Source: a virus
DNA length: 64,000 bases
Virus record (IMG/VR): IMGVR_UViG_3300029624_000178
Location: 1-64,000 of that record
Direction: 5' to 3' (one strand)
Positions 1-64,000 of this stretch are shown piece by piece. The position numbers and the translations under genes are program-made. The stretch's first letter is position 1. Every line of letters begins with the position of its first letter. The notes beneath the pieces were generated by a model. It searched no databases, was not told the origin of the DNA, and saw only the letters and a program-made list of their open reading frames with translations.

Positions 1-2
1 CC

Positions 3-116
3 CAGGCCTGGCTCGCAAACGTCCTCGCCCGCATCGCCGATACACCTCAAAACCGCATCGACGACCTGCTGCCATGGAACTGGAAACCACAGCACCCTCA
101 TGCGCAAGCCGCTTGA
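3..116 (+). pseudogene. IS66-family transposase (TnpC) C-terminal end, cut by window edge
   Basis: The frame starting at base 3 reads through to TGA at 114-116. It gives the typical IS66 TnpC tail, with the residues AWLANVLARIAD and then IDDLLPWNW before a short basic end. IS66 TnpC is the DDE transposase of a three-gene element (tnpA, tnpB, tnpC). Only the last 37 or so residues are inside the window, so I cannot tell whether the element is intact upstream. The short distance from the stop to the inferred right end at about 141 is normal for this family. Confidence 0.8.
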
Positions 117-141
117 GCCGCAGCTTTGGCCGGATGGTTAC
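117..141. repeat. Probable right terminal inverted repeat of the IS66-like element
   Basis: Read from the other strand, this stretch begins GTAACCATCCGGCC. IS66 ends typically begin GTAA, so the element probably ends at about 141. The left end lies outside the window, so neither the repeat nor the target duplication can be confirmed. Confidence 0.5.
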
Positions 142-584
142 AAACCAAGAAGACCTCTCTTCGCTCCTCCATTCGAACCATCGTCAAGTCGGTCGAGGAT
201 GCCGCACTCGACCTTGTCGCTAAGCTGGAGGAGGCTGATCGACAGGCCGAAATCGCTCGGCAGGAGTGGCTGGCAGCGGAAGAGAGACGACGGCGAGAGG
301 AAGACCGGCGACGTGTCGAGAAGTCGATCCAGGACAGCCGAGAGCACCTCGACCAGGTCATTCAGCAGTGGTCAAATGTGATGAGCATCGAGCGTTTCCT
401 CGCCGGCGTCGAGCAACGCGTAGACGATCTACCCGAGACCGACCGTGCGCCGGTGCTGGAACGGCTGAAGCTTGCTCGTGAGTTTCTGGGGATCCAGGAC
501 CCGCTGGACTTCTTTCTGTCGTGGAAGACGCCGAGCGAGCGCTATCAAACGGCCTATCCAGAAACAGATGAATCGTCGGAATAG
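126..584 (+). pseudogene. 3' remnant of a truncated gene abutting the IS66 end
   Basis: The open frame encodes about 150 residues with a strongly charged coiled-coil stretch rich in Glu and Arg (residues 28-75), then a compact C-terminal region ending near LDFFLSWKTP. It has no credible start: the frame opens at a TTG inside the probable IS66 end repeat, and real coding sequence can only begin after 141. This looks like the C-terminal part of a longer protein whose 5' part was removed or separated by the IS66 element. I do not recognise the parent family. Coding-like composition up to the stop at 584 supports a genuine remnant. Confidence 0.55.
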
Positions 585-1378
585 GCCACAGGCTCCACGG
601 CGACCAGCCAATCGGGCGGAATGGCCCTTCGAAAGAACAATCCGCAATCCACTCGAAGGGTATTCGATTGAAAGCCGGGATGAGCGAGGGCGTAGCTCCA
701 CGCCTTGAGAAACTCGCTGATGATGTTGGGCACATCCCCCTGACGTCGCACGTCATCAATTCCGAAGAATGGATGCGCGACCTCAAGCGCAACGTCGCCC
801 GGCACCGCGAATTTCAGCAGTGTTGGTGCGCCATCCTTTTGCAGCAATTCTTTGCCTTCGTCTCCCAGGAGATAATGGGCGACATGCTGGTCAAACTCGG
901 ATCCGTGAGAAAGATAGTGGTTGAAGCCGTTGACCAAGCCTGAACGCGACAGCGTCAGGTGAACTTGCCCCTCGCGTCCTCCGGCTCGTTGAACACGTCC
1001 ATGCTTCTCAAGAGCTTCGTCCAGACGGCTCGATACGCTCTGCCATTGCGGATGCTCCGAAAGGGCTCTGGTGAGCCGGGTCCGCCTTGCGCTGGCGTCC
1101 AATGGCAACAGGCCACGCTCGCGAGTTGACTCGATCTCCTCCGACGTCAGCCGTGTGCCGTGGTACCCGACAATAGTTTCAGATCGCACACAATCGAGCG
1201 TTGTATCGATGATGGCATCGCGGTCGGAGATTTCGAAGATGGTATCGAGCGCGTCTTCGATAAATTCCGGCCAGCGGGAAACAAGTATGTTCTCGATGTC
1301 GGGCGGCAGGAAAGCCTTCAGTACAGACCGCAGCGGAGGAGCCCAATCATCAATCTCGTCGAAATCGATCTCCGCCAT
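554..1378 (-). CDS. Uncharacterised protein, third gene of the HigBA-type operon (possible ADP-ribosyltransferase-like)
   Basis: This 274-residue protein starts at ATG 1378, 37 bp downstream of the antitoxin stop and on the same strand, so it is probably co-transcribed. The N-terminal third is acidic and helical. Residues 71-76 read GYHGTR and are followed by an acidic helix and a GLLPL turn. An HGT strand of this kind opens the NAD pocket in PARP/ART-type folds, and a Tyr-containing segment near FNHYLSHG follows, as it might in an H-Y-E enzyme. This is a motif-level guess and I cannot place the catalytic Glu. The convergent 126-584 remnant overlaps its 3' end. It could be a third toxin-antitoxin component or simple cargo. 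Confidence 0.7.
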   Translation of the reverse strand: MAEIDFDEIDDWAPPLRSVLKAFLPPDIENILVSRWPEFIEDALDTIFEISDRDAIIDTTLDCVRSETIVGYHGTRLTSEEIESTRERGLLPLDASARRTRLTRALSEHPQWQSVSSRLDEALEKHGRVQRAGGREGQVHLTLSRSGLVNGFNHYLSHGSEFDQHVAHYLLGDEGKELLQKDGAPTLLKFAVPGDVALEVAHPFFGIDDVRRQGDVPNIISEFLKAWSYALAHPGFQSNTLRVDCGLFFRRAIPPDWLVAVEPVAYSDDSSVSG

Positions 1379-1415
1379 CGCTCGCCAATCCGCAATTAGC
1401 CCGCTTCACCCGAGA

Positions 1416-2507
1416 CTACGCCTCATCTTTCCAAGTCAGTCTGATCTTGAGGCGATTTAAGTGCGTCCAGGGAAGGAGGCCTTGGTGTTGAAGCATTCCC
1501 ACAACGATCCCTGGCGAAACTCCCTGCTCCTCCGCGAAGGCTCGAACTGCGAGCTCGCTGCGTGGTGATCTCTGAACGAACCGTTCCCAGGCAGACCGGG
1601 GAATCAAAGTGTTCGCAGCCCAATCGTTCGCTTCGGCTTCGAGGTCAGCGTCACCCCCGTTCACTTCATCCACAAAGACGCTCTTCTTGCTATGCAGCAG
1701 AATATGCGCTGCTTCGTGGAAGAAGCTGAACCACAGATGATCGTCTGACTTGTGACGAGCGCTCAGTTGGATCACGGCCTTTCTTGGAGATTGCCACCAT
1801 GCCGCACCGCTCAGGGCCGTCTTCGGCAATGGTTTGACCAACGCCAGTGCGACACCTGACTGATTGCAAAGCTGTCGAGAGCGGGGAAGCGCCTGTTCGA
1901 TCGGCGCACGAGTTAATTCTCGAATTTCCTTTAGAGCCTTTTTGAACTGATTCTCGCTGTAGTCGGCACACTCCTGCCCCTCCGCCTCGATCTCCCCAAG
2001 GCGGAGCCAGGTTGCCAATGCCGTCTCGTCGCTCTTGAAGCTCGGCGAATGACGATAGGCCACGTTCGCCAATCCATATTTGAGATTCCAAGCGTCGACC
2101 GATCCAACCCGGAAAAACGCTAGGAGCTCTGAGACCGCATCTGCATCGGTTTTGGGCCGACGAATAGCGCCGCGTTTCGCTAGCTCCTTGACCGGAAACC
2201 CCTTCGCCCATGCACTGGAGCCTTCGGCGTCTGCCGCTTCACTCTTCCGCGCCCGGTGGAGTTGGTAATCGGCCTCGATACCAAGCCAGATGCTCGCATC
2301 CACGCCGAGCACCTTCTCAAACTGGAGAGCTGTTTCCGGCTCAAGGGATGCCTTCCCCGCGATGATCTCACTGATCAGTTTGGGAGAGCGGCCACACCGC
2401 CGAGCGAACTCAGCGTGCGAGATGCCTTGCACCTCCAGGCGTTCCTCTAGGACCCACCCCGGCGGTACAGCATAGTCCGGCCGAAACTGATTGGTCGCTG
2501 TCGCCAT
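1416..2507 (-). CDS. higA: HigA-type antitoxin: XRE HTH fused to an ImmA/IrrE metallopeptidase domain
   Basis: The 363-residue protein has an XRE/HigA helix-turn-helix at about residues 28-75 (HAEFARRCGRSPKLISEI). A long linker follows, then a zinc-peptidase signature HEAAH at 264-268 with a downstream acidic segment EAEAND that fits the third ligand region of the ImmA/IrrE (COG2856) family. ATG 2507 is preceded by a strong GGAGGAGAG ribosome site. It lies 14 bp after the toxin gene, giving the toxin-first order of higBA. The HTH half should neutralise the toxin and repress the operon; the peptidase half may be a regulated switch. It is much longer than minimal HigA (about 100 residues), but this fused form is a known variant. 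Confidence 0.88.
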   Translation of the reverse strand: MATATNQFRPDYAVPPGWVLEERLEVQGISHAEFARRCGRSPKLISEIIAGKASLEPETALQFEKVLGVDASIWLGIEADYQLHRARKSEAADAEGSSAWAKGFPVKELAKRGAIRRPKTDADAVSELLAFFRVGSVDAWNLKYGLANVAYRHSPSFKSDETALATWLRLGEIEAEGQECADYSENQFKKALKEIRELTRAPIEQALPRSRQLCNQSGVALALVKPLPKTALSGAAWWQSPRKAVIQLSARHKSDDHLWFSFFHEAAHILLHSKKSVFVDEVNGGDADLEAEANDWAANTLIPRSAWERFVQRSPRSELAVRAFAEEQGVSPGIVVGMLQHQGLLPWTHLNRLKIRLTWKDEA

Positions 2508-2521
2508 GTCTCTCTCCTCCT

Positions 2522-2857
2522 TCAGTGATAGTCGATCACGTCGGTGATCGTGATCGCGGTCACCTGTTCCACATCGATCCCTCCATCCTCCTTGCGGGGG
2601 ACCGGATCATGATTGGCTTCGAAAACAAGCCTGTGCGGGTGCACGAGATCGACGGCAAACTGCTCGCCCCGATCTCCTCGCAGCTGATGCCGCCGGTCGG
2701 GCGGCGTCGTAGGCACCAGGGCCAAGGCGCGAGCCGCCTTAAGGACGGCAAGGCGATTCATGATCGTCCTGGCCATCCGAGCGCCATACGCCTTCTGGAG
2801 CTCGCTGGCTGAGTTGAAGATCTTCTCGAGCTTTCGGGTCCGGAAGGCGATATCCAA
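2522..2857 (-). CDS. higB: HigB/RelE-superfamily toxin
   Basis: The 111-residue protein matches the RelE/HigB pattern: an N-terminal helical hairpin (LEKIFNSASELQKAYG), a PPDRRHQL turn, then a strand series ending DLVHPHRLVFEAN and TAITITDVIDYH. Family members cut mRNA on the ribosome. The start is TTG at 2857; no ATG fits, and homologous proteins usually begin at this MDIAF position. The antitoxin follows 14 bp downstream. A near-perfect palindrome 19 bp upstream of the start is the likely autoregulatory operator. Confidence 0.88.
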   Translation of the reverse strand: MDIAFRTRKLEKIFNSASELQKAYGARMARTIMNRLAVLKAARALALVPTTPPDRRHQLRGDRGEQFAVDLVHPHRLVFEANHDPVPRKEDGGIDVEQVTAITITDVIDYH

Positions 2858-2875
2858 CGGATCGTCTCGTTTTCG

Positions 2876-2890
2876 TTACGTATTAGGTAA
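2876..2890. promoter_or_regulatory. Palindromic operator upstream of higB
   Basis: The 15-bp sequence TTACGTATTAGGTAA is a palindrome with six of seven pairs matching about its central T. It sits 19 bp upstream of the TTG start of higB, where HigA-type antitoxins bind to repress their own operon. On the minus strand it contains TAATAC, which could be a -10 element. Confidence 0.5.
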
Positions 2891-3379
2891 TGGTTTATCC
2901 CGACCAATCAAGGGGCGCAAGCTCAATCTGAGCGGACTCCGCCGCGAACCTTCAGGGAAACAACCTGAAGGTCGGCAGCAAAACCCAAGCCCCTGGCGAC
3001 CTCTGGGCGATGCCCCCGAATCCATGGAAGCAAGAGGGAACGCAGTCGAGCGAAAAGCGGCGCGTTACCAAAGGCTTGTGCGGGATTGCCCTGCCCCAAA
3101 ATCTCTACTCAGGTTTTCGCTCTGACCACACAGAACTACGATGAACTTCGACCTGCTACGTTCAGATTATGAGCCGTATGGAATAGACTGCGCACAAACT
3201 CGCAGAAATTCTTTTTTCTTCGCATTTTCAATGACTTAGTTGACTTCGACCGAAGCGCCGAGCACTTTGGATTTCGCAGGCTCGCGCAGCGGTTTTCGCC
3301 CTCTTGCTTCCACAATGCTTCCACGGGCGGCCGGGCACGATGTCTGGAAGCAGATCGATCATTTGAGAACCGACCGCCC
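2891..3379. other. Intergenic region between higBA and the integrase
   Basis: I see no convincing gene in these roughly 490 bases. There is a perfect 9-bp stem (ACCTTCAGG, 2948-2956, with CCTGAAGGT, 2964-2972) around a 7-base loop, without a following T-run on either strand. The region next to an integrase is where an attachment site might lie, but I found no matching direct repeat elsewhere in the window. Confidence 0.35.
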
Positions 3380-4534
3380 ATGCCAAAACTTACCAAGCGC
3401 ATCGTCGACGCCGCCGAGATCAGAGCGAGCGAGTATTTCATCTGGGATGACGACATACCGGGCCTCGGGCTCCGGGTGCTCCCCAGCGGACGCAAGGGCT
3501 ACGTCGTCCAGTACCGCGCCGGGCGACGGTCCCGGCGGATGAGCCTTGGGCCAAGCACCGTCGTGACCTGCGAGCAGGCACGGACTCGCGCCATCGGAAT
3601 CATCGCCGCCGCGCGCAACGGAGAGGATCCTGCCGCCGAGCGCGATGCCGGACGGAAGGCCATCACGGTGAAGGAACTGGCTGAGCGCTTCGACAGGGAG
3701 CACGTCTCTCTTAGGGTCAAGCCCAGCACAGCGAAGGAGTATCGCCGCAACCTCGAGCGTTTCATCCTCCCTGCCCTCGGGCGACTGACGGTCACCGGTA
3801 TCACCCGCGCCGACGTCGCAAAGTTCCATCACGACCTGCGGCACATTCCGTACCAGGCCAATCGCTGCCTCGAGGTCATCTCCAAGATGTTCAGCCTTGC
3901 GGAGATGTGGGGGCTGCGACCGGACGGCACCAACCCGCGCAAACACATCAGGAAGTACCCGGAGGAAAAGCGTGAGCGCTTTCTCAGCGCCGCCGAACTC
4001 CGCCGCGTTGGCGAGGTTCTGCGAGAGATGGAGGTCGAGGGCGTCGAGCTGCCCTCGGCGATCCTGGCCGTGACACTGCTAATCCTGACTGGGTGCCGTC
4101 TGAACGAGATCATGACGCTCAAATGGGAGTACGTCGAATTCAAGGACAAGGTGCTCCGCCTTCCCGACTCCAAGACCGGCGCCAAGGTCGTTCATCTCGG
4201 CCAGCCGGCGATCGAGCTTCTGAAGGCCGCGGAGCGGATCGAAGATAACCCCTGGGTCATCACCGGCACATTGGAAGGAAAGCGCCTGAGCGATCTGCAG
4301 CCATTCTGGCAGAGAGTTCGGGCTCGGGCCGGACTGAAGGACGCTCGGATCCACGATCTCCGTCACACCTTCGCCTCGACCGCAGTGGCCGCCGGTCAGG
4401 GACTACCGATGATCGGAAAGCTCCTCGGCCACACTCAGGTCCAGACGACCGCGCGCTATGCCCACCTAGCCGCCGATCCCGTGAAGAGCGCCGCCGATTC
4501 AGTGGCCAATTCTCTCCAGCAGGCTCTCGGATAA
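3380..4534 (+). CDS. Tyrosine-type site-specific integrase
   Basis: The 384-residue protein has an N-terminal arm-binding domain (residues 1-85), a core-binding SAM-like domain (about 95-185) and a catalytic domain with every expected residue: Arg240 in TGCRLNEI, His325 and Arg328 in HDLRHTF, His351 in GHTQVQTT, and the nucleophile Tyr360 in ARYAHL. It belongs to the phage P4/CP4-type integrase group found at the edge of genomic islands. It lies directly before the defence-type operon and probably mobilised that island. It is 19 kb from the nearest prophage structural gene, so it need not be the prophage integrase. ATG 3380 fits the MPKLTKRIVD start common in the family. Confidence 0.93.
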   Translation: MPKLTKRIVDAAEIRASEYFIWDDDIPGLGLRVLPSGRKGYVVQYRAGRRSRRMSLGPSTVVTCEQARTRAIGIIAAARNGEDPAAERDAGRKAITVKELAERFDREHVSLRVKPSTAKEYRRNLERFILPALGRLTVTGITRADVAKFHHDLRHIPYQANRCLEVISKMFSLAEMWGLRPDGTNPRKHIRKYPEEKRERFLSAAELRRVGEVLREMEVEGVELPSAILAVTLLILTGCRLNEIMTLKWEYVEFKDKVLRLPDSKTGAKVVHLGQPAIELLKAAERIEDNPWVITGTLEGKRLSDLQPFWQRVRARAGLKDARIHDLRHTFASTAVAAGQGLPMIGKLLGHTQVQTTARYAHLAADPVKSAADSVANSLQQALG

Positions 4535-4562
4535 AGACACGCCCGAGCCCGCTGAATTTCGA

Positions 4563-4591
4563 TTGAACACGACGCAACGCTCGGCTACCTT
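4563..4591 (+). promoter_or_regulatory. Possible promoter of the defence operon
   Basis: TTGAAC (4563-4568) and TACCTT (4586-4591) are separated by 17 bp, about 60 bp upstream of the WYL regulator start. The -10 is a weak match, so this is only a candidate. Confidence 0.3.
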
Positions 4592-4653
4592 GCCTCAAGA
4601 GCCCAGAAACTGGTCACGCCAAGTTTCGGGACGGATCATGTCACTGGGAGTGC

Positions 4654-5535
4654 ATGGTGGAGGCAGAAAAGGCAGGCCTTCGGTGGGGGGTCGAGCAACG
4701 GCTCGAGTTCATCGAGTTTCGCCTGTTTTGGGAGGGGCATGTGAATCGCGGCGATCTGATGGATGCGTTCGGCGTATCGGTGAACCAAGCGTCCACCGAC
4801 CTGAACCGCTACATCGGGATGGCGCCCGACAACATGACCTACGACAAGAGCGCCCGCACCTATATCCGCGGCAGCGCGTTCGACCCACTATTCCTGAAAC
4901 CGGACGCCAGCCGCTACCTCTCGCAACTCCGCTCCGTCGCTGACGGTATTCTCGACCCCTCCGACGCCTGGATTGGCCAATTTCCATCCTACGATGCGGC
5001 GCCCACCCCGGTGCGTGGCGTCTATGCCAAGACCTTGCGCTCGGTGATCGCGGCGATCCGGAGGTCGGAGGCTATCGAGGTCAAATACCAGTCGCTCTCG
5101 CGCCCCGAGCCTCGATGGCGCTGGATCGCGCCGCACGCCATCGGCTTCGACGGCTTCCGTTGGCACACTCGGGCCTTCTGCCTCACCGACCACAGCTTCA
5201 AGGACTTCCTGCTCTCCCGGATCATCGAGACCCGCAGCACCAAGCCGAGCGAGGTCAGTCCCGAAGCCGACGGCGACTGGAACGAGCAAGTGACCCTGGA
5301 GATCGGCCCTCACCCCGAACTGTCGGATACGCAGCAGAAGGTCATCGCCCTCGACTACGGAATGAAAGGCGGGAAAGCCAAGATTCCCGTCCGCAAGGCC
5401 CTGCTCTACTACGCGCTAAAGCGGCTGGGGCTGGATACCGATCCGAACGATCGGCAACCGCAAGACCAGCAAATCATTCTTCTTAACCGCGCTCAGGTCA
5501 GCGCCACGAGCGGAATCGAGAGCAGGATCGACTGA
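4654..5535 (+). CDS. WYL-domain transcriptional regulator of the defence operon (BrxR/CapW-like)
   Basis: The 293-residue protein has an N-terminal winged HTH (about residues 10-75), a WYL-type ligand-sensing domain (about 125-200; IEVKYQ, then RWRWIAPHAIG and RWHTRAFC) and a C-terminal extension with PVRKALLYYALKRLGL. This architecture is that of the BrxR/CapW regulators that repress phage-defence operons and may respond to nucleic-acid signals. It is the first gene of the operon, with the helicase ATG two bases after its stop. ATG 4654 has GGGAG at a suitable distance. I infer it controls the five genes downstream. Confidence 0.85.
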   Translation: MVEAEKAGLRWGVEQRLEFIEFRLFWEGHVNRGDLMDAFGVSVNQASTDLNRYIGMAPDNMTYDKSARTYIRGSAFDPLFLKPDASRYLSQLRSVADGILDPSDAWIGQFPSYDAAPTPVRGVYAKTLRSVIAAIRRSEAIEVKYQSLSRPEPRWRWIAPHAIGFDGFRWHTRAFCLTDHSFKDFLLSRIIETRSTKPSEVSPEADGDWNEQVTLEIGPHPELSDTQQKVIALDYGMKGGKAKIPVRKALLYYALKRLGLDTDPNDRQPQDQQIILLNRAQVSATSGIESRID

Positions 5536-5536
5536 C

Positions 5537-8500
5537 ATGGCACGCCTCGAAGAGCTTCTCCCCAATACATCGGTTCGTGGGATTCTGCCGGACGGACTCG
5601 TGAACGTGGTCAATGTGCAGTGGTACGGCTCCGAGGCTTTGGAGCTCACCTACAAGGACCCGCGGGGGAAAGTCGCCAACGAGCTGCTGTACCGACATGA
5701 TGAAGCGCGCCTGGAGGTCGTCGAAGAAGGGCGGCCGTGGAGCCTCGATGGCGATGGACGCCTGTTCAGGCTCGTATCCGAGGCGCATCGTATAAGGCTT
5801 GCCCACCTCTTTGACCCTGTCCTCGCTGTCCACACGTCGCTTGTCGAGCCCTTGCCTCACCAGATCACCGCGGTGTACGAGGAGATGCTGCCTCGACAAC
5901 CTCTACGCTTCTTGCTGGCCGATGACCCAGGGGCCGGCAAGACAATCATGGCGGGCCTCCTAATCAAGGAGCTTATCGCCAGGGGCGACCTTCATCGTTG
6001 TCTGGTCGTCTGCCCGGGAAGCTTAGCCGAACAGTGGCAAGACGAACTTTATCGCCGGTTCCAACTGCCGTTCGAGATCATGACGAACGACAAGCTGGAA
6101 GCGGCGAGGACTGGAAACTGGTTCCTTGAGAATAATCTCGTAATCGCGCGACTGGATAAGCTCAGCCGGAACGAGGACGTCCAAACAAAGCTTGAAGTCC
6201 CGGACGCTAGATGGGACCTCGTGGTGTGCGACGAGGCCCACAAGATGTCCGCCAGCTTCTTCGGCGGCGAGATCAAGTACACGAAACGCTATCAGCTAGG
6301 GCAGAAGCTGTCGTCGCTTACCCGTCACTTCCTCCTGATGACGGCCACTCCTCACAATGGAAAGGAGGAGGATTTCCAGCTTTTCATGGCCTTGATCGAC
6401 GGGGACCGTTTCGAGGGGCGGTTCCGCGATGGTGTCCATGCGAGCGATGTCTCCGACCTCATGCGGCGGATGATCAAAGAAAACCTCCTCAAGTTCGACT
6501 CAACTCCGTTGTTTCCTCCCAGGGTAGCGAAGACCGTTCCGTATCAGCTATCGGACAAGGAGGCCGAACTCTATAAGGCGGTCACGGCCTACGTCCGCGA
6601 AGAATTCAACCGCGCGGAAGCACTACAGAACGACAGGCGTGCCGGAACCGTCGGCTTCGCGTTGACAATCCTCCAACGTCGTCTCGCGTCGTCACCAGAA
6701 GCAATCTATCAGTCGCTGCGCCGCCGCCGCGAACGGCTCGAAGGCCGCCTTCGCGAACTTGAGCTCCTTCAGCGCGGTGCGGCGGTTCAGGCCCTCTCGA
6801 CCACGGGACCCTCATTCGATGCCGAGGACCTGGACGACCTCGAAGACGCGCCGGACCAAGAACTCGAGGATACCGAGGATGAGATCCTCGACCAGGCCAC
6901 GGCCGCTCGCACGATAGACGAGCTGAAGGCCGAGATCGCAACCCTCGTAAATCTCGAAAGACTTGCCCTTAGTGTCCGCCGGGGCGGCGAGGACAAGAAA
7001 TGGCGCGAACTGGCCGAACTTCTAACCGAGATATTCACACCCGCCGCCATCGCCAATCAGCTGGCCGAAGATCCCGCCACTTACGATGCTGGAGTGCCAG
7101 CCCCCAAGGCGTCTCCAAATCAGAAGCTCGTAATTTTCACCGAGCACCGAGATACGCTGACATATTTGGTGAACCGCGTCAGCACGCTTCTCGGCCAAAG
7201 GGAGGCAGTCGTCACTATACATGGCGGCGTGGGCCGTGAAGACCGCATGAAGGCCCAGGAGGCCTTCCGCCACGATCCGGAAGTGAAGGTTCTGATCGCC
7301 ACGGACGCAGCGGGGGAAGGCATCAATCTCCAGCGCGCCCATCTGATGGTCAACTATGACCTGCCATGGAACCCCAACCGGCTGGAACAGCGGTTCGGCC
7401 GCATCCACCGGATTGGACAAACCGAGGTCTGCTTCCTCTGGAACCTCGTCGCAGATGAAACGCGTGAAGGCGACGTCTACCGCACTTTGCTGGAAAAGCT
7501 CGAGCGGGCGAGAGAGGCCTTGGGCGGGCAAGTTTTCGACGTCTTGGGCAAGGTTGTCTTTGACGGCAAGCCCCTCCGGGAACTGCTCATTGAGGCTGTT
7601 CGCTTCGGAGAACGGCCAGACATCAAGGCGCACCTCACCAAGGCCGTCGAGGGTGCTCTTGATCATGAAGAGCTCAGGTCGCTCCTGGAGGACCGTGTTC
7701 TCGCCCCGGAGACCATGGACGCCAGCCGTGTACACAGGGTGCGTGAGGAAATGGAACGGGCTGACGCTCGGCGCCTCCAGCCACACTACATCGAGTCCTT
7801 TTTTTTAGAGGCGTTCAAGGAACTCGGTGGAACCGCGCGTCAGCGGGAGCATCGACGGTATGAAGCGACGCGCGTTCCCGCGCCGATCCGTAACCGGGAC
7901 CGCCTGATCGGCTTGGGAGAACCAGTGCTCTCCCGATACGAGCGCATCGTCTTCGAGAAGAGCTTGATCGCCCCGCAAGGACAGCCCCTCGCTGCCTTTG
8001 TCTGCCCGGGCCATCCGCTCCTCGACGCAACACTTGACCTTACGCTTGAGCGACATCGCGACCTCATGCGGCGAGGAGCCATCCTCGTCGACGAGCGGGA
8101 TATCGGGGATAGCCCGAGGATGCTGTTCTACTTGGAACACGCGATCCAGGATGGCAGTCAAACGCGCTCTGGTGAACGGCGCATCGTTTCGAAGCGCATG
8201 CTCTATGTCGAGATGGATGCCGACGGCAATGCCGGTCATCTCCACTATGCGCCCTACCTCGACTATCGGCCGCTCCAGGACGGTGAGCCTCCGGCTGCCG
8301 AGATCCTTCAGCGGCCCGAATGCTCCTGGCTAAGCCGCGACCTGGAAGCGAAGGCACAGGCCCACGCGATCGGGAATGTCGTCCCCGATCATGTCCGCGA
8401 GGTGTCGGGCCGCAGGCTGGAGTTGATCGCCAAGACGGAAGCCGCGGTGAAGGAGCGGCTTACCAAGGAGATCAACTACTGGGACCACAGGGCGGAGGAG

Positions 8501-9121
8501 CTCAAGCTTCAGGAGCAATCAGGCAAAATCAATGCTCGCCTCAATTCGAACGAGGCACGGCGCCGAGCGGACCAGCTGCAGGCGCGCCTCGAGAAGAGAA
8601 TGGCGGAGCTCAAGCTCGAAGCAAAGCTGTCACCGCTTCCACCTGTCGTCATGGGTGGAATGCTCATTGTCCCGATTGGCCTGCTTGCGAAAATGGCGCC
8701 CGACCGCGTCGCGAAGCCAACGGTCTCAACAGATACACAGGCCGCTGCGGCACGCGCCCGGCAGATCATCATGGCCGTTGAGCGTGATCTCGGTTTCGAA
8801 CCGACGGATCGGGAGTTTGAGAAGCTCGGCTACGACATCGAGAGCAGAATGCCCGGCACCGGCCGGCTGCGGTTCATTGAGGTTAAAGGCCGCGCACAGG
8901 ATGCCGCGACCATTACGGTGACGAAGAACGAAGTCCTTTACTCGCTGAACAAGCCCGACGACTTCATTCTCGCGATCGTCGAGTTTAAAGGCGATCTTCA
9001 GAACGGCGATCACCAGGTGCACTACGTCCGCCGTCCGTTCCAGCGCGAGCCGGACTTTGGCGTGACCAGCGTAAACTACAGCTTCGCTGAGCTGCTCGCG
9101 CGCGCGGAGCCGCCCAGGTGA
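5537..9121 (+). CDS. SNF2-family helicase with C-terminal DUF3883 domain (DrmD-like)
   Basis: This 1194-residue protein is a full SWI2/SNF2 motor: Walker A DPGAGKT (130-136), Walker B DEAH (232-235), motif III MTATPHNG, and helicase C motifs ATDAAGEGINLQ and QRFGRIHRIGQ. A charged helical stretch follows (about 840-1040). Residues 1072-1165 match DUF3883, where YDIES and FIEVKGR resemble the D...ExK core of a PD-(D/E)xK nuclease. It resembles the DISARM helicase DrmD, but the other DISARM core genes are absent. It likely translocates on DNA, with the C-terminal domain binding or cutting it. Its TGA overlaps the GTG of the next gene, indicating translational coupling. Confidence 0.88.
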   Translation: MARLEELLPNTSVRGILPDGLVNVVNVQWYGSEALELTYKDPRGKVANELLYRHDEARLEVVEEGRPWSLDGDGRLFRLVSEAHRIRLAHLFDPVLAVHTSLVEPLPHQITAVYEEMLPRQPLRFLLADDPGAGKTIMAGLLIKELIARGDLHRCLVVCPGSLAEQWQDELYRRFQLPFEIMTNDKLEAARTGNWFLENNLVIARLDKLSRNEDVQTKLEVPDARWDLVVCDEAHKMSASFFGGEIKYTKRYQLGQKLSSLTRHFLLMTATPHNGKEEDFQLFMALIDGDRFEGRFRDGVHASDVSDLMRRMIKENLLKFDSTPLFPPRVAKTVPYQLSDKEAELYKAVTAYVREEFNRAEALQNDRRAGTVGFALTILQRRLASSPEAIYQSLRRRRERLEGRLRELELLQRGAAVQALSTTGPSFDAEDLDDLEDAPDQELEDTEDEILDQATAARTIDELKAEIATLVNLERLALSVRRGGEDKKWRELAELLTEIFTPAAIANQLAEDPATYDAGVPAPKASPNQKLVIFTEHRDTLTYLVNRVSTLLGQREAVVTIHGGVGREDRMKAQEAFRHDPEVKVLIATDAAGEGINLQRAHLMVNYDLPWNPNRLEQRFGRIHRIGQTEVCFLWNLVADETREGDVYRTLLEKLERAREALGGQVFDVLGKVVFDGKPLRELLIEAVRFGERPDIKAHLTKAVEGALDHEELRSLLEDRVLAPETMDASRVHRVREEMERADARRLQPHYIESFFLEAFKELGGTARQREHRRYEATRVPAPIRNRDRLIGLGEPVLSRYERIVFEKSLIAPQGQPLAAFVCPGHPLLDATLDLTLERHRDLMRRGAILVDERDIGDSPRMLFYLEHAIQDGSQTRSGERRIVSKRMLYVEMDADGNAGHLHYAPYLDYRPLQDGEPPAAEILQRPECSWLSRDLEAKAQAHAIGNVVPDHVREVSGRRLELIAKTEAAVKERLTKEINYWDHRAEELKLQEQSGKINARLNSNEARRRADQLQARLEKRMAELKLEAKLSPLPPVVMGGMLIVPIGLLAKMAPDRVAKPTVSTDTQAAAARARQIIMAVERDLGFEPTDREFEKLGYDIESRMPGTGRLRFIEVKGRAQDAATITVTKNEVLYSLNKPDDFILAIVEFKGDLQNGDHQVHYVRRPFQREPDFGVTSVNYSFAELLARAEPPR

Positions 9122-12100
9122 GTGGCAAGCCGGCATATTTCGAGACCATTCGCCGGAAGGCCGCGCGGCGGTGGGATCAACTGGAGGGAGATCCCGAGCT
9201 CGCCGGTCCATGGCATCAGTTATTCAAGCAGGTGCAAAGCCCGCGGCACATCCTCTCCGAGCTTCTCCAGAACGCCGACGACGCTGGTGCCACCGAAGCC
9301 TCTGTGCGCATAGAAGATCGGGTCTTCATATTCGAGCATAACGGCGAGGACTTCACTGAAGAGCACTTCACATCGCTCTGTCGGTTCGGGTACTCGAATA
9401 AGCGAGCCCTGCACACCATCGGATTCCGCGGGATTGGCTTCAAGAGTACCTTCAGCCTCGGAGACCGGGTCGAGCTCTTCACTCCGTCTCTTTCCATCGG
9501 CTTCCATCGTCGGCGCTTCACTGAGCCGGAGTGGATCGAGCCATCGCCGGACCCCAACGGACGGACCAGCGTCCGGGTCGCGATCAGCGACCAGCACCGG
9601 AAACGGGAAGTGGAGAAGAACCTTGAAGAATGGCTCAAGAGTCCTGTTTCGCTGCTCTTCTTCAATAACATCCGTCGGGTACGAATTGGCGCGCGGGAAG
9701 TCCACTGGGGCAGTCTCGGCTCCGGCCCAATCCCGGAAAGTGAGTGGATGGCTCGCTATGAGAACGAGGACGAGACATATCTGCTGATCCGATCGGAACC
9801 GGAGTCCTTCCCTGACGACGCGCTGACCGAAATCCGCCAAGAGCGGATGCTTGGCACGGAAGAGGAGACGGAATTTCCTCCGTGCAAGGTCGAAATCGTG
9901 TTGGGGGCAAAGGGACGACTCTATGTGGTCCTGCCAACAGGTATCGAGACAGAGCTGCCGTTCGCCTGCAACGCCCCCTTCATACAGGATCCCGCTCGCC
10001 TCAAGATCAAAGATCCTGAGACGTCGCCCACGAACCGCTGGCTGCTAAAGCGCGCCGGAAAGCTCGCTGCAACCGCCATGCTTCATTGGCTAGAGCAGAA
10101 GGAAGCGTCTCGCGTCGACCGAGCGCACGCCTATGGCTTGTTGCCCGACGTCGACCGCGAGGACGGTTCGATAGAGGGCATCTGCGGCACCGTCGTGGAG
10201 GAAGCGTTCGCCGACGCAATCGATGGACAGGACCTTCTCCTTACCGAGGATGGGCAACTCGTCCCGAAGAATCAGAGCGTCACTATTCCGAGACCTGTTT
10301 TTGGTGTCTGGGCTCCTGACCAGGCAGCTGCTTTGCTTGATGAGAACGGCCGGCCGGCACTCTGTCAGAGCGTTAGCGCCGCCGATCGGAAGAAGCTGGT
10401 TCGCTGGAACATTGTCGACGAGATCGGCAAGGAGACGGTCCTTGGCATTCTCCAGCGGAAGCACCTCCCCAGGCCCGAGACTTGGCGACAGCTGCTGAAT
10501 CTGTGGTCATACGTCGCGCCAGATGTGACCGGCTACCGCCATTATGTGAGTGCTGAAGACGTCAAGATCGTGCCCGTACAAGGCAAGGATGTGTTGTACG
10601 CGGCGAATGAGGTTGTCCGACTTGGAGAGAAGAAGCTTCTTCAGTCCGAAGGCGACTGGGAATTCCTTTCACAGTACCTGATTGTGCTCAATCAGAATTG
10701 GCCGCGCTTCCTCGCCGAACAGCGGCGCGGTGCCTCCGAGGGTACGGGCACCGTGGCCAAGGATGACGTGGAGGCGGCGTACGCCGTCCTGGAGGAAATC
10801 GGCCTGGAGGACACCAGCGACGCGAACAAAGTCGTTGACCAGGTAGCAGCCGAGTTCTTCTCCCAGGACAGCGTATCTTTGGGAGGCTGCGTGCAACTTG
10901 CACAGATCGCCGCAAAGCTGGGTGCGAATGTCGGCGACAGCTTCAAGTATGCCACATGCGATCGTCGCCTCCGGTCGAGCGATAAAGCAATCCTTTTCGA
11001 CGAAGATGGAAAGCTTGGCGATCTTTTGCCCGAGGCCCAACGCGAGGCTAGTGTTCTCCATCAGGATTATTCGCGCACCTTCACGTCCTGCTCGTCGGAA
11101 GACTGGCAGAAGTGGATAGCGTCCGGCCGATCGAATCTCCTGACCTTCGTTCCCTTGGTTTCAAAGCGGACCAGCGTCTACAGCAAGCGGCAGATCGAAC
11201 AGGAGGCGCGGCTCCGTGGGCACCAAGGTGAGTTGTCGTACCCGTATGTCACGTCCCAATTCGTTATCGAGGATTGGGACTTCGAAGAGACCTACTGGCG
11301 TCACTGGCAGGCTTTGGCTTCCGATGACGATCGGATTTGGGTCAAGCTCGTCGATCGGATCATGGCACAGCGAGAGACCTATTGGAGCCGGGCCAAGAGC
11401 GCCAGGCTTCTCCAGGTGGCGACCACCGGCAACACCCGCTCCATGACGTTCAGCCCGCTGTTGCCGTCATGGGCGCTGAAGCTGCGAAAGCTGCCATGCC
11501 TATCTGATACGCGGGGCTTTCATCGGAAGCCGGACGACCTTCTCCGGCGTACTCCGGAGACAGAGTCCCTGATGGACGTGGAGCCATTTGTCCACGGCCT
11601 TCTGGATCGAGAGACCACGCGACCGCTCCTCGACCTGCTGGGTGTGCGAAGCACGCCCACTGGCCCCGACCGCCTAATCGAATGCCTTCGAGCTCTGGCG
11701 AAAGCGGATAAGCCACCCGTCCACGAGGTCGAAAAGTGGTACCGCCGACTGGATCAGATGGTCGAGACGTGCTCGACCGCCGACTTCCAGAAGATCCGGC
11801 AGGCTCTGCGAACTGAGAAGCTCATTCTGACCCATGATGGCTCTTGGGCGACCGCGTCGTCGGTCTTTTTGACGTCCGACGACGAGGATGTGCCGGATGC
11901 GGCCGTAATCCGCAGTTCGGTGAGCGACCTCGCCCTGTGGCGGAAGATTGGCGTGTCCGATCGGCCAACGGCTGACCTTGCAATTGAGTGGTTGAAGGGC
12001 CTCGAGTCAGGAGCCGCGCTTGCTCACGAGGATGCTCGGCGCGTTCGATCTCTACTCATACGTCATCCCATTCGCATTTGGGAGGAATGCGGGCACTGGC

Positions 12101-13347
12101 TCAACCTCGCCGGTGAGTGGTCGCCGGTCGAGAACCTTGCCTATGCGCTTACGATGCAGTCGCTGATCCCATGGCGGCACCTGCACCAGTGGGTGAAGCA
12201 GACGACGGCAGACCTACAGCGGCTCCCCGGAGAAGCGACTTCCAGTCCGCCATTTTCAGAACTGCCACTGCTGGCAGCGCAGATCGAGGAGCGTTTCCAG
12301 GAGGATCCCCTGTTCGCAGGGCAGCCTCTCAAAAAGGAGTGGCTGCGGACTCTTGGTATTGAGCTGTGCCGGATCGAACTCGACGCCGAGGAAGAGACTG
12401 ACCGGGTGCGCGCTGTTGCCGCGATGCTCGCCAAGACCGAGTGGGTCGAAACGCCGGGTCTGGAGATCATCCCGTACATCAACGGTACGCCTGCCGGGAC
12501 ACCGCGCCGCGCAGATGTCGTGTGGCTCGGTGAGCGCCTGTACGTGGAGCCGCTCCCTAAGGCGAAACTCGCCCGCCGTGTGCCCGAGGAAATCGGCAAG
12601 GTATTCGCCCGGTCCGACATCAAGGCTGCGCTCGATTACAGCTTTGATCGTTCCGCACAGGACATTCGAGAGTACCTCGCGGAAAATTTCTCTCTTACAC
12701 CGGCCGCCCCCCTGCCCACAGTGGCGGACGTGCCGTCAGGTGAAGAGCCCGACCAGAATGCGCCCGAAGCGAAACCTACTCCGGATCCATCTGATCTTCA
12801 CACTGACGAGCCTGTCACCGCGTCTGACGATACGACCGTATCACCGGAGCTCGACTCCGAAGATCTGGCTCCTGGCGATGATACCGACGGCGAAGAGGAA
12901 CAGCAGCCCCTCGATGGCATCGACAACCGGGACACCCGCCCCAGGCCGACGCCAAAGCCCCCGAAGCCGAGCATCATGGAGCGGTTCGCGAAGTCACAGG
13001 GCTTCCGCAAGGACGGCGAGGACCGCTTCTTCCATGAAAGCGGCAGTTGGATCGGCAAGGCCAACGGTGCGCGCTTTCCCTGGGAGCACCGCACTGCGGG
13101 CGGCGATCTGGTCCGCTACTACTGGCCCAAGGACCATTGCCTCGAACAGGAGCCGCTGCAGCTCGAGGCCGATGTCTGGGGGCTGATAGAGCAGCATCCC
13201 GACACCTACGCACTCATCCTTTCAAACGTGGAGGGTGCCCCGGTCGAAGTGACCGGGGCCCGTCTGCGCGCCATGCGCGACGGGGGCGAAGTCACCCTTT
13301 ACCCAGCAACATACAGGCTCGTTTACGACCATGACCGCCACGCGTAA
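9118..13347 (+). CDS. Sacsin-like GHKL ATPase, giant defence-operon protein
   Basis: The 1409-residue protein starts at GTG 9118 inside the helicase stop (GTGA overlap). Residues 44-125 form a sacsin/Hsp90-type GHKL nucleotide pocket: ILSELLQNADDAG with Asn52, EHNGEDF (74-79), and IGFRGIGFKSTF (101-112). The rest is a long region without repeats that I recognise, an acidic Pro/Glu/Asp-rich linker (about 1210-1285), and a globular C-terminal domain of about 115 residues rich in Trp and Tyr. Sacsin-type ATPases occur next to helicases and methylases in defence islands, where they may act as switchable scaffolds or sensors. The exact reaction is unknown. Its last 17 bases overlap the methylase gene. 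Confidence 0.82.
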   Translation: MSGKPAYFETIRRKAARRWDQLEGDPELAGPWHQLFKQVQSPRHILSELLQNADDAGATEASVRIEDRVFIFEHNGEDFTEEHFTSLCRFGYSNKRALHTIGFRGIGFKSTFSLGDRVELFTPSLSIGFHRRRFTEPEWIEPSPDPNGRTSVRVAISDQHRKREVEKNLEEWLKSPVSLLFFNNIRRVRIGAREVHWGSLGSGPIPESEWMARYENEDETYLLIRSEPESFPDDALTEIRQERMLGTEEETEFPPCKVEIVLGAKGRLYVVLPTGIETELPFACNAPFIQDPARLKIKDPETSPTNRWLLKRAGKLAATAMLHWLEQKEASRVDRAHAYGLLPDVDREDGSIEGICGTVVEEAFADAIDGQDLLLTEDGQLVPKNQSVTIPRPVFGVWAPDQAAALLDENGRPALCQSVSAADRKKLVRWNIVDEIGKETVLGILQRKHLPRPETWRQLLNLWSYVAPDVTGYRHYVSAEDVKIVPVQGKDVLYAANEVVRLGEKKLLQSEGDWEFLSQYLIVLNQNWPRFLAEQRRGASEGTGTVAKDDVEAAYAVLEEIGLEDTSDANKVVDQVAAEFFSQDSVSLGGCVQLAQIAAKLGANVGDSFKYATCDRRLRSSDKAILFDEDGKLGDLLPEAQREASVLHQDYSRTFTSCSSEDWQKWIASGRSNLLTFVPLVSKRTSVYSKRQIEQEARLRGHQGELSYPYVTSQFVIEDWDFEETYWRHWQALASDDDRIWVKLVDRIMAQRETYWSRAKSARLLQVATTGNTRSMTFSPLLPSWALKLRKLPCLSDTRGFHRKPDDLLRRTPETESLMDVEPFVHGLLDRETTRPLLDLLGVRSTPTGPDRLIECLRALAKADKPPVHEVEKWYRRLDQMVETCSTADFQKIRQALRTEKLILTHDGSWATASSVFLTSDDEDVPDAAVIRSSVSDLALWRKIGVSDRPTADLAIEWLKGLESGAALAHEDARRVRSLLIRHPIRIWEECGHWLNLAGEWSPVENLAYALTMQSLIPWRHLHQWVKQTTADLQRLPGEATSSPPFSELPLLAAQIEERFQEDPLFAGQPLKKEWLRTLGIELCRIELDAEEETDRVRAVAAMLAKTEWVETPGLEIIPYINGTPAGTPRRADVVWLGERLYVEPLPKAKLARRVPEEIGKVFARSDIKAALDYSFDRSAQDIREYLAENFSLTPAAPLPTVADVPSGEEPDQNAPEAKPTPDPSDLHTDEPVTASDDTTVSPELDSEDLAPGDDTDGEEEQQPLDGIDNRDTRPRPTPKPPKPSIMERFAKSQGFRKDGEDRFFHESGSWIGKANGARFPWEHRTAGGDLVRYYWPKDHCLEQEPLQLEADVWGLIEQHPDTYALILSNVEGAPVEVTGARLRAMRDGGEVTLYPATYRLVYDHDRHA

Positions 13348-15241
13348 GAAAAAACTCATCGAAGTGGCCCTCCCTCTTGTCGCAATCAACAAGGCGTCGG
13401 TTCGAGAGGGCTATATCTATCGGGGGAATCCATCTGCGCTTCACAAGTGGTGGGCTCAGCGCCCGCTCGCCGCATCACGTGCAGTAATATTCGCACAGAT
13501 GGTAGATGACCCGTCATCGTACCCGGACCGGTTTCCAACAGACGATGAACAGGAAGCCGAGCGCGAAAGACTATTTCGCATTATCGAGCGGATTGTTGAA
13601 TGGGAAAACACCGGAAACAGGACGATCATCGACAGGGCGCGCAATGAGATACGGGAGTGTTGGAAGCGCGCATGCTCCGAGAACCAGGGTCATCCGCGCG
13701 CAGCGGAATTGTATGATCCAGAAAGTCTACCCCCGTTCCATGATCCGTTCGCCGGTAGCGGCGCTATTCCTCTAGAAGCGCAGAGATTGGGGTTAACGAG
13801 CCGTGCCAGCGATCTGAATCCGGTTGCGGTGCTCATAAACAAAGCAACAATCGAGATCCCTCAAAAGTTTGCCGGGCGCCCTCCCGTTAACCCGGCTCGA
13901 GATCCGCATATTCATTGGAACGGGGCCGAGGGGCTCGCCGACGATATCCGGTCTTATGGCCAATGGATACGCGACAGAGCAGAGCGGCTGATTGGGCATC
14001 TCTATCCCAAAGCGGTGATCACCGCTGAGATGGCGGCTGGGAGGCCGGAACTCGAGCAACACGTTGGTGAGCAATTCAATGTGATTTCTTGGATCTGGGC
14101 GCGGACCGTTCGAAGCCCGAACCCGGCATTCGCTGGTGTCGATGTACCCATCGTTTCCACGTTTATGCTCTCCACAAAATCGGGGAAAGAGGCATACGTC
14201 CACCCAATTATCTCTGATAAAGAATATCGGTTTGTCGTTAAAAATGGTCGCCACACCGAAATGGAGCAGGCAAAGAGCGGCACTAGACTTGGTGGTGCCT
14301 TTCGCTGCATCATGTCGAAGGAGCCAATCCCTCTGGAGTATATCCGCACGGAGGCAAAGGCCGGCAGGATGGGCCAACGACTTTTAGCGGCGGTCGTAGA
14401 AGGCCCAAAAGGTCGATTCTATATCTCACCAACATATGAAATGGAGAGTGTTGCTTATAGTGCGGAGCCGATCGATCCACCCGACTCTGAACTTCCTGAT
14501 AAGGCCTTGGGATTTCGCGTTCAAGCCTATGGAATGAAGCGGTGGAGAGACCTTTTTACATCCCGTCAATTGGTTGCTCTATCAACGTTTTCTGATCTTA
14601 TCCGGGAAGCTACCTCTCGACTTCGATCTGATGCCGTGAATGCCGGGATGATTGACGATGATGTTCCCTTAAATAGCGGCGGCGTTGGGGCGAGAGCATA
14701 CGCCGAAGCGGTCAGCATCTACTTAGCATTTGCACAGGATAAAACAGCAGAGTATGGCTGCACGATAGTACCTTGGTACACAAAAGAAGATCGACCCAAG
14801 GGACTTTTTGCTAGACACGCCATCCCAATGGTTTGGGATTTTGCCGAAGTTAATCCCCTATCCGATATTGGAGGTACGTTCTCAGCATCTGTGGGTATTG
14901 TTGCGGGCGCGCTATTAGGCTGCGCGGCTGAAGGGCAGCCTGCAACTGCAGTTCAGCTCGATGCCATACGAACAAATCTTGCGGCGGGAGCCGTAGTCTC
15001 ACTTGATCCACCATACTATGACAATATTGGTTATGCTGATTTATCGGATTTCTTTTACGTGTGGTTGAGGAGAACACTTCGTCAAGTATATCCCGATCTC
15101 TTTTCTACGGTTGCGGTACCTAAGGCCGAAGAGCTGGTCGCGACCGCTTATCGACACGGCAGCAAAGAGCGCGCGGAAGCCTTTTTCCTAGAGGGAATGA
15201 CGCAGGCCATGCATCGCTTGGCTGGGCGACTATATACTTGA
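13331..15241 (+). pseudogene. DUF1156 DNA methylase, N-terminal fragment (interrupted by an IS)
   Basis: The N terminus is DUF1156 (COG1743): LPLVAINKASVREG then SALHKWWAQRPLAASRAV. The SAM-binding motif DPFAGSG is at 138-144 and the catalytic DPPY at 559-562, so this is an amino-methyltransferase, most likely N6-adenine. The real coding sequence is broken after base 15224 by an IS1595-family insertion; the last few codons and stop come from the IS. The remainder lies at 17418-18407 in the same frame once the IS and one target copy are removed (958 residues in total). Both catalytic motifs are on this fragment, but about a third of the protein is missing, so it is probably inactive. Related methylases occur in some BREX-like systems. 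Confidence 0.92.
15217..15224. repeat. Left 8-bp target-site duplication of the IS1595 element
   Basis: CTTGGCTG is directly repeated at 17417-17424, flanking the element. An 8-bp duplication is the normal length for IS1595-family insertions. Confidence 0.93.
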
Positions 15242-15247
15242 CGTACC
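15225..15247 (+). repeat. Left terminal inverted repeat of the IS1595 element
   Basis: It begins GGCGACTATATACTTGAC and matches the inverse of 17394-17416 at 20 of 23 positions; the three mismatches are adjacent (positions 6-8). Confidence 0.92.
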
Positions 15248-15285
15248 ATCTCCCCAACCCCACATAAGGATCAAGGAGATGAGCG

Positions 15286-16215
15286 ATGTTGGACCTGACG
15301 AACCCGATCTACACCGACGAGAACGCGGCCCGCGAGCACCTGGAGGCGCTGCACTGGCCTGACGGGCCCGTCTGCCCGCGCTGCAACGGCAAGCGCGTGA
15401 CCAAGCTCGAAGGCAAGAGCACCCGCCCCGGCGTCCACAAGTGCAAGGACTGCCGAAAGCCGTTCACCGTGACGGTGGGCACCGTGTTCGAACGGTCCAA
15501 AATCCCGCTGACCAAGTGGCTGCTGGCAACGCAACTGCTGTGCTCTTCCAAGAAGGGCATGAGCGCGCACCAGCTACACCGCATGCTCGGCGTCACCTAC
15601 AAGACCGCATGGTTCATGACCCACCGCATCCGCGAGGCGATGGTGGAAACCCATGAGCCCAATTCCGGGCTCGGTGGCGCTAACAAGGTTGTCGAAGCCG
15701 ATGAGACGTTCATCGGCGGCAAAGCCAGGAACCGTGCGTTCGCCCCGCCGCCCAAGAAGCACGCTGTCGTCGCTCTGGTGGAGCGCGAAGGCAAGGTGCG
15801 CTCAAAGCACGTCGCCAACGTAGACGCCCGCACCCTGCGGAACGTGCTGGTCACCAATATCGACCGCGCGTCCTACCTCATGACTGATGAGTCACCGATC
15901 TACCCGAAGACCGGCCGCGAGTTCGCGGGGCACGGCACGGTGAACCACAGCGCCGATGAGTATGTCCGCCTGGGTGGGTTCATGCACACCAACACCGCAG
16001 AAAACTACTTTTCGATCCTCAAGCGCGGCATCAACGGTGTGTACCATCACGTCTCCGAAGCCCATTTGGCCCGGTACGTTGCCGAATTCGATTTCCGGTA
16101 CAACAATCGCGCCCAGCTCGGCGTGGGTGACGTTGAGCGCACCGCAGAAGCCATCAAAGGCGCCCGTGGGAAGCGTCTGACCTATCAACAGCCTCGTGAA
16201 GCCGCGAACTCCTAA
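15286..16215 (+). CDS. IS1595-family (ISXO2-like) transposase
   Basis: The 309-residue protein begins at ATG 15286 after an AAGGAGATG ribosome site. A zinc ribbon lies at residues 25-55 (CPRCNGKR then CKDCRK), as in ISXO2-like transposases. The catalytic domain shows VEADETFIGG, then LMTDESPIY, then HTNTAENYFSILKRG, matching the DDE/DDN pattern of the IS1595 family. The length is normal and the frame is intact, so the element may still be active. It is the only transposase in the element. Confidence 0.95.
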   Translation: MLDLTNPIYTDENAAREHLEALHWPDGPVCPRCNGKRVTKLEGKSTRPGVHKCKDCRKPFTVTVGTVFERSKIPLTKWLLATQLLCSSKKGMSAHQLHRMLGVTYKTAWFMTHRIREAMVETHEPNSGLGGANKVVEADETFIGGKARNRAFAPPPKKHAVVALVEREGKVRSKHVANVDARTLRNVLVTNIDRASYLMTDESPIYPKTGREFAGHGTVNHSADEYVRLGGFMHTNTAENYFSILKRGINGVYHHVSEAHLARYVAEFDFRYNNRAQLGVGDVERTAEAIKGARGKRLTYQQPREAANS

Positions 16216-16279
16216 GCAGATTGCTCGAGCTTTCCTAAGGTGGCGGGCGAAGCCGTAGACTCCACGTTTCGATTGAGTG

Positions 16280-16498
16280 ACAATTAGACCTGCGGGAGCA
16301 GCGGTCCCCAGACCACCATCGGGCCAACCGCCGCCCACCCGCAGACACCCCCTTGGTGGAGGGGGAACCCTGACACTCCCCGGTGCACCGGGAGCCAGTT
16401 GGGCCCGATTGCCCCCAACGCCTGGGTTAAGCGTTGGACTGGAGCGCTGTCGCGTTCCCTCTAAGGGCTCGCGGCGCCGTGAGTCCGAGGGCCATACA
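16280..16498. other. GC-rich structured noncoding stretch inside the IS
   Basis: This stretch has several inverted repeats, such as CTCCCCGGTGCACCGGGAG and AACGC...GCGTT, and no convincing gene. Its composition differs sharply from the AT-rich passenger gene that follows. It may fold into a structured RNA or serve as a boundary between transposase and passenger, but I cannot assign a role. Confidence 0.4.
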
Positions 16499-16585
16499 AT
16501 GGCAATCGAACTCAGTACCCACCTGCACATTGATCTGGCTCAAACCCTATGGGTCTTGCTCTTGATCTACCTTACGTGCCGGTGA
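16499..16585 (+). CDS. Possible 28-residue small membrane peptide within the IS
   Basis: ATG 16499 follows a GAGGG ribosome-site-like run. The peptide reads MAIELSTHLHIDLAQTLWVL and continues with a hydrophobic, Leu-rich end that could span a membrane. A strong hairpin follows immediately after the stop. Very short and unsupported by homology; it may be leader-like or chance. Confidence 0.3.
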   Translation: MAIELSTHLHIDLAQTLWVLLLIYLTCR

Positions 16586-16591
16586 CTTACC

Positions 16592-16615
16592 GGGGCCGTC
16601 CTTCGGGGCGGCCCC
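16592..16615. terminator. Stable UUCG-tetraloop hairpin inside the IS
   Basis: GGGGCCGTCC (16592-16601), loop TTCG, and GGGCGGCCCC (16606-16615) form a 10-bp stem with one G-U pair, closed as C(UUCG)G, an unusually stable loop. No T-run follows, so termination would need to be factor-assisted; it could also protect RNA ends. Confidence 0.45.
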
Positions 16616-16706
16616 ACCCTCGTCCTTGCTGTGTGGGCGGGGAGGCGTTCTCAGCATACGGCGAAGAACGTCGTCCCGGCGCGGCTGGTCCTGCTCTGAG
16701 GCTTCC

Positions 16707-17333
16707 ATGTCCACTCCCAACGAACTTGATGATTGGATGAAATCATACAGCTCTATGTTTTCACCTCAACACCTACATGCCATAGGCGTTGTGTCGATTT
16801 CGTATTCGATCTCCCTATTGGGAATACAGGAAATATTTCACTATTATATTGGCGCACGATACAAAATAGGGCAAATCATCACGTTTGACATGCCAGCGGG
16901 AAGCATATGTGACAAAATTGAAAGCGTCTTAGAGATTCGCGAAGACAATAAATTGATAAAAGAGCACGTCTCCCACGCGTTAGAATGTTTTCGTTCAATG
17001 AAAACAAACAGAAATATATTGTCTCATTTCATTCCGGACGGCAAAGAATTTAGCTGGATAGCCCGGCGACCAGATCGGGGCTCGCGTCCACGCGTTCAGA
17101 TATTTAACTCAGATTTGAATTCTTTAAGGAGCATCGCAGATCAGTCATTTGAATGTTCAAACTACATACTCTCTGTTGGGCATTTGGTATTCCAGCACGT
17201 AATTATGAGCATGACTCCTGAAGATGACGCAATCTCATCGCTTTATAAACCTCCGATACCAAATGAACTACAGAGGCGCCCGGGCAAAGAAGCGACACAA
17301 CTTCATCCCCCGCCTCAATCATCTCAGGCGTGA
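16707..17333 (+). CDS. AT-rich IS passenger gene, HEPN-like protein
   Basis: The 208-residue protein starts at ATG 16707. It is clearly AT-richer than its surroundings, pointing to a foreign origin. It looks mostly helical, and residues 102-107 (RNILSH) give the R-x4-H signature of HEPN RNases, with the polar Asn directly after Arg as in many HEPN toxins. No other domain is visible and the C terminus is Pro/Gln-rich. It is the only passenger with coding character in the IS. A HEPN assignment rests on this motif and helical composition only. If correct, the IS carries a toxin-like or defence-like gene. Confidence 0.6.
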   Translation: MSTPNELDDWMKSYSSMFSPQHLHAIGVVSISYSISLLGIQEIFHYYIGARYKIGQIITFDMPAGSICDKIESVLEIREDNKLIKEHVSHALECFRSMKTNRNILSHFIPDGKEFSWIARRPDRGSRPRVQIFNSDLNSLRSIADQSFECSNYILSVGHLVFQHVIMSMTPEDDAISSLYKPPIPNELQRRPGKEATQLHPPPQSSQA

Positions 17334-17393
17334 CCACGATCTCTTCCGCCTTGTCTGTGTCGGTGGGGGCTGACATGGCTGCGAATCACCCTT

Positions 17394-17416
17394 GGTACGT
17401 CAAGTATACTATCGCC
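17394..17416 (-). repeat. Right terminal inverted repeat of the IS1595 element
   Basis: Read on the minus strand it begins GGCGATAGTATACTTGAC and pairs with 15225-15247 (20 of 23). Confidence 0.92.
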
Positions 17417-17424
17417 CTTGGCTG
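17417..17424. repeat. Right 8-bp target-site duplication of the IS1595 element
   Basis: CTTGGCTG, identical to 15217-15224. Removing the IS plus one copy restores the methylase reading frame exactly. Confidence 0.93.
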
Positions 17425-18407
17425 AGCAAGCACATCCAGAGTTCCCGGTCACAATCTACTATGCGTTCAAGCAGTCAGAAACCGATAGCAAAGGAGACGT
17501 CGCTAGTACTGGGTGGGAGACATTTCTAGATGCTGTGATCCGTGCAGGCTTTGCGATCACAGGTACTTGGCCTATGCGGACAGAACGCGGCTCGCGTTCA
17601 ATTGGACTTGGTACGAACGCGCTGGCCTCCAGCATCGTATTGGTTTGTAGACCTCGCCCTCCTGAGGCGCTGCAGATTTCCAGCAGCCAGTTCCGAAACG
17701 AACTTAAGCGATCACTCCCCTCAGCACTTCGGCATTTGCAGCAAGGCAATATCGCACCGGTGGACCTTGCACAGGCAGCGATTGGACCCGGCATGGCAGT
17801 TTTCTCCCGATACCGAGGAATCTTGGAACCTGGCGGCACGGCGATGTCGGTGCGAACGGCACTCGGGATCATTAACCAGGCGCTTAGCGAAGTACTGAGC
17901 GAGATGGAAGATGACTTTGACGCAGATACCCGGTGGGCCATCTCATGGTTTGAGCAAAACGGATTCAGTGCCGGTGGCTACGGCGACGCGGAGCTTCTGA
18001 GCAAGGCGAAGGTGACTGCCGTTTCGGGATTGGTCCAGGCCGGTATTGTAGATTCGAAGGGCGGAAGGGTTCGCCTCCTGACTCCGGCCGAGCTTCCCGC
18101 CAATTGGGATCCGGCGAGCGACAAGCGGCTCACGGTTTGGGAGATGACCCACCAGCTGCTGCGCCTTTATCACTTCGAGAAGGCCGGCGATGAGTCGACC
18201 GCGGCTCTGTTGAGAAAGCTCGGCAGTCAGGGCGATATTGCGCGAGAGTTAGCCTATCGCCTCTACAATATTTGCGAACGAAAGAAGTGGGCCCAAGAGG
18301 CGCAGGGCTACAACGCTCTCGTGCTTGGCTGGCCGGAAATCGCGCGGCTTGCCCGCGAAACGCCCGGGACGGGTCCGCAGACGCCTTCCCAAGGTAACTT
18401 GATCTAA
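17418..18407 (+). pseudogene. DUF1156 DNA methylase, C-terminal fragment
   Basis: This fragment continues the methylase frame after the IS, from HPEFPVTIYYAFKQ and WETFLDAVIRAGF to the C terminus. TWPMRTE and ALASSIVLVCRPR are typical of the last part of COG1743 methylases, as is the segment FDADTRWAISWFEQ. It lacks the SAM-binding and catalytic motifs. A TTG at 17418 could start a truncated protein, but there is no clear ribosome site. The stop is 14 bp before the DUF499 gene, so downstream genes depend on transcription through the IS or from within it. Confidence 0.9.
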
Positions 18408-18421
18408 GAGGGGCAAGCACC

Positions 18422-21400
18422 ATGGCGGTCACCAATCACGAACGCGTCGGCAATGCCCTCGACTTGCTCCGTGCCGGTCTAGGCCCATTCGTCGAGCGCG
18501 AGATCAAGGCCTCAATGAAGGACGGTGTTAGCGTGCCCGCTCTTCAGGCGCTCGCCAGCGACGCTTTGATCAAGGACAAGCCCATTACGGACTGGGATGC
18601 GGCTCTGCTGCTGAAGGTGATGTGGGAGTCCTGGAACGAGGTCTTCCGCAAGACGCTTGGGCCCGCCGAGCGGGGCCTCGTGGGGGAACTGCGCGGACAC
18701 CGCAACAAGTGGGCGCACCAGGAGCCATTCACCAGCGATGACGCTTATCGAGCGCTCGACAGCGCTGGGCGCCTTCTGACTGCCGTATCGGCGCCGCAGT
18801 CGCGCGACCTAGAGCGCATTAAGATGGAGCTGCTTCGTGTGCGCTTCGACGAACAGGCGCGGAACGAAAAGCGGAAAGCGGCCGGCACCGCAATCGAAAG
18901 CCAGGCGACCGGTGCACTAAAGCCATGGCGCGAGGTCGTCAGCCCCCACCGTGACGTGGCGAGCGGGCGCTACCAGCAGGCGGAGTTCGCCGCCGACCTC
19001 TGGCAGGTCCACGTCGGCGAGGGTGTGGACGAGTACAAGAAGCCCGTGGAGTTCTTCCGCCGGACGTTCCTCACCGATAGTCTGAAACAGCTGTTGGTCG
19101 GCGCTGTACGCCGTCTCTCATCCGATGGCGGCGATCCCGTCATCCAGCTCCAGACCAACTTCGGCGGCGGCAAGACCCACTCGATGCTGGCGCTGTACCA
19201 TCTGTTCTCCGGTAGCACGCCGAGCGATCTCATGGGCGTAGAGGGCGTTATGAAGGAGGTCGGCGTCGACGAGCTACCGTCGGTGAAGCGTGTCGTCCTC
19301 GTCGGCAACAAGATCTCGCCGGGCAACCCTGTGAAGAAGGACGACGGGACGCTCGTCCACACGCTTTGGGGGGAGCTCGCGTGGCAGCTCGGGGGGCGGG
19401 CAGCCTATGACCGGGTTCGTGCCGATGACGAGAAGGCCACTAGCCCCGGCGACGTCCTCCGCGACCTCTTCAACGAGTACGGCCCTGTTCTGATCCTCAT
19501 CGATGAATGGGTCGCCTATGCACGGCAGCTGCATGAACAGAGCGTGTTACCGGCCGGCAGCTTTGAAACGCATTTCACATTTGCTCAGGCGCTCACGGAA
19601 TCCGCGAAGCTGGCGAAGCATTGCCTGCTAGTCGTGAGCTTGCCGGCATCGGACACGGGTGGGTCGCCTCACACGCAGGCCGACGATGTTGAGGTGGGCG
19701 GAAGGCGAGGCCGTGAAGCACTTGATCGTCTTCGCAACGCCATCGGCCGGGTGGAATCGTCATGGCGCCCTGCCAGCGCCGAGGAAGGCTTCGAGATTGT
19801 CCGCCGGCGTCTGTTCGAACCGCTCGTCGAACAGTCTCAGTTTGTCGCCCGTGACACCGTGGCCAAAGCCTATTTCGACCTCTATCGCAGTCAGCATCAG
19901 GAGTTTCCGCCCGAATGTCGGGACTCCGAGTACGAGGGGCGCCTCAAGGCCGCCTATCCCATCCACCCTGAGGTGTTCGATCGCCTCTACACCGAGTGGT
20001 CGACCCTGGTGAAATTCCAGCGGACGCGCGGTGTCCTGCGCCTCATGGCGGCCGTGATCCATAGCCTGTGGGAGAAAGGCGACCGCAACCCGCTCATCCA
20101 ACCAGCCAACATCCCGATCGACGACCCCCGCGTCCAGTTCGAGCTCACGCGCTACCTTTCCGACAATTGGACGCCGATCATCGAGAAGGATGTGGACGGG
20201 CCCAACTCATTGCCACTCCGGATCGATGGCGAGGTGCCGAATCTTGGGAAGTTCTCCGCATGCCGGCGGACCGCCAGGACAATCTATCTCGGCTCGGCGC
20301 CGGGCTCGACCGTGTCGAACCGAGGCCTCGAAGATCGACGGATCAAGCTGGGTTGTGTGATGCCATCGGAGTCCCCAGCGATCTTCGGCGACGCGCTTCG
20401 CCGGCTTAGCGGCGCCGCGACTTATCTGTACCAGGACGGCGCTCGATACTGGTATTCGACACAGCCAACCGTCACCAAGTTGGCGGAGGATCGGACGGAT
20501 CAGCTGAAGTCCGATCCCGACCGGATCAACCGGGAGCTTGACGCTCGCCTGCGAGCCGATCTGCGCAAGCAGGGGGACTTTACGAAGATCCATGCGCTGC
20601 CCCAGTCGGGGCAGGATGTCCCCGACGATTTCGATGCGCGCCTCGTCGTCCTGGGAGCAGACTATCCTCACAGCCGGGATGCCAGCAGCGCAGCGGAAGC
20701 GGCGGCGAAAGCCATACTCGAGACACGTGGGAGTGCACCGCGGCTTTACAGGAACACGCTGGTATTTCTGGCTGCGGACAAGACACGCCTCCAGGATCTC
20801 GATGAGGCGATCCGTCGATATCTCGCCTGGGAGTCGATCCTCGACGAAAAGAACGAGCTGGATCTGACACCCCATCAGGTACGCCAGGCAGAAACGCAGA
20901 GGGGCAGTGCAGATAGTGCTGTCAACGCACGCCTACCGGAGGCGTACCAATGGCTGCTCGTGCCCAATCAGCCGACGCCACAGTCACCGATCGAGTGGCA
21001 GAGCTTCCGTCTCAGCGGCCAGGAGCCCCTAGCCGCCCGAGCAAGCCGCAAGCTCAGGAACGACGAATTGCTGATTACCGGCCTTGCGGCCACACGACTC
21101 CGTCTCGAACTTGATCAGGTCCCCCTTTGGCGTGGCGATCACGTCGCCGTCAAGCAGCTTGTCGAGGATTTCGCCCGGTATCTTTATCTTCCGCGCCTCC
21201 GCGATACGGCCGTGCTGCTCGACGCCATTCGCGAGGGGTTGGGTCTGCTTACCTGGGGAAAGGATTCGTTCGCCTACGCCGAAAGCTACGACGAGTCGGG
21301 TTCGAGATATCGGGGTCTCCGCTGCGGACAGATGGTCTCTCTCTCGCCGGACAATCTTGTCGGACTACTCGTGAAACCCGAACCGGCACTGAAGCAACAG

Positions 21401-21769
21401 GAAGTCGAGACGCCGCGGCCGGCATCGGGAGGTACTGCAACGGGGGCCACTCCCACCGGCGCACCTGGGGAAACGCCGACAGGGTCAGGCACCGAAGGTA
21501 CGCCTGCCGACGGAGAACCACCCAAACAGACGCAGCCAAAGCGTTTCCATGGTTCGGTCACGCTCGATGCCGCGCGCGTGGGCCGGGACGCAAGCCGCGT
21601 CGCTGACGAGGTGATCTCTCACCTTTCCGGCCTCATGGGCGCAAAGGTTCGCGTGACCTTGGAAATCGAAGCGGAGATTCCGGATGGCGCACCCGATCAA
21701 GTTGTGCGGACGGTGACGGAAAATAGTCGAACGCTGAAATTCAACAATCAGGGTTTCGAACAGGATTGA
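18422..21769 (+). CDS. Swt1-HEPN / DUF499 ATPase of the defence operon
   Basis: The 1115-residue protein starts at ATG 18422 after GAGGGGC. Residues 1-125 resemble a Swt1-type HEPN domain, with R94-x4-H99 in RNKWAH. The DUF499 P-loop domain follows: Walker A NFGGGKTHS (about residue 245) and Walker B VLILIDEW (about 360). The C-terminal third has a Thr/Gly/Pro-rich linker (about 990-1035) and a compact final domain. DUF499 ATPases are repeatedly found with DUF1156 methylases in phage-defence loci and are distantly like the PglY/BrxC ATPases of BREX. I infer an ATP-driven complex with the methylase, and possible RNase activity from the HEPN part. Confidence 0.88.
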   Translation: MAVTNHERVGNALDLLRAGLGPFVEREIKASMKDGVSVPALQALASDALIKDKPITDWDAALLLKVMWESWNEVFRKTLGPAERGLVGELRGHRNKWAHQEPFTSDDAYRALDSAGRLLTAVSAPQSRDLERIKMELLRVRFDEQARNEKRKAAGTAIESQATGALKPWREVVSPHRDVASGRYQQAEFAADLWQVHVGEGVDEYKKPVEFFRRTFLTDSLKQLLVGAVRRLSSDGGDPVIQLQTNFGGGKTHSMLALYHLFSGSTPSDLMGVEGVMKEVGVDELPSVKRVVLVGNKISPGNPVKKDDGTLVHTLWGELAWQLGGRAAYDRVRADDEKATSPGDVLRDLFNEYGPVLILIDEWVAYARQLHEQSVLPAGSFETHFTFAQALTESAKLAKHCLLVVSLPASDTGGSPHTQADDVEVGGRRGREALDRLRNAIGRVESSWRPASAEEGFEIVRRRLFEPLVEQSQFVARDTVAKAYFDLYRSQHQEFPPECRDSEYEGRLKAAYPIHPEVFDRLYTEWSTLVKFQRTRGVLRLMAAVIHSLWEKGDRNPLIQPANIPIDDPRVQFELTRYLSDNWTPIIEKDVDGPNSLPLRIDGEVPNLGKFSACRRTARTIYLGSAPGSTVSNRGLEDRRIKLGCVMPSESPAIFGDALRRLSGAATYLYQDGARYWYSTQPTVTKLAEDRTDQLKSDPDRINRELDARLRADLRKQGDFTKIHALPQSGQDVPDDFDARLVVLGADYPHSRDASSAAEAAAKAILETRGSAPRLYRNTLVFLAADKTRLQDLDEAIRRYLAWESILDEKNELDLTPHQVRQAETQRGSADSAVNARLPEAYQWLLVPNQPTPQSPIEWQSFRLSGQEPLAARASRKLRNDELLITGLAATRLRLELDQVPLWRGDHVAVKQLVEDFARYLYLPRLRDTAVLLDAIREGLGLLTWGKDSFAYAESYDESGSRYRGLRCGQMVSLSPDNLVGLLVKPEPALKQQEVETPRPASGGTATGATPTGAPGETPTGSGTEGTPADGEPPKQTQPKRFHGSVTLDAARVGRDASRVADEVISHLSGLMGAKVRVTLEIEAEIPDGAPDQVVRTVTENSRTLKFNNQGFEQD

Positions 21770-21832
21770 AATAGCGCCAAGTCCAGCTAGCGCGCATGGC
21801 TGGCAGAATGGTGAACGGGGAGACAACAATTT

Positions 21833-22573
21833 TTGTGTCTGAGGCTAACATACGCTGAGGCGCTGCTTTGGAAACAGCATGCCAGCAAGCTCGTTGCTGA
21901 CGCGAAGGCGAAATCAGTCACAATTCCTTGCGATCCGCTGTTTGGCTCTAACCCACGCCTTTCCTCCCTCGTATCCGAGGTTGACGGGATCAAGAAACGT
22001 CACGGTCTTCTTATCGAGCGCGCTTTGATATTTGCCATCAACAAGTTGCCACATTGGCAGGCCGCGAAAGAGCAGGTCCCGATTCCAGGCGGCAAAGCGC
22101 ACCTCGACTGTCTCGCGTTCAATTCCAAATCAGGAAAGCTCTTTGTTTTCGAGTGCAAACGCGGTCACGGAAGCTTCGATGGAGACAAGATTCGAGCTAT
22201 CGACCGACGCCTCACCAACATCAAGGCGTCCATCGGGCCGCACGTGACGCTAAAAGGCTGGAAGCCGTCTTCGACGAGCGTGTTCATCCTGAGCTTCTAT
22301 GGCGCGACATGGAAGTCCGCGTATCCGATCTATGATAAGCACAGCGTCGCAACCTTGTTTGAGCCATGCATCGGGCGCTTCGTGACGGAGTACATGGACC
22401 ATTTAGAGAATGCGACTGCGAGGGCCTACAGTTCTGAGCTTCGTGACCCAGTCGCAGTTCCCCTCGGAAAAAGTATCTTCGATTCAATTGACGATGCTCG
22501 CCAGCATCCTCGGCCTGACGTCCTATTCACCGAAGATGTCGTCGATTTCGTGGACGTCCAGAACGACGCCTAG
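21833..22573 (+). CDS. PD-(D/E)xK nuclease-like protein, end of the defence operon
   Basis: The 246-residue protein shows Asp92 in HLDCLAF and Glu107-x-Lys109 in VFECKRG, with an upstream Glu62 in a helix. This is the layout of a PD-(D/E)xK nuclease core. TTG 21833 is the best start; GGGGAG lies 10 bp upstream and no ATG is in frame nearby. It lies 63 bp downstream of the DUF499 gene on the same strand, so it is probably the last gene of the operon. It ends 25 bp before the convergent prophage lysis genes, which marks the island/prophage junction. Alternative: an unrelated single nuclease gene. Confidence 0.65.
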   Translation: MCLRLTYAEALLWKQHASKLVADAKAKSVTIPCDPLFGSNPRLSSLVSEVDGIKKRHGLLIERALIFAINKLPHWQAAKEQVPIPGGKAHLDCLAFNSKSGKLFVFECKRGHGSFDGDKIRAIDRRLTNIKASIGPHVTLKGWKPSSTSVFILSFYGATWKSAYPIYDKHSVATLFEPCIGRFVTEYMDHLENATARAYSSELRDPVAVPLGKSIFDSIDDARQHPRPDVLFTEDVVDFVDVQNDA

Positions 22574-22597
22574 GCTGCCTTGGCGCGCGGCTAACCA

Positions 22598-22852
22598 TCA
22601 TCGTGTACACGCCCGAGCCTGCTCGCGCATCATGGCATAGTCGCTCAGCATCTCGGCCATCGCCGATTCCTCCGGGAGAAGATCAAGCTCGTCGGCCGCG
22701 CGGGCCTGGAACTCGCGGCTGTACTCCACCACGGGCGGACAGACGGTGATGACGCGCGGCTTAGAACCGCCCGTCGCGCAGGCGGTCAGCGAGATCGTCA
22801 CGATCGCGAGGGCGGCGAGCCGCCGCGTCGAGCATCCGGCGTTGAACTTCAT
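22598..22852 (-). CDS. Rz1-like outer-membrane spanin lipoprotein
   Basis: The 84-residue protein has a signal peptide with a lipobox (SLTACATG), so the Cys would be lipidated and anchored in the outer membrane. A short Pro-containing periplasmic part follows. The start ATG 22852 lies inside the Rz-like gene in a different frame, the classic nested Rz/Rz1 arrangement. It works with the inner-membrane spanin to fuse the two membranes at phage lysis. It is the last gene of the prophage lysis cassette. Confidence 0.8.
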   Translation of the reverse strand: MKFNAGCSTRRLAALAIVTISLTACATGGSKPRVITVCPPVVEYSREFQARAADELDLLPEESAMAEMLSDYAMMREQARACTR

Positions 22853-23018
22853 TGGCCTTCTCCGTGGTCTCAAAGCGTTCGGCGAGACGTCCCGCACGCT
22901 CGCCGGAGCGCCGCAGCGCAAGCAGGAACAGGAGCACCGCGAGCGCGATGGCGCCGTAGCGCAGGGCCGCCCGCGCCCATGGGCTGGCGGCAAGTCCGGT
23001 GAGGAGCGTGGTGATCAT
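22761..23018 (-). CDS. Rz-like inner-membrane spanin
   Basis: The 85-residue protein has an N-terminal transmembrane helix (about residues 19-36: YGAIALAVLLFLLAL) followed by a charged coiled-coil-like periplasmic helix with many Arg and Glu. ATG 23018 overlaps the end of the endolysin gene. Together with the nested Rz1-like gene it forms a two-component spanin. The membrane topology and position support this more than sequence similarity does. Confidence 0.7.
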   Translation of the reverse strand: MITTLLTGLAASPWARAALRYGAIALAVLLFLLALRRSGERAGRLAERFETTEKANEVQRRMLDAAARRPRDRDDLADRLRDGRF

Positions 23019-23689
23019 CGCCGCCCCCGCTTCCAGTCGTCGATGCGGGCATAGATGGCGACAGCGACGCCGGCGAGCGCCACGGCGATGAACACCCAGC
23101 GCAGCGTGTCGAGGTAGGGCACGAGCGGCAGAATGGCGGACTGGGTCTCGGCCAGGACGTTCTGCGCCACCTCGACGCCCGCGGCGCCAAGGGTCGCCAC
23201 TCCTGCAGCGCCGCTGCCTTTCATCGTGCGGCTCTCCGCCAGCACCTCCCGCACGGGCGGCGCTTCGGCGGCGAACGCCGTCGCTCGCACCGGGAACCGC
23301 TCGCCCCACTGCCGCGCCGGCCCGAGATCGATGTGGATGAAGCCGGATCGCGGGTAAAAGCCGAAGCCGAGGAACCCGACCGCCCGCGCCGCCTTCTCGA
23401 ACGCGACCGGATCGTGGTTCGTCATGGCGATGTCGAAGGCCGCGCCATCCATGTGCCTGGAGCGCGGCGCGCCGCCCACGGCCTTGTTATGCGCCGGGCT
23501 GCGGTAGGCGGAGCGGACGATGAGCGGCTTGCCAAGCCGGTCGCGAAGCGCCTGGAGCTTGTCGAGCGCCGCCTCGTTGATCCGCAGGGAGCCGCTGCCC
23601 CGGCAGGCGATCTCGGCGGGAGAGAAGTTCTTCCAGCGCCAAGTATCCTCGGGCACATCGCGCCAATGGTTGAAGTAACTCGTCGTCAT
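23015..23689 (-). CDS. M15-family peptidase endolysin with a C-terminal membrane segment
   Basis: Residues 1-130 are a D-Ala-D-Ala carboxypeptidase-like M15 domain: SRHMDGAAFDI gives His79 and Asp86, and FIHIDLG gives His119, the zinc ligands. This domain cuts peptidoglycan cross-links at lysis. Unusually, the protein continues with an Ala/Gly-rich linker and a transmembrane helix near the C terminus (LRWVFIAVALAGVAVAIYAR). No separate holin is recognisable next to it, so the membrane segment may anchor the enzyme or replace a holin. Start chosen at ATG 23689 (MTTSYFN); the longer open frame upstream runs through the terminator. Confidence 0.85.
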   Translation of the reverse strand: MTTSYFNHWRDVPEDTWRWKNFSPAEIACRGSGSLRINEAALDKLQALRDRLGKPLIVRSAYRSPAHNKAVGGAPRSRHMDGAAFDIAMTNHDPVAFEKAARAVGFLGFGFYPRSGFIHIDLGPARQWGERFPVRATAFAAEAPPVREVLAESRTMKGSGAAGVATLGAAGVEVAQNVLAETQSAILPLVPYLDTLRWVFIAVALAGVAVAIYARIDDWKRGRR

Positions 23690-23706
23690 CGGCGGTCTCC
23701 GGACAC

Positions 23707-23732
23707 AAAAAAAGCCCGCCGAGCGGCGGGCT
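23707..23732 (-). terminator. Intrinsic terminator after the tail operon
   Basis: On the minus strand an 8-bp GC stem (AGCCCGCC / GGCGGGCT, 4-base loop) is followed by seven T residues. It ends the long structural-gene operon 28 bp after the DUF6127 gene, leaving the lysis genes to read-through or a separate promoter. Confidence 0.85.
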
Positions 23733-23759
23733 GGTGGGTTGCAGGTTCGGCAGGGCCAA

Positions 23760-24050
23760 TCAGGGGCCGTTGCCAAACAGCTTCAGCTTGATGGCGATGC
23801 CAGCCATCAGGGCGAGCAGCACGCCGGTGGTAACGATGCGGACAGCGGTCTGCACCGCCGTGCGCTTGGCGAGCCTGAGACTGCCCAGCAGGGAACGGAG
23901 ATCACGGATGTCGACGGCGGCATCGTCGCCGTCGAGCCCAACATCCTCCAGCGCCTTGCGGGCGCCACGCTCCGCCGCCAGCTCCAGCAATTGCTCGAAC
24001 TCGGCTTCGGGCATGACGATGTGGCCGTCGCCGACGGTCGGACGGTTCAT
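23760..24050 (-). CDS. DUF6127 family phage protein, membrane-anchored
   Basis: The 96-residue protein matches the DUF6127 pattern: VMPEAEFEQLLELAAERGA, a middle segment DIRDLRSLLGSLRLAKRTA, and a C-terminal transmembrane helix (TGVLLALMAGIAIKL). The family is common near the tail-tip and lysis genes of alphaproteobacterial phages and its function is unknown. Holin-like topology is possible, with one membrane span near the C terminus. ATG 24050 is chosen over a longer upstream frame that overlaps the tail-tip gene. Confidence 0.75.
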   Translation of the reverse strand: MNRPTVGDGHIVMPEAEFEQLLELAAERGARKALEDVGLDGDDAAVDIRDLRSLLGSLRLAKRTAVQTAVRIVTTGVLLALMAGIAIKLKLFGNGP

Positions 24051-24072
24051 GCGATCTTCCTCTCGTCGATGA

Positions 24073-26376
24073 CTACGCGGCCAGATCGGCCTCATGGACG
24101 CGGGCGTCCTCGCCCACGGCGGTGATCTCGACCTGTTCCCCGCGCGGGCGGATCGCGATGACCCGAGCGCGCAGGCTCCAGGCCTCGCCCACACCAAAGG
24201 CGAAGTGCGTCCGCTCTTCCGACGCGCCGGTGTAGGGCGTGAAGTCGAGATCCTCGGCAAGGACGACATGCCGATCGTCGGCGCCCGGACCGACCGGCCA
24301 GGGCCCGCTCACCGTCCCGTCGCGCCGGCGCAGCGCGATGTAGTGCGTTTCGTCGTCGGTCCATTCCAGCGGCTCGGAGAGTTCGAGCGTGCGGGACTCG
24401 GATTCCCAGGCGACGACCTCGCCGCCCTGGCCCCAGCGGGGCATGTCGTGGGCGACGGCGATGAGATCGCCATAGGTCGGGATCAGGCCTTCAAGCTCAG
24501 TGCGAAAGCTCACCATGCGGCGGCGATACCGGTTGGCCGCCGCCATGTAGAGACCTTCCCGGAGCGCCTGCGCCTCGTCAGTGCAGCCAAACAGCTCCAC
24601 CTTGGCAGGCTGATCGGCGGCGCTGTCGGGGAGAGTCGCGGTCACCTCGTCGGGCGCCCAAATGCGCGCCGAGAAATACTCGACGGTCACCGCGTCCGCG
24701 GTGTCCTCGCCCGGCATCAGGTACTGGACCTTGAGGCTGCCCTTGACGATGTTGCGAGGCTCGAAAAGCGCCACGGGCAAGGTCCGCGCCTCGTCGCGCA
24801 CCAGCCGCAGGATGCCGCCCTGCAGGAACGGCACGGCCCGCCCGACGCGGGCGATGCGCGTGAGCGCTTCCCAGACGGTGACGCCTTGATCGAAGACGGC
24901 GTCGAAGCGGTCGTCCCGGCCCTGCCACAACCCATCCAGCCCATGCAGCGCCGTCAGGTCAATGCGCACATCGGGAAGATCGGCGCCATAGTGGGCGCGC
25001 GCCGCATCGGCGAAGGCCCAGGCGATCGACCGCGTCGGCTGCGGCGAGGACCATCCCGTCACGGGGTCCCACACCGGGAGCCGCCGGGTCAGGATACAGT
25101 TCACCAGGCGCGACGAGCGCTGGGATAGGTTGTCGGTCGCGCGCATACGCACCGCGAGCAGGGTGACGTCCCCGAACACGGGCTCACCTGCGAGAAACGC
25201 CTTCAGCCCCTGCCAGCGGACCTCGTGCCCCGCGCGAGCGTCGGTGTCCTTGGCGTCGGTCCGCCTGAGACGAACCTCGTAGCGTCCGCTCGCAACCGGA
25301 TAACGGTCGCTTCGCCGCTGGGCGGTGTTGGTGGCGTCGGTGACGCTCTCCGACCCCAGCTGCACCCAGCCGCCGAGGCCGACGCCGTCGTCGTCGATCG
25401 CGCGCGCCTCCACCTCCCAGGCGATGGTGCGCGGATCGAGTCCGCCCGAGGTGTTGGCGTAGTAGAGGCCGCGCGGCATCACCAGGTCGATGCCGATTTC
25501 CTCGGCGGCAGTGCCGGCGGGATTGGCGGCGAAGGGGCCGATCCAGCCGTCGTCGCCTGCCTCCAGCTCGTTGGTGCCCTTGAGCTCCTGACCCGCGACT
25601 TCCGCTGCGGTGGTCACATCCGCTTCGAACAGCGTGACCGGAGCGCCGGGGACTACGATCTCGTAGGTCACCTCCTCGAAGGAGCTGATGGGCGTATCTT
25701 CGATGCGAACCTGTTCTAGGTCGTACTCGCCCTGGCCGATGCAGTGCAGCTGATGCAGGTACTGCTCGTTGTCGGCATACTCGGTCCAGGGTGTCGCGGC
25801 GAGGTCGGGATAGACCAGGTGACGCCCGTAGATGACGGGGATCGGCTGGCCGAGGCGGGCCTGGTTGCCCTGGGACTGCAGGGCATAGGTCGGGCTTGGC
25901 GCCGGTGAGCTGCCGAAGGAGCCGCCGAAGCTCGGCGCAGGCGGTTTGGGCGGCGGGACCAGCACGTTCACCAGCGTGGCGCCGGCGAGCCCGACGGCGG
26001 CGGTGATCAGGGACGTGCCGATGGTGGACGTGATGCCGATCGCACCGGCGATGGCGCCGCCGATCGCGGGTGCCGCCACCATGACGGCGATCATGAGCAC
26101 GGTGCGCAGCGGGTTCTTGCCGCCGCCACCTCCGCCTCCGCCGCCCTGGGGCAAGGAGACGAAGATCACCACGTCGGACGCGCCGATCTCCAGAACCGGC
26201 CAGTCCGCGCGCAGCACGGGCTCGCCATTGCGCAGACAGATCGTCGGACGCTCGAACTCCTCGATCCCGTGCGCATCGAGCCAGGCGCGGATGGTCATAC
26301 CAACCGCGACGGGCAGCACCTGGCGGCCCCGCTCCGGACAGAACGGGTTGCGCAGCATGACGACGACGGCGGTCAC
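24073..26376 (-). CDS. Phage tail tip/host specificity protein (gpJ-like)
   Basis: The 767-residue protein starts at GTG 26376, overlapping the NlpC/P60 stop (GTGA). The N terminus has a small beta-grasp-like domain, a run of nine Gly, and a hydrophobic helical pair (MIAVMVAAPAIGGAIAGAIG). The body contains the typical tip segments PIPVIYGRHL, LHQLHCIGQGEYD and GVTVWEALTRIARVGRAVPF, then a fibronectin-like end. This is the central fibre hub of siphophage tails, assembled on the baseplate. It is shorter than lambda gpJ, as is common in this phage group. The order NlpC/P60 then gpJ is as in lambda (K, I, J). Confidence 0.88.
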   Translation of the reverse strand: MTAVVVMLRNPFCPERGRQVLPVAVGMTIRAWLDAHGIEEFERPTICLRNGEPVLRADWPVLEIGASDVVIFVSLPQGGGGGGGGGKNPLRTVLMIAVMVAAPAIGGAIAGAIGITSTIGTSLITAAVGLAGATLVNVLVPPPKPPAPSFGGSFGSSPAPSPTYALQSQGNQARLGQPIPVIYGRHLVYPDLAATPWTEYADNEQYLHQLHCIGQGEYDLEQVRIEDTPISSFEEVTYEIVVPGAPVTLFEADVTTAAEVAGQELKGTNELEAGDDGWIGPFAANPAGTAAEEIGIDLVMPRGLYYANTSGGLDPRTIAWEVEARAIDDDGVGLGGWVQLGSESVTDATNTAQRRSDRYPVASGRYEVRLRRTDAKDTDARAGHEVRWQGLKAFLAGEPVFGDVTLLAVRMRATDNLSQRSSRLVNCILTRRLPVWDPVTGWSSPQPTRSIAWAFADAARAHYGADLPDVRIDLTALHGLDGLWQGRDDRFDAVFDQGVTVWEALTRIARVGRAVPFLQGGILRLVRDEARTLPVALFEPRNIVKGSLKVQYLMPGEDTADAVTVEYFSARIWAPDEVTATLPDSAADQPAKVELFGCTDEAQALREGLYMAAANRYRRRMVSFRTELEGLIPTYGDLIAVAHDMPRWGQGGEVVAWESESRTLELSEPLEWTDDETHYIALRRRDGTVSGPWPVGPGADDRHVVLAEDLDFTPYTGASEERTHFAFGVGEAWSLRARVIAIRPRGEQVEITAVGEDARVHEADLAA

Positions 26377-26780
26377 GGACGGTCTCCGGTAAATTGATAG
26401 GAGCCTTCGATCCGCCAGCCCTGGAGGTCGAGGTCGCGGGTATTCTGGAACGCGACACCGATCCCTCGGGCCGCATGCAGGACGCCGCCGCCATCGACAT
26501 CGAGCCACAGGCCCACATGGACGGGGTGCCGGGACTGGCGCATCAGGACGGCGTCGCCCTCGCGAGGCTCGGCCACGAGGCGCCAGCGCCGACGCTCCGG
26601 ATGATCCCGGAAGGCATCGAGCACCCGGCGCAGGTCGGCCGCATCGACCGGGATCTCGGGCACCTCGATGCCGAAGCGTTCGCGCCAGCAGAACCGGACC
26701 AGGCCCCAGCAATCGAACGCATCGGGCCCGCGCCCGCCCGCCTGCCACGGCCGGCCGATCAGCTCTTCCGCCCAGTGCAT
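26373..26780 (-). CDS. NlpC/P60 family tail-associated peptidase
   Basis: The 135-residue protein carries the NlpC/P60 active site: Cys24 in AFDCWGLVRF and a His in HPVHVGLWLD, with a downstream polar residue. Such enzymes sit at the phage tail tip (lambda gpK) and cut peptidoglycan during DNA entry. It lies four bases after the DUF1833 gene and overlaps the tail tip gene, a conserved order. Confidence 0.9.
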   Translation of the reverse strand: MHWAEELIGRPWQAGGRGPDAFDCWGLVRFCWRERFGIEVPEIPVDAADLRRVLDAFRDHPERRRWRLVAEPREGDAVLMRQSRHPVHVGLWLDVDGGGVLHAARGIGVAFQNTRDLDLQGWRIEGSYQFTGDRP

Positions 26781-26784
26781 GGGA

Positions 26785-27327
26785 TTATCGCGTCAGTCCG
26801 GGGAACCGCTTGGCGGTATAGGTCTCCGCCGGGAAGGCTTTGTTGCCGATGTCGAGCATGCGGGCCCGCCCGGTTACCCGGAACACGTCCGCCTCGACCT
26901 CGGTCAGGATGAGGGTGATCGGCGGGTCCATCTGCGGCCCCTCCAGGTCGGTCGAGAGGTAAGGCCGAAAGGTCACCTCGATCTTCTCCTGGCTGGTCGC
27001 GGCCGCATCGAGGTGGCGGACGATCTCCCGGCTGACATTGTCGAGGGTGACGGCGATCTCCGGCACGGGCGCCGTGTCCACTGGCGGCAGTTCGAGCTCG
27101 AAGCCCATGGCAACGAAGCGAACCCAGCCGCCGGCGTCGACCGGCGCGTCCGCTTCGAGACGCGCCCAGAGGTCGACGTGGTCGCGCACGACGCGGATCG
27201 CGGTCGGCTGGCCGTCATCGTCCAGGAAGGACGGATGGCGCAGTTCGAGCGTGTGCAGGATGACGGTGTCGGAGGGCGCGGATGCGTAGGCCTCCCGGAT
27301 CGCCCGCTCAAGCGCCGGATCCGGCAT
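26785..27327 (-). CDS. DUF1833 family minor tail protein
   Basis: The 180-residue protein matches the DUF1833 family: a start with ALERAIREAYASAPSD, the segment ILHTLELRHPSF, and an end with MLDIGNKAFPAETYTAKRFPG. It is a tail-tip component found immediately before NlpC/P60 in many siphophages; it may correspond to lambda gpL. Overlaps the upstream gene by 20 bases. Confidence 0.88.
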   Translation of the reverse strand: MPDPALERAIREAYASAPSDTVILHTLELRHPSFLDDDGQPTAIRVVRDHVDLWARLEADAPVDAGGWVRFVAMGFELELPPVDTAPVPEIAVTLDNVSREIVRHLDAAATSQEKIEVTFRPYLSTDLEGPQMDPPITLILTEVEADVFRVTGRARMLDIGNKAFPAETYTAKRFPGLTR

Positions 27328-27745
27328 CGTCGTCCTCCAGCAGGTCGGGCTTCGGGTGGGCGCGTTTGACGGCGAGCCACTTGCCGAGAAGCTCGTCCAT
27401 CTCCTTCGGCAGGCCGGTGCCGTTCAGGCGCAGCTGGTTGAAGGCTTTGAGGATGGTGTCGAGCTGCTCGCCGATCGGCGGGTACTCGGCCTCGCGCGCC
27501 TCCCGGTAGCGCCGGTAGGGTTGGCCGAAGGTCCGGATGAGTTGCGCCACCTCGGGCTCCGCCTTCGGATCGTGGACGTGCAAGTCGATGCGCGCATCCT
27601 GACCGTCGGGGATCGGGTGATAGAGCACCGCGTAGTGGCGGCCGTCGACGAGGCAGAGGTGCTCCCAGGTGTTGGGCTCCTCGGGCACGTCCGGCGGTTG
27701 GAAGAAGCCGCCGGCCTCTTCCGTATAGGAGATGAACAATCGCAT
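27308..27745 (-). CDS. Conserved phage protein, possible tail-fibre assembly factor
   Basis: The 145-residue protein has an N-terminal beta-rich part with a DGRHYAVLYHPIPDG turn and a C-terminal segment YPPIGEQLDTILKAFNQLRL. The YPPIGEQLD motif recurs in phage tail-assembly and tail-fibre-assembly proteins. It directly follows the RCC1-like tail gene (four-base gap), so it may act as the chaperone of that protein. The function is inferred from position. Confidence 0.55.
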   Translation of the reverse strand: MRLFISYTEEAGGFFQPPDVPEEPNTWEHLCLVDGRHYAVLYHPIPDGQDARIDLHVHDPKAEPEVAQLIRTFGQPYRRYREAREAEYPPIGEQLDTILKAFNQLRLNGTGLPKEMDELLGKWLAVKRAHPKPDLLEDDDAGSGA

Positions 27746-27748
27746 GGG

Positions 27749-29539
27749 TCAGGTCCCGAGCTTGGCGTTGATCTCGATCGGCCAATACGGGTTCCGCTGC
27801 GAGTACCCGGCGTTGTAGTAGACGTTGTAGGTGACGTACCAGGTGCCCGCGCCCCAGCAGGTGCCGTCCTCGCCGAGCCAGAGATTGGCGCCGTTGTCCG
27901 AGCCGATGGAGTGTGCATCGACGTCAATCACTTTTGCGGCCAGGCCCGGGGCGTTCCACCAGTAGGAGTTCGCCGCGAACAGGGCGCCGCCGCGCTGGCC
28001 GTTGTTGTTGCGCCCACCGCAGAGCGTGGTGCCGTCATCGAAGAGCGCGATCAGATGCGTGGTCGAGCCGCGGCCAGCCAGGTCGATCTTGAGAAGTTCC
28101 CCCGGCGTCACCCCGGTGCCCAGGCTAAGGTCGATCTCGTAGATGCCAGCATAAGTCCCGCTCGACCGGTTTTCTGAGAGCTGGCCATAGCCTGAGTAGC
28201 CACCGCCGAAGAGGCGGTTGTCCTCCGTCTTCACGTAGCTGTTGCCGCCACCCCAGACATCGACCGCCTTGCCGTAAATCTCCCCCGCCCCGAAACCCTG
28301 AATGGACTGGGCCGCGTTGGTGCCGGCGGTCGATCCCGTCATCGCCTGGCCGTAGCCGGAATAGCCGGCAAAGGCGACCGTGCCGTCGGCGAACAGGAAC
28401 AGCGCCTGGCCGTTGTCGCCGCCGCCCCAGGCGGCGATCTTGATGCAGACCTTGTCGGCGAAGAGCTGGTTGCCGCTGGTCCCGTGCTGGACCGGCCGGA
28501 AGTAAGTCTGGTTGTTCCCGTAAGTGTCGCCCATGGGATAGTTGTTGTTCCGTCCAGCCGCCCAGACCTTGCCGGCGGTGTCGATGTACCAGACCGTGCC
28601 GTACTGATCGCAGGCTGCGGTCACGTAGACCGCATCGGTGACCGGGACGATGCCGCTTTCGCCGCGCGACGGCAGGCCCTCGCGGTAGCACTGGTGCGGC
28701 GAGTAGGTCTCTGCCGAATTGGTCGTGGCGTTGTTCGTGGCCGTCTGGCCGTAGCCGTTGTAGCCCCAGCCCCAGAGACGGCCGTCATCGGTCAACGCGT
28801 AATAGGTGATGGCTGTGCTGTCCTGACCGTTCACCGTGCCCGCGATCTGCACGATCTTGCGGCTGTCCTTGTAGAGGCGCTGGTCCTCCTGGATGCCCTC
28901 GTAGGACTGCCAGCCGACCATGCGCCAGCCCGCGCGGTTCGAGGCGCCGCCGTCGCCGCACTGGCCGTGGCCGCTGTAACCGCAGGCAAACACGACGCCG
29001 CACTTGAGCAGCACCACCTTGGTGTAACCGGGAATGGCGCCGACGATATGGAAGGCGTCGCGCTCCTTCCAGTGATGACGGGTGTCGTAGCCGCCGTAGT
29101 TGGCCGGCCAGGCGTCGGGGTCCATGCGCCCCTCGGCGATCGCCCGAATCCAGTTCGACTGCACCCCGAGCCACTGGATCGGATCGGACAGGATATAGCC
29201 GTGCTGGACGTAGCCGCCGCCGTTGCCATCGCCGAGATCGGAGTACTGGTTCGAGCCAGACATCGCGACCTTGGTGTGATCGACGATCAGGAGGCCCTGG
29301 CTGTTCTCCTGCGTGATCGAGGGGCCCGTCACCACCTCGTGGCTGAACGGCTTGGGCGTGCGGGTGTTGTGGCGGAACACATGCGGGTTGAGCGTTCGCT
29401 GGCCCTTGCTGTTGGCAATGGGACCGGGGAACAGCGTCACGCGATGGTGCCCACCGCCGCGACGCCCGATGGTGATCGACCCGCCAGCGGCCTTGCGTTC
29501 GGCGCGTGGCAGGTCCGCCGTGATCGTGGAATTGCTCAT
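27749..29539 (-). CDS. RCC1-like beta-propeller tail/receptor-binding protein
   Basis: The 596-residue protein starts at ATG 29539, overlapping the previous stop (TGATG). The N-terminal 175 residues are a phage-like region. From about residue 180 onward, repeats of the RCC1 type recur: VFACGYSGHGQCG, LWGWGYNGYGQT, VWAAGRNNNYPMG, VAFAGYSGYGQA, LFGGGYSGYGQL, LCGGRNNNGQRG and CWGAGTW. Seven such units would close a seven-bladed propeller. RCC1 repeats are best known in eukaryotic proteins; here the fold probably recognises a cell-surface receptor. Position between tail genes supports a tail-fibre role. Binding target unknown. Confidence 0.8.
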   Translation of the reverse strand: MSNSTITADLPRAERKAAGGSITIGRRGGGHHRVTLFPGPIANSKGQRTLNPHVFRHNTRTPKPFSHEVVTGPSITQENSQGLLIVDHTKVAMSGSNQYSDLGDGNGGGYVQHGYILSDPIQWLGVQSNWIRAIAEGRMDPDAWPANYGGYDTRHHWKERDAFHIVGAIPGYTKVVLLKCGVVFACGYSGHGQCGDGGASNRAGWRMVGWQSYEGIQEDQRLYKDSRKIVQIAGTVNGQDSTAITYYALTDDGRLWGWGYNGYGQTATNNATTNSAETYSPHQCYREGLPSRGESGIVPVTDAVYVTAACDQYGTVWYIDTAGKVWAAGRNNNYPMGDTYGNNQTYFRPVQHGTSGNQLFADKVCIKIAAWGGGDNGQALFLFADGTVAFAGYSGYGQAMTGSTAGTNAAQSIQGFGAGEIYGKAVDVWGGGNSYVKTEDNRLFGGGYSGYGQLSENRSSGTYAGIYEIDLSLGTGVTPGELLKIDLAGRGSTTHLIALFDDGTTLCGGRNNNGQRGGALFAANSYWWNAPGLAAKVIDVDAHSIGSDNGANLWLGEDGTCWGAGTWYVTYNVYYNAGYSQRNPYWPIEINAKLGT

Positions 29540-30213
29540 CAGTAGTCGCCGCCGAAGAAGCCGATATGGACGTTGCCGGTTGTGACCGCATTGGCGTTGG
29601 CCGGGATCCGCGCCGCGAGCGGGTCTTTCAGCAGCAGCCAGCGGTCGCCCGTGAGGTCCAGCCACGGCATCTGCTCGAGGTCGAGCCCGGCGACCGAAGG
29701 GGAGCCGTCGAACCCGGCGCGGGCCGGAACCTCCATCGACCAGAGGGGACGCCAGCGGTAGGCATCGATGGTGACGCCGAGCTGCTGCGTGATGGCGTTG
29801 CCGGGCGTGTTCTCCAGATTAAGCACGTCGAAAATGCCGGATCCGGGCGTCTGCTCCCCGATCCCGGTCATGCGGTAATCGCCCCGATTGACCGTGGCGA
29901 CGTTCCAGAGCGTCAGCACTTGCAGGTTCTCAGTGATCGCCCAGGACTGATCGTCGGTCCGGGTCACGGTGAAAGGGTCCGTGGCCGGCGTGGCGCCGGG
30001 GACGATGTTCACCTCGACGCCGGAGAACACGATGTCGAAGGTGCCGAACTCCACGGGAGCCGCGGCATCGCCGTCGTTGCCGAGCACGATCGCATGCAGC
30101 CGCGTGCCATTGGCGCCGGGCGTGAAGACGGTCTGGGCCGCGTTGCCCAAATCGGCGCGCAGAACCGCGCCATCCTGGCGGTAGGCCGCCACGAAGATCG
30201 GCTGATTGGCCAT
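29539..30213 (-). CDS. Conserved phage structural protein, tail region
   Basis: The 224-residue protein is beta-rich with a Gly/Asn/Asp-laden sequence. Recognisable segments include LHAIVLGNDGDAA near the N terminus and WDLTGDRW-like Trp-rich motifs (MPWLDLTGDRWLLLKD) near the end. It has no family that I can name. It is translationally coupled to the RCC1-like protein, so the two may form one receptor-binding assembly. Confidence 0.65.
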   Translation of the reverse strand: MANQPIFVAAYRQDGAVLRADLGNAAQTVFTPGANGTRLHAIVLGNDGDAAAPVEFGTFDIVFSGVEVNIVPGATPATDPFTVTRTDDQSWAITENLQVLTLWNVATVNRGDYRMTGIGEQTPGSGIFDVLNLENTPGNAITQQLGVTIDAYRWRPLWSMEVPARAGFDGSPSVAGLDLEQMPWLDLTGDRWLLLKDPLAARIPANANAVTTGNVHIGFFGGDY

Positions 30214-30230
30214 CTTGGTCCTCGTTCAGG

Positions 30231-30689
30231 TCAGATGAAGCTGCGCGCCAGCGCCACCAGGGCGCCGGCATGGATCTGCGGGGCCAGGTCCAGCGACAGC
30301 CGTTCGTCGCCGCCAGGATCGACGACGGCAGCGCCCAGCCCGAGCCCCGCTTCGAGCTTCGCGTCCAGCCGGCCCGGTGCGCTGTCGGTAGCGCTCACGG
30401 CGACGGTCCCGACGGCGCCCAGCGCGGCATCGCGGGCATCCAGCGCCTCGTCGCGGGCGAGCTCGGCCGCCGTCCGCGCGGTCTCGGTCGCGTCGACCGC
30501 CTGGGTGATGTCGGTCATGTGCGCGTCGACGCTCGCCTCCACGTCGACGATGACCTTGGCGACGCTCTTGACCGGACCGTTCTCGGTGGTGACCGTCGTC
30601 TGCGCGTCGCCATGCACGATCTCGTGCAAGAGCAGGCTGTCGGCGTGCGCGCGGTCGGCTGCCGCGCGCAGATCGGCTTCGATGGTCAT
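30231..30689 (-). CDS. Small tail-fibre-like protein with a coiled coil
   Basis: The 152-residue protein has a long Ala/Glu/Asp-rich helix (about residues 45-95) that could form a trimeric coiled coil, followed by a short beta-rich end with DERLSLDLAPQIHAGAL. This arrangement is common in fibre shaft proteins. No catalytic motif. It is on the minus strand between the tail genes; function is inferred from context. Confidence 0.55.
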   Translation of the reverse strand: MTIEADLRAAADRAHADSLLLHEIVHGDAQTTVTTENGPVKSVAKVIVDVEASVDAHMTDITQAVDATETARTAAELARDEALDARDAALGAVGTVAVSATDSAPGRLDAKLEAGLGLGAAVVDPGGDERLSLDLAPQIHAGALVALARSFI

Positions 30690-30701
30690 GGACGTCTCCG
30701 G

Positions 30702-31181
30702 TTACCAGGCGTGCGCGCCGGGCAGAGTCGTGTGGATCAGCGTGTGCAGGGCATCGACGCCGCCGAGGAGCCCCTGCAGGTCCTCTTCCAGCAGGATCGC
30801 CATGGCGCCTTCGCTGAGCGTCGGGCGCTCTCGGATCTCCAGCTCGCTGCGAACCTCCCACAGGATGCCCGCAACGATCCGGGCCTCGAACTGGCGGGTG
30901 AAGCGCGCCTCCTGCGGCAACAGGCCCAGACCGCCCTTGAGGTCGATCTCGAACCACTCGCCGCCTTCCTTCGCGGTCCAGCGGTACCAGGCCTCGAACA
31001 GGGCGAACTGCTCACGCCGGAGAACCCAGCGCACGGTGATGCGGCTCGGCACCTGCGTGTAGCGCCGGCGTTGCCGCGCCGGCCCCGCCTCCATCTCCGT
31101 TCGCAGGATGGCCTCGCCCGGCCGGATGCCATATCCGTCGATGGTCGGCAGGGGCAGTCGTTCCGGCCAACGGTTCGTCAT
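30702..31181 (-). CDS. Conserved phage minor tail protein
   Basis: The 159-residue protein follows the tape measure gene. It contains RYTQVPSRITVRWVLRREQF and the segment WFEIDLKGGLGL, and has the size and position of a distal tail/minor tail protein (lambda gpM region). I do not recognise a named family. Confidence 0.6.
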   Translation of the reverse strand: MTNRWPERLPLPTIDGYGIRPGEAILRTEMEAGPARQRRRYTQVPSRITVRWVLRREQFALFEAWYRWTAKEGGEWFEIDLKGGLGLLPQEARFTRQFEARIVAGILWEVRSELEIRERPTLSEGAMAILLEEDLQGLLGGVDALHTLIHTTLPGAHAW

Positions 31182-31210
31182 TCACCATTCGGGCCCGAAG
31201 CCCGCCCTTG

Positions 31211-33769
31211 TCAACGGTAGCTGCCAGCCGCCGGGTTGAGGCCGTAGCGGCGCTCCAACGTCGGCGCGATGCCCTCGCCGCGCCCCACGTTCCGGGCAAT
31301 CCGGCCCTCCACCTGCTCGATCATGATGTCGAGGGTGAGGTTGCCGTTGCCGTCCCGGCGCCAATCGGCGGTGGCCTCCGTGCCCGGCGCCGCGTTGCGG
31401 ACGTTCACCGCCACATTGACCACCGGGCGCTCGCCGGAGGCCGGCGCCATCGCCCGCATCTGTTCGGGCGTGAACACGCCCTCGCCGCGGCGGGCGATGA
31501 TGGGAACCTCGCCGGCGACGATCCCGCCACCATGGAACCGCGGCGCCCGATCGAAGGCGGCAGCCGGGATCATGCGGCGCGGCAGCGCATCGGCGCCTAT
31601 GACGCCGCCGCCATGGGCGACCATGACGGGGCCCGGTGCGGGGAAGTCCCCGACCGGCCCCGTGGTCCCGCTTCCCCCGAACAAGCCGCCGAAGATGGCG
31701 CCGCCGAGATCGGCGAAGATGCTCTCGAACAGCCCACCGAGGGGCTTGATCACCGCCATGCGCCAGGCGGCGCGCAGCGCTTCCTCGGCGATGCTGTTGA
31801 ACAGATCGGCCGCCGACAGCTTGCCCGTCATGGCCCACTCGACGAAGGCGTCCTCACTCGCCTGCAACGCCCGGGTCGTCGCCTGCTCGAACTGGCGGGC
31901 GGCATCGCCCGCCGCGTCGAGATAGTCGCGGATGGCCCGCTGGACCCCGGCCGACCAATCGCGGCTGGCGCGCAGCATCCGGTCGTAGGCCTCTTCGCTC
32001 GCAGCTGTGAACGTCTCCTGGCTGATGGCGCCCGCCTCGAGCAGCGCATTGAGCTCGCGGATCTCGTCGGCATAGGCCTGCTGGGCCGTCCGCAGGCTGC
32101 GGGTCAGCGATTCGCCTTTCTCCCGGAGCTTGCGCGCCTCCTCCTCGGCCTTGTTGCGGGCCTCGATCGCCTGGCGTTGGTCGAAGAGCGCCCCCGCCAG
32201 CTCGCGCACCCGCGCGCGCTCCGCCGCCGTCGCCTCCGCCGACAGACGCCGCAATGCCTGGGAGACGAAGCGTTCCCGGTCCGTCATCGTTAGCTCGTCG
32301 CGTTCCGCGCGGAGGCCCTCGATCACCCGCTGGTTGGCCTGACGCTGGCGCGCCGCAGCTTCCTCTTCGCGACGGGCGAGCTCGGCGAGACGCGCATCCC
32401 GCAGTGCGGCGGCGTCCAGCATGATCTGCTCGACGCGGTCGAGGTTCGATCCGTCGGGCGCGATCAGGGTCTGCATCTCGGCGACGAGCCGCTCATACTC
32501 GGCGCGGATCCGCTCGGCGCCCTCGTGACGGGCTTCGAACAGCTGGCGCTGCAGATCCTGCTCGATCCGGGCGATGCGCCGCGCGCGCTCCTCCGCCGAT
32601 GCGACATCGCCCTCGATGGCATCCGGCGTCGAGCGCGTATCGGTATCGACACGGTCGGGCGTGTTGCGCTCCGCCTCGGCCTGCATCCAGGCGAGCTTCG
32701 CCGCCCACTGGCGGTACTGCGCGACCCGCTCCTGAAGACGGCGTTCGAGCGCTTGCCGGCGGCCCCAGGCGATCGGGTCGTCGAGGAAGGAGACATCGCC
32801 GATCTCGTTCAGCTCGCGGGCGATCTCCTGCAGTTCCCGGCGCCGTTCCTCGACGATGCGCCGGGTCGAGCGCAGGCTCAGCCCCTCGAAGTTGAAGTCC
32901 CCCTGCAGCACCAGCTTCAGCTGCTCGTAAGCGACGCCGGCATCGGCCGCGAGTTCCGCAAGGCCCGAGGACAGGTCGGCGATCAGCGGCGAGAGGTCGA
33001 GGACGGCGCGCGTCAGATTGGCCGAGATCACCTTGCCCAGCGTGTCCAGTTCGTCTTTGGCTTTCTCGGCGTTGCGGATCAGGTCTTCTTCGAGAACGAT
33101 GCCGAGATCGCGGGCGCGCTGGCGCATATCCGCGAGCCCGTCGGCGCCGCGGTTCAGCATGTTGACCATGGCGACGCCCTCGCTGTCGAACAGCTTGAAG
33201 GCGAGGCGCAGCCGCTCGGCCGGATCCTCGACCGCGCGCAAGGCTTCAGCGACGTCGTCGAGAAGGTCTTCCGAGCGCCGGATATGGCCGTTCTGGTCGC
33301 GCAGGGCGATGCCCATGCTGGCGAGCGCTTCCTTCGCCTCGCCCGTGCCGCGCGCCGCCTCCCCGACCCGGCGCGTGAAGCGCTGCAGCGCCATGTCGAG
33401 AGTGTTCTGTTCGACACCCGCCAGGCTCGCCGCGTAGCGCAACTCCTGCAGAGCCTCGACGCCGATGCCGAGCTTGTCGGCGGTCTTGCCGATGGCGTCG
33501 GCCGCTTCCAGCGAGCGGTTGATCAGCGCCGACAGGCCGCCGACCGTGGCAATCCCGGCGAGCGCGCCGCCCAGCAGTCGGATGCCGCTGCGCAGGGACG
33601 AGGCGCGTTCGGCGAGCGATCCAAGGCCGCGCGAGGCGACGCCCGAGGCGCGGTCGATCTTTTTGAGGGACCGGTCGCCGCTCTCGCCGACCCCGCGCAG
33701 CTCGGCCTGGACCCGGCCACCGCCGTCGACGCTCAGGCGGACCGCATATTGATGTGTCGTCTTGGCCAT
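31211..33769 (-). CDS. Phage tail tape measure protein
   Basis: The 852-residue protein starts with a short beta region, then a membrane-active hydrophobic stretch (LLGGALAGIATVGGLSALI, about residues 66-84), then very long charged helices with Arg/Glu-rich coiled coils (about 290-600), and a lambda gpH-like C terminus (FVEWAMTGKLSAADLFNSI, then a Gly-rich end). It sets tail length and forms the DNA channel into the cell. At 852 residues, and by the roughly 1.5 A per residue rule, the tail would be about 130 nm. Confidence 0.92.
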   Translation of the reverse strand: MAKTTHQYAVRLSVDGGGRVQAELRGVGESGDRSLKKIDRASGVASRGLGSLAERASSLRSGIRLLGGALAGIATVGGLSALINRSLEAADAIGKTADKLGIGVEALQELRYAASLAGVEQNTLDMALQRFTRRVGEAARGTGEAKEALASMGIALRDQNGHIRRSEDLLDDVAEALRAVEDPAERLRLAFKLFDSEGVAMVNMLNRGADGLADMRQRARDLGIVLEEDLIRNAEKAKDELDTLGKVISANLTRAVLDLSPLIADLSSGLAELAADAGVAYEQLKLVLQGDFNFEGLSLRSTRRIVEERRRELQEIARELNEIGDVSFLDDPIAWGRRQALERRLQERVAQYRQWAAKLAWMQAEAERNTPDRVDTDTRSTPDAIEGDVASAEERARRIARIEQDLQRQLFEARHEGAERIRAEYERLVAEMQTLIAPDGSNLDRVEQIMLDAAALRDARLAELARREEEAAARQRQANQRVIEGLRAERDELTMTDRERFVSQALRRLSAEATAAERARVRELAGALFDQRQAIEARNKAEEEARKLREKGESLTRSLRTAQQAYADEIRELNALLEAGAISQETFTAASEEAYDRMLRASRDWSAGVQRAIRDYLDAAGDAARQFEQATTRALQASEDAFVEWAMTGKLSAADLFNSIAEEALRAAWRMAVIKPLGGLFESIFADLGGAIFGGLFGGSGTTGPVGDFPAPGPVMVAHGGGVIGADALPRRMIPAAAFDRAPRFHGGGIVAGEVPIIARRGEGVFTPEQMRAMAPASGERPVVNVAVNVRNAAPGTEATADWRRDGNGNLTLDIMIEQVEGRIARNVGRGEGIAPTLERRYGLNPAAGSYR

Positions 33770-33772
33770 GGG

Positions 33773-34123
33773 TCAGTCCGGTCGCTGGCTCCGCAGGGCT
33801 TCGGTCATCCCGAGCTCGGCGGCTGGCAGAAGCTCCGAGAGAACGGTCGCGTCGAACCCGCGGGTACGCGCGATGTCGAGCAGGGCCGGCTGGTCGAAGC
33901 CGACGATTTGACCGGTCGGCCCGAGGCGCAGCTGGCTGCCGTGTTCGCTCACCAGCACAAAGAGAGCGTGCTCGTCTTCCGACCGGGGGGCGTGCTCCCG
34001 GTAGGGGCAGCGCGCGGCCGCGCTTATGCCTTCGCCTTCGGCGCAGGGACTTCCTTCCTGGCGGCACCCTTCGCAGTAGTCGGGCCCTCCGCCGAAGTGC
34101 CAGCGGCAGAGAGCCCGAATCCG
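33773..34123 (-). CDS. Frameshift extension of the tail assembly chaperone (gpT-like)
   Basis: In the -1 frame relative to the chaperone, an uninterrupted reading runs from the slippery site at 34123-34129 to the stop at 33773, giving 116 extra residues and a 253-residue fusion. The extension has a Cys/His cluster, with ALCRWHFGGGPDYCEGCR and further Cys, suggestive of a zinc site, then a helical end. A GTG at 33958 could start a 61-residue protein, but coding character begins well upstream of it, inside the chaperone gene. This is the gpG/gpGT arrangement of siphophages, where both forms guide the tape measure protein. Confidence 0.75.
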   Translation of the reverse strand, partial: RIRALCRWHFGGGPDYCEGCRQEGSPCAEGEGISAAARCPYREHAPRSEDEHALFVLVSEHGSQLRLGPTGQIVGFDQPALLDIARTRGFDATVLSELLPAAELGMTEALRSQRPD

Positions 34124-34533
34124 TTTTTTGCTGCGGTGAGCAGCACCTGCCGGAGGGTGAACTCCTGGAAGAACCGCTCGCCCACAGGGTAGAGATCCAT
34201 CAGGGCGGATATGTTCTCCGGGGTCGGATCCGCCGGCCCGTCGTCACCCTCGACACCGTCCCAGCCCACGATGTGCCGGCGCGCAAGCTCCTTGATCAGC
34301 AGCGCCTGATAGAGCCCGTCGCGTGCCGCCTCGTCGTCGAGGGCGGGAAGGTCCACCACGGACAAGCCGTTCTCCCGGCGCTCGCGAAGATCGCTCTCGA
34401 TCCGCTCCAGCAGGCGGCGCGCAGCCGACTGTGCCGCGGCCATCGCCGTCGTGGTGAGCGGCGTGACCGTCGCGCGGACCCCGTAGGGAAGCTCGATCTC
34501 GAACGGCTCGCGCGATGCCTTGAGAGAAATCAT
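34024..34533 (-). CDS. Tail assembly chaperone, short form (gpG-like)
   Basis: The 169-residue protein lies between tail tube and tape measure genes, the fixed place of tail assembly chaperones. It has a beta-rich start (FEIELPYGVRATVTPLT), a helical middle, and an Ala/Lys-rich low-complexity end after residue 137 that looks disposable. Codons 136-137 form the A AAA AAC slippery site. Its tail likely matters less than the -1 frame extension. Confidence 0.85.
   Translation of the reverse strand: MISLKASREPFEIELPYGVRATVTPLTTTAMAAAQSAARRLLERIESDLRERRENGLSVVDLPALDDEAARDGLYQALLIKELARRHIVGWDGVEGDDGPADPTPENISALMDLYPVGERFFQEFTLRQVLLTAAKNGFGLSAAGTSAEGPTTAKGAARKEVPAPKAKA
34123..34129 (-). promoter_or_regulatory. 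Programmed -1 frameshift slippery heptamer A AAA AAC
   Basis: On the coding strand the sequence GCA AAA AAC contains the canonical X XXY YYZ heptamer in the zero frame. After slipping, codon reading continues CGG ATT CGG and stays open for 116 codons. The position near the end of the chaperone gene is exactly as in lambda gpG/gpGT. A stimulatory structure downstream was not determined. Confidence 0.8.
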
Positions 34534-34543
34534 GCCTGCCTCC

Positions 34544-35497
34544 TTACAGGTAATCGCTGCCGTCGAGATCGTTCACCAGGGTCACCGTCAGCATCCGCCC
34601 GGCGATCTCGTTGCGCGCCCCCTGAAAATCGAAGCTGGCCTGGACGCCGCCCGGCCCCTCGACAGCGAGCTTCGGTTTGGGCAGATAGACCTCGTGCGCC
34701 TCGAACGCGGCCGACAGGCCGGCGCCGAGGCTGTAGGAGAAATTGAGGTCGACCGGCGTTCCGTTCGTTGCCAGATCGATCAGCGTCGTGTCGGCGAAAC
34801 GCAGGTCGATCCGCCCGGTCAATGCCGCGACGGTGGGATCGGCGCCGTCGATCTTGCCGTCGGAGCGGATGGTCTCGATCTTTTCCAGATTGTTCGAATA
34901 GGTGAGCGAGCCCGCCGTCAGGTTGGCGATCGCCGAGCCGGCTCGGCTGATCGCGCCCTGGAACTGGCTGACGCGCTGGAAGGCGAGCGTCGACGGTGTC
35001 CCGCCCTGGCTCGAGCCGAAGCGGCTTTCGCCCTGCGCGACGCACTGGATTGTGGCCGCCGCGGCGCCCGAACGCTGGAAGTCGAGGGCCATCGAGCCCA
35101 CGACCAGCCCTGCGTGCTGGAAATACGCCGGCACCTGGGGCATGCCGACCTCGACGGTGTAGCTCGGCAGGCTCTCCTGGCCGGAGGCGAACACGTGATC
35201 GTAGGTGCCGTCGCCGTTGTCGGCGGTGACTGGATCGCCCAGGAGGCCGGTCAGCCAGATGCCGAGATAGCGCATATCGACGGGCACGACGATATCGCCC
35301 TCGTCCATGATGGCGTCGCGCAGCGGCGCCAGCGGATCGCGGCCCTGTCCCAGGACGGGATCGTCGATCAGGCCCTGTTCGGAGCCGAGCGAGCAGCGGT
35401 TGAAGGGCATGCGATGGAACCCGCTCGCCGCCGCCTGGCCATAGGTGCTCTCGCGGGCGACGAGCAGCGTCGCGCTCGAACCATAGGCTCGCGCCAT
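34544..35497 (-). CDS. Major tail tube protein
   Basis: The 317-residue protein has a Gly/Ser/Thr-rich beta composition with GSSATLLVARESTYGQ at the N terminus and YTVEVGMPQVPAYFQHAGL in the middle, typical of phage tail tube proteins of the long-tailed group. It stacks as hexamer rings around the tape measure. The neighbours (tail terminator upstream, chaperone downstream) give the standard order. Confidence 0.85.
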   Translation of the reverse strand: MARAYGSSATLLVARESTYGQAAASGFHRMPFNRCSLGSEQGLIDDPVLGQGRDPLAPLRDAIMDEGDIVVPVDMRYLGIWLTGLLGDPVTADNGDGTYDHVFASGQESLPSYTVEVGMPQVPAYFQHAGLVVGSMALDFQRSGAAAATIQCVAQGESRFGSSQGGTPSTLAFQRVSQFQGAISRAGSAIANLTAGSLTYSNNLEKIETIRSDGKIDGADPTVAALTGRIDLRFADTTLIDLATNGTPVDLNFSYSLGAGLSAAFEAHEVYLPKPKLAVEGPGGVQASFDFQGARNEIAGRMLTVTLVNDLDGSDYL

Positions 35498-35527
35498 GAC
35501 GTGTTCTCCTGTGTGGTAGTTATGGGC

Positions 35528-35962
35528 TCAGCCGAGCGGACTGGGCGCCTCGTATTCCAGCACGAGCGTAATCGTGCCGGTCTTGATCGCCAGCCCGCCC
35601 TCGACGGCGTCCGTCATGACCTCGGGACGGCCGTAGGTCATGCCGAAGACCAGCCCGCCGAGGGTCGGATCGGCATCAAGCGCCGCGCCGATGGCCGTGG
35701 CCAGATCGTCGAAGGTCTGGTCACGGATCGCCTGGTCGCCGGACTCCGCGTAGATCTCCAGCTCCACCGCGTGGCGGTAGTAGACGGGCTCGAACCCGCC
35801 CAGGGCCTGTTCGGGCTCGCCGGGATCGCCGTCGCGCAGGATCACGAGCCCGCCGTCGGGGATGCGTTCCGGGAGTGCGCTGTTCCGTTCGACACCGATG
35901 TCCGGGATCTGGCGCAGGCGGTCGACCAGGGCGATCAGCACCTGTTCGGATCTGGACGCCAT
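35528..35962 (-). CDS. Tail terminator/minor tail protein
   Basis: The 144-residue protein has an alpha/beta pattern with the N-terminal helix EQVLIALVDRLRQIPDI, a VYYRHAVELEIYAE strand and an ending SPLG. It occupies the lambda gpU position, between the HK97 gp10-like protein and the tail tube gene. A tail terminator caps the tail end that joins the head. Assigned by size, fold pattern and position. Confidence 0.7.
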   Translation of the reverse strand: MASRSEQVLIALVDRLRQIPDIGVERNSALPERIPDGGLVILRDGDPGEPEQALGGFEPVYYRHAVELEIYAESGDQAIRDQTFDDLATAIGAALDADPTLGGLVFGMTYGRPEVMTDAVEGGLAIKTGTITLVLEYEAPSPLG

Positions 35963-35965
35963 GGC

Positions 35966-36634
35966 TCACTCCGCGCTCATGTGCCGGTCGATCAACCGTG
36001 GCAGCGCCCGTGTCCATTTTGCCGCGGCCCTCTCGACATCGAGACGCTTCGGCATGCGGACCTGCGGCACCAGTACGAACATCACGACCGTGGACATGCC
36101 GGCCTTCATCCGGCCGGATTTGGTGAACGCCCCGCCCTTCGCTCGGCGCCCGACCCGGCCGGTCGATGCGTTGACGCGGACGCCGTCCACCACCAGCAGC
36201 GACGGCCGGCCGCGCCGGTAGACGAAGCGCAGCGGTCCGAACCGGTGCTCGGGAAAATTCGATGGGTTGATGCGCTTGCCGCCGACCCCACGCTTCGGAG
36301 CCGCCGGCGTCGGAATGGCGAGCCAGAACCCATTGCGGCTCTTGATCACCGTCCCTTCGTCGAACACCCGCACGATATGCGGCGCCTTCGACCAGACCAG
36401 GCTCGCCGCGTCATAGCCCTTGTTCGGGTAGGTCCGCGACCGCCAGGCCCGTGCGAGGCGAACCCCGAGACCGGCGGTCAGGACCTGCTTGCGCAGATCC
36501 TGCTTCAGACCCTCGCCGGCATCGCCGACACCGGCTTCGACCGCCTTGGCGATGCGCCCGGCCTCGGCCTCCAGGTCACGGCGGACGGCTTCGCCGAGTG
36601 CGGCAAAACCCGGAAGGATCCTGTTCGCCATCAC
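35966..36634 (-). CDS. DUF6441 family phage protein (HK97 gp10-like connector)
   Basis: The 222-residue protein matches DUF6441: an N-terminal helical region with DAGEGLKQDLRKQVLTAGLG, RTYPNKGYDAASLVWSKAPH, and FAIPTP-like residues later (FWLAIPTPAAPKRG). Family members sit between head-tail connector and tail terminator genes and probably help attach the tail. Start overlaps the previous stop by four bases. Confidence 0.8.
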   Translation of the reverse strand: MMANRILPGFAALGEAVRRDLEAEAGRIAKAVEAGVGDAGEGLKQDLRKQVLTAGLGVRLARAWRSRTYPNKGYDAASLVWSKAPHIVRVFDEGTVIKSRNGFWLAIPTPAAPKRGVGGKRINPSNFPEHRFGPLRFVYRRGRPSLLVVDGVRVNASTGRVGRRAKGGAFTKSGRMKAGMSTVVMFVLVPQVRMPKRLDVERAAAKWTRALPRLIDRHMSAE

Positions 36635-36945
36635 TGAGGCCGCACGTCGAGGGTCCAGATCAGCCGTTCGGGATCGCGCACCGGCTCTCCCTGGACGACC
36701 AGCATCTGGCCATCGACCTCGATGGTGTCGCCCGGTCGAGGCTGCTCGATCGCCGCGACGAGCACGTCGACCAGCGTGGTCTCGGCATGCAGCCGGGTCT
36801 CCCCGAACTCGATGACCTGATCCGGACGCCGGGCGAAGATGCGCAGCGGCACGCCGTCTCCGATCCCGCCCGGGCGATAGACGGCCGAGCGCGCGAGGTT
36901 GGGATCATTGAACAGCACCTCCAGGGCTGCGGCGATTGCCGACAT
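36631..36945 (-). CDS. Head-tail joining/connector protein
   Basis: The 104-residue protein starts at ATG 36945, overlapping the DUF2190 gene stop. The sequence VYRPGGIGDGVPLRIFARRPD and the end RLIWTLDVRPQ are typical for small beta-barrel head-tail joining proteins of the FII/gp8-like type. Function by position and length. Confidence 0.7.
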   Translation of the reverse strand: MSAIAAALEVLFNDPNLARSAVYRPGGIGDGVPLRIFARRPDQVIEFGETRLHAETTLVDVLVAAIEQPRPGDTIEVDGQMLVVQGEPVRDPERLIWTLDVRPQ

Positions 36946-37280
36946 CAGAAGCTGCCGTTGAGCCGCACCCGTCCGATGGTATCGGACGCACCGCCGCCGA
37001 CGACCTCGACAGCGACGCCGATCGCCGTATTCCCGGAGGCGGTCTTCGTCGCCACCTTGGCGGTGTTGTCCCAATAGACCTTGTCGCCGACCGCCCAGGC
37101 CTGCGATGCCGCCTTGGTCAGATCGAAGATGCCGACGAGGGCAGCCTCGACTGTCTCACCATTGATGGCATTCCCGGCGGCAATACCGAAGACGGCGCCG
37201 ACGAGCAGGCCGTCGCCGGACGCGACGTCGTAGGGCGCGGACAGGGTGATCGTGTTGCCAGGTTGGACGTAGTTCTTCAT
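36945..37280 (-). CDS. DUF2190 family capsid decoration protein
   Basis: The 111-residue protein matches DUF2190: MKNYVQPGNTITLSAP at the N terminus, DLTKAASQAWAVGDKVYWD in the middle and a VEVVGGG turn near the end. These proteins decorate or stabilise the capsid, following the major capsid gene as here. ATG 37280. Confidence 0.9.
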   Translation of the reverse strand: MKNYVQPGNTITLSAPYDVASGDGLLVGAVFGIAAGNAINGETVEAALVGIFDLTKAASQAWAVGDKVYWDNTAKVATKTASGNTAIGVAVEVVGGGASDTIGRVRLNGSF

Positions 37281-37305
37281 CGCGTGGGTCCTCTTGAAAG
37301 GCGAA

Positions 37306-37352
37306 GGGCGGCTCCCCGCAGGCGAAGGCCTGCAGTACGAGGGGTTCCGCCC
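37306..37352. other. Stem-loop between capsid and decoration genes
   Basis: GGGCGG (37306-37311) pairs with CCGCCC (37347-37352), enclosing GCAGGC-GAAG-GCCTGC (37318-37333). It lies in the 109-bp gap after the capsid gene on the minus strand. No T-run follows, so it may modulate mRNA levels rather than stop transcription fully. Confidence 0.45.
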
Positions 37353-37389
37353 GTCTCGTCAGGGTTCAGATGTCAGGGGGTGGTCCGGC

Positions 37390-39453
37390 TTATGCGCCCG
37401 GGTTCTTGTAGAGACCGCGCCAGTCGATGGCCTTGGCGCCGAAGTCGAGCCGGCACTTGATCTCGACGCCGTCGACGTCGAAGCCGTTGCGCGTCTCGAT
37501 GTAGGCGCCCTGCTGGCCTTCGAGATAGGCGTACTCGATCGTGTCGATCTGGTTCGGGCTCGCGGCCAAATACCAGGCGGTCTCGCTCGCCCCGTCGAGC
37601 CGCGGCTCGGCGATGGGCGACAGCGTCCGGATCGATTGCGGCACCACGTTCCCGCTCTGCGCGGGCACGAGGTTCTGCGCCACCAGTTGCTCGGCTTTGA
37701 GTTCGAGGGCCGCCGGCACGATCAGGAAGGCGGGCCGGATGTTCAGCACCGTCTTCTTGTCGAGGCCGGTCTGCTTGCGCATGGCTGCGCGCGCCGCACC
37801 CACGCTGTCCACCCCGAGCGCCGCGCCGGAGCCGGCGAGGTTCTTGTGATTGGCATGGAACAGCGCCGTCCCGTCCGCCATCGCCGGGTTCGCAGTCACG
37901 ATGTCCCAGACCACGTCGCTCTCCAGCTGGGCGATGGCGTTGCCGTACATCGCCGGGATCCGGGTGAAGGCGTCGAGATCGTCGTTGATCAGAACCTGCC
38001 GGGTGATGGCGACCACGCGCCCATAGGTCTCGATGCGGTAGCTCTCCTTCGATTCGCCCAGCGTGCCGCGCTTGAACTCGCCACTCTCGCCCACCTTCAG
38101 AAGCTGCGGCGCCTCGCCGAGCTGAACCCGGTGCATCGCCTTGAAGTCGGTGGCGAGCACCTGGCGGCAGAAGAGCGGGAAGGTCCGCGGATAGGCCTCG
38201 TAGGCCTGGCGCAGCGTCTTGTTGGTGACCGCCGCGAGGATCTCGGGGAAGTCCGAGGTCGAATGCAATGCCCTCGTCGCCACCTCGTCGCGGGAGAGCC
38301 CGCGCGTGCTGGCCCCCACGGTCTCCAGACTTTCTCGGGCGAGCTCCATGAGGGTCATGCCGCGATACTCGCGGGCCGCGTCTTCCAGCGGGAACAGCGT
38401 CGGGCTGTAGCGGTGCAGCAGCGCGTTGGCGACAGCCTCGCGGCGAGTCACCGTCGCGTCTCGACCGCCCAGCGGTACCGTGACATGGCCGAAGGTTCGG
38501 GTCTCGTCGGACTGCGCCGCGACCTGATCGAGGATCAGCCGGCGTGCCTCGTCGATGGAGACGCCACGCTTGATCAAGTCGTCGGCGAAGCCGCGTTCGA
38601 GGTGGAGCTTCTCGGCGAGGCCATGGATCGTGGAGACACGCTCGCGCTCCTGCGCGCGGGCCTCGGTCACCAGCGCATCGGCGTCTACGCCGCGGGTCCG
38701 GTCCTCCGACTTCTGATCGGGCTCGGCCTTCGGCTGGCTGCGGGCGGCCGTCTCCTTCGGCTGCTGGCGGGTCCCGGCGTCCTTCGCCTCGGTGGTCTTC
38801 TCGATGGCCTTCTCCGCAGGCGCATCGGTCGCGTCGCGGGTCGTCTCTTCGGTCAGGTCGGTATCGTGCATCACAGTGGTCCTCTGCTTGGGTTGGCCCG
38901 CGGCGCTGCGATGCAGGACGCAAGGCTCGAGTGGGTCGCGGGAGCGGAAGCCGGCGGCGGGATCGGCGCCCACCGGCACGGCGGAGATCTCGAACGGCGT
39001 CCAGTCGACCGCGCGCCAGAGCTCACGGCCGCCTTCAGGCTTCGAGACCTCGTAGCGGTGGACCTGGTAGCCGATGGAGACCGCACGGATGTGTCCGGCC
39101 TCGATGTCGCGCCAGATGTCGCCGACCGCGTCGCGCTCGGAGATCCGGATCCTGGCGATGCCCTGCCCGTTCTCGATCCGCGCCGAGCCCGGCACGACCG
39201 AGCCGATCACCGCATCGAGATCGTGCGCCTCGTGCACCTTCAGGAACGGCGCACCGTTGTTCAGCCGTTCGAGGCGCACATGGTCGGGCGCCATGCTCAG
39301 CTCCTCGTCGTGCGGCTCGCCGAAGAGCGAGAGACGCCGCACCCGCGCGCCGGTCGACCAGATGACCTCGACGCTTCGGGTCTCGGGATCGATCGTGTTC
39401 GGGGAAAGCTCCGCCGCCCGGCGCAGGGCCGGCAGTTCGATCGTCTGCTCCAT
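37390..39453 (-). CDS. Prohead protease-major capsid fusion protein
   Basis: The 687-residue protein joins two functions. Residues 1-170 form a U35/HK97-type prohead protease with HEAHDLDAVIGSV (catalytic His) and GHIRAVSIGYQVH (catalytic Ser). A charged linker with Glu/Lys-rich helices (about 195-275) acts as scaffold/delta domain. The rest is a HK97-like capsid domain with FRSRDP cut region, an E-loop-like part and an end at DWRGLYKNPGA. In most phages these are separate genes; the fused form is known in alphaproteobacterial phages. The protease would cut itself away after assembly. Confidence 0.9.
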   Translation of the reverse strand: MEQTIELPALRRAAELSPNTIDPETRSVEVIWSTGARVRRLSLFGEPHDEELSMAPDHVRLERLNNGAPFLKVHEAHDLDAVIGSVVPGSARIENGQGIARIRISERDAVGDIWRDIEAGHIRAVSIGYQVHRYEVSKPEGGRELWRAVDWTPFEISAVPVGADPAAGFRSRDPLEPCVLHRSAAGQPKQRTTVMHDTDLTEETTRDATDAPAEKAIEKTTEAKDAGTRQQPKETAARSQPKAEPDQKSEDRTRGVDADALVTEARAQERERVSTIHGLAEKLHLERGFADDLIKRGVSIDEARRLILDQVAAQSDETRTFGHVTVPLGGRDATVTRREAVANALLHRYSPTLFPLEDAAREYRGMTLMELARESLETVGASTRGLSRDEVATRALHSTSDFPEILAAVTNKTLRQAYEAYPRTFPLFCRQVLATDFKAMHRVQLGEAPQLLKVGESGEFKRGTLGESKESYRIETYGRVVAITRQVLINDDLDAFTRIPAMYGNAIAQLESDVVWDIVTANPAMADGTALFHANHKNLAGSGAALGVDSVGAARAAMRKQTGLDKKTVLNIRPAFLIVPAALELKAEQLVAQNLVPAQSGNVVPQSIRTLSPIAEPRLDGASETAWYLAASPNQIDTIEYAYLEGQQGAYIETRNGFDVDGVEIKCRLDFGAKAIDWRGLYKNPGA

Positions 39454-39468
39454 CAGGATTTCCTCGGA

Positions 39469-40989
39469 TCAGGTCTCGTCGCCGTCCGGGTCATCCGGAT
39501 CGGCTACACGGTCAGGTTCGGACGGGTCGTTCGTTTGCGCGCTGCCGGTCTTGGTGACGCGGCGCGGGTCGCTGTCGAGCACGAGGCCCAACTCGTCGAG
39601 CTTGGCGTTGGTGGCGGCGATCTCGGCCAGCACCGCGTCGGGGTTGCGACCTTGCCGGGCGATGGCTTCGGCGAGGGTCATGGTGCCGGAGCGGATGGCG
39701 AGCAGATCCGCCATCGCATCCTTCTGCGGATCGACCGCCTCGAACTTGGGCGGCGACCATTCGACCGGCACGTCGGGCGTCGGGATTCGTCCCGCTGCCC
39801 ACGCAGCTTCCGTGAACCAACGCCAGACCGGCGCGCAGAACATCGGGATGAAGAGCTGCCATTGCACCGCGTCGATCATCCGGCGGAACTCGACGAGCCC
39901 CGCCCGGATCGACGAGTAGTTCACTTGGCTCAGATCGCCGGTCAACAGCTCGTAGGGCACGCGGAACCCCGCCGAAATCGTATGCAGGCTCGCACGCTTG
40001 TATTCGCCGTAGCCGCCGGTCGCGGACGGTTGGTTGAAGCGGATGTCCTTGCCGCCGCGGGCATATGCGATGAGTCCCGGCTCGAACTGTTCGACCCGGT
40101 TGCCGTCGGCGTCGACGACCGAGGGCGCGATCCCCTGCTGCGCTTCCTCTTCGCCGAAGACGATCGCGGTGACGCAGGCCTCGGTCTTCTTGCGGACGAT
40201 CTCGGCGACCTCGTAATCGTCGAGGTCGCGAAGCGCGCGGATGACCGGCGCACCCCAGGGCACGCCGCGCGCTTGCGTGCGCTGCTTCTCATAGACATGG
40301 GCGATCTCGCTCGCCGGAACCGCCCTGCTGGTAAACCCACCCGTCAAGGCGTGCATTGCGTCGCCCGGATGGGCGCCGAACAGCCAGTAGGCCCGGCGAC
40401 GGCCGAGCGCGTCGAACTCGATTCCCTGGACTGCCTGGCCGGAGCCGAGCGCCCCGTTGCGGGTCGCGTCGAGGAAGTCGGACTCCAGCAGCTGCAGCTG
40501 CACCGGCGGCATGACCCCGTCGCCGGAACGCCTCGGACGGCGTCGGACCAGCACCTCGCCCGCCTCTACCATCTCGCGGCAGGCGAGCGTCTGCAGGCCG
40601 TAGAAGTCGAGCTGACCGTCGGCATCGCATGCCCGCGCCCAGATCTCGAACAGCCGATCAACCTCGCGGTCGAGCGCGGCGTCCCCGCTGGCGGCGCGCG
40701 GCATGATGCCTGCGCCGACAATGTTGTTGACCAGCACCGAGACCGCCTTGGCGGCATGTGGGTTGTTGCGTACCAGGTCCCGCATCCGGTCGCGCAGCAG
40801 CGCGCCCGCCCGACCGATCTCGGCGTCCGCCGAGGATCCCGGGGCGTGCCAGCCATCGGTGCGCCGGCCGCGGGCCGCGCCCTCATAGGAGCGGGCGAGC
40901 CCCTCGAAGGCCTGCCGCGCCAGCACGCGCCGGGTGGCCGCCCGTGGGGCGACGGTCGCGATGGCCCGGTCGAACCATGACACCGACAT
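39469..40989 (-). CDS. Phage portal protein, lambda family
   Basis: The 506-residue protein matches the lambda-type portal family: RDLVRNNPHAAKAVSVLVNNIVG at the N terminus, QLLESDFLD, and EIVRKKTEACVTAIVF in the central clip region; the C terminus is acidic. Twelve copies form the ring through which DNA enters the capsid. It is coupled to the gpW-like gene, whose stop overlaps this start. Confidence 0.92.
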   Translation of the reverse strand: MSVSWFDRAIATVAPRAATRRVLARQAFEGLARSYEGAARGRRTDGWHAPGSSADAEIGRAGALLRDRMRDLVRNNPHAAKAVSVLVNNIVGAGIMPRAASGDAALDREVDRLFEIWARACDADGQLDFYGLQTLACREMVEAGEVLVRRRPRRSGDGVMPPVQLQLLESDFLDATRNGALGSGQAVQGIEFDALGRRRAYWLFGAHPGDAMHALTGGFTSRAVPASEIAHVYEKQRTQARGVPWGAPVIRALRDLDDYEVAEIVRKKTEACVTAIVFGEEEAQQGIAPSVVDADGNRVEQFEPGLIAYARGGKDIRFNQPSATGGYGEYKRASLHTISAGFRVPYELLTGDLSQVNYSSIRAGLVEFRRMIDAVQWQLFIPMFCAPVWRWFTEAAWAAGRIPTPDVPVEWSPPKFEAVDPQKDAMADLLAIRSGTMTLAEAIARQGRNPDAVLAEIAATNAKLDELGLVLDSDPRRVTKTGSAQTNDPSEPDRVADPDDPDGDET

Positions 40990-41195
40990 CAGCGGTCCCC
41001 ACGCGAGAAACCGGCGAAGCCCGCGATGGGGCGATTGACGTCCCCATTGATCTGGCGCTCGATTGTCCAGATGCGTCCGAGCAGATCCTCGGCCGAGCCG
41101 TAGTCGACGGACTTGCCGTCATAGCTCACCCGCGTGGTCCCGCTCGCATAGGCGCGCCGGAGCGCCGCGAGTTCCGCTTCCGTCCAGTCCGCCAT
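40989..41195 (-). CDS. gpW-like head-tail joining protein
   Basis: The 68-residue protein MADWTEAELAALRRAYASG matches the gpW family in size and helical start. It lies between terminase and portal genes as in lambda. ATG 41195 is two bases after the terminase stop; the longer frame (41207) overlaps the terminase. Its TGA overlaps the portal start. Confidence 0.85.
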   Translation of the reverse strand: MADWTEAELAALRRAYASGTTRVSYDGKSVDYGSAEDLLGRIWTIERQINGDVNRPIAGFAGFSRGDR

Positions 41196-41197
41196 TG

Positions 41198-43192
41198 TCA
41201 GAACCATCCTTCACGCCGCCCGAGCCAGTCAGAGCGGCGCTTGCCTTGTTGTTGCGATACCGGCCGCCCGATCATGCCGGCCGGCGTATCCATGCCGGTC
41301 GGGACGCCGAGCTGCGCTTCCAGATCGGCCCATGTCGTCTCGGACCACCGGTCCGCGCCCGCGATCCAGGCGGCGGCGCGCGCGTAGACCCGGCAGTCCA
41401 GCGCCTCGTTGCGTTCGCGCAGCTTCTGCCATTCCAGCCGGGCGAAGCCGCGCCGGTTCCTGACCGTCACGAGCTGCTCGGCGGCAAGCTGCTTGATCCA
41501 TTCGGTGTCCGCCCAGCCGGGCAGATGCACTGTGCCGGGGGCGAAGGCGGCGACGACCTCTAGTTCCTCGGGCGTCGGCCGCGGCAACCTCAGGAAGCGA
41601 TAGGTCTCGGCCTTGAAGGTTGACACCGCCACCGTCCACAGCCGTGCGCCGCGGCGCAGGCGTTTGCCACCCGCCGTTGCATCCACGTAGGTCGGCCCAG
41701 AGACCGGGCTCGCCCGGTTGAAGCCTTCGAGTCCCTTGACCGGGGCGACCTGCGCGAAGCCGACAGCGCGTGCCCAGCCGTAGACGGCAGCGGTCTCGTA
41801 GCCCGTGTCGATGGCCAGCCTGGCAAGCCCGAGTTCCGCACCGCCGGCGTGCCGCCAGTTGCGGCCCAGCAGATCGGTCAGCGCCTCCCACGCATCGGGA
41901 TGCGCGGGCCCGCCCTCGATCACGACGTGATCGACGAGCCAGCTCTCCAGGCCGCGGCCCCAGGCCCAGACGTCGATCTCGATCCGGTCCTTCTGGACGT
42001 CGGCGCCCGCCGTCAGGAACAACCCGCCGGCGGGAACCGTCTCCGCAGGCCAGTCCTCGCGGCGCTCGACCAGACGCTGCCAATCCGGTGCGTCGCCGGT
42101 CTCGATCCAGGTCTCCCCGAGCACCGTGTTGCGGAACACCCGCTCCGCCTCGTCCGAACCCTTCGCGGCTTCCTTGTCCCGGGCAATGTCGGCCCAGCTC
42201 TTCCACCCCGGCGGCGAATAGAGCGCCGAGAGATGAAACCCCACCGTCCGCCCATCGTCGGCCTCGGCCGTCGCCCGCCATTCGCCTGCGGCCAGCATCG
42301 CGGCCTTGTGGTGCTCCGCGATCGCGGTCTCGCAGGCATCGCAATGGTAAGCGGCCGTCTCGGGCTTCCCCTTCTCCCAGCGCAGCCGCTCGAACCTGAG
42401 CCACCGCATTTCCCCGCAATGCGGGCACGGCACGAAGAAGCGGCGCCGGTCGCTCGCCTCGTATTCGCGCTCGATGCGGCTCACGCCGCGGATCGTCGGC
42501 GTCGAGACCAGGAAGACCTTGCGCCGATGGGCAAAGGTCAGCGACCGCGCCTCGGCGAGACCGACCGGGTCGCCTTCCTCGTCGGCCGAAGCCGGGTAGG
42601 CGTCGACCTCGTCGAGGAAGACGTATCGCGCCGGCATGGAGCGCAGCCCCACGGCGGAGTTGGCGCCGGTCAGCACCAACACGCCGCCCGGGAAGTCCTT
42701 GGACAGCTGCGTGTTGCCGCTGTCGCGCGCCCGCGCCGGCTTCACCCGCTCCCGAAGCGCCGGGCTTTCTTCGATCAGCGGATCGATGCGCTGGCGCGAG
42801 TTGCGCTTGGCCAGCTCCACCGTCGGCTGGACCGCCAGCATCGGCCCCGGCGCATGGTGCATCACGAAGCCGATCCAGTTGTTGCCGGCCTCCGTCGCGC
42901 CGACCTGCGCGGCTTTCATGAACACGACCCGCTGCGCCGGATGGCTCGGCGAGAGCGCGTCCATGATCGCGCGCATGTAGGGCGTGCGCTCGGTCCGGTA
43001 GCGCCCCGGCTCGGCCGAGGCGCGTGAGGACAGCCAGCGATGCGTGTCCGACCATTCCGAAACCGTGAGCCAGGGGTCGGGCGTCAGCCCGCGGCCCCAG
43101 GCCCGGATCAGCGCTTCGGCGCCATCGAATCCTTCGATCTCAGCCGAGAGCGATACGGGGCTGGGCGAGTTCGTCGAGGTGGGCGCGGACAT
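41198..43192 (-). CDS. Terminase large subunit, lambda GpA family
   Basis: The 664-residue protein has the GpA motifs: VVFMKAAQVGATEAGNN (Walker A-like), YVFLDEVDAYP (Walker B), and LVSTPTIRGVSRIEREYE. A CPHCGEMRW zinc motif lies around residue 255, and the nuclease part follows (GADVQKDRIEIDVWAWG). It packages phage DNA into heads and cuts concatemers at cos sites. It overlaps the small subunit gene by more than 50 bases. Confidence 0.93.
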   Translation of the reverse strand: MSAPTSTNSPSPVSLSAEIEGFDGAEALIRAWGRGLTPDPWLTVSEWSDTHRWLSSRASAEPGRYRTERTPYMRAIMDALSPSHPAQRVVFMKAAQVGATEAGNNWIGFVMHHAPGPMLAVQPTVELAKRNSRQRIDPLIEESPALRERVKPARARDSGNTQLSKDFPGGVLVLTGANSAVGLRSMPARYVFLDEVDAYPASADEEGDPVGLAEARSLTFAHRRKVFLVSTPTIRGVSRIEREYEASDRRRFFVPCPHCGEMRWLRFERLRWEKGKPETAAYHCDACETAIAEHHKAAMLAAGEWRATAEADDGRTVGFHLSALYSPPGWKSWADIARDKEAAKGSDEAERVFRNTVLGETWIETGDAPDWQRLVERREDWPAETVPAGGLFLTAGADVQKDRIEIDVWAWGRGLESWLVDHVVIEGGPAHPDAWEALTDLLGRNWRHAGGAELGLARLAIDTGYETAAVYGWARAVGFAQVAPVKGLEGFNRASPVSGPTYVDATAGGKRLRRGARLWTVAVSTFKAETYRFLRLPRPTPEELEVVAAFAPGTVHLPGWADTEWIKQLAAEQLVTVRNRRGFARLEWQKLRERNEALDCRVYARAAAWIAGADRWSETTWADLEAQLGVPTGMDTPAGMIGRPVSQQQGKRRSDWLGRREGWF

Positions 43193-43709
43193 GGGCCTCC
43201 AGAACCTTCTGCATGGCCGCCGTCTCCGTCCCCAGCTCCGCCGCCATAAGTGCGGCGACCCGCGCCGGCCAGTTGACCCACGCGTCCCGTTCCTCGCGCG
43301 CGAGCCGGAACACCAGCGCTGTCGCGCGGTCGCGATCGACCAGTTCGCCCTTCAGCTTTGCAAGCCGGATACGCCGCTCCTGCGCCTTCAGCACCTCGTG
43401 CGCGGTCTTCGCTCGCAGGAAGGTAGTGCCGCCGCCCGTCACGGGCGCGGCCATCCCCTGTTCCTTGAGCGTATCGCCCACCGCCGAGACCGCCGCCTCC
43501 GGCACCGGCTTCATTCCGGATCGCGCCGATGCGGACTTCGGGCGGCTCTTCGACGGGTCGGTGGTCTCGGCCCGCTTCGCGTCGCTCGCCGCCGCGTCGA
43601 TCGAACCATCGGCATGCAGGACGAGCCGGCCGGCGGCCTTCGCCTTCTGGATCGCGCCGCGCGACAGCCCGACATGGGCGGCATAGCGGCGCTCGCTCAT
43701 GCCCTGCAT
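43140..43709 (-). CDS. Terminase small subunit (Nu1-like)
   Basis: The roughly 189-residue protein begins with an MSERRYAAHVGLSRGAIQKA winged HTH typical of phage Nu1-type small terminase subunits; the rest is helical with coiled-coil-like stretches (RIRLAKLKGELVDRDRATAL). It should bind cos-site DNA and load the large subunit. Either ATG 43709 or 43700 may be the start. Confidence 0.82.
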   Translation of the reverse strand: MQGMSERRYAAHVGLSRGAIQKAKAAGRLVLHADGSIDAAASDAKRAETTDPSKSRPKSASARSGMKPVPEAAVSAVGDTLKEQGMAAPVTGGGTTFLRAKTAHEVLKAQERRIRLAKLKGELVDRDRATALVFRLAREERDAWVNWPARVAALMAAELGTETAAMQKVLEAHVRAHLDELAQPRIALG

Positions 43710-43810
43710 GCGACCTCTAAAACAACAATGAAATGATGCACTTATCTGCTTGATGGCGGCGCGGATCGGAGCCTGTATGGGGCCAACACGATCAAGCCAG
43801 GAGCCAGACG

Positions 43811-44191
43811 ATGACCACCACGATCCTTCCCACCCGCAACACCGAATGGGGCTTCTGGGGCACCATCGACCGGATCGACGACGATCTGGCCGCCGACGCA
43901 CCCAAGGCTTGGACGCAAGCCTCGCAAGCCATCGCCGCCGCCACGGGCGTCTCCCCCGAAGGGGTGCGCGACTTCCTCGACAGCCGCCACGGCCGCCACT
44001 TCGCCGACGACGTCGCCAACTGGCTCGCCCGCGGCGACACGCTGAAGGACGCCATCGATGCCGCCGTCGCCCGCTGGATGGGCTGGCGCATCGACCGACG
44101 CACCAGCCGCGACACTGGAATCCCCACCGGGATTCCTTACCTCACGGGCTTCGCCACCCACTTCGAGATCCTCGCCGAATCCGACGCCTGA
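43811..44191 (+). CDS. Uncharacterised plus-strand prophage accessory protein
   Basis: The 126-residue protein opens with MTTTILPTRNTEWGFWGTI and contains repeated aromatic and acidic residues; no known catalytic motif. It faces opposite to its prophage neighbours, together with the DUF3489 gene next to it, as expected of a self-expressed accessory gene (moron). Similar proteins occur near DUF3489 in plasmids and phages. Function not known. Confidence 0.65.
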   Translation: MTTTILPTRNTEWGFWGTIDRIDDDLAADAPKAWTQASQAIAAATGVSPEGVRDFLDSRHGRHFADDVANWLARGDTLKDAIDAAVARWMGWRIDRRTSRDTGIPTGIPYLTGFATHFEILAESDA

Positions 44192-44215
44192 GACGCGGCT
44201 CCTTCCGACCTTCTG

Positions 44216-44274
44216 CCCCGCACCGCATGCGGTCGGGGCTCGGGGTGGTAGAAGAGGCGCGATGGTCGCGCCTC
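44216..44274. other. Two stem-loops before the DUF3489 gene
   Basis: CCCCG (44216-44220) and CGGGG (44234-44238) flank the 12-bp palindrome ACCGCATGCGGT (44222-44233). A second perfect 9-bp stem, GAGGCGCGA / TCGCGCCTC (44254-44274), has a TGG loop. They lie within the intergenic region, and the second ends about 10 bases before the GGAGG ribosome site. They could be a terminator and a leader structure. Confidence 0.5.
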
Positions 44275-44294
44275 CCACTTCCGGAGGTCAATCA

Positions 44295-44819
44295 ATGGCT
44301 CAGATCCAACTTTCCGACACCCAAGCCGTCATTCTCAGCGCCGCCTGCGCCCGGGACGACGGGTTGGTCTTTCCGATCACCGCCAAGATCAAAGGCGGCG
44401 CGGTGGGCAACGTCTGCAAGAGTCTACTCAAGCGGCGCCTGATCGAAGAGATTCCCGCGGTAGATCTCGACACAGTGTGGCGACACGACGAGGCGAACGG
44501 CCCGATCACCCTGCGCGCGACGCCACTTGCTTACTCCGCACTGGGAATCGTCGAAGACAACGAACAAGTGCCTGCACCTGATGGTGCTGATACTGGCTCA
44601 CCAAAGCCCGTGAAGTCTCGGCACGGCAGCAAACAAGCGCTGCTTGTCGAGATGCTAAGGGACCCGGCAGGCGCAACGATCCAGCAGATCGTCGATGCCA
44701 CGGGATGGCAACCCCACACGGTGCGCGGCGCCATCGCCGGGGCGGTCAAAAAGAAGCTCGGTCTCGACGTCACCTCCAAGAAGGTCGACGGGCGCGGGCG
44801 GGTCTACAAGATCGACTGA
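44295..44819 (+). CDS. DUF3489 domain protein
   Basis: The 174-residue protein begins at ATG 44295 after GGAGG. The N-terminal half resembles a winged-helix (LSDTQAVILSAACARDDG, then LIEEIPA); the C-terminal DUF3489 part has KQALLVEMLRDPAGATIQQI, ATGWQPHTVRGAIAGAVKKK and VDGRGRVYKI. DUF3489 proteins occur on mobile elements, and the HTH pattern suggests DNA binding. It is oriented against the main prophage operon. Function not established. Confidence 0.85.
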   Translation: MAQIQLSDTQAVILSAACARDDGLVFPITAKIKGGAVGNVCKSLLKRRLIEEIPAVDLDTVWRHDEANGPITLRATPLAYSALGIVEDNEQVPAPDGADTGSPKPVKSRHGSKQALLVEMLRDPAGATIQQIVDATGWQPHTVRGAIAGAVKKKLGLDVTSKKVDGRGRVYKID

Positions 44820-44821
44820 AC

Positions 44822-45595
44822 TTAGAAGAGAGCGGGTTGCTGTATTGTATCCAACCGGACCACGCCGTTGATCAACCACGTGTCCGGGTACAGAGAGTGG
44901 GTTCCCATGGCGAGGAGCATTCCTTTCGAGGGATACTCCTCGCCGAACACTTTCTTCACGTCCGCCAATGCCTGGTCGTGGCCGTACTCTCTCTCCCAAC
45001 GGTAGTAGGTGGCCTCGATTTCCCAGTCCTGGCAAGTACCCTCCCTTTCTCCATCATCGGTGCGGTACCGATACTTGAAGCGGTAAGGGCATGGTTTGTA
45101 CGGAATGATCGGTTTGGTATTGAAGAGGTCCGGTTGAGCCCTCAGCGCATCGAATTTCGCCGTCTCTGCCGCGATTTCTTCAGCGCTTTTTTTCTCTACC
45201 TTGAACCCGGTAACCTCAGCCTGCAGCAAGGCAAGGCTTCTTCCTTCGGCTCGTTCCTTATCCAAGGAGGTAACGATTGAGCTCGCCAGGAACCGCTCCC
45301 TCTCAGTCTTCCTGAGCTTTCCCAGTATCTGAAGACTATCCTGATCGACACGGCGACTCTCGATGCGACGATCGTCATTCGGGAGCCGCCACTTGAACCG
45401 CACGCGGTCCCAACGCCCGAACTTCTGCCCCTCACCAAGGGTCCGAAATGAGATCGGGTATAGTCGTAGCCAATTACCTTGCAGGTCGATGCCGGCGCAG
45501 CAGACGGTTTCGCCGTGCCTCTGACCGACTTGAGGCGCGGCCTTGATGATTACAATTGCTTCGGTCTCACCCGAACGCGTATGCCCGTCCAACAC
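44822..45595 (-). CDS. Uncharacterised protein partnered with a DUF488 gene
   Basis: The protein (about 257 residues from GTG 45595) overlaps the DUF488 gene by 29 bases; an ATG further upstream is also possible. It has an N-terminal beta part (CAGIDLQGNWLRLYPISF), then RWDRVRFKWRLP, and a C terminus with GTCQDWEIEATYYRW and MGTHSLYPDTWLINGVVRLD. These segments look conserved and structured, but I cannot name a function. Such a two-gene arrangement with DUF488 suggests a joint role. Located in the accessory slot between methylase and terminase. Confidence 0.6.
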   Translation of the reverse strand: MLDGHTRSGETEAIVIIKAAPQVGQRHGETVCCAGIDLQGNWLRLYPISFRTLGEGQKFGRWDRVRFKWRLPNDDRRIESRRVDQDSLQILGKLRKTERERFLASSIVTSLDKERAEGRSLALLQAEVTGFKVEKKSAEEIAAETAKFDALRAQPDLFNTKPIIPYKPCPYRFKYRYRTDDGEREGTCQDWEIEATYYRWEREYGHDQALADVKKVFGEEYPSKGMLLAMGTHSLYPDTWLINGVVRLDTIQQPALF

Positions 45596-46073
45596 TGAAA
45601 TCGCCGTGGTCCGTCTCCTCGGCAAGCCCATGCCGGACACCGATGTGGCGGACATCGATGGCTTCTCGGCTCGCCATTTCCTCTGCAACGATCGCGCGAT
45701 GACAACTGGAATGATCGCGCTCGAAACATAGCAAACAAGCACGTGCGCGGGCAGTAATGTCCAAGGCTTGCGCTAGGGCCTCTTGTGCGTCCGCGCCTTC
45801 CATATGGGCACGGAAGATCCGCTGGAACGCCTTCATATCTCCGCGCTTTGCGGCTTCGCGTCCTGGCTTTGGGTCCCCGAGGTCCCGAAGGTGCACGTAC
45901 TCAAGCCCTTCGCTTTCCAGGATGCCAGTAAGGGCCTTTTTCGAGAACCCTCGCTTGCGCGAAACAGGCACATCGCGAATATCAATGAGCACCTGAACAT
46001 CAGCTATTTTGAGAGTTGCGACGAAATCTTCGATCGTCGCGCCTTCGTAGCCAATTGTTAGAACCGTGCTCAC
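45567..46073 (-). CDS. DUF488 family protein
   Basis: The 168-residue protein starts at GTG 46073 and matches DUF488: VLTIGYEGATIEDFVATLK, then VLIDIRDVPVSRKRGFSK, the segment YVHLRDLGDPKPGREAAK and the cysteine-His motif CLLCFERDHSSCHR. The CFE...CHR site is a hallmark, probably a metal or redox centre. The family's biochemical role is not settled. Its stop lies within the partner gene. Confidence 0.9.
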   Translation of the reverse strand: MSTVLTIGYEGATIEDFVATLKIADVQVLIDIRDVPVSRKRGFSKKALTGILESEGLEYVHLRDLGDPKPGREAAKRGDMKAFQRIFRAHMEGADAQEALAQALDITARARACLLCFERDHSSCHRAIVAEEMASREAIDVRHIGVRHGLAEETDHGDFSVGRAYAFG

Positions 46074-46139
46074 AATTACTTCCTAAACGTCTGTCTCTAC
46101 ATGCGAAAATCATGCGGAAAACTCGTTAACGCATCGTTT

Positions 46140-46394
46140 TCACATGTCCTTGATCGCATTCCCAGAGTCCGCGATCAAGCTCCGAGTTCGGATCGCCTCG
46201 AAAATTCTACGCAACAGGTAGGTGCGCAGGATCGAGACCAGCGTGAAGACCGCGCCAATTGCCAACGCATCGCTGAGATGGGACGGCAACCCAAACCACG
46301 GGAACACGACGAGCTGCGTCACCACGGCGACACCGTAGCCGGCAATCACGTTTGCCACGGCCTCGACGAGCGACATGGTACGCGACTGCTTCAT
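46140..46394 (-). CDS. DUF7220 family phage membrane protein
   Basis: The 84-residue protein matches the DUF7220 pattern: MKQSRTMSLVEAVANVIAGY, two hydrophobic helices (VAVVTQLVVFPWFGL and LAIGAVFTLVSILRTYLL) and an IRTRS end. Two membrane spans and its small size are holin-like, but it lies far from the lysis genes. The ATG overlaps the methylase stop (ATGA). Confidence 0.8.
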   Translation of the reverse strand: MKQSRTMSLVEAVANVIAGYGVAVVTQLVVFPWFGLPSHLSDALAIGAVFTLVSILRTYLLRRIFEAIRTRSLIADSGNAIKDM

Positions 46395-47701
46395 GCGGCG
46401 TCTGCCGCATCGGATTCCCCCAGCCTCTCCTCCCGAATTTCGGAGAAAGTCCGACCGTCGCCATCGAGGATGGCGTCGCGGCCGGTCTCGGCCTGCCAGC
46501 GCTCGACGGCCACATCGACATAAGCGGGGCTGATCTCCATCGCATAGACGCGGCGTCCGTTAGCCTCGCCCGCCATTATCTGCGAGCCGGAGCCCGAGAA
46601 CGGCTCGTAACAGAGCCCTCCGCGCTCGACATGCTGGCGCATCGGGATCCCGAACGCGTCGAGCGGCTTCGGGGTCGGATGGTCTGGCCGCTCGTCCTTG
46701 GCGAAGCTCGGCATCTCCCAGGTCGACGGCAGCGTCTCGTCCGCGACCTTCGGCGGGCGTTTGCCCTTGATCCAGCCCATGAAGCAGGGCTCGTGCTTCC
46801 AGAGGTAGAGGGACCGGGTGAGTACGCCGCGGTCCTTCACCCAGATGATCTGCTGGTGGACGAAGGCCCCTGCCTTTTCCCAGCAGGCCTCCAGCATCGC
46901 TTGGCGGCGGGAGGCGTGCCAGCAGTACCAAGCAGCATCATCGGTGATCGCCTCGGCCACGGCCGCGGCGATGAACCTGTCGTAGAGCTCGGCGCCCTGG
47001 CTGCTGTCGTCCCAGGTCGTGCCGTAGGAGGCCGACCAGTCTTTGTTCCGCGTCGGATGGTTCGAGCCGTCATAGTCGACGAGGTACGGCGGATCGGTTG
47101 CGAACAGCACCGCGCGCTCGCCGTTCATCAGGCGGCGCACGTCCTCCGCATTGGTCGAATCCCCGCAGAGCAGCCGGTGGTCGCCGAGCCGCCAGAGATC
47201 GCCCTGTCTCGATGCCGGGTTGCGCGGCGGCTCCGGAACGACGACCGGCGGCTGGCCGCCGCCAGAGCCGTCATCGGCTCCCGTCTCCGCGAGCAGCCGG
47301 TCCAGCTCGCCGTCGGCGATGCCGACCAGCGACAGATCGAACTCCTCGGCCAACAGGTCCTGCAGCTCGGCCGACAGCAGCGCCTCGTCCCAGCCGCCCA
47401 TCTCGGTCAGCTTGTTGTCGGCGATCCGGTAGGCCCGCCGCTGCGCCTCAGTCAGATGACCGAGCACGATCACCGGCGCTTCGGTCAGACCGAGCTGGGT
47501 CGCCGCCAGGATGCGCCCATGGCCGGCGATCACCTCGCCGTCCTCGGCGACGAGCACCGGCACCGTCCAGCCGAACTCCGCCATGCTGGCGGCGATCTTC
47601 GCGACCTGATCGTCCCCGTGCGTCTTCGCGTTCTGCGCATAGGGCTTCAGGCGATCGAGCGGCCAGGTCTCGATCGCGTCGGGCGCGAAGCTGAGCATCA
47701 T
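46391..47701 (-). CDS. ParB-domain DNA methyltransferase
   Basis: The 436-residue protein starts with a ParB/Srx-type nuclease-like domain (residues 8-135: IETWPLDRLKPYAQNAKTH, HGRILAATQLG). A beta-class amino-methyltransferase follows with DPPY at 203-206 and the SAM motif FSGSGSQIMAGE near the C terminus. It should methylate an adenine N6 or cytosine N4, and is likely a phage anti-restriction or regulatory methylase; no cognate restriction enzyme is adjacent. ParB-methylase fusions are common in prophages. Confidence 0.92.
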   Translation of the reverse strand: MMLSFAPDAIETWPLDRLKPYAQNAKTHGDDQVAKIAASMAEFGWTVPVLVAEDGEVIAGHGRILAATQLGLTEAPVIVLGHLTEAQRRAYRIADNKLTEMGGWDEALLSAELQDLLAEEFDLSLVGIADGELDRLLAETGADDGSGGGQPPVVVPEPPRNPASRQGDLWRLGDHRLLCGDSTNAEDVRRLMNGERAVLFATDPPYLVDYDGSNHPTRNKDWSASYGTTWDDSSQGAELYDRFIAAAVAEAITDDAAWYCWHASRRQAMLEACWEKAGAFVHQQIIWVKDRGVLTRSLYLWKHEPCFMGWIKGKRPPKVADETLPSTWEMPSFAKDERPDHPTPKPLDAFGIPMRQHVERGGLCYEPFSGSGSQIMAGEANGRRVYAMEISPAYVDVAVERWQAETGRDAILDGDGRTFSEIREERLGESDAADAA

Positions 47702-48071
47702 GAACGATCCTGTTCGAGGAAAGCCGGACGCCGGGACCGGAATCCATCACTGGATCCGGTGCTGGACTCCGTCGGCGTCCACCGGCATCCACCTGGGCGC
47801 GGCGCGAAGCTTTTGATTTATCAAAGGCATCGGGAAGCGGCGGCCGGGATGGACTCCGGGTGGCTTCCCAAAAATCCGGCCCTGTCGCTGGCGAAATGCC
47901 GCGCTTCGCCCGCCAGCATACGATTTGCGCCAGGAAGGACCCATGAACTCGTCTGGAAGCGGGGGACAGCCGCGACGCGCGCGCCTCTCCCGAGGATAGT
48001 GAAAAACCTAACCCGATCAGCCGTTTCTGTCCGTTCGAAAAGTGTCCGCCGGACACCTTTCCCGCCGCTGC
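47702..48071. other. Intergenic region upstream of the methylase gene
   Basis: No convincing gene. It holds a near-perfect stem-loop (ACCGGAATCCA 47736-47746, TGGATCCGGT 47751-47760), a small AT-rich inverted repeat TTTGAT-TT-ATCAAA (47812-47825) and a GC palindrome at 48042-48056. This is the longest spacer on the early side of the prophage apart from 49034-49449, so it may hold a promoter for the methylase group. Confidence 0.4.
48042..48056. promoter_or_regulatory. 15-bp palindrome after the DUF6362 gene
   Basis: GTGTCCGCCGGACAC is a perfect palindrome around its central base. On the minus strand it is followed by TTTTC, so it could act as a weak terminator of the upstream gene; the symmetry also fits a repressor operator. 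I cannot decide between the two. Confidence 0.4.
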
Positions 48072-48503
48072 TCACCGCTTCGCCGCACCCGCCATCTCGA
48101 TTACTTTGCGCTTCGAGATGTTGCGATTGACCCGCTGCCCATTAAGGCGAGAGGCAATGACACAGAGCGCGTAGAGCCAGTGCTCGTGGGCGGCCGACCG
48201 CTGCAATCCGACTTTCCAACAGATGGTCTTCCACCGCTCGCCATAGGCGCGCAACCACACGATCTTGCCATCGATCGGTTCCAGTCCGACCGTCCAACTC
48301 AGCGTTTCTTCCATTCGGCTGATCGCGGCCGGCGAGGGCAACACACGCATCGGCCTGGGCTCCTGCCCCACCAGGTCACTGAACTCGTAGAGAACCCTCG
48401 GCCAGGTGCTGAAGTAGCCCTGGCGGCGGGGTTCCGGCAGCCGTTTGAGAACGGACGCCGCTTCAGCCAGCCGTTCCTCGACCAGGCTCGGTGTCCACCT
48501 CAC
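48072..48503 (-). CDS. DUF6362 family phage protein
   Basis: The 143-residue protein matches DUF6362: WTPSLVEERLAEAASVLKRLP, then PSPAAISRMEETLSWTVGLEP and a basic HTH-like end with GERWKTICWKVGLQRSAAHE. It probably binds DNA; terminase-associated or replication regulator roles are possible. GTG 48503 overlaps the resolvase stop (GTGA). Confidence 0.8.
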   Translation of the reverse strand: MRWTPSLVEERLAEAASVLKRLPEPRRQGYFSTWPRVLYEFSDLVGQEPRPMRVLPSPAAISRMEETLSWTVGLEPIDGKIVWLRAYGERWKTICWKVGLQRSAAHEHWLYALCVIASRLNGQRVNRNISKRKVIEMAGAAKR

Positions 48504-49033
48504 AGCACACCTCCCCGGGTTTCCATCGCCCAGAGCAGGATCGCGATCGCGTCGGCCTCGTTGTCGTCGGCGGGTCGGTATCCACGCTCACGGATGGCGG
48601 CGACCACGGCATCCTTGCCGGCGTTGCCCTTGCCCGTGGCGAACCGCTTGATCGTACCGACGGGCACGCCCTGGTAGGCGATGCCCTCGCGCTCGCACCA
48701 GGCGCTCAAGGTGGCGAGGAAGCCGCCGTAGAGATGCGCGGCATCGGTGCCGACATGGCGTCGAACCTCCTCGAAGTAGACCGAGGCCAGGCCGCCACAG
48801 TCGTTCGCCAGTTGGGCCAGCCAGTGCTGGAAGCGCAGATACCGCATGCCTCCGCCGTCGAAGCGCCCGGATCGGAACGTGGTCGTCCCGCTGTGAACGA
48901 TCCCGCCCGCCAGGCTCGCCCAGCCCGTGGTGGTCCCGAGATCGAGGGCCAGAATGCCGCCGCCCGCGGATGCCGCGACGGGCGGGACCTCGAGGGGGCT
49001 GTTCTCGGGGATGGGTGACGGGTGCTGGCTCAT
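48500..49033 (-). CDS. RuvC-like Holliday junction endonuclease
   Basis: The 177-residue protein has the RNase H/RuvC fold signature: the first strand ILALDLGTTTGWAS carries Asp31, a central Glu lies in VYFEEVRRH, and the C-terminal acidic motif is DDNEADAIAI. It should resolve recombination junctions before packaging. ATG 49033 is used; the frame is open further upstream through the repeat region but lacks conserved residues there. Confidence 0.85.
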   Translation of the reverse strand: MSQHPSPIPENSPLEVPPVAASAGGGILALDLGTTTGWASLAGGIVHSGTTTFRSGRFDGGGMRYLRFQHWLAQLANDCGGLASVYFEEVRRHVGTDAAHLYGGFLATLSAWCEREGIAYQGVPVGTIKRFATGKGNAGKDAVVAAIRERGYRPADDNEADAIAILLWAMETRGGVL

Positions 49034-49144
49034 GTCGATCGGTCCTTCTGGTCTGATGTCGGGGACGAGGTGGGCGGCACGCTGCCTGCGCGCGCGAAGC
49101 CCCTGGGGGTGGGAGAGGGAGAACCCGCTCAGCGCGGTTCTCCC

Positions 49145-49163
49145 CCACCCCCGAAGGGGGTGG
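49145..49163. other. Perfect 8-bp GC stem-loop
   Basis: CCACCCCC-GAA-GGGGGTGG. It lies upstream of the resolvase gene on the minus strand and downstream of the primase-helicase. No T-run follows. It could end transcription from the primase side or pause it. Confidence 0.45.
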
Positions 49164-49220
49164 CTTTCACCCCCACAACTTCGAAAGCGCGTCAACGCGT
49201 TGAATCCGTTGGAGAAAACG

Positions 49221-49405
49221 AAGTTGGGATGGCGCGTTTCGTGGGTCGCGTTCCCAACTTGAATCTGCGAAAGGCCGCGCAGCCGAGCGCGCTGGAGCCA
49301 AGATAGTTGGGAAAGCCCGTCCCAACTTGCTGGCGCGCGCCAGCGCGAAAACGGACAGGGTGCAGCGAAGGTAGTTGGGGTCGCCTCTCCCAACTTCCCC
49401 AACTT
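49221..49405. repeat. Seven AAGTTGGG/CCCAACTT elements
   Basis: Copies are at 49221-49228 (+), 49253-49260 (-), 49305-49311 (+), 49321-49328 (-), 49373-49379 (+), 49389-49396 (-) and 49398-49405 (-). They form inverted pairs with spacings of about 10 to 25 bases. CCCAACTTGAATCTGCG is directly repeated at 49253-49269 and 49398-49414. Confidence 0.75.
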
Positions 49406-49449
49406 GAATCTGCGCAATCCTGAGCACGGGGCGGGTCGATGCGGAGCGC

Positions 49450-51735
49450 TCATTCCACGCCCTCCGGATAGACCCACACTTGCGCGTTCTCGACCGGCAG
49501 CGCCGCACCGCTCTGCGGACATTTGTAGGTGCTGGGCAGCACCGGGATCCGAGCGGGGCTGATCTCGCCGGTGACCGGGTCCACCGTCTCTTCCCCGGTC
49601 GGGAAGGTCATTCCTTCGACGCAGAGATAGCCGAACTTCGAACGCGAGGTCGGCAGGCCGAACGGAGCACCATCGCGGACGAACTTGATGAAGCCCTTGG
49701 TGGCCAGCACGCTGATCCGCTCGCGGATCGTGTCCTTGCCGCCGAGCCCCGCCTGGTTCTCGAAGCTCTCGGCGAACTGCAGGGCCGTGTAGAGCCTGCC
49801 GGATTCGGCCTCATCGAAGAGTAGCTGTAGGATGACGTCGTGCTTGCGCACGCGCTCGGCATCGAGCTTCTCGCCGAATTCGCGCCGCACGATCCGCTCC
49901 CCGGAACGGTCGATTTCGACCCAATGTCCGTCGGCCTTATCGACGATCATCGGCTCGATGCCGGGACCGTTGCGAAGCTCGAAATGCAGCATCCGCTCGG
50001 GCCGGTCCTCGTCGGGTCGATGCATGATGACGCCGGATGTGTAGAAGCTGCGGAGCGATCCGGCGCCCGAGAGCGCCATGAACGGGTCCTCCACGAGTTG
50101 CTTCTTCGTGATCTTGCGCGTGTGGTGGCAGAGGATCAGACCGGCATCGGGAGCTAGGGCGTCCCGCAGGGCCTCGACCCGTTCCTGCAGGAAGAAGAGC
50201 ATCGCGGTGTTGTCGTTCTCGCCACCGCCGTCCGGACCGCCATCAAAGAGGTTGCGGATCGGATCGATGCAGAGGATGTCGGGCGCGACATGGCCGTAGT
50301 GGGCGCGAACGGCCGCGATCGTCAGAGCCACGCCACCGGCGTCGAGCAGCATGCGGACCTTCGGCGTGGCGACGAGATTGTCGCGCGCCCCGGCCAGGAG
50401 CGCCGGCTCGATCCGGATGGCCTGAAGACGCTCCCGCAGATAGTGGTACTGGATCTCCGCCTGCAGATAGAAAATCCGCAACGGCCGGCACGGCGCGAAG
50501 CCGAGAAAGGGTGCGCCCGCCGCCATGTGGACGAGTAGACTGATCAGGAAGTCGCTCTTGCCGACCTTGGGCGCGCCGCCGAGCACCAGCATCCCACCGG
50601 GCGTCAGCAATCGCGGCGCGATGATGTCGTCGGGCATCGGGCTTACGTCGTCGAGCAGTGCGCCGAGCGTGAAGACCGGCAGAGCGGACATCGGCGGCAC
50701 GTCGACCCTTTCGAGGGCCGGTCCGTGGCGCTCTTCGTGCAGTCGCCAGAGGCGCTGGGCTTCCGAGGCGAGGCGCTCGAGCGGCCAGCTGGGACGGAGC
50801 TGGGCGGCGTTGTACTGACAGATCGCCTCCCATGCGTCGTCGCGGCTCATGCGGCCCTCATGGGCCATGCGGACGTAGTGGCCGATCGCGGCGCTCGCCC
50901 CCTGGAAGCGGGTCCAATCGTCCGATCCGCCTTCGCGGACCGGCGTCGTCAGGACATCGGTGATCGACGGTTTGTCGGTCGCGGCTCCTGGCTCGGATCC
51001 AACGCCAGCAAGTGGCGGCATGTCGGCGACGAGCTCGGCGAAGTCGCGCAGATGGACCTCGACCCGCGGGCTATGGCGGCGGATGTTGACCAGCCGCTTG
51101 AAGCCGCCCTTGTGATAGACCGAGCCGGCCAGACGGATGGGCTGGTGGGCCGATCGGAAATGGGTATCGCCACCGACCTTGACCGCGATGTCGCCGCGCA
51201 ACCGACAGAGAAGCGCGATGTCCTCGCCCTCGGCCGGCTCGCTCAAGCGCCACCAGACATGCAGCTTGTCGAGACCGTCCGGCGTCCGCCCCCCGCTTTC
51301 CACGAGCAGTGTCGGCTCGCCGAGATGGCGAATGAGGTGGTCGAGCTTGGCGGCGATGTCGCCCGCGTCGAGGTCGACCAGAACCGTCTGCATCTGCCCG
51401 ACATCGGCGGCCTTGGCCTTGCCGGTCTCGGCGACCGTCCCCGGCACCACATAGAAGGCCGCGCCCTCACGTGCCGCCCAACCGGCGAATGCGACCGCTT
51501 TCTCCAGCAGACTGTCGTCGATTTCGATCCAGGCGTTATGGGGGCGTCCGTCGATGCCCTGGCCCTTGTCGACGAACCCCCGCAACGGAACCCAGCCCTC
51601 GCAATAGCCGAAGACGACGTCGAGAAAGACGGCGATCTGCTCGAAATCCGGCTCGACTTCGAAAGGATCCGCTTGCGGCGCGGCGTCGTTGAAGTCGCGC
51701 CAGGCATCGAGGGAGATGACCTTGTTCCCGCTCAT
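49450..51735 (-). CDS. Primase-helicase: AEP/PrimPol-like domain plus RepA-type ATPase
   Basis: The 761-residue protein starts at ATG 51735 (MSGNK), overlapping the nuclease stop. Residues 20-230 look like an archaeo-eukaryotic primase domain: VLVDLDAG carries the D-x-D pair (121, 123) and FRSAHQPIRLAGSVYHK fits the second motif. Residues 350-620 are a RecA-like ATPase with Walker A GGAPKVGKS (386-394), LCIDPIRNLF and the CHHTRK motif. A winged-helix end follows. It is the central replication protein of the prophage. The iteron-like cluster is adjacent downstream. Confidence 0.85.
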   Translation of the reverse strand: MSGNKVISLDAWRDFNDAAPQADPFEVEPDFEQIAVFLDVVFGYCEGWVPLRGFVDKGQGIDGRPHNAWIEIDDSLLEKAVAFAGWAAREGAAFYVVPGTVAETGKAKAADVGQMQTVLVDLDAGDIAAKLDHLIRHLGEPTLLVESGGRTPDGLDKLHVWWRLSEPAEGEDIALLCRLRGDIAVKVGGDTHFRSAHQPIRLAGSVYHKGGFKRLVNIRRHSPRVEVHLRDFAELVADMPPLAGVGSEPGAATDKPSITDVLTTPVREGGSDDWTRFQGASAAIGHYVRMAHEGRMSRDDAWEAICQYNAAQLRPSWPLERLASEAQRLWRLHEERHGPALERVDVPPMSALPVFTLGALLDDVSPMPDDIIAPRLLTPGGMLVLGGAPKVGKSDFLISLLVHMAAGAPFLGFAPCRPLRIFYLQAEIQYHYLRERLQAIRIEPALLAGARDNLVATPKVRMLLDAGGVALTIAAVRAHYGHVAPDILCIDPIRNLFDGGPDGGGENDNTAMLFFLQERVEALRDALAPDAGLILCHHTRKITKKQLVEDPFMALSGAGSLRSFYTSGVIMHRPDEDRPERMLHFELRNGPGIEPMIVDKADGHWVEIDRSGERIVRREFGEKLDAERVRKHDVILQLLFDEAESGRLYTALQFAESFENQAGLGGKDTIRERISVLATKGFIKFVRDGAPFGLPTSRSKFGYLCVEGMTFPTGEETVDPVTGEISPARIPVLPSTYKCPQSGAALPVENAQVWVYPEGVE

Positions 51736-52499
51736 GCCGGCAGTCCCCAGCAGCGTTCCGCCCACGGGCACATGCGGCACTCGTAGAAATCACGCGTCGT
51801 GGCGATGCGCGGCAACAAGTCCCCTGCATCCGTCGCCTGAAGGATCCGCACGGCGCGGTCGCTCATGCGTTGGGCAAGGCTCGTGTCGAACGGCACGAGC
51901 TCATGGTGGAGTTCGGCGGTGTCCTTGTTGATCGCCGTGAAGAGCGCCGGGTTCTCGGCGATGCCGGGGACCTGCGCTTCCATGTAGGCCTGGTAGAGGG
52001 CGATCTGCGCCGCATAGACGGGCTTCGCTAGCCCCACGCCCTTGGTCACAGTCTCGCGCCAGTTCTTGGCGTTCATCGTCTTGCATTCCCAGAGCGCGGG
52101 AACGCCGATGCCAAGCGGCTGGGGTCCAGCGGCGATGATCCCGTCGACATGACCGCGGATACGCCCGCCAGCGACCGAGAAGCCGAATTGCTCCCCGTCC
52201 GGACGGTTGCCCTTGCGGGTGTAGAGATCGAACCCGGCAACCCGGAGCCAGCGGATGGCAACATCTTCGAGCGCGTGCCCGATCTCGAAGATCCGCAGCG
52301 TCTGGCCGGAGAACTCCTGGCCTTCATCCTTCGGCGCGCCCGCGAACTCGAACTGGAGGGCGCGTTCGCAGGCGTGTCCGAGCCGGGAGCCGCCGAGATA
52401 GGTTCTCGGCGGGATCGCCGCGCGTTCAGCGACGGTCGCCGCGTCGATGACCACGTTGATCCGTTCGGCGCAGGTGGGGCGGTGGTTGTAGTCGAGCAT
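51732..52499 (-). CDS. Cas4/RecB-like PD-(D/E)xK nuclease with an Fe-S cluster motif
   Basis: The 255-residue protein has Cys44 near the N terminus and Cys241, Cys244 and Cys250 at the C terminus (ECRMCPWAERCW), the four-cysteine layout of an iron-sulfur cluster. The nuclease core is His75, Asp119 (GHVDGI) and Glu138-x-Lys140 (LWECKTM). It is thus like Cas4, AddB or RecB-type exonucleases. No CRISPR or cas gene is near, so it serves phage recombination or host DNA degradation. Confidence 0.88.
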   Translation of the reverse strand: MLDYNHRPTCAERINVVIDAATVAERAAIPPRTYLGGSRLGHACERALQFEFAGAPKDEGQEFSGQTLRIFEIGHALEDVAIRWLRVAGFDLYTRKGNRPDGEQFGFSVAGGRIRGHVDGIIAAGPQPLGIGVPALWECKTMNAKNWRETVTKGVGLAKPVYAAQIALYQAYMEAQVPGIAENPALFTAINKDTAELHHELVPFDTSLAQRMSDRAVRILQATDAGDLLPRIATTRDFYECRMCPWAERCWGLPA

Positions 52500-52909
52500 C
52501 AGAACGGCTCTTCCGCTTGCGTCTTTGCTGCCATGGCATGCATGGCGTCCTGAAAGCCGCCGACGGCCACCTCGATCAGCGTCAGCACCTGCGCTTCCGA
52601 GAGGTCGGAGAAGCGCGCCTGCCAGCCGATTTCCTCCATGATCTCGGCAACCGGCTTCATGGCGGCGCGGATCGCCGCCTTCTCCTGTTCGGTGAGATCA
52701 ACCATGGCCCAGCGCTCCCGCGCCAAGCGCGTCCAGAAGCCTTGGCAGACCATCGAGCAGAACCAGACCGAGGGGCGCGGCTGTTTCGACCGCACCGGGT
52801 CGAACCAGCCAAAGCCACGGGTGGGTCGCCGACACACGGCACAGAGCAACCCACGCGGATGCCAGAGCCGTCGCCGGTCCTCGGCCGCCATAGTGGCGAG
52901 AGCGGCCAT
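52499..52909 (-). CDS. DUF6511 domain phage protein
   Basis: The 136-residue protein has a treble-clef-like zinc motif (CAVCRRPTRGFGWFD then WFCSMVCQGFW) and a helical tail. It matches DUF6511 of alphaproteobacterial phages. Function unknown; it is located among replication genes and overlaps the nuclease start by one base. Confidence 0.8.
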   Translation of the reverse strand: MAALATMAAEDRRRLWHPRGLLCAVCRRPTRGFGWFDPVRSKQPRPSVWFCSMVCQGFWTRLARERWAMVDLTEQEKAAIRAAMKPVAEIMEEIGWQARFSDLSEAQVLTLIEVAVGGFQDAMHAMAAKTQAEEPF

Positions 52910-52912
52910 GGG

Positions 52913-54616
52913 TCATGCCGCCCTCCCAATGGCCGCCTCGGACGCGGTCTCGGCCGCTCCGAAGACGAGGGAGCGGATGGCATCGCGGTTGAAGCGGAAG
53001 GCCAGCAGCGCCGAGGCCTGGTAGCGGGTAAGCCCGAAATCCTGCCGATACTCCGGCGGCAGGAAAGCGAGCTGCCGATCGGTCGGCGGCTGGTTCAGCC
53101 AGCGGCGCGTCTTGTGCGCGCTTTCGTCGCTCTCATGCTCATTGAGCCAGTCATCAGCCGCCGCCAGGCAGACAGTGCGCTCGCCCACTGCCAGCAGACG
53201 CGGCCGCTGCTTCTGCAGCCCGCCGACGCCGTACCAGCGGCCATTCAGGAAGAAGACGCCGCCCCAGGCGTTGAAGCCGTTGGCGATGAGTGCGGCATCG
53301 TCGCCGAAGAGATCGCACCAGCGGAAACTCGACCGCTTCAGGAGATCGATCTCCGACATCACGAAGTCGCCGAGCGGCGTGATCTCGCCCGCATCCTCGC
53401 GCTCCCAGAGATGACCGCACAGCGGGCATTCGACGATGGCGAGCGGCACCACGGCGCCGCAATCGGGGCAATCCTTGGTCGGCGCCTCGCCGGAGGGCTC
53501 GCGTCCGCTCAGATCGACGTCCTGTTCCAGCGACCCGTGCAAAAGGGTCGAGGTGCCGAAATCGAGCACGACGCAGTCGGTCTTGACGACGCCCGGGTGC
53601 TCCTCGGGCGAGACCGTGCGCAGGCCCCGGCCGACCATCTGGATCATGGTCGACTTGTAGGAGCTCGGCCGCAGCAGCACGACGCAGCTCGTCGGCGGGT
53701 GATCCCACCCCTCGGTCAGGATGGCGACATTGACGACGACCCGCAGCTCTCCAGTGGCGTAGGCGTCGAGGGTCGCCTTGCGTTCCCTATCGGGCATGTC
53801 GCCATGGATCAGCCCCGCTCGGACGCCTGCCGCGTTGAAGGCGGCGGTCACGTTGCACGCGTGGTCGACGGTCGAGCAGAAGACCACTGTCTGGCGCTCG
53901 CCCGCCTTCTCTTGCCAGTGGCGGATGACCGCATCTGTGACCGGCGAGCGGTTCATGATCGCGTCGACCTCGGCCATGTCGAAGTCGTCGGCCGTGCGGC
54001 GCACCTTCGTGAGCTGGTCCTGGACGCCGACATCGACCACGAAGGTGCGCGGCGGCACGAGATGGCCGGAGGCGATGAGCTCCCCGATCCGGATCTGATC
54101 GGCGACGTTCGAGAACACCGGGCGCAGACCGCGCTTGTCGCCCCGGTTGGGCGTCGCCGTGACGCCGTAGATCCGGCACGCGGGATTGCGCTGCAGCGCG
54201 GTGTCGATGATGCGGCGATAGCTGTCGGCCGCCGCGTGGTGCGCCTCGTCGATCACCAGGAGGTCGAGCGCGGGCAGTTGGTCGAGATTGGCCGCCCGCG
54301 CCAGCGTCGGCACCATGGCGAAGGTGACCTGTCCCGCCCACGACTTCTCCTTCGCATCGACGACCGAGGTCGTGATACTCGGGTTCACCCGACCGAACTT
54401 GCTGCGGTTCTGGCTGGTCAGCTCGTCGCGGTGGGCGAGCACGGCAACCTTGGCGTTCGTGCTCTTCGGCGTCTCGCCGACCATGCGCCCGACGACGCCC
54501 GAGAGCATGATCGTCTTGCCCGCTCCGGTCGGAGCGACACCGAGAGTGTTTCCGTGGTCGCCGAGCGCTCGGACGCTGCGCTCGACGAACTGTTTCTGGC
54601 GGGGCCGCAACAGCAT
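52913..54616 (-). CDS. SF2 DEAH-box helicase
   Basis: The 567-residue protein carries APTGAGKT (28-35), DEAH (123-126), VTATPNRGD, VVFCSTVDHACNV, and QMVGRGLRTV, a full SF2 set like RadD/Ssl2-type helicases. Two CxxC pairs (CPDCGAVVP and CPLCGHLWE) form a zinc ribbon around residue 390. It is part of the prophage replication or recombination module. ATG 54616 is chosen (MLLRPRQKQF); upstream frame overlaps the previous gene. Confidence 0.92.
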   Translation of the reverse strand: MLLRPRQKQFVERSVRALGDHGNTLGVAPTGAGKTIMLSGVVGRMVGETPKSTNAKVAVLAHRDELTSQNRSKFGRVNPSITTSVVDAKEKSWAGQVTFAMVPTLARAANLDQLPALDLLVIDEAHHAAADSYRRIIDTALQRNPACRIYGVTATPNRGDKRGLRPVFSNVADQIRIGELIASGHLVPPRTFVVDVGVQDQLTKVRRTADDFDMAEVDAIMNRSPVTDAVIRHWQEKAGERQTVVFCSTVDHACNVTAAFNAAGVRAGLIHGDMPDRERKATLDAYATGELRVVVNVAILTEGWDHPPTSCVVLLRPSSYKSTMIQMVGRGLRTVSPEEHPGVVKTDCVVLDFGTSTLLHGSLEQDVDLSGREPSGEAPTKDCPDCGAVVPLAIVECPLCGHLWEREDAGEITPLGDFVMSEIDLLKRSSFRWCDLFGDDAALIANGFNAWGGVFFLNGRWYGVGGLQKQRPRLLAVGERTVCLAAADDWLNEHESDESAHKTRRWLNQPPTDRQLAFLPPEYRQDFGLTRYQASALLAFRFNRDAIRSLVFGAAETASEAAIGRAA

Positions 54617-54623
54617 GACGGCC

Positions 54624-55220
54624 TCACTGCGCCCAGGACGGCCGCGCACCCGGCGCCGGCGTGGAAGGCTGGGGCATCGAGGGCTGCGACGGCTGAGCCT
54701 GCGCTGACGGTGCCACGCCAGCCACGCCCATGATGGCAACGTATTCCTTGTGATCCGGCGTCACCGCCGCGCGGATCTCATTCTTCTCCTCGCCGTTGGC
54801 GTCCGTGCCGACATCGATCCGCGCCACGAATTCGATGCCGTCCAGATCGGCGAACCCGCCGATCCGGCGAGCCGCCTGTGCCTGGGCCGAATTGTCCTTG
54901 TCGGAAATCCCTCGGGCCGAGTTGAGCATGCCGCGAATGAAGCTGCGGCCCATGTTGGCCCAGTCCGGCCCCTTCGGGCTGTAGAGCCCGATCAGGGTGA
55001 AGATCTTCCGCCGGGCGTAGGGCCCTTCGAGCACCGTGAACTCGCCAGAGAGGTAGACCGAACCGGTCGTCCCGCGCGTGGCGTAGCCGCCGGTCCATCC
55101 CTGGTCCGGGTCGTCAAATCCGCCTGGGCGGATCGTCAGGCGCACCTTGGCGAGCGTTCCCTTCGGGATGAGGTTGGCGTTCTGCTTGGCGTCGTTGAAG
55201 TCGTTCCAGGATCCAGTCAT
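54624..55220 (-). CDS. Conserved phage protein, possible ssDNA-binding protein
   Basis: The 198-residue protein starts at ATG 55220 and has MTGSWNDFNDAKQNANLIP, then KVRLTIRPGGFDDP, FTVLEGPYARRKIF, and a Gln/Ser/Pro-rich disordered C-terminal tail ending in aromatic residues. A beta-barrel core with an acidic/low-complexity tail is an SSB-like layout. It lies between Sak4-like recombinase and helicase genes, supporting that role, but I cannot confirm an OB fold. Confidence 0.6.
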   Translation of the reverse strand: MTGSWNDFNDAKQNANLIPKGTLAKVRLTIRPGGFDDPDQGWTGGYATRGTTGSVYLSGEFTVLEGPYARRKIFTLIGLYSPKGPDWANMGRSFIRGMLNSARGISDKDNSAQAQAARRIGGFADLDGIEFVARIDVGTDANGEEKNEIRAAVTPDHKEYVAIMGVAGVAPSAQAQPSQPSMPQPSTPAPGARPSWAQ

Positions 55221-55237
55221 GGCTGGGGTCTCCTCGT

Positions 55238-56128
55238 TCAGGCGTTTTCGGAATGGGTGGGGGCGTCGGCAGCCGGGGCCGTCGCGGTCCGGGGCGGAGT
55301 GCGATAGTCGAGCCGCTCGGAGGCGGGCTTCACGGGTCCGCGGATCTTCTCCATCAGACGGCCGAGATGCGGCTCCTCGATCGGATCGAGGCGGCCGGAG
55401 CGGTCTTTCGCCGGAAAGTTCCACGGGTTGATCGTCTGGCAGACGAAGGCCCGGTACGGCGTGCCGGACTCGTCCTTGATCTCGGCCATCGTCAGGACTT
55501 CATCGACGATGCCGGGGAGCTCGAGGCCGGTCTTCGAGCCATCGATCTGTGGAAGGAAGATGCGCCGATTGAAGTCGTCGAGCTTCTCGTCGAGGATTCC
55601 GACGAACCAGACGTTCTTCGCCCGCGTGTGCTGCAGGTGCGTGAGCCACGCGATCATCTCGCGGCCGTGCAGGCCGTAGGCGCCGCGGACATCGGGCTTA
55701 CCGGTCTTCTCGGAGAACGCCTCGGGCTGCCCCTTGCACCACTGGAAGCAGAGCCGCCCAGCGACGGTGATCGAGTCGATGAAGATCGTGTCAAAGCGGT
55801 CGAGCGAAGCCGGATCGCCGAAGCGCTCTCGCACGGCGGCAAAGTGGGCCTCGCTGTAGACCTGGTCGTCCCGCAGCGCCGGATTGAGGCCACCGATGAA
55901 GACCGCGAAGTCTCGGCATTCGGCCCATGTGCGCGGCCGGACGCTGTCGCCGGACCAGCCCTCGATGGCGAGGTCGCCCGCCTCCAGATCGATGAAGAGC
56001 GTGGTGTCGGGATTGAGCGTCCAGAGAAGGCTGGTCTTGCCGATCCCGGACTTGCCGAAGATCGTTCCCTTGACGCCGCGTGGCTCGGCGAGACGCTGAT
56101 CGGCGGAGATGATCGGGAGGGCCATCAC
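55238..56128 (-). CDS. RecA-like ATPase of Sak4 type (single-strand annealing)
   Basis: The 296-residue protein has Walker A GKSGIGKT (25-32), Walker B FDTIFIDSITV, and a later segment VWFVGILDEKLDDFNRR. It matches the AAA_24/Sak4 recombinase group of phages, which catalyses annealing or strand exchange with help from an SSB. The possible SSB is its neighbour. The C terminus is Pro/Ala-rich. Confidence 0.85.
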   Translation of the reverse strand: MMALPIISADQRLAEPRGVKGTIFGKSGIGKTSLLWTLNPDTTLFIDLEAGDLAIEGWSGDSVRPRTWAECRDFAVFIGGLNPALRDDQVYSEAHFAAVRERFGDPASLDRFDTIFIDSITVAGRLCFQWCKGQPEAFSEKTGKPDVRGAYGLHGREMIAWLTHLQHTRAKNVWFVGILDEKLDDFNRRIFLPQIDGSKTGLELPGIVDEVLTMAEIKDESGTPYRAFVCQTINPWNFPAKDRSGRLDPIEEPHLGRLMEKIRGPVKPASERLDYRTPPRTATAPAADAPTHSENA

Positions 56129-56421
56129 TTCCCTCCCTTCGCCACGGTCAGAGCGTCGATCGCGATGTCCGCGCCGAGCGCGCCGGCCTTGCGGGCTTCG
56201 TCGTGAAGGGTGCGCACCGCGTCGATCTCGCGGTAGAGCGCCGACGCCCGCTCGTTCAGTCCGATGAGGGCGAATGCCAGGTCGTCGATCGACGCCGTCC
56301 CGACCGGCTTGACGGTCTCGTCGCGACGGTCGGCAATGGCCGGCACCCGGATGGTCTCGGGCAGCTTTTCCAGCCCGTAATGCTGCTCGCGGAGCACCGC
56401 GAGTTTCTTCGTGATGCTCAT
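56125..56421 (-). CDS. Small uncharacterised phage protein
   Basis: The 98-residue protein is helical, beginning MSITKKLAVLREQHYGLEKL and with a charged heptad-like stretch. It overlaps both neighbours by four bases and is thus coupled to the Sak4-like gene. No family recognised. Confidence 0.6.
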   Translation of the reverse strand: MSITKKLAVLREQHYGLEKLPETIRVPAIADRRDETVKPVGTASIDDLAFALIGLNERASALYREIDAVRTLHDEARKAGALGADIAIDALTVAKGGK

Positions 56422-56906
56422 GGCGTCACCTCGGTGTTCAGGGAAAGACGGAAGCTGGGCTTGCCGGTGCGGACGGTGCGCGCGTCATCGAAGGCAGAGC
56501 GGATGTGGCTCGGCCAGGCTGCGAACTTGCGCTCGGGCACCTTGATTGCGACGTCGACGTATTCGGCGGGGTCGTCGCCCTCGGCCCGGATGCGCTCGAC
56601 GAGCGCACCGAGCTTCTCCTGATCCCAGTCGACGCGCTTCGGCAGCTCGGCGATCACGGTGACCACGCCGTCGTCGAAGCGGACCGTACCGGTGTCCTTG
56701 CCGGCGGCCTGGCGTGCTGCGTGGGCGCGGTCGGCGTACTTGAGGGCGACGGCGCCAGCGAGCCAGTCACAGGCCGTCTTGGCGCGGCGCATGGCTTCGT
56801 CGGCCTCGTCCTGCAGGAGGGTGAGCTGTTCGGCCGGCAGAGCGGCGATGTCGCCGACAGCCATGAGCCGGAGCTCATCGAGGGAGATGCGGTTGGAGAT
56901 CGTCAT
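56418..56906 (-). CDS. Uncharacterised phage protein of the early operon
   Basis: The 162-residue protein from ATG 56906 has a helical N-terminal half (LTLLQDEADEAMRRAKTACD), then VRFDDGVVTVIAELPKRVDW, and a C-terminal AWPSHIRSAFDDARTVRTGK. It resembles early phage proteins found with Sak4-type genes; no activity can be assigned. Preceded by GTGAGGGGGCG-like ribosome site. Confidence 0.6.
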   Translation of the reverse strand: MTISNRISLDELRLMAVGDIAALPAEQLTLLQDEADEAMRRAKTACDWLAGAVALKYADRAHAARQAAGKDTGTVRFDDGVVTVIAELPKRVDWDQEKLGALVERIRAEGDDPAEYVDVAIKVPERKFAAWPSHIRSAFDDARTVRTGKPSFRLSLNTEVTP

Positions 56907-56916
56907 CACCGCCCCC

Positions 56917-57126
56917 TCACGCTGCAGGCTTGCTGGGGTGGTCGGCAGTGCTCGCGCGGATCTGCTCGCGCTCGTACTCCTCGACGTCTTCGAGGCGGTA
57001 CACGACCCGGCCCCCGATCTTGATGTAGCGGGGGCCTTCCCCCGACCACCGCCACCGCTCAAGGGTGCGGTGGCTGATGTTCCAGCGAGCGGCTAGCTCG
57101 ATCTGGTTCAAATGTCTGACCGTCAT
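56917..57126 (-). CDS. Helix-turn-helix protein (AlpA/excisionase-like)
   Basis: The 69-residue protein has a MerR-type winged HTH: LNQIELAARWNISHRTLERW then GPRYIKIGGRVVYRLEDVEEYE. It is the first gene of the minus-strand early operon, and may regulate it or act as excisionase. ATG 57126 is chosen. Confidence 0.85.
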   Translation of the reverse strand: MTVRHLNQIELAARWNISHRTLERWRWSGEGPRYIKIGGRVVYRLEDVEEYEREQIRASTADHPSKPAA

Positions 57127-57222
57127 CTGTGTCTCCTTCGGTCTTGGTCGAAAACCTGCGGAGAGGATGGCGGTGCAGTGGGGAGGGCCTCGGGAGGCAG
57201 AAGGGAGGGGATAAAGGAGGAA

Positions 57223-57251
57223 TTGATTTTGTCAGAAAAAACGACTATATT
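57223..57251 (+). promoter_or_regulatory. Promoter of the abiE operon
   Basis: TTGATT (57223-57228), 17-bp spacer, TATATT (57246-57251), 21 bases upstream of the abiEi start at 57272. Both hexamers are close to consensus for the housekeeping sigma factor. Confidence 0.7.
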
Positions 57252-57258
57252 TCTGACA
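57230..57258. promoter_or_regulatory. Inverted repeat operator overlapping the abiE promoter
   Basis: TGTCAGAAA (57230-57238) and TTTCTGACA (57250-57258) are perfect 9-bp arms separated by 11 bp; they overlap the spacer and -10. AbiEi antitoxins bind inverted repeats here and repress. Confidence 0.7.
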
Positions 57259-57271
57259 CACAGAGAAGCAT

Positions 57272-57904
57272 ATGGCGGCTCAAATGACTGGTATTGCTGA
57301 TAAAATCATGAAACACGTTCGCGCTAAGGGTCGAGGAAAATGGGTATGCACACCCAAGGATTTCCTCGACCTCGGCAGCCGTGCAGCCGTTGACCAGGCG
57401 CTGTCCCGCCTGGCGAAGAGCGGCGATCTGCGCCGTGTCGGGCGCGGCCTCTACGATCTTCCGCGCATGAGCGGTGTCCTGCACCGCCCGGCGCCGGTCG
57501 ATATGGATTCGGCGGTGGCGGCACTGGCGCGCCGTGACAGCGTTCGCATCATGCCCGACGGCATCGCTGCGGCGAACCAGCTTGGTTTGACCAATGCCGT
57601 GCCCGCGAAGGCCAGCTATGTGACCGACGGGGCGACGCGGAACGTCAAGATCGGCAATCGGACCGTGCGCCTTCGCCATGCCGGTCCGAGCGTGATGGCA
57701 TGGGCGGGGAAATCCTCTGCACCCGTGGCGCAGGCCCTGCGCTGGCTCGGACCGCAAGCGTCCTCGGATACGAGGGTTGCGGCGACACTGAAGAATAAGC
57801 TGCCGGACGCGGTGAAGAAGGACCTTGTCCGGAATAGCGCTGGCCTGCCGAGCTGGGCGGCTCCCGTCGTGCGCAGTCTTGCCGATTCTCAGATCACGGC
57901 ATGA
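57272..57904 (+). CDS. abiEi: AbiEi-family antitoxin (DUF6088)
   Basis: The 210-residue protein has an N-terminal winged HTH (VDQALSRLAKSGDLRRVGRGLYDLPR) and a C-terminal domain (NVKIGNRTVRLRHAG). This is the AbiEi/DUF6088 type: the HTH represses the operon, the C-terminal domain counters the toxin. ATG 57272 follows AGAGAAG. The stop overlaps the toxin ATG by four bases. The system gives abortive infection in other hosts (type IV toxin-antitoxin). Confidence 0.9.
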   Translation: MAAQMTGIADKIMKHVRAKGRGKWVCTPKDFLDLGSRAAVDQALSRLAKSGDLRRVGRGLYDLPRMSGVLHRPAPVDMDSAVAALARRDSVRIMPDGIAAANQLGLTNAVPAKASYVTDGATRNVKIGNRTVRLRHAGPSVMAWAGKSSAPVAQALRWLGPQASSDTRVAATLKNKLPDAVKKDLVRNSAGLPSWAAPVVRSLADSQITA

Positions 57905-58941
57905 CGAGCGAGAGCTTCGAGCGCTTTCTTGCGCTACGCGATCAGGATCGGAAGGATGTATTCGAGGCGACGGCCGACCGCTTCGACACGCTGCCGAGCT
58001 ATGTCGAGAAGGACTTCTGGGTCTGCCTCGTCCTCGATGCCCTTTACAACCGTTTGCCGGAGGGCCATCCGCGCCTCCTGTTCAAGGGCGGCACGGCGCT
58101 TTCCAAGGCGTTCGGGTTGATTCGACGCTTCTCCGAAGACATCGACCTCGTGGTCTATCGAGAGGGGCTTGGTTTCGGCGCCGATCGCGACCCCACCAGC
58201 CCCGAAGGCCTCTCGAACAAGCAACGCAAGGCGCTCTTCGACGAATTGAGCGCCGCATGCGGAGCCTACATCGGCGGCGACCTCGCCAAGGCCTTGGGGC
58301 CGCTGCTGGACGAACGGTGTCGGATCCTCCCGGACAAGGAAAGCGGCGACCAGCAAACGCTGCTGATCGAGTATCCCACCCTCTACCCGAGCGCCGACAT
58401 CGCCTATGTTCTGCCGCGCGTGAAACTCGAAGCCGGGGCGCGTTCCGCGCTGGATCCCAACACGACGGGCAGCGTTCGCCCGTACATCTCCGAGGAGCTG
58501 GGCGACGATTGGCCATTCGATGTCGGCAACCTTCACGTCATCGAACCTTCACGCACCTACCTCGAAAAGCTCCTGATCCTGCACGGCGCACACTGCGGCT
58601 ATCGGGACGCGGAACGGCTGCCGGCGGATGCAGACCGGATCTCCCGGCACTACTACGACGTCGCGATGATCACAGCGACCGAGGTTGGTGCATCCGCCCT
58701 CGCCGACGAGGCGCTTCTCACTGCGGTGCGCGAACACAACCTGATCGCCTTCAGGCAGGCGTGGAAGAAGTTCGACGAAGCGGTACCGGGTTCGGTCCGC
58801 GTCGTCCCGCAGGACGCCCTGCGCGCCGCGATCGAGAAGGACTACGAGGCCATGCAGGGCATGATGCTCGGCGAGGCCCCGGAATTCGATTGGGTGATGA
58901 GGCAACTCCAGATCGCCGAGGACACGATCAATCGGCGTTAG
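57901..58941 (+). CDS. abiEii: AbiEii nucleotidyltransferase toxin
   Basis: The 346-residue protein has the GGTALSK (63-69) and SEDIDL (78-83) motifs of the DNA polymerase beta-like nucleotidyltransferase superfamily. AbiEii toxins modify tRNA or related targets by nucleotide transfer. It is longer than minimal members, with a C-terminal helical domain. ATG 57901 overlaps the antitoxin stop. It faces the following minus-strand operon tail to tail, overlapping by 14 bases. Confidence 0.92.
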   Translation: MTSESFERFLALRDQDRKDVFEATADRFDTLPSYVEKDFWVCLVLDALYNRLPEGHPRLLFKGGTALSKAFGLIRRFSEDIDLVVYREGLGFGADRDPTSPEGLSNKQRKALFDELSAACGAYIGGDLAKALGPLLDERCRILPDKESGDQQTLLIEYPTLYPSADIAYVLPRVKLEAGARSALDPNTTGSVRPYISEELGDDWPFDVGNLHVIEPSRTYLEKLLILHGAHCGYRDAERLPADADRISRHYYDVAMITATEVGASALADEALLTAVREHNLIAFRQAWKKFDEAVPGSVRVVPQDALRAAIEKDYEAMQGMMLGEAPEFDWVMRQLQIAEDTINRR

Positions 58942-59914
58942 CGCGCTGCTCCTCCAGCAGTTCCTCGACCCGCAGCCGGCAAACCCCGCCTTTCGCTTCG
59001 ATCAGCGCCTTCCAGTCCTTGTGCCCCTTGAAAATGTCGCGCAGTCGGCTGGTGGTCTCGAACTCGAGATCGGCGAACATGGCCGCCGAGCTGACGCTCG
59101 GCTCGCCCCTCTCCCAAGCGTTGAAGAGATACTCCACGATCTGCCGGTGCTTGTCTCCGTTGAACCTGAACTCCCTGTCGCCGACCCAGACGTGACGAAA
59201 TCCGGAAGCATGGCGCACCGGATCGCCCCCGCTCGACACGGCGCCGGTGGTCAGCTGCGCGGCGAGGTATGACGGCTCGAACACGAGCCCGATATCGTGA
59301 TCATCGACATTCCGGATTTCGATGATGTCGTGGCGGCTGAGCTCCTCGCGCCGCAACTGCGCCGTGGCCGACGTGGTGATGACCACCCGGAAGTCCGACG
59401 GCGGCCGCCCCGCCAAATAGGCCACGACTTGCCTCCAGACTTCGGCGTCTCCGAGCCGACGCGCGAACCAGATCGGCACCCGGCCGTTGCGCCCGGGCAA
59501 CCGGGCATCGCCGATTTCCCACAGCACACCGCTGATCCGTTCCTTAGGGCGAGCCGTGCCCGGCAGATCGAGGCGATTCTCGAGGCGCCCGATTACGACC
59601 TCCATGTCGACATGGAACTGCTGGAGCCGTTCGGCCGGCACGGCGACCCACCCGGCGGCCGGGCTGAAGTAGCCATAGCCTCCGTGCTCCGGAGACCAAG
59701 TCAGGCTCACGGGCTCGTCGTCATGGTCGACGGCTGACACCGCGACCGGATCATGTGTATCCGCCTTCAGCACGCCGGCCTCGATCAAGCTCTGTCCCGC
59801 CCGTCGGTGATAGTCGAAGAGGACGGCGGCCGAAATCCGACAACCTGACGCCTCCACAACGTCGCGGCAGAGCGCGGCGGCCTGCTCGTCAATCCGTTTG
59901 AGCGATCGCGTCAT
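58928..59914 (-). CDS. Uncharacterised protein, last gene of a minus-strand operon
   Basis: The 328-residue protein has an alpha/beta pattern with aromatic-rich segments (SPEHGGYGYFSPAAGWVAVP), then FRVVITTSATAQLRREELSR, and a helical C terminus that may form an HTH (KHRQIVEYLFNAWERGEPSV). I cannot name a family. It overlaps the upstream gene by 26 bases and is thus translationally coupled. Confidence 0.65.
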   Translation of the reverse strand: MTRSLKRIDEQAAALCRDVVEASGCRISAAVLFDYHRRAGQSLIEAGVLKADTHDPVAVSAVDHDDEPVSLTWSPEHGGYGYFSPAAGWVAVPAERLQQFHVDMEVVIGRLENRLDLPGTARPKERISGVLWEIGDARLPGRNGRVPIWFARRLGDAEVWRQVVAYLAGRPPSDFRVVITTSATAQLRREELSRHDIIEIRNVDDHDIGLVFEPSYLAAQLTTGAVSSGGDPVRHASGFRHVWVGDREFRFNGDKHRQIVEYLFNAWERGEPSVSSAAMFADLEFETTSRLRDIFKGHKDWKALIEAKGGVCRLRVEELLEEQRANAD

Positions 59915-61076
59915 CAGCCAGGATGCCCCAGCGTCGCAGATACTTCTCGCCGATCAGCTGCTCCTCCTCGGTCTGGTCCTTGAGATTGCAGCCATGGGGC
60001 ATGGTGATCGTCAACAGCAGCGTCCGGCCCCGACGGGCTCCTGGTTTCGGATGAAACTTGATCGAGAGCTTGGCCTGCGTCGCCACCCAGCCGCCGGCGA
60101 GCGGATTGCCGGGACCAAGGCGATCCTGCGCCATGCTCCAGATCGTCCGGTCCGCCTTGCTGAGACATTCCAGCGTCACGCGTTCGCCGACGGCATCGAT
60201 CGGCATAAGACGCAGCTGCCGCACTTCGACCCGCTCGATGCCATCCTCGGCGTCGGTCGGAAACGGATGCGGATTGAGCAGGACGGCGAGATCATACCGG
60301 CGGAGCGGCACCTTCTCGTCGTGAAACTCGACCCCGAGCAGGTCCCGGGCAAGGAACTGCGCCAGTTCGGCCCGGCTCTCCCGGTCATTCGCGACCACCT
60401 CGATGACGCCGGTCGCCGGCTCATAGGTCATCGCAGCCTCGAAGACCGGGCGGTACGCCCGCCGCACCAGGCTGCCGCCGTCGTCGAAGGCGAACTGGTC
60501 GTCCGGCAGGCCTTCACGATAGACGGTGATCTGGACCAGCTCGCAGTTTTCTCCGTCGAAAGTCGGCCGCACCCGTTCGAAGATATCGACATGGACGTTA
60601 TTGGAGGCGAACCGCTCTCGCAGCGAGGCCTTGAAGGCGTCGAGCGCCGTCTCGTCACGGCGGACTACACATTCGAGCTCGCAGAGAAAGCCGTCCCAGC
60701 TACGTCCCCGCCGCCGCTCGTCGGTGTACCGAACCTCCTCCGCGTGGCGGAACAGCACCGGCTCATTGAGAAACATCCAAAGCGCCCGGGCGTGGCCATT
60801 GGCCAGATCGTCGAGACGGGAGCGGTCGTCGATGACGCTGTAGAGCGCCGTCTGGCCCGCATCGTCCGCGAGGCTCCCCACACGGTCCGCATCATTGAGC
60901 ACGCGGGCACGCGCTTCCTCATCCATCTCATCGACTGCCTGCAGCAGCGGCTTGACGATCTCCTGCTCGGGCGCTTCCCAATTCACGGGCGTCGGCAGTT
61001 CGATCCCGGTGGCGTCGAAGTAGGCCTGCAGCGACGAGGCAGGCGTATTGCGGATGAAACTCGTCACTGAGGCCAT
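59889..61076 (-). CDS. Uncharacterised protein, second gene of the same operon
   Basis: The 395-residue protein starts at ATG 61076 after GAGGAGAGA. It has an N-terminal helical part (SFIRNTPASSLQAYFDATG), a middle with ELVQITVYREGLPDDQFAFDD and a basic end with FHPKPGARRGRTLLLTITMP. No known motif is clear. Located directly downstream of the DUF2188 gene and upstream of the 328-residue protein; co-regulation by the divergent XRE repressor is likely. Confidence 0.65.
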   Translation of the reverse strand: MASVTSFIRNTPASSLQAYFDATGIELPTPVNWEAPEQEIVKPLLQAVDEMDEEARARVLNDADRVGSLADDAGQTALYSVIDDRSRLDDLANGHARALWMFLNEPVLFRHAEEVRYTDERRRGRSWDGFLCELECVVRRDETALDAFKASLRERFASNNVHVDIFERVRPTFDGENCELVQITVYREGLPDDQFAFDDGGSLVRRAYRPVFEAAMTYEPATGVIEVVANDRESRAELAQFLARDLLGVEFHDEKVPLRRYDLAVLLNPHPFPTDAEDGIERVEVRQLRLMPIDAVGERVTLECLSKADRTIWSMAQDRLGPGNPLAGGWVATQAKLSIKFHPKPGARRGRTLLLTITMPHGCNLKDQTEEEQLIGEKYLRRWGILADDAIAQTD

Positions 61077-61087
61077 GGTCTCTCTCC

Positions 61088-61327
61088 TCAGCCCTTGATG
61101 TTGCGGGGGTCGTTCCCGTGCGAATCGGACTGGCTGATCCGACCATCCTGGTTGTGGATCTTGAACTCCGTGCCCGCGTTGCGGCTGATCTCCCGTCCCC
61201 GATCGACGGCCTCCCGCTTGGTGTCGAAGTGACCGCTGCTGCGATCGGCACCGCCGCGGCGGACGTCCCAACCACCGTCGGGATTGGGAACGACATGATG
61301 GGTACCAGACCCTTTACGCTGTGCCAT
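61088..61327 (-). CDS. DUF2188 family small protein
   Basis: The 79-residue protein matches DUF2188: HHVVPNPDGGWDVRRGGADR then SGHFDTKREAVDRGREIS and EFKIHNQDGRISQSDS. Function unknown; often on mobile elements. It is the first gene of the minus-strand operon and starts 35 bp from the operator at 61362-61377. Confidence 0.88.
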   Translation of the reverse strand: MAQRKGSGTHHVVPNPDGGWDVRRGGADRSSGHFDTKREAVDRGREISRNAGTEFKIHNQDGRISQSDSHGNDPRNIKG

Positions 61328-61361
61328 ATCGGCCTCCTATATCGTGTTTGCGCTAAGCAAG

Positions 61362-61377
61362 GTTCGTTATCACGAAC
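61362..61377. promoter_or_regulatory. Operator 1 of the divergent XRE region
   Basis: GTTCGTTATCACGAAC has perfect 6-bp arms (GTTCGT / ACGAAC) and a 4-bp spacer. It lies between the two divergent start sites, closer to the DUF2188 gene. Confidence 0.75.
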
Positions 61378-61395
61378 TTCTGCGCAAGATAGGGA

Positions 61396-61425
61396 TTGCG
61401 TATATGGCGTGTCAAGGACTAGATG
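61396..61425 (+). promoter_or_regulatory. Possible promoter of the XRE gene
   Basis: TTGCGT (61396-61401) and TAGATG (61420-61425) with an 18-bp spacer; operator 2 directly follows. Modest match to consensus. Confidence 0.4.
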
Positions 61426-61441
61426 TATCGTAAGAACGAAC
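61426..61441. promoter_or_regulatory. Operator 2 of the divergent XRE region
   Basis: TATCGTAAGAACGAAC has the same form (6-4-6) and shares the right arm ACGAAC; the left arm TATCGT differs at two positions. Its centre lies 64 bp from that of operator 1. Confidence 0.65.
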
Positions 61442-61463
61442 TTTGATGCTTGGAGGAAATCCG

Positions 61464-61784
61464 GTGCCAACACCCTTGGGCGAGCGCGTCCGCGAACAGC
61501 GGCGGAAACGCGGCTTAACTCTGGAGGGGCTTGCGGAGCGTGTGGGCTCAAGCAAGAGCTACATGTGGGAAATCGAAAACAAAGACGTTGCCCGCCCCTC
61601 GGCAGAAAAGCTGGCGCTCATCGCCACCGCTCTGGATACCACCGTTGAATACCTCCTCGCCGGAGACGGCGATCAGGAAGAGGAGAATGCCGACGACATC
61701 GCATTCTTTCGAAAATACAAAAAAATGGATGCCCCGGCGAAAGAGCGCCTTCGCAGAATCCTGGATGCGCTGGACGACGACTGA
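61464..61784 (+). CDS. XRE-family repressor
   Basis: The 106-residue protein has an HTH_3 domain at about residues 6-65 (LGERVREQRRKRGLTLEGLA, then SSKSYMWEIENKDVARPSAE) and a helical C terminus. GTG 61464 is the likely start, because GGAGG lies 7 bases upstream; an ATG at 61446 lies upstream of this site. The stop TGA overlaps the next ATG (ATGA at 61781-61784). It probably binds the two operators upstream and regulates both units. It resembles ImmR-type repressors controlled by an ImmA peptidase. Confidence 0.88.
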   Translation: MPTPLGERVREQRRKRGLTLEGLAERVGSSKSYMWEIENKDVARPSAEKLALIATALDTTVEYLLAGDGDQEEENADDIAFFRKYKKMDAPAKERLRRILDALDDD

Positions 61785-62716
61785 TGCCGAACGGAAGCCG
61801 GAAATCACCTCAGAACGAAGCAAACCGTCTTTCGACCTTGCTTCGCCATGTTCTGGGTGAGGACCGATTCCCAATCGACGTCGAGGCGGTTGCCCGAGAA
61901 GTATCAAAGAATAATCCCGATCCGATCAGCAAGATCGTGGGTGGTGACCTACCCGGCTTCGAGGGAATGCTCCGTCCACACAGCAAGCGACCCGAATGGC
62001 ATATCGTCTACAATGAGGATCCCCGCTACCAAGGTCGGGTTCGTTTCACGATCGCGCGCGAGTTTGGCCATTATCAGCTGCATCGGCCGCCCTTGACCGA
62101 CGGCGACTACGCGAACGGATCCCTCCAGCTCGACACGGGCTTCCACTGCAAACCGCTGCGTTCAAATGCCTGGCAGGAAGCGGAACGGCAGCGAGAGGAG
62201 GAGGCCGACACCTTCGCGTCCTTTCTCTTGATGCCGCTCGATGATTACCGGGCACAGGTGGACGGCCAGGAGATGACCGTCGACCTCTTGAACCACGTCA
62301 CGGATCGCTACGGCGTCTCGCTCATCGCCGCCTGCCGGAAGTGGATCGACTTCACCGACAAGCGCGCGGCAATGGTCATAGCGCGTGACGGCTACGCGAG
62401 GTGGGGACGCGCTAGCAAGTCTGCCCTCAAGAGCGGGATCTTCGTTCGATCTGGGATGCCAATCCCTGACGAAGCGCTGGCAGCTATTGGCCTCGACGAG
62501 AGAGGCTTCGTATCGGACAGGCCCGTTCCACGGCCAGCAGGCGTCTGGCGCTTCAGCCGCGGATCCGAGCCAGTGCGAGAGTTGGCGATGGTGTCCGAGT
62601 TCCTCGATATGTCGCTGACAATCCTTCAGTTCGAAGAGACCGTCGAACTCGCGGAGATCGAGGACGAAGACCCATGGGACACCTACGACCAGTTTGTTGC
62701 TGGAGAAGGATCATGA
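61784..62716 (+). CDS. ImmA/IrrE-family protein with altered active site (REFGH)
   Basis: The 310-residue protein has the ImmA/IrrE layout: VRFTIAREFGHYQLHR in place of the usual HExxH, a downstream EEEADTFASFLLMP segment with the third-ligand Glu, and a C-terminal helical region. The first motif residue is Arg92 (codon CGC at 62057-62059) rather than His; Glu93 and His96 remain. Peptidase activity may be lost or reduced. The gene is coupled to the XRE gene by a stop/start overlap, as ImmR/ImmA pairs are. In other members the peptidase cleaves the repressor. Confidence 0.88.
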   Translation: MPNGSRKSPQNEANRLSTLLRHVLGEDRFPIDVEAVAREVSKNNPDPISKIVGGDLPGFEGMLRPHSKRPEWHIVYNEDPRYQGRVRFTIAREFGHYQLHRPPLTDGDYANGSLQLDTGFHCKPLRSNAWQEAERQREEEADTFASFLLMPLDDYRAQVDGQEMTVDLLNHVTDRYGVSLIAACRKWIDFTDKRAAMVIARDGYARWGRASKSALKSGIFVRSGMPIPDEALAAIGLDERGFVSDRPVPRPAGVWRFSRGSEPVRELAMVSEFLDMSLTILQFEETVELAEIEDEDPWDTYDQFVAGEGS

Positions 62717-62808
62717 GTTCGATGTCTTTGTCGCGCCTCAAGTGCAATGGCGCGACTACTTCCAACCAGAAATTTAAGAGAACCCAAGACACCAAGATAT
62801 GTGAATGA
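62713..62808 (+). CDS. Possible 31-residue coupling ORF
   Basis: ATG 62713 overlaps the previous stop (ATGA) and its stop TGA 62806-62808 overlaps the next ATG (ATGA at 62805-62808). The product begins MSSMSLSRLKCNGATTSNQK. Both overlaps suggest translational coupling rather than a protein function. May be chance. Confidence 0.35.
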   Translation: MSSMSLSRLKCNGATTSNQKFKRTQDTKICE

Positions 62809-64000
62809 CGAAAGAGCACGAATTCAAAGCATGGCTCGAACAGGGTGGCGCTCAAACGGAAGCAGGCCGCAATTCACGCGCATACGCGATCCGAACAATA
62901 GAACGGAACCTTGCCGCGCTCGGCATGCCGTATCAGGACCTAAAGGAAGCATGGGAAGCGGACAGGCTCGAATCTCTTCGGGAGCGCCTGCGGAAAATGC
63001 GAGAAGACGCCCGCGACGGTGGGCAGGATTACCGAATCCTGATGCCGGACTCCGAGAATCCTCACAACAGGCTCTCCAACTGGGGCAGCTGGTTGGGCCA
63101 ATTTGGCCGGTTTCTCGCGGGCGACCCTCCGGGAGCTGCGAAAGATGCTGACCGGATACGGCAATACGTCCTTGAGCATTACATTGAGCCCGCGCGGGAC
63201 GAAGGTCGGGACCACGTCGAAGTGTTGGTCCGCGATGTGAACGAGGCTCTCGGCCTCAAGGACGCGTGGCCCAACATCTGTCAATCACTTGGCGGGCGTA
63301 TGTTTCAGGACATGGCGCAGATCCCTGAACCGGAGAGGATCGGAGCCGACCAAAGCTCTGCCACTGTTTTTCGCTTTGAACTCAATGAAACAGCCACGTC
63401 CGGCGACGAGCGACCGTTTGTACTGTTCGATGCGACAGATGCACCTTTCCAGCCGGTCAGGAACTTTAACCGTACCACCGGTGTCTCGGCCTTTCGGATC
63501 AAGCCACGAGGTGCCGGCAACAAGGCGGACGAGGCGATCGAGACAGAAGACATCGTCGATGTCGCCCGTGCGATGCTCGTCGACGGCTTGGCATCGAGGG
63601 TCAAGGCGATCGCGGGTGGGCCGGTAAACTATCTGACCTACGGAGGCGATAAGCTCGTTCGGTATGAACTCGCTCCCGAAATCGCTCAAGCGATTGGCGT
63701 TCCACCAAGAGGTGGCATCAGCCAATTGGCGCTTGAGAAACTACGCGAACGGTTCGTCGCACTTTGCCCTGACTTTCGGAGTTTCGTCGAGCCTGGCAAC
63801 GGCTGGGCCAAGAAGGAGAAAGCCTACAAGGTCGCGGCAATCGACCGAGTCCGGTCGGCACTTGCTGAAGAAGCAACTGACGAGATCCTTGGCAAGAACG
63901 TCTTTGAGATACTGAAGACAGCCGCGAAGGATGGCCCTCTTGTCAGGTGGCAGACCGAGGACGCAATCGCCAAGAATGCCGCCAACCTGCTAACGGAATT
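62805..64000 (+). CDS. Large uncharacterised protein, cut at window edge
   Basis: From ATG 62805 the frame stays open to the end of the window (about 398 codons). The N terminus resembles an integrase SAM-like DNA-binding domain (EFKAWLEQGGAQ then AYAIRTIERNLAALGMPYQD and ESLRERLRKMRED). Further on comes SNWGSWLGQFGRFLAGD, then VFRFELNETATSGDERPFVLF. No P-loop or nuclease motif appears in the visible part. The size and position in a regulated cassette suggest an effector, perhaps restriction-like, but that is inference. Confidence 0.7.
   Translation, partial: MTKEHEFKAWLEQGGAQTEAGRNSRAYAIRTIERNLAALGMPYQDLKEAWEADRLESLRERLRKMREDARDGGQDYRILMPDSENPHNRLSNWGSWLGQFGRFLAGDPPGAAKDADRIRQYVLEHYIEPARDEGRDHVEVLVRDVNEALGLKDAWPNICQSLGGRMFQDMAQIPEPERIGADQSSATVFRFELNETATSGDERPFVLFDATDAPFQPVRNFNRTTGVSAFRIKPRGAGNKADEAIETEDIVDVARAMLVDGLASRVKAIAGGPVNYLTYGGDKLVRYELAPEIAQAIGVPPRGGISQLALEKLRERFVALCPDFRSFVEPGNGWAKKEKAYKVAAIDRVRSALAEEATDEILGKNVFEILKTAAKDGPLVRWQTEDAIAKNAANLLTE

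Follow-up and report, generated by a model that had tools for sequence, protein, structure and literature searches.

A probable lambda G/GT-type -1 ribosomal frameshift, with a conserved downstream hairpin, in the tail assembly chaperone gene of an IMG/VR virus

Two reading frames overlap between the tail tube and tape measure genes of this virus, and the question is whether they are two genes or a single gene from which some ribosomes shift by -1 into a longer product. The DNA analysed (the window) is a 64-kb part of a 67.6-kb IMG/VR virus record, and every feature below lies on its minus strand. The first of the two frames is an ORF of 169 aa (34024-34533, ATG start at 34533), assigned as a gpG-like tail assembly chaperone by phrog_313 (E 2.5e-11) and without a match in Pfam or NCBIfam. 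Directly upstream of it is the tail tube protein gene (34544-35497; PF18906, E 4e-52), while the tape measure protein gene (31211-33769; PF09718, E 8e-23, and several tape-measure PHROGs) opens with an ATG 3 nt past the stop of the second frame, giving the order tail tube, chaperone, tape measure with both overlapping frames between the outer two genes. Further downstream of the tail genes, an ORF at 27749-29665 has repeated GYSGYGQ and WGWGYNGYGQ-like motifs that by eye resemble RCC1-type repeats.

Codons 135-137 of the chaperone gene read GCA AAA AAC and place a slippery heptamer, A AAA AAC, in the X XXY YYZ phase at codons 136-137 (34129-34123), where the initial annotation had put it; this is the single AAAAAAC on the minus strand of the window, whose GC content is 64%. 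The -1 ORF runs from stop to stop between 34243 and 33773 and remains open for 116 codons past the heptamer Lys, and the gpT-like extension, counted with that Lys, has 117 residues before its stop (33773-34126). After the heptamer the -1 frame encodes KRIRALCRWHFGGGPDYCEGCRQEGSPC..., with five Cys within the first 40 residues of the extension, and the fusion of 137 chaperone residues to 116 extension residues has a length of 253. The open, Cys-rich -1 frame and the size of the fusion, both part of the same initial claim, were borne out on translation, and its central proposal of a programmed -1 frameshift in the tail assembly chaperone is strongly supported by the comparison with relatives: a site invariant in position that alternates between slippery types, the conserved -1 protein and the annotated Rhodobacter phages.

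Relatives were collected from IMG/VR (47 by a query with the extension and 30 by one with the chaperone), from GTDB genomes (23, several from Magnetospirillum, Paramagnetospirillum, Thalassospira and other alphaproteobacteria) and from Rhodobacter phages (11), and a profile search gave at least 583 confirmed relatives, 80 of which were kept. Reading from the start of the extension yielded 105 distinct 60-nt sites from IMG/VR, GTDB genomes and a Rhodobacter phage, and in all 105 the equivalent position is occupied by a slippery heptamer: AAAAAAC in 76, GGGAAAC in 28 and GGGAAAA in one. From one tblastn anchor (L078) no in-frame heptamer was found, and the same contig read from the extension (L136) has the site. 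Of the 105 sites, 28 have the 0-frame stop 3 nt past the heptamer and the others have it 63-153 nt past it; with so variable a stop, the 0-frame does not yield the -1 protein as a by-product. Some genomes have several loci with the extension, three in Magnetospirillum sp. SS-4 (L093, L100, L103) and two in Paramagnetospirillum caucaseum (L090, L091), which suggests several related prophages in each. In two relatives (L054, L057) the -1 frame reaches 172-175 codons, where others end near 120, an indel close to the end being one possible cause.

Conservation from the junction onward is that of the -1 protein only. Invariant across 63 distinct aligned extensions are the K-R junction, an A, a W, an F, a Y and four Cys (a C-x2-C pair followed by two more), these Cys also being kept in 39 of 39 aligned extensions. 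When the window is compared with its closest relatives past the 0-frame stop, the changes at -1-frame codon positions 1/2/3 number 8/3/12 (L002), 9/2/17 (L003) and 11/3/12 (L004), so that position 2 is spared, which is consistent with coding sequence. The first ATG, GTG or TTG of the -1 frame is the GTG at 33958, which opens an ORF of exactly 61 aa (33773-33958), a truncated piece of the extension of the kind that an ordinary gene caller would call. This raises the possibility of a separate gene for the extension, begun at a start codon of its own within the chaperone gene, either this GTG or another that would give a longer product, and at 19 of 73 sites there is indeed an ATG, GTG or TTG of the -1 frame no more than 45 codons upstream or 30 codons downstream. 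However, this is very unlikely for three reasons: first, the remaining 54 of the 73 sites have no such start in that range. Second, the -1 frame of the window has no ATG, GTG or TTG between its upstream stop at 34243 and the GTG at 33958. Third, a product begun at 33958 would lack the Cys4 segment, which is invariant, as well as the K-R junction, which is conserved exactly from the heptamer onward.

Downstream of the heptamer lies a stem-loop (34080-34118) that was absent from the initial annotation. RNA folding predicts a stem of 15 bp in the window, 34118-34104 pairing with 34094-34080 after a spacer of 4 nt, and nearly all relatives fold comparable stems of 11-15 bp that start 4-6 nt past the heptamer, with a spacer to the core of mostly 5-6 nt. 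Over the 53 nt past the heptamer the MFE averages -27.7 kcal/mol, about 13 kcal/mol more stable than two other windows of the same gene (-13.5 and -14.6 kcal/mol). When synonymous codons were redrawn from local usage with the -1 amino-acid sequence fixed, the natural sequence fell in the most stable 5% of recodings at 64 of 74 distinct sites (mean z -2.8). Across 33 diverse sequences the stem has standard pairs in 85% of cells, and both sides of the stem are changed in 25 cells, where shuffles give 11.1; the covariation score of 0.242 is reached by none of 500 shuffles, which score 0.137, and slid controls give at most 0.100. The pair 19-41 (offsets from the heptamer start) is kept in 93 of 95 sequences as U-A, G-C, U-G or G-U, a Leu/Arg change on the 5' side being matched on the 3' side by a silent change between GGA and GGC, and parsimony counts four changes on the 5' side and seven on the 3' side, that is, several independent switches. 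Relatedness inflates the shuffle tests and the 3' arm encodes a conserved Gly-Gly-Gly-Pro stretch, and for these reasons it is the recoding test, the slid controls and the repeated switches that carry the case for the hairpin. Taken on these grounds, the hairpin shows selection beyond its coding constraint, its spacers lie within the ~4-9 nt expected of a hairpin-stimulated signal, and it is a likely frameshift stimulator. An intrinsic terminator was rejected as a reading of the hairpin, there being no T-run after it, and inspection by eye found no consistently placed Shine-Dalgarno-like stimulator upstream. A limited literature search found no direct report on downstream hairpins in tail chaperone frameshifts, which does not establish the hairpin as novel.

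The six-A run in the window would also allow slippage by the polymerase rather than the ribosome, the fusion then being made from a slipped message. Six A is short for transcriptional slippage, however, and the conserved downstream hairpin with its 4-6 nt spacer fits a ribosomal signal; transcriptional slippage is rejected as highly improbable because many relatives have GGGAAAC, without a long homopolymer, at the same position. That the heptamer arose by chance, as heptamers can, or that a sequencing error split one ORF in what is a single contig, is hardly credible, since 105 distinct sites share the layout, in isolate genomes and an annotated phage as well as in many assemblies, a conservation that refutes it.

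The slippery phase is invariant, the -1 protein is conserved and lacks a start of its own, and the hairpin follows the heptamer; this gene thus almost certainly uses a programmed -1 ribosomal frameshift of the lambda G/GT type to make both the 169-aa chaperone and the 253-aa fusion. The slippage event and its efficiency are what we infer from features read directly: the slippery site, a -1 frame that is both open and conserved, a hairpin that is predicted and likewise conserved, and the gene order. The majority of ribosomes would finish the 169-aa chaperone at its stop, while a minority, held up by the hairpin 4 nt further on, would stall on A AAA AAC, slip back by one base to re-pair and continue into the 253-aa fusion, which would exchange the last 32 Ala/Pro/Lys-rich residues of the chaperone for the extension with its Cys4 segment and DUF7697 domain. 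Counting against this reading, A_AAC is generally held to be less slippery than A_AAG in E. coli. For lambda, a review of the G/GT chaperones (PMC5009743, which cites Levin 1993, Xu 2004 and Xu 2013 and 2014) assigns binding of the tape measure protein to the short form and binding of the major tail protein to the T part of the fusion. By analogy, the same division of labour between short form and extension may hold here: the common N-terminal part would coat the tape measure protein, and tail-tube subunits would be recruited by the rarer extension.

The extension itself is covered by existing family models over its C-terminal half only. A DUF7697 domain (33782-33919) is matched by PF24752 with E 7e-10 and 39.1 bits, above the curated cut-off of 27, and a limited literature search found no paper on DUF7697. 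Both PF24752 (52 aa) and phrog_11212 (55 aa) are confined to the last ~50 residues, leaving the Cys4 half (33959-34126) outside, and this shortness probably arose because the models were built on truncated gene calls, the frameshifting being unannotated; the databases in this respect fit the earlier expectation that an ordinary annotation would give the 61-residue piece alone. The Cys4 segment, C-x2-C-x6-C-x11-C at extension residues 18-40 (34007-34075), is a possible metal (zinc) site. An AlphaFold2 model of the extension, made with 39 family members, is mostly helical (mean pLDDT 85.6, pTM 0.77) and least confident at residues 11-40, which take in the Cys4 segment (block-mean pLDDT 59-73). 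Against the PDB the extension has no relative by sequence and no fold match with E below 2. Among viral predicted folds searched with Foldseek, several of the nearest carry the names of tape measure or tail assembly chaperones from other phages, F20 among them (probability 0.98, TM ~0.5); with a best E of 0.024 for any match, and thus E of 0.02 or worse throughout, this modelled likeness to tail chaperones is supportive only.

The frameshifted tail assembly chaperone is a textbook class, known from lambda G/GT, and the RcC-cluster phages of Rhodobacter capsulatus are already annotated with a join; what the present case adds, the conserved hairpin and the Cys4 segment, is modest. It confirms class-wide recoding for a large and poorly annotated phage family and shows that the family models PF24752 and phrog_11212 are limited to a truncated downstream piece without the Cys4 half, and the compact signal of slippery site plus hairpin could serve the automatic annotation of the fusion. 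A more specific idea, offered tentatively and on balance doubtful, is that in this mainly alphaproteobacterial phage group a strong dnaX-like hairpin sets a ratio other than that of lambda and, in addition, that the fusion bears a Cys4 adaptor that binds metal and is not known from the extensions of other tail chaperones.

The closest annotated systems are the RcC-cluster phages (RcKemmy, RcKai and others), whose homologous chaperone has diverged to ~30% identity and whose extension has 32-33%. Overlapping tail assembly chaperones are annotated at the site in 11 Rhodobacter phage records, the two records examined, RcKemmy and RcKai, giving an explicit two-piece join; the site of RcKemmy is G_GGA_AAC, and its hairpin keeps a 10-bp stem with the register shifted by one base. 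Programmed frameshifting is described as usual in these chaperone genes (PMC8601537). For an HK97-like chaperone cluster the GeneTack authors give a measured -1 frameshift of 6-7% (PMC3711429), and the likeness to the present family, set side by side by description, is that the tail assembly chaperone of a phage is the gene that shifts by -1. The dnaX signal of E. coli and relatives, described in the same paper, shares with the present one an A-rich slippery heptamer followed by a hairpin. It differs in belonging to another gene, in having AAG where AAC is found here, and in an upstream Shine-Dalgarno-like element that is not evident here. With lambda G/GT there is no sequence-level match in family searches, and the lambda heptamer is G_GGA_AAG, whereas A_AAA_AAC or G_GGA_AAC is used here; it is the conserved hairpin and the Cys4 segment that, together with this heptamer, set the present family apart from lambda.
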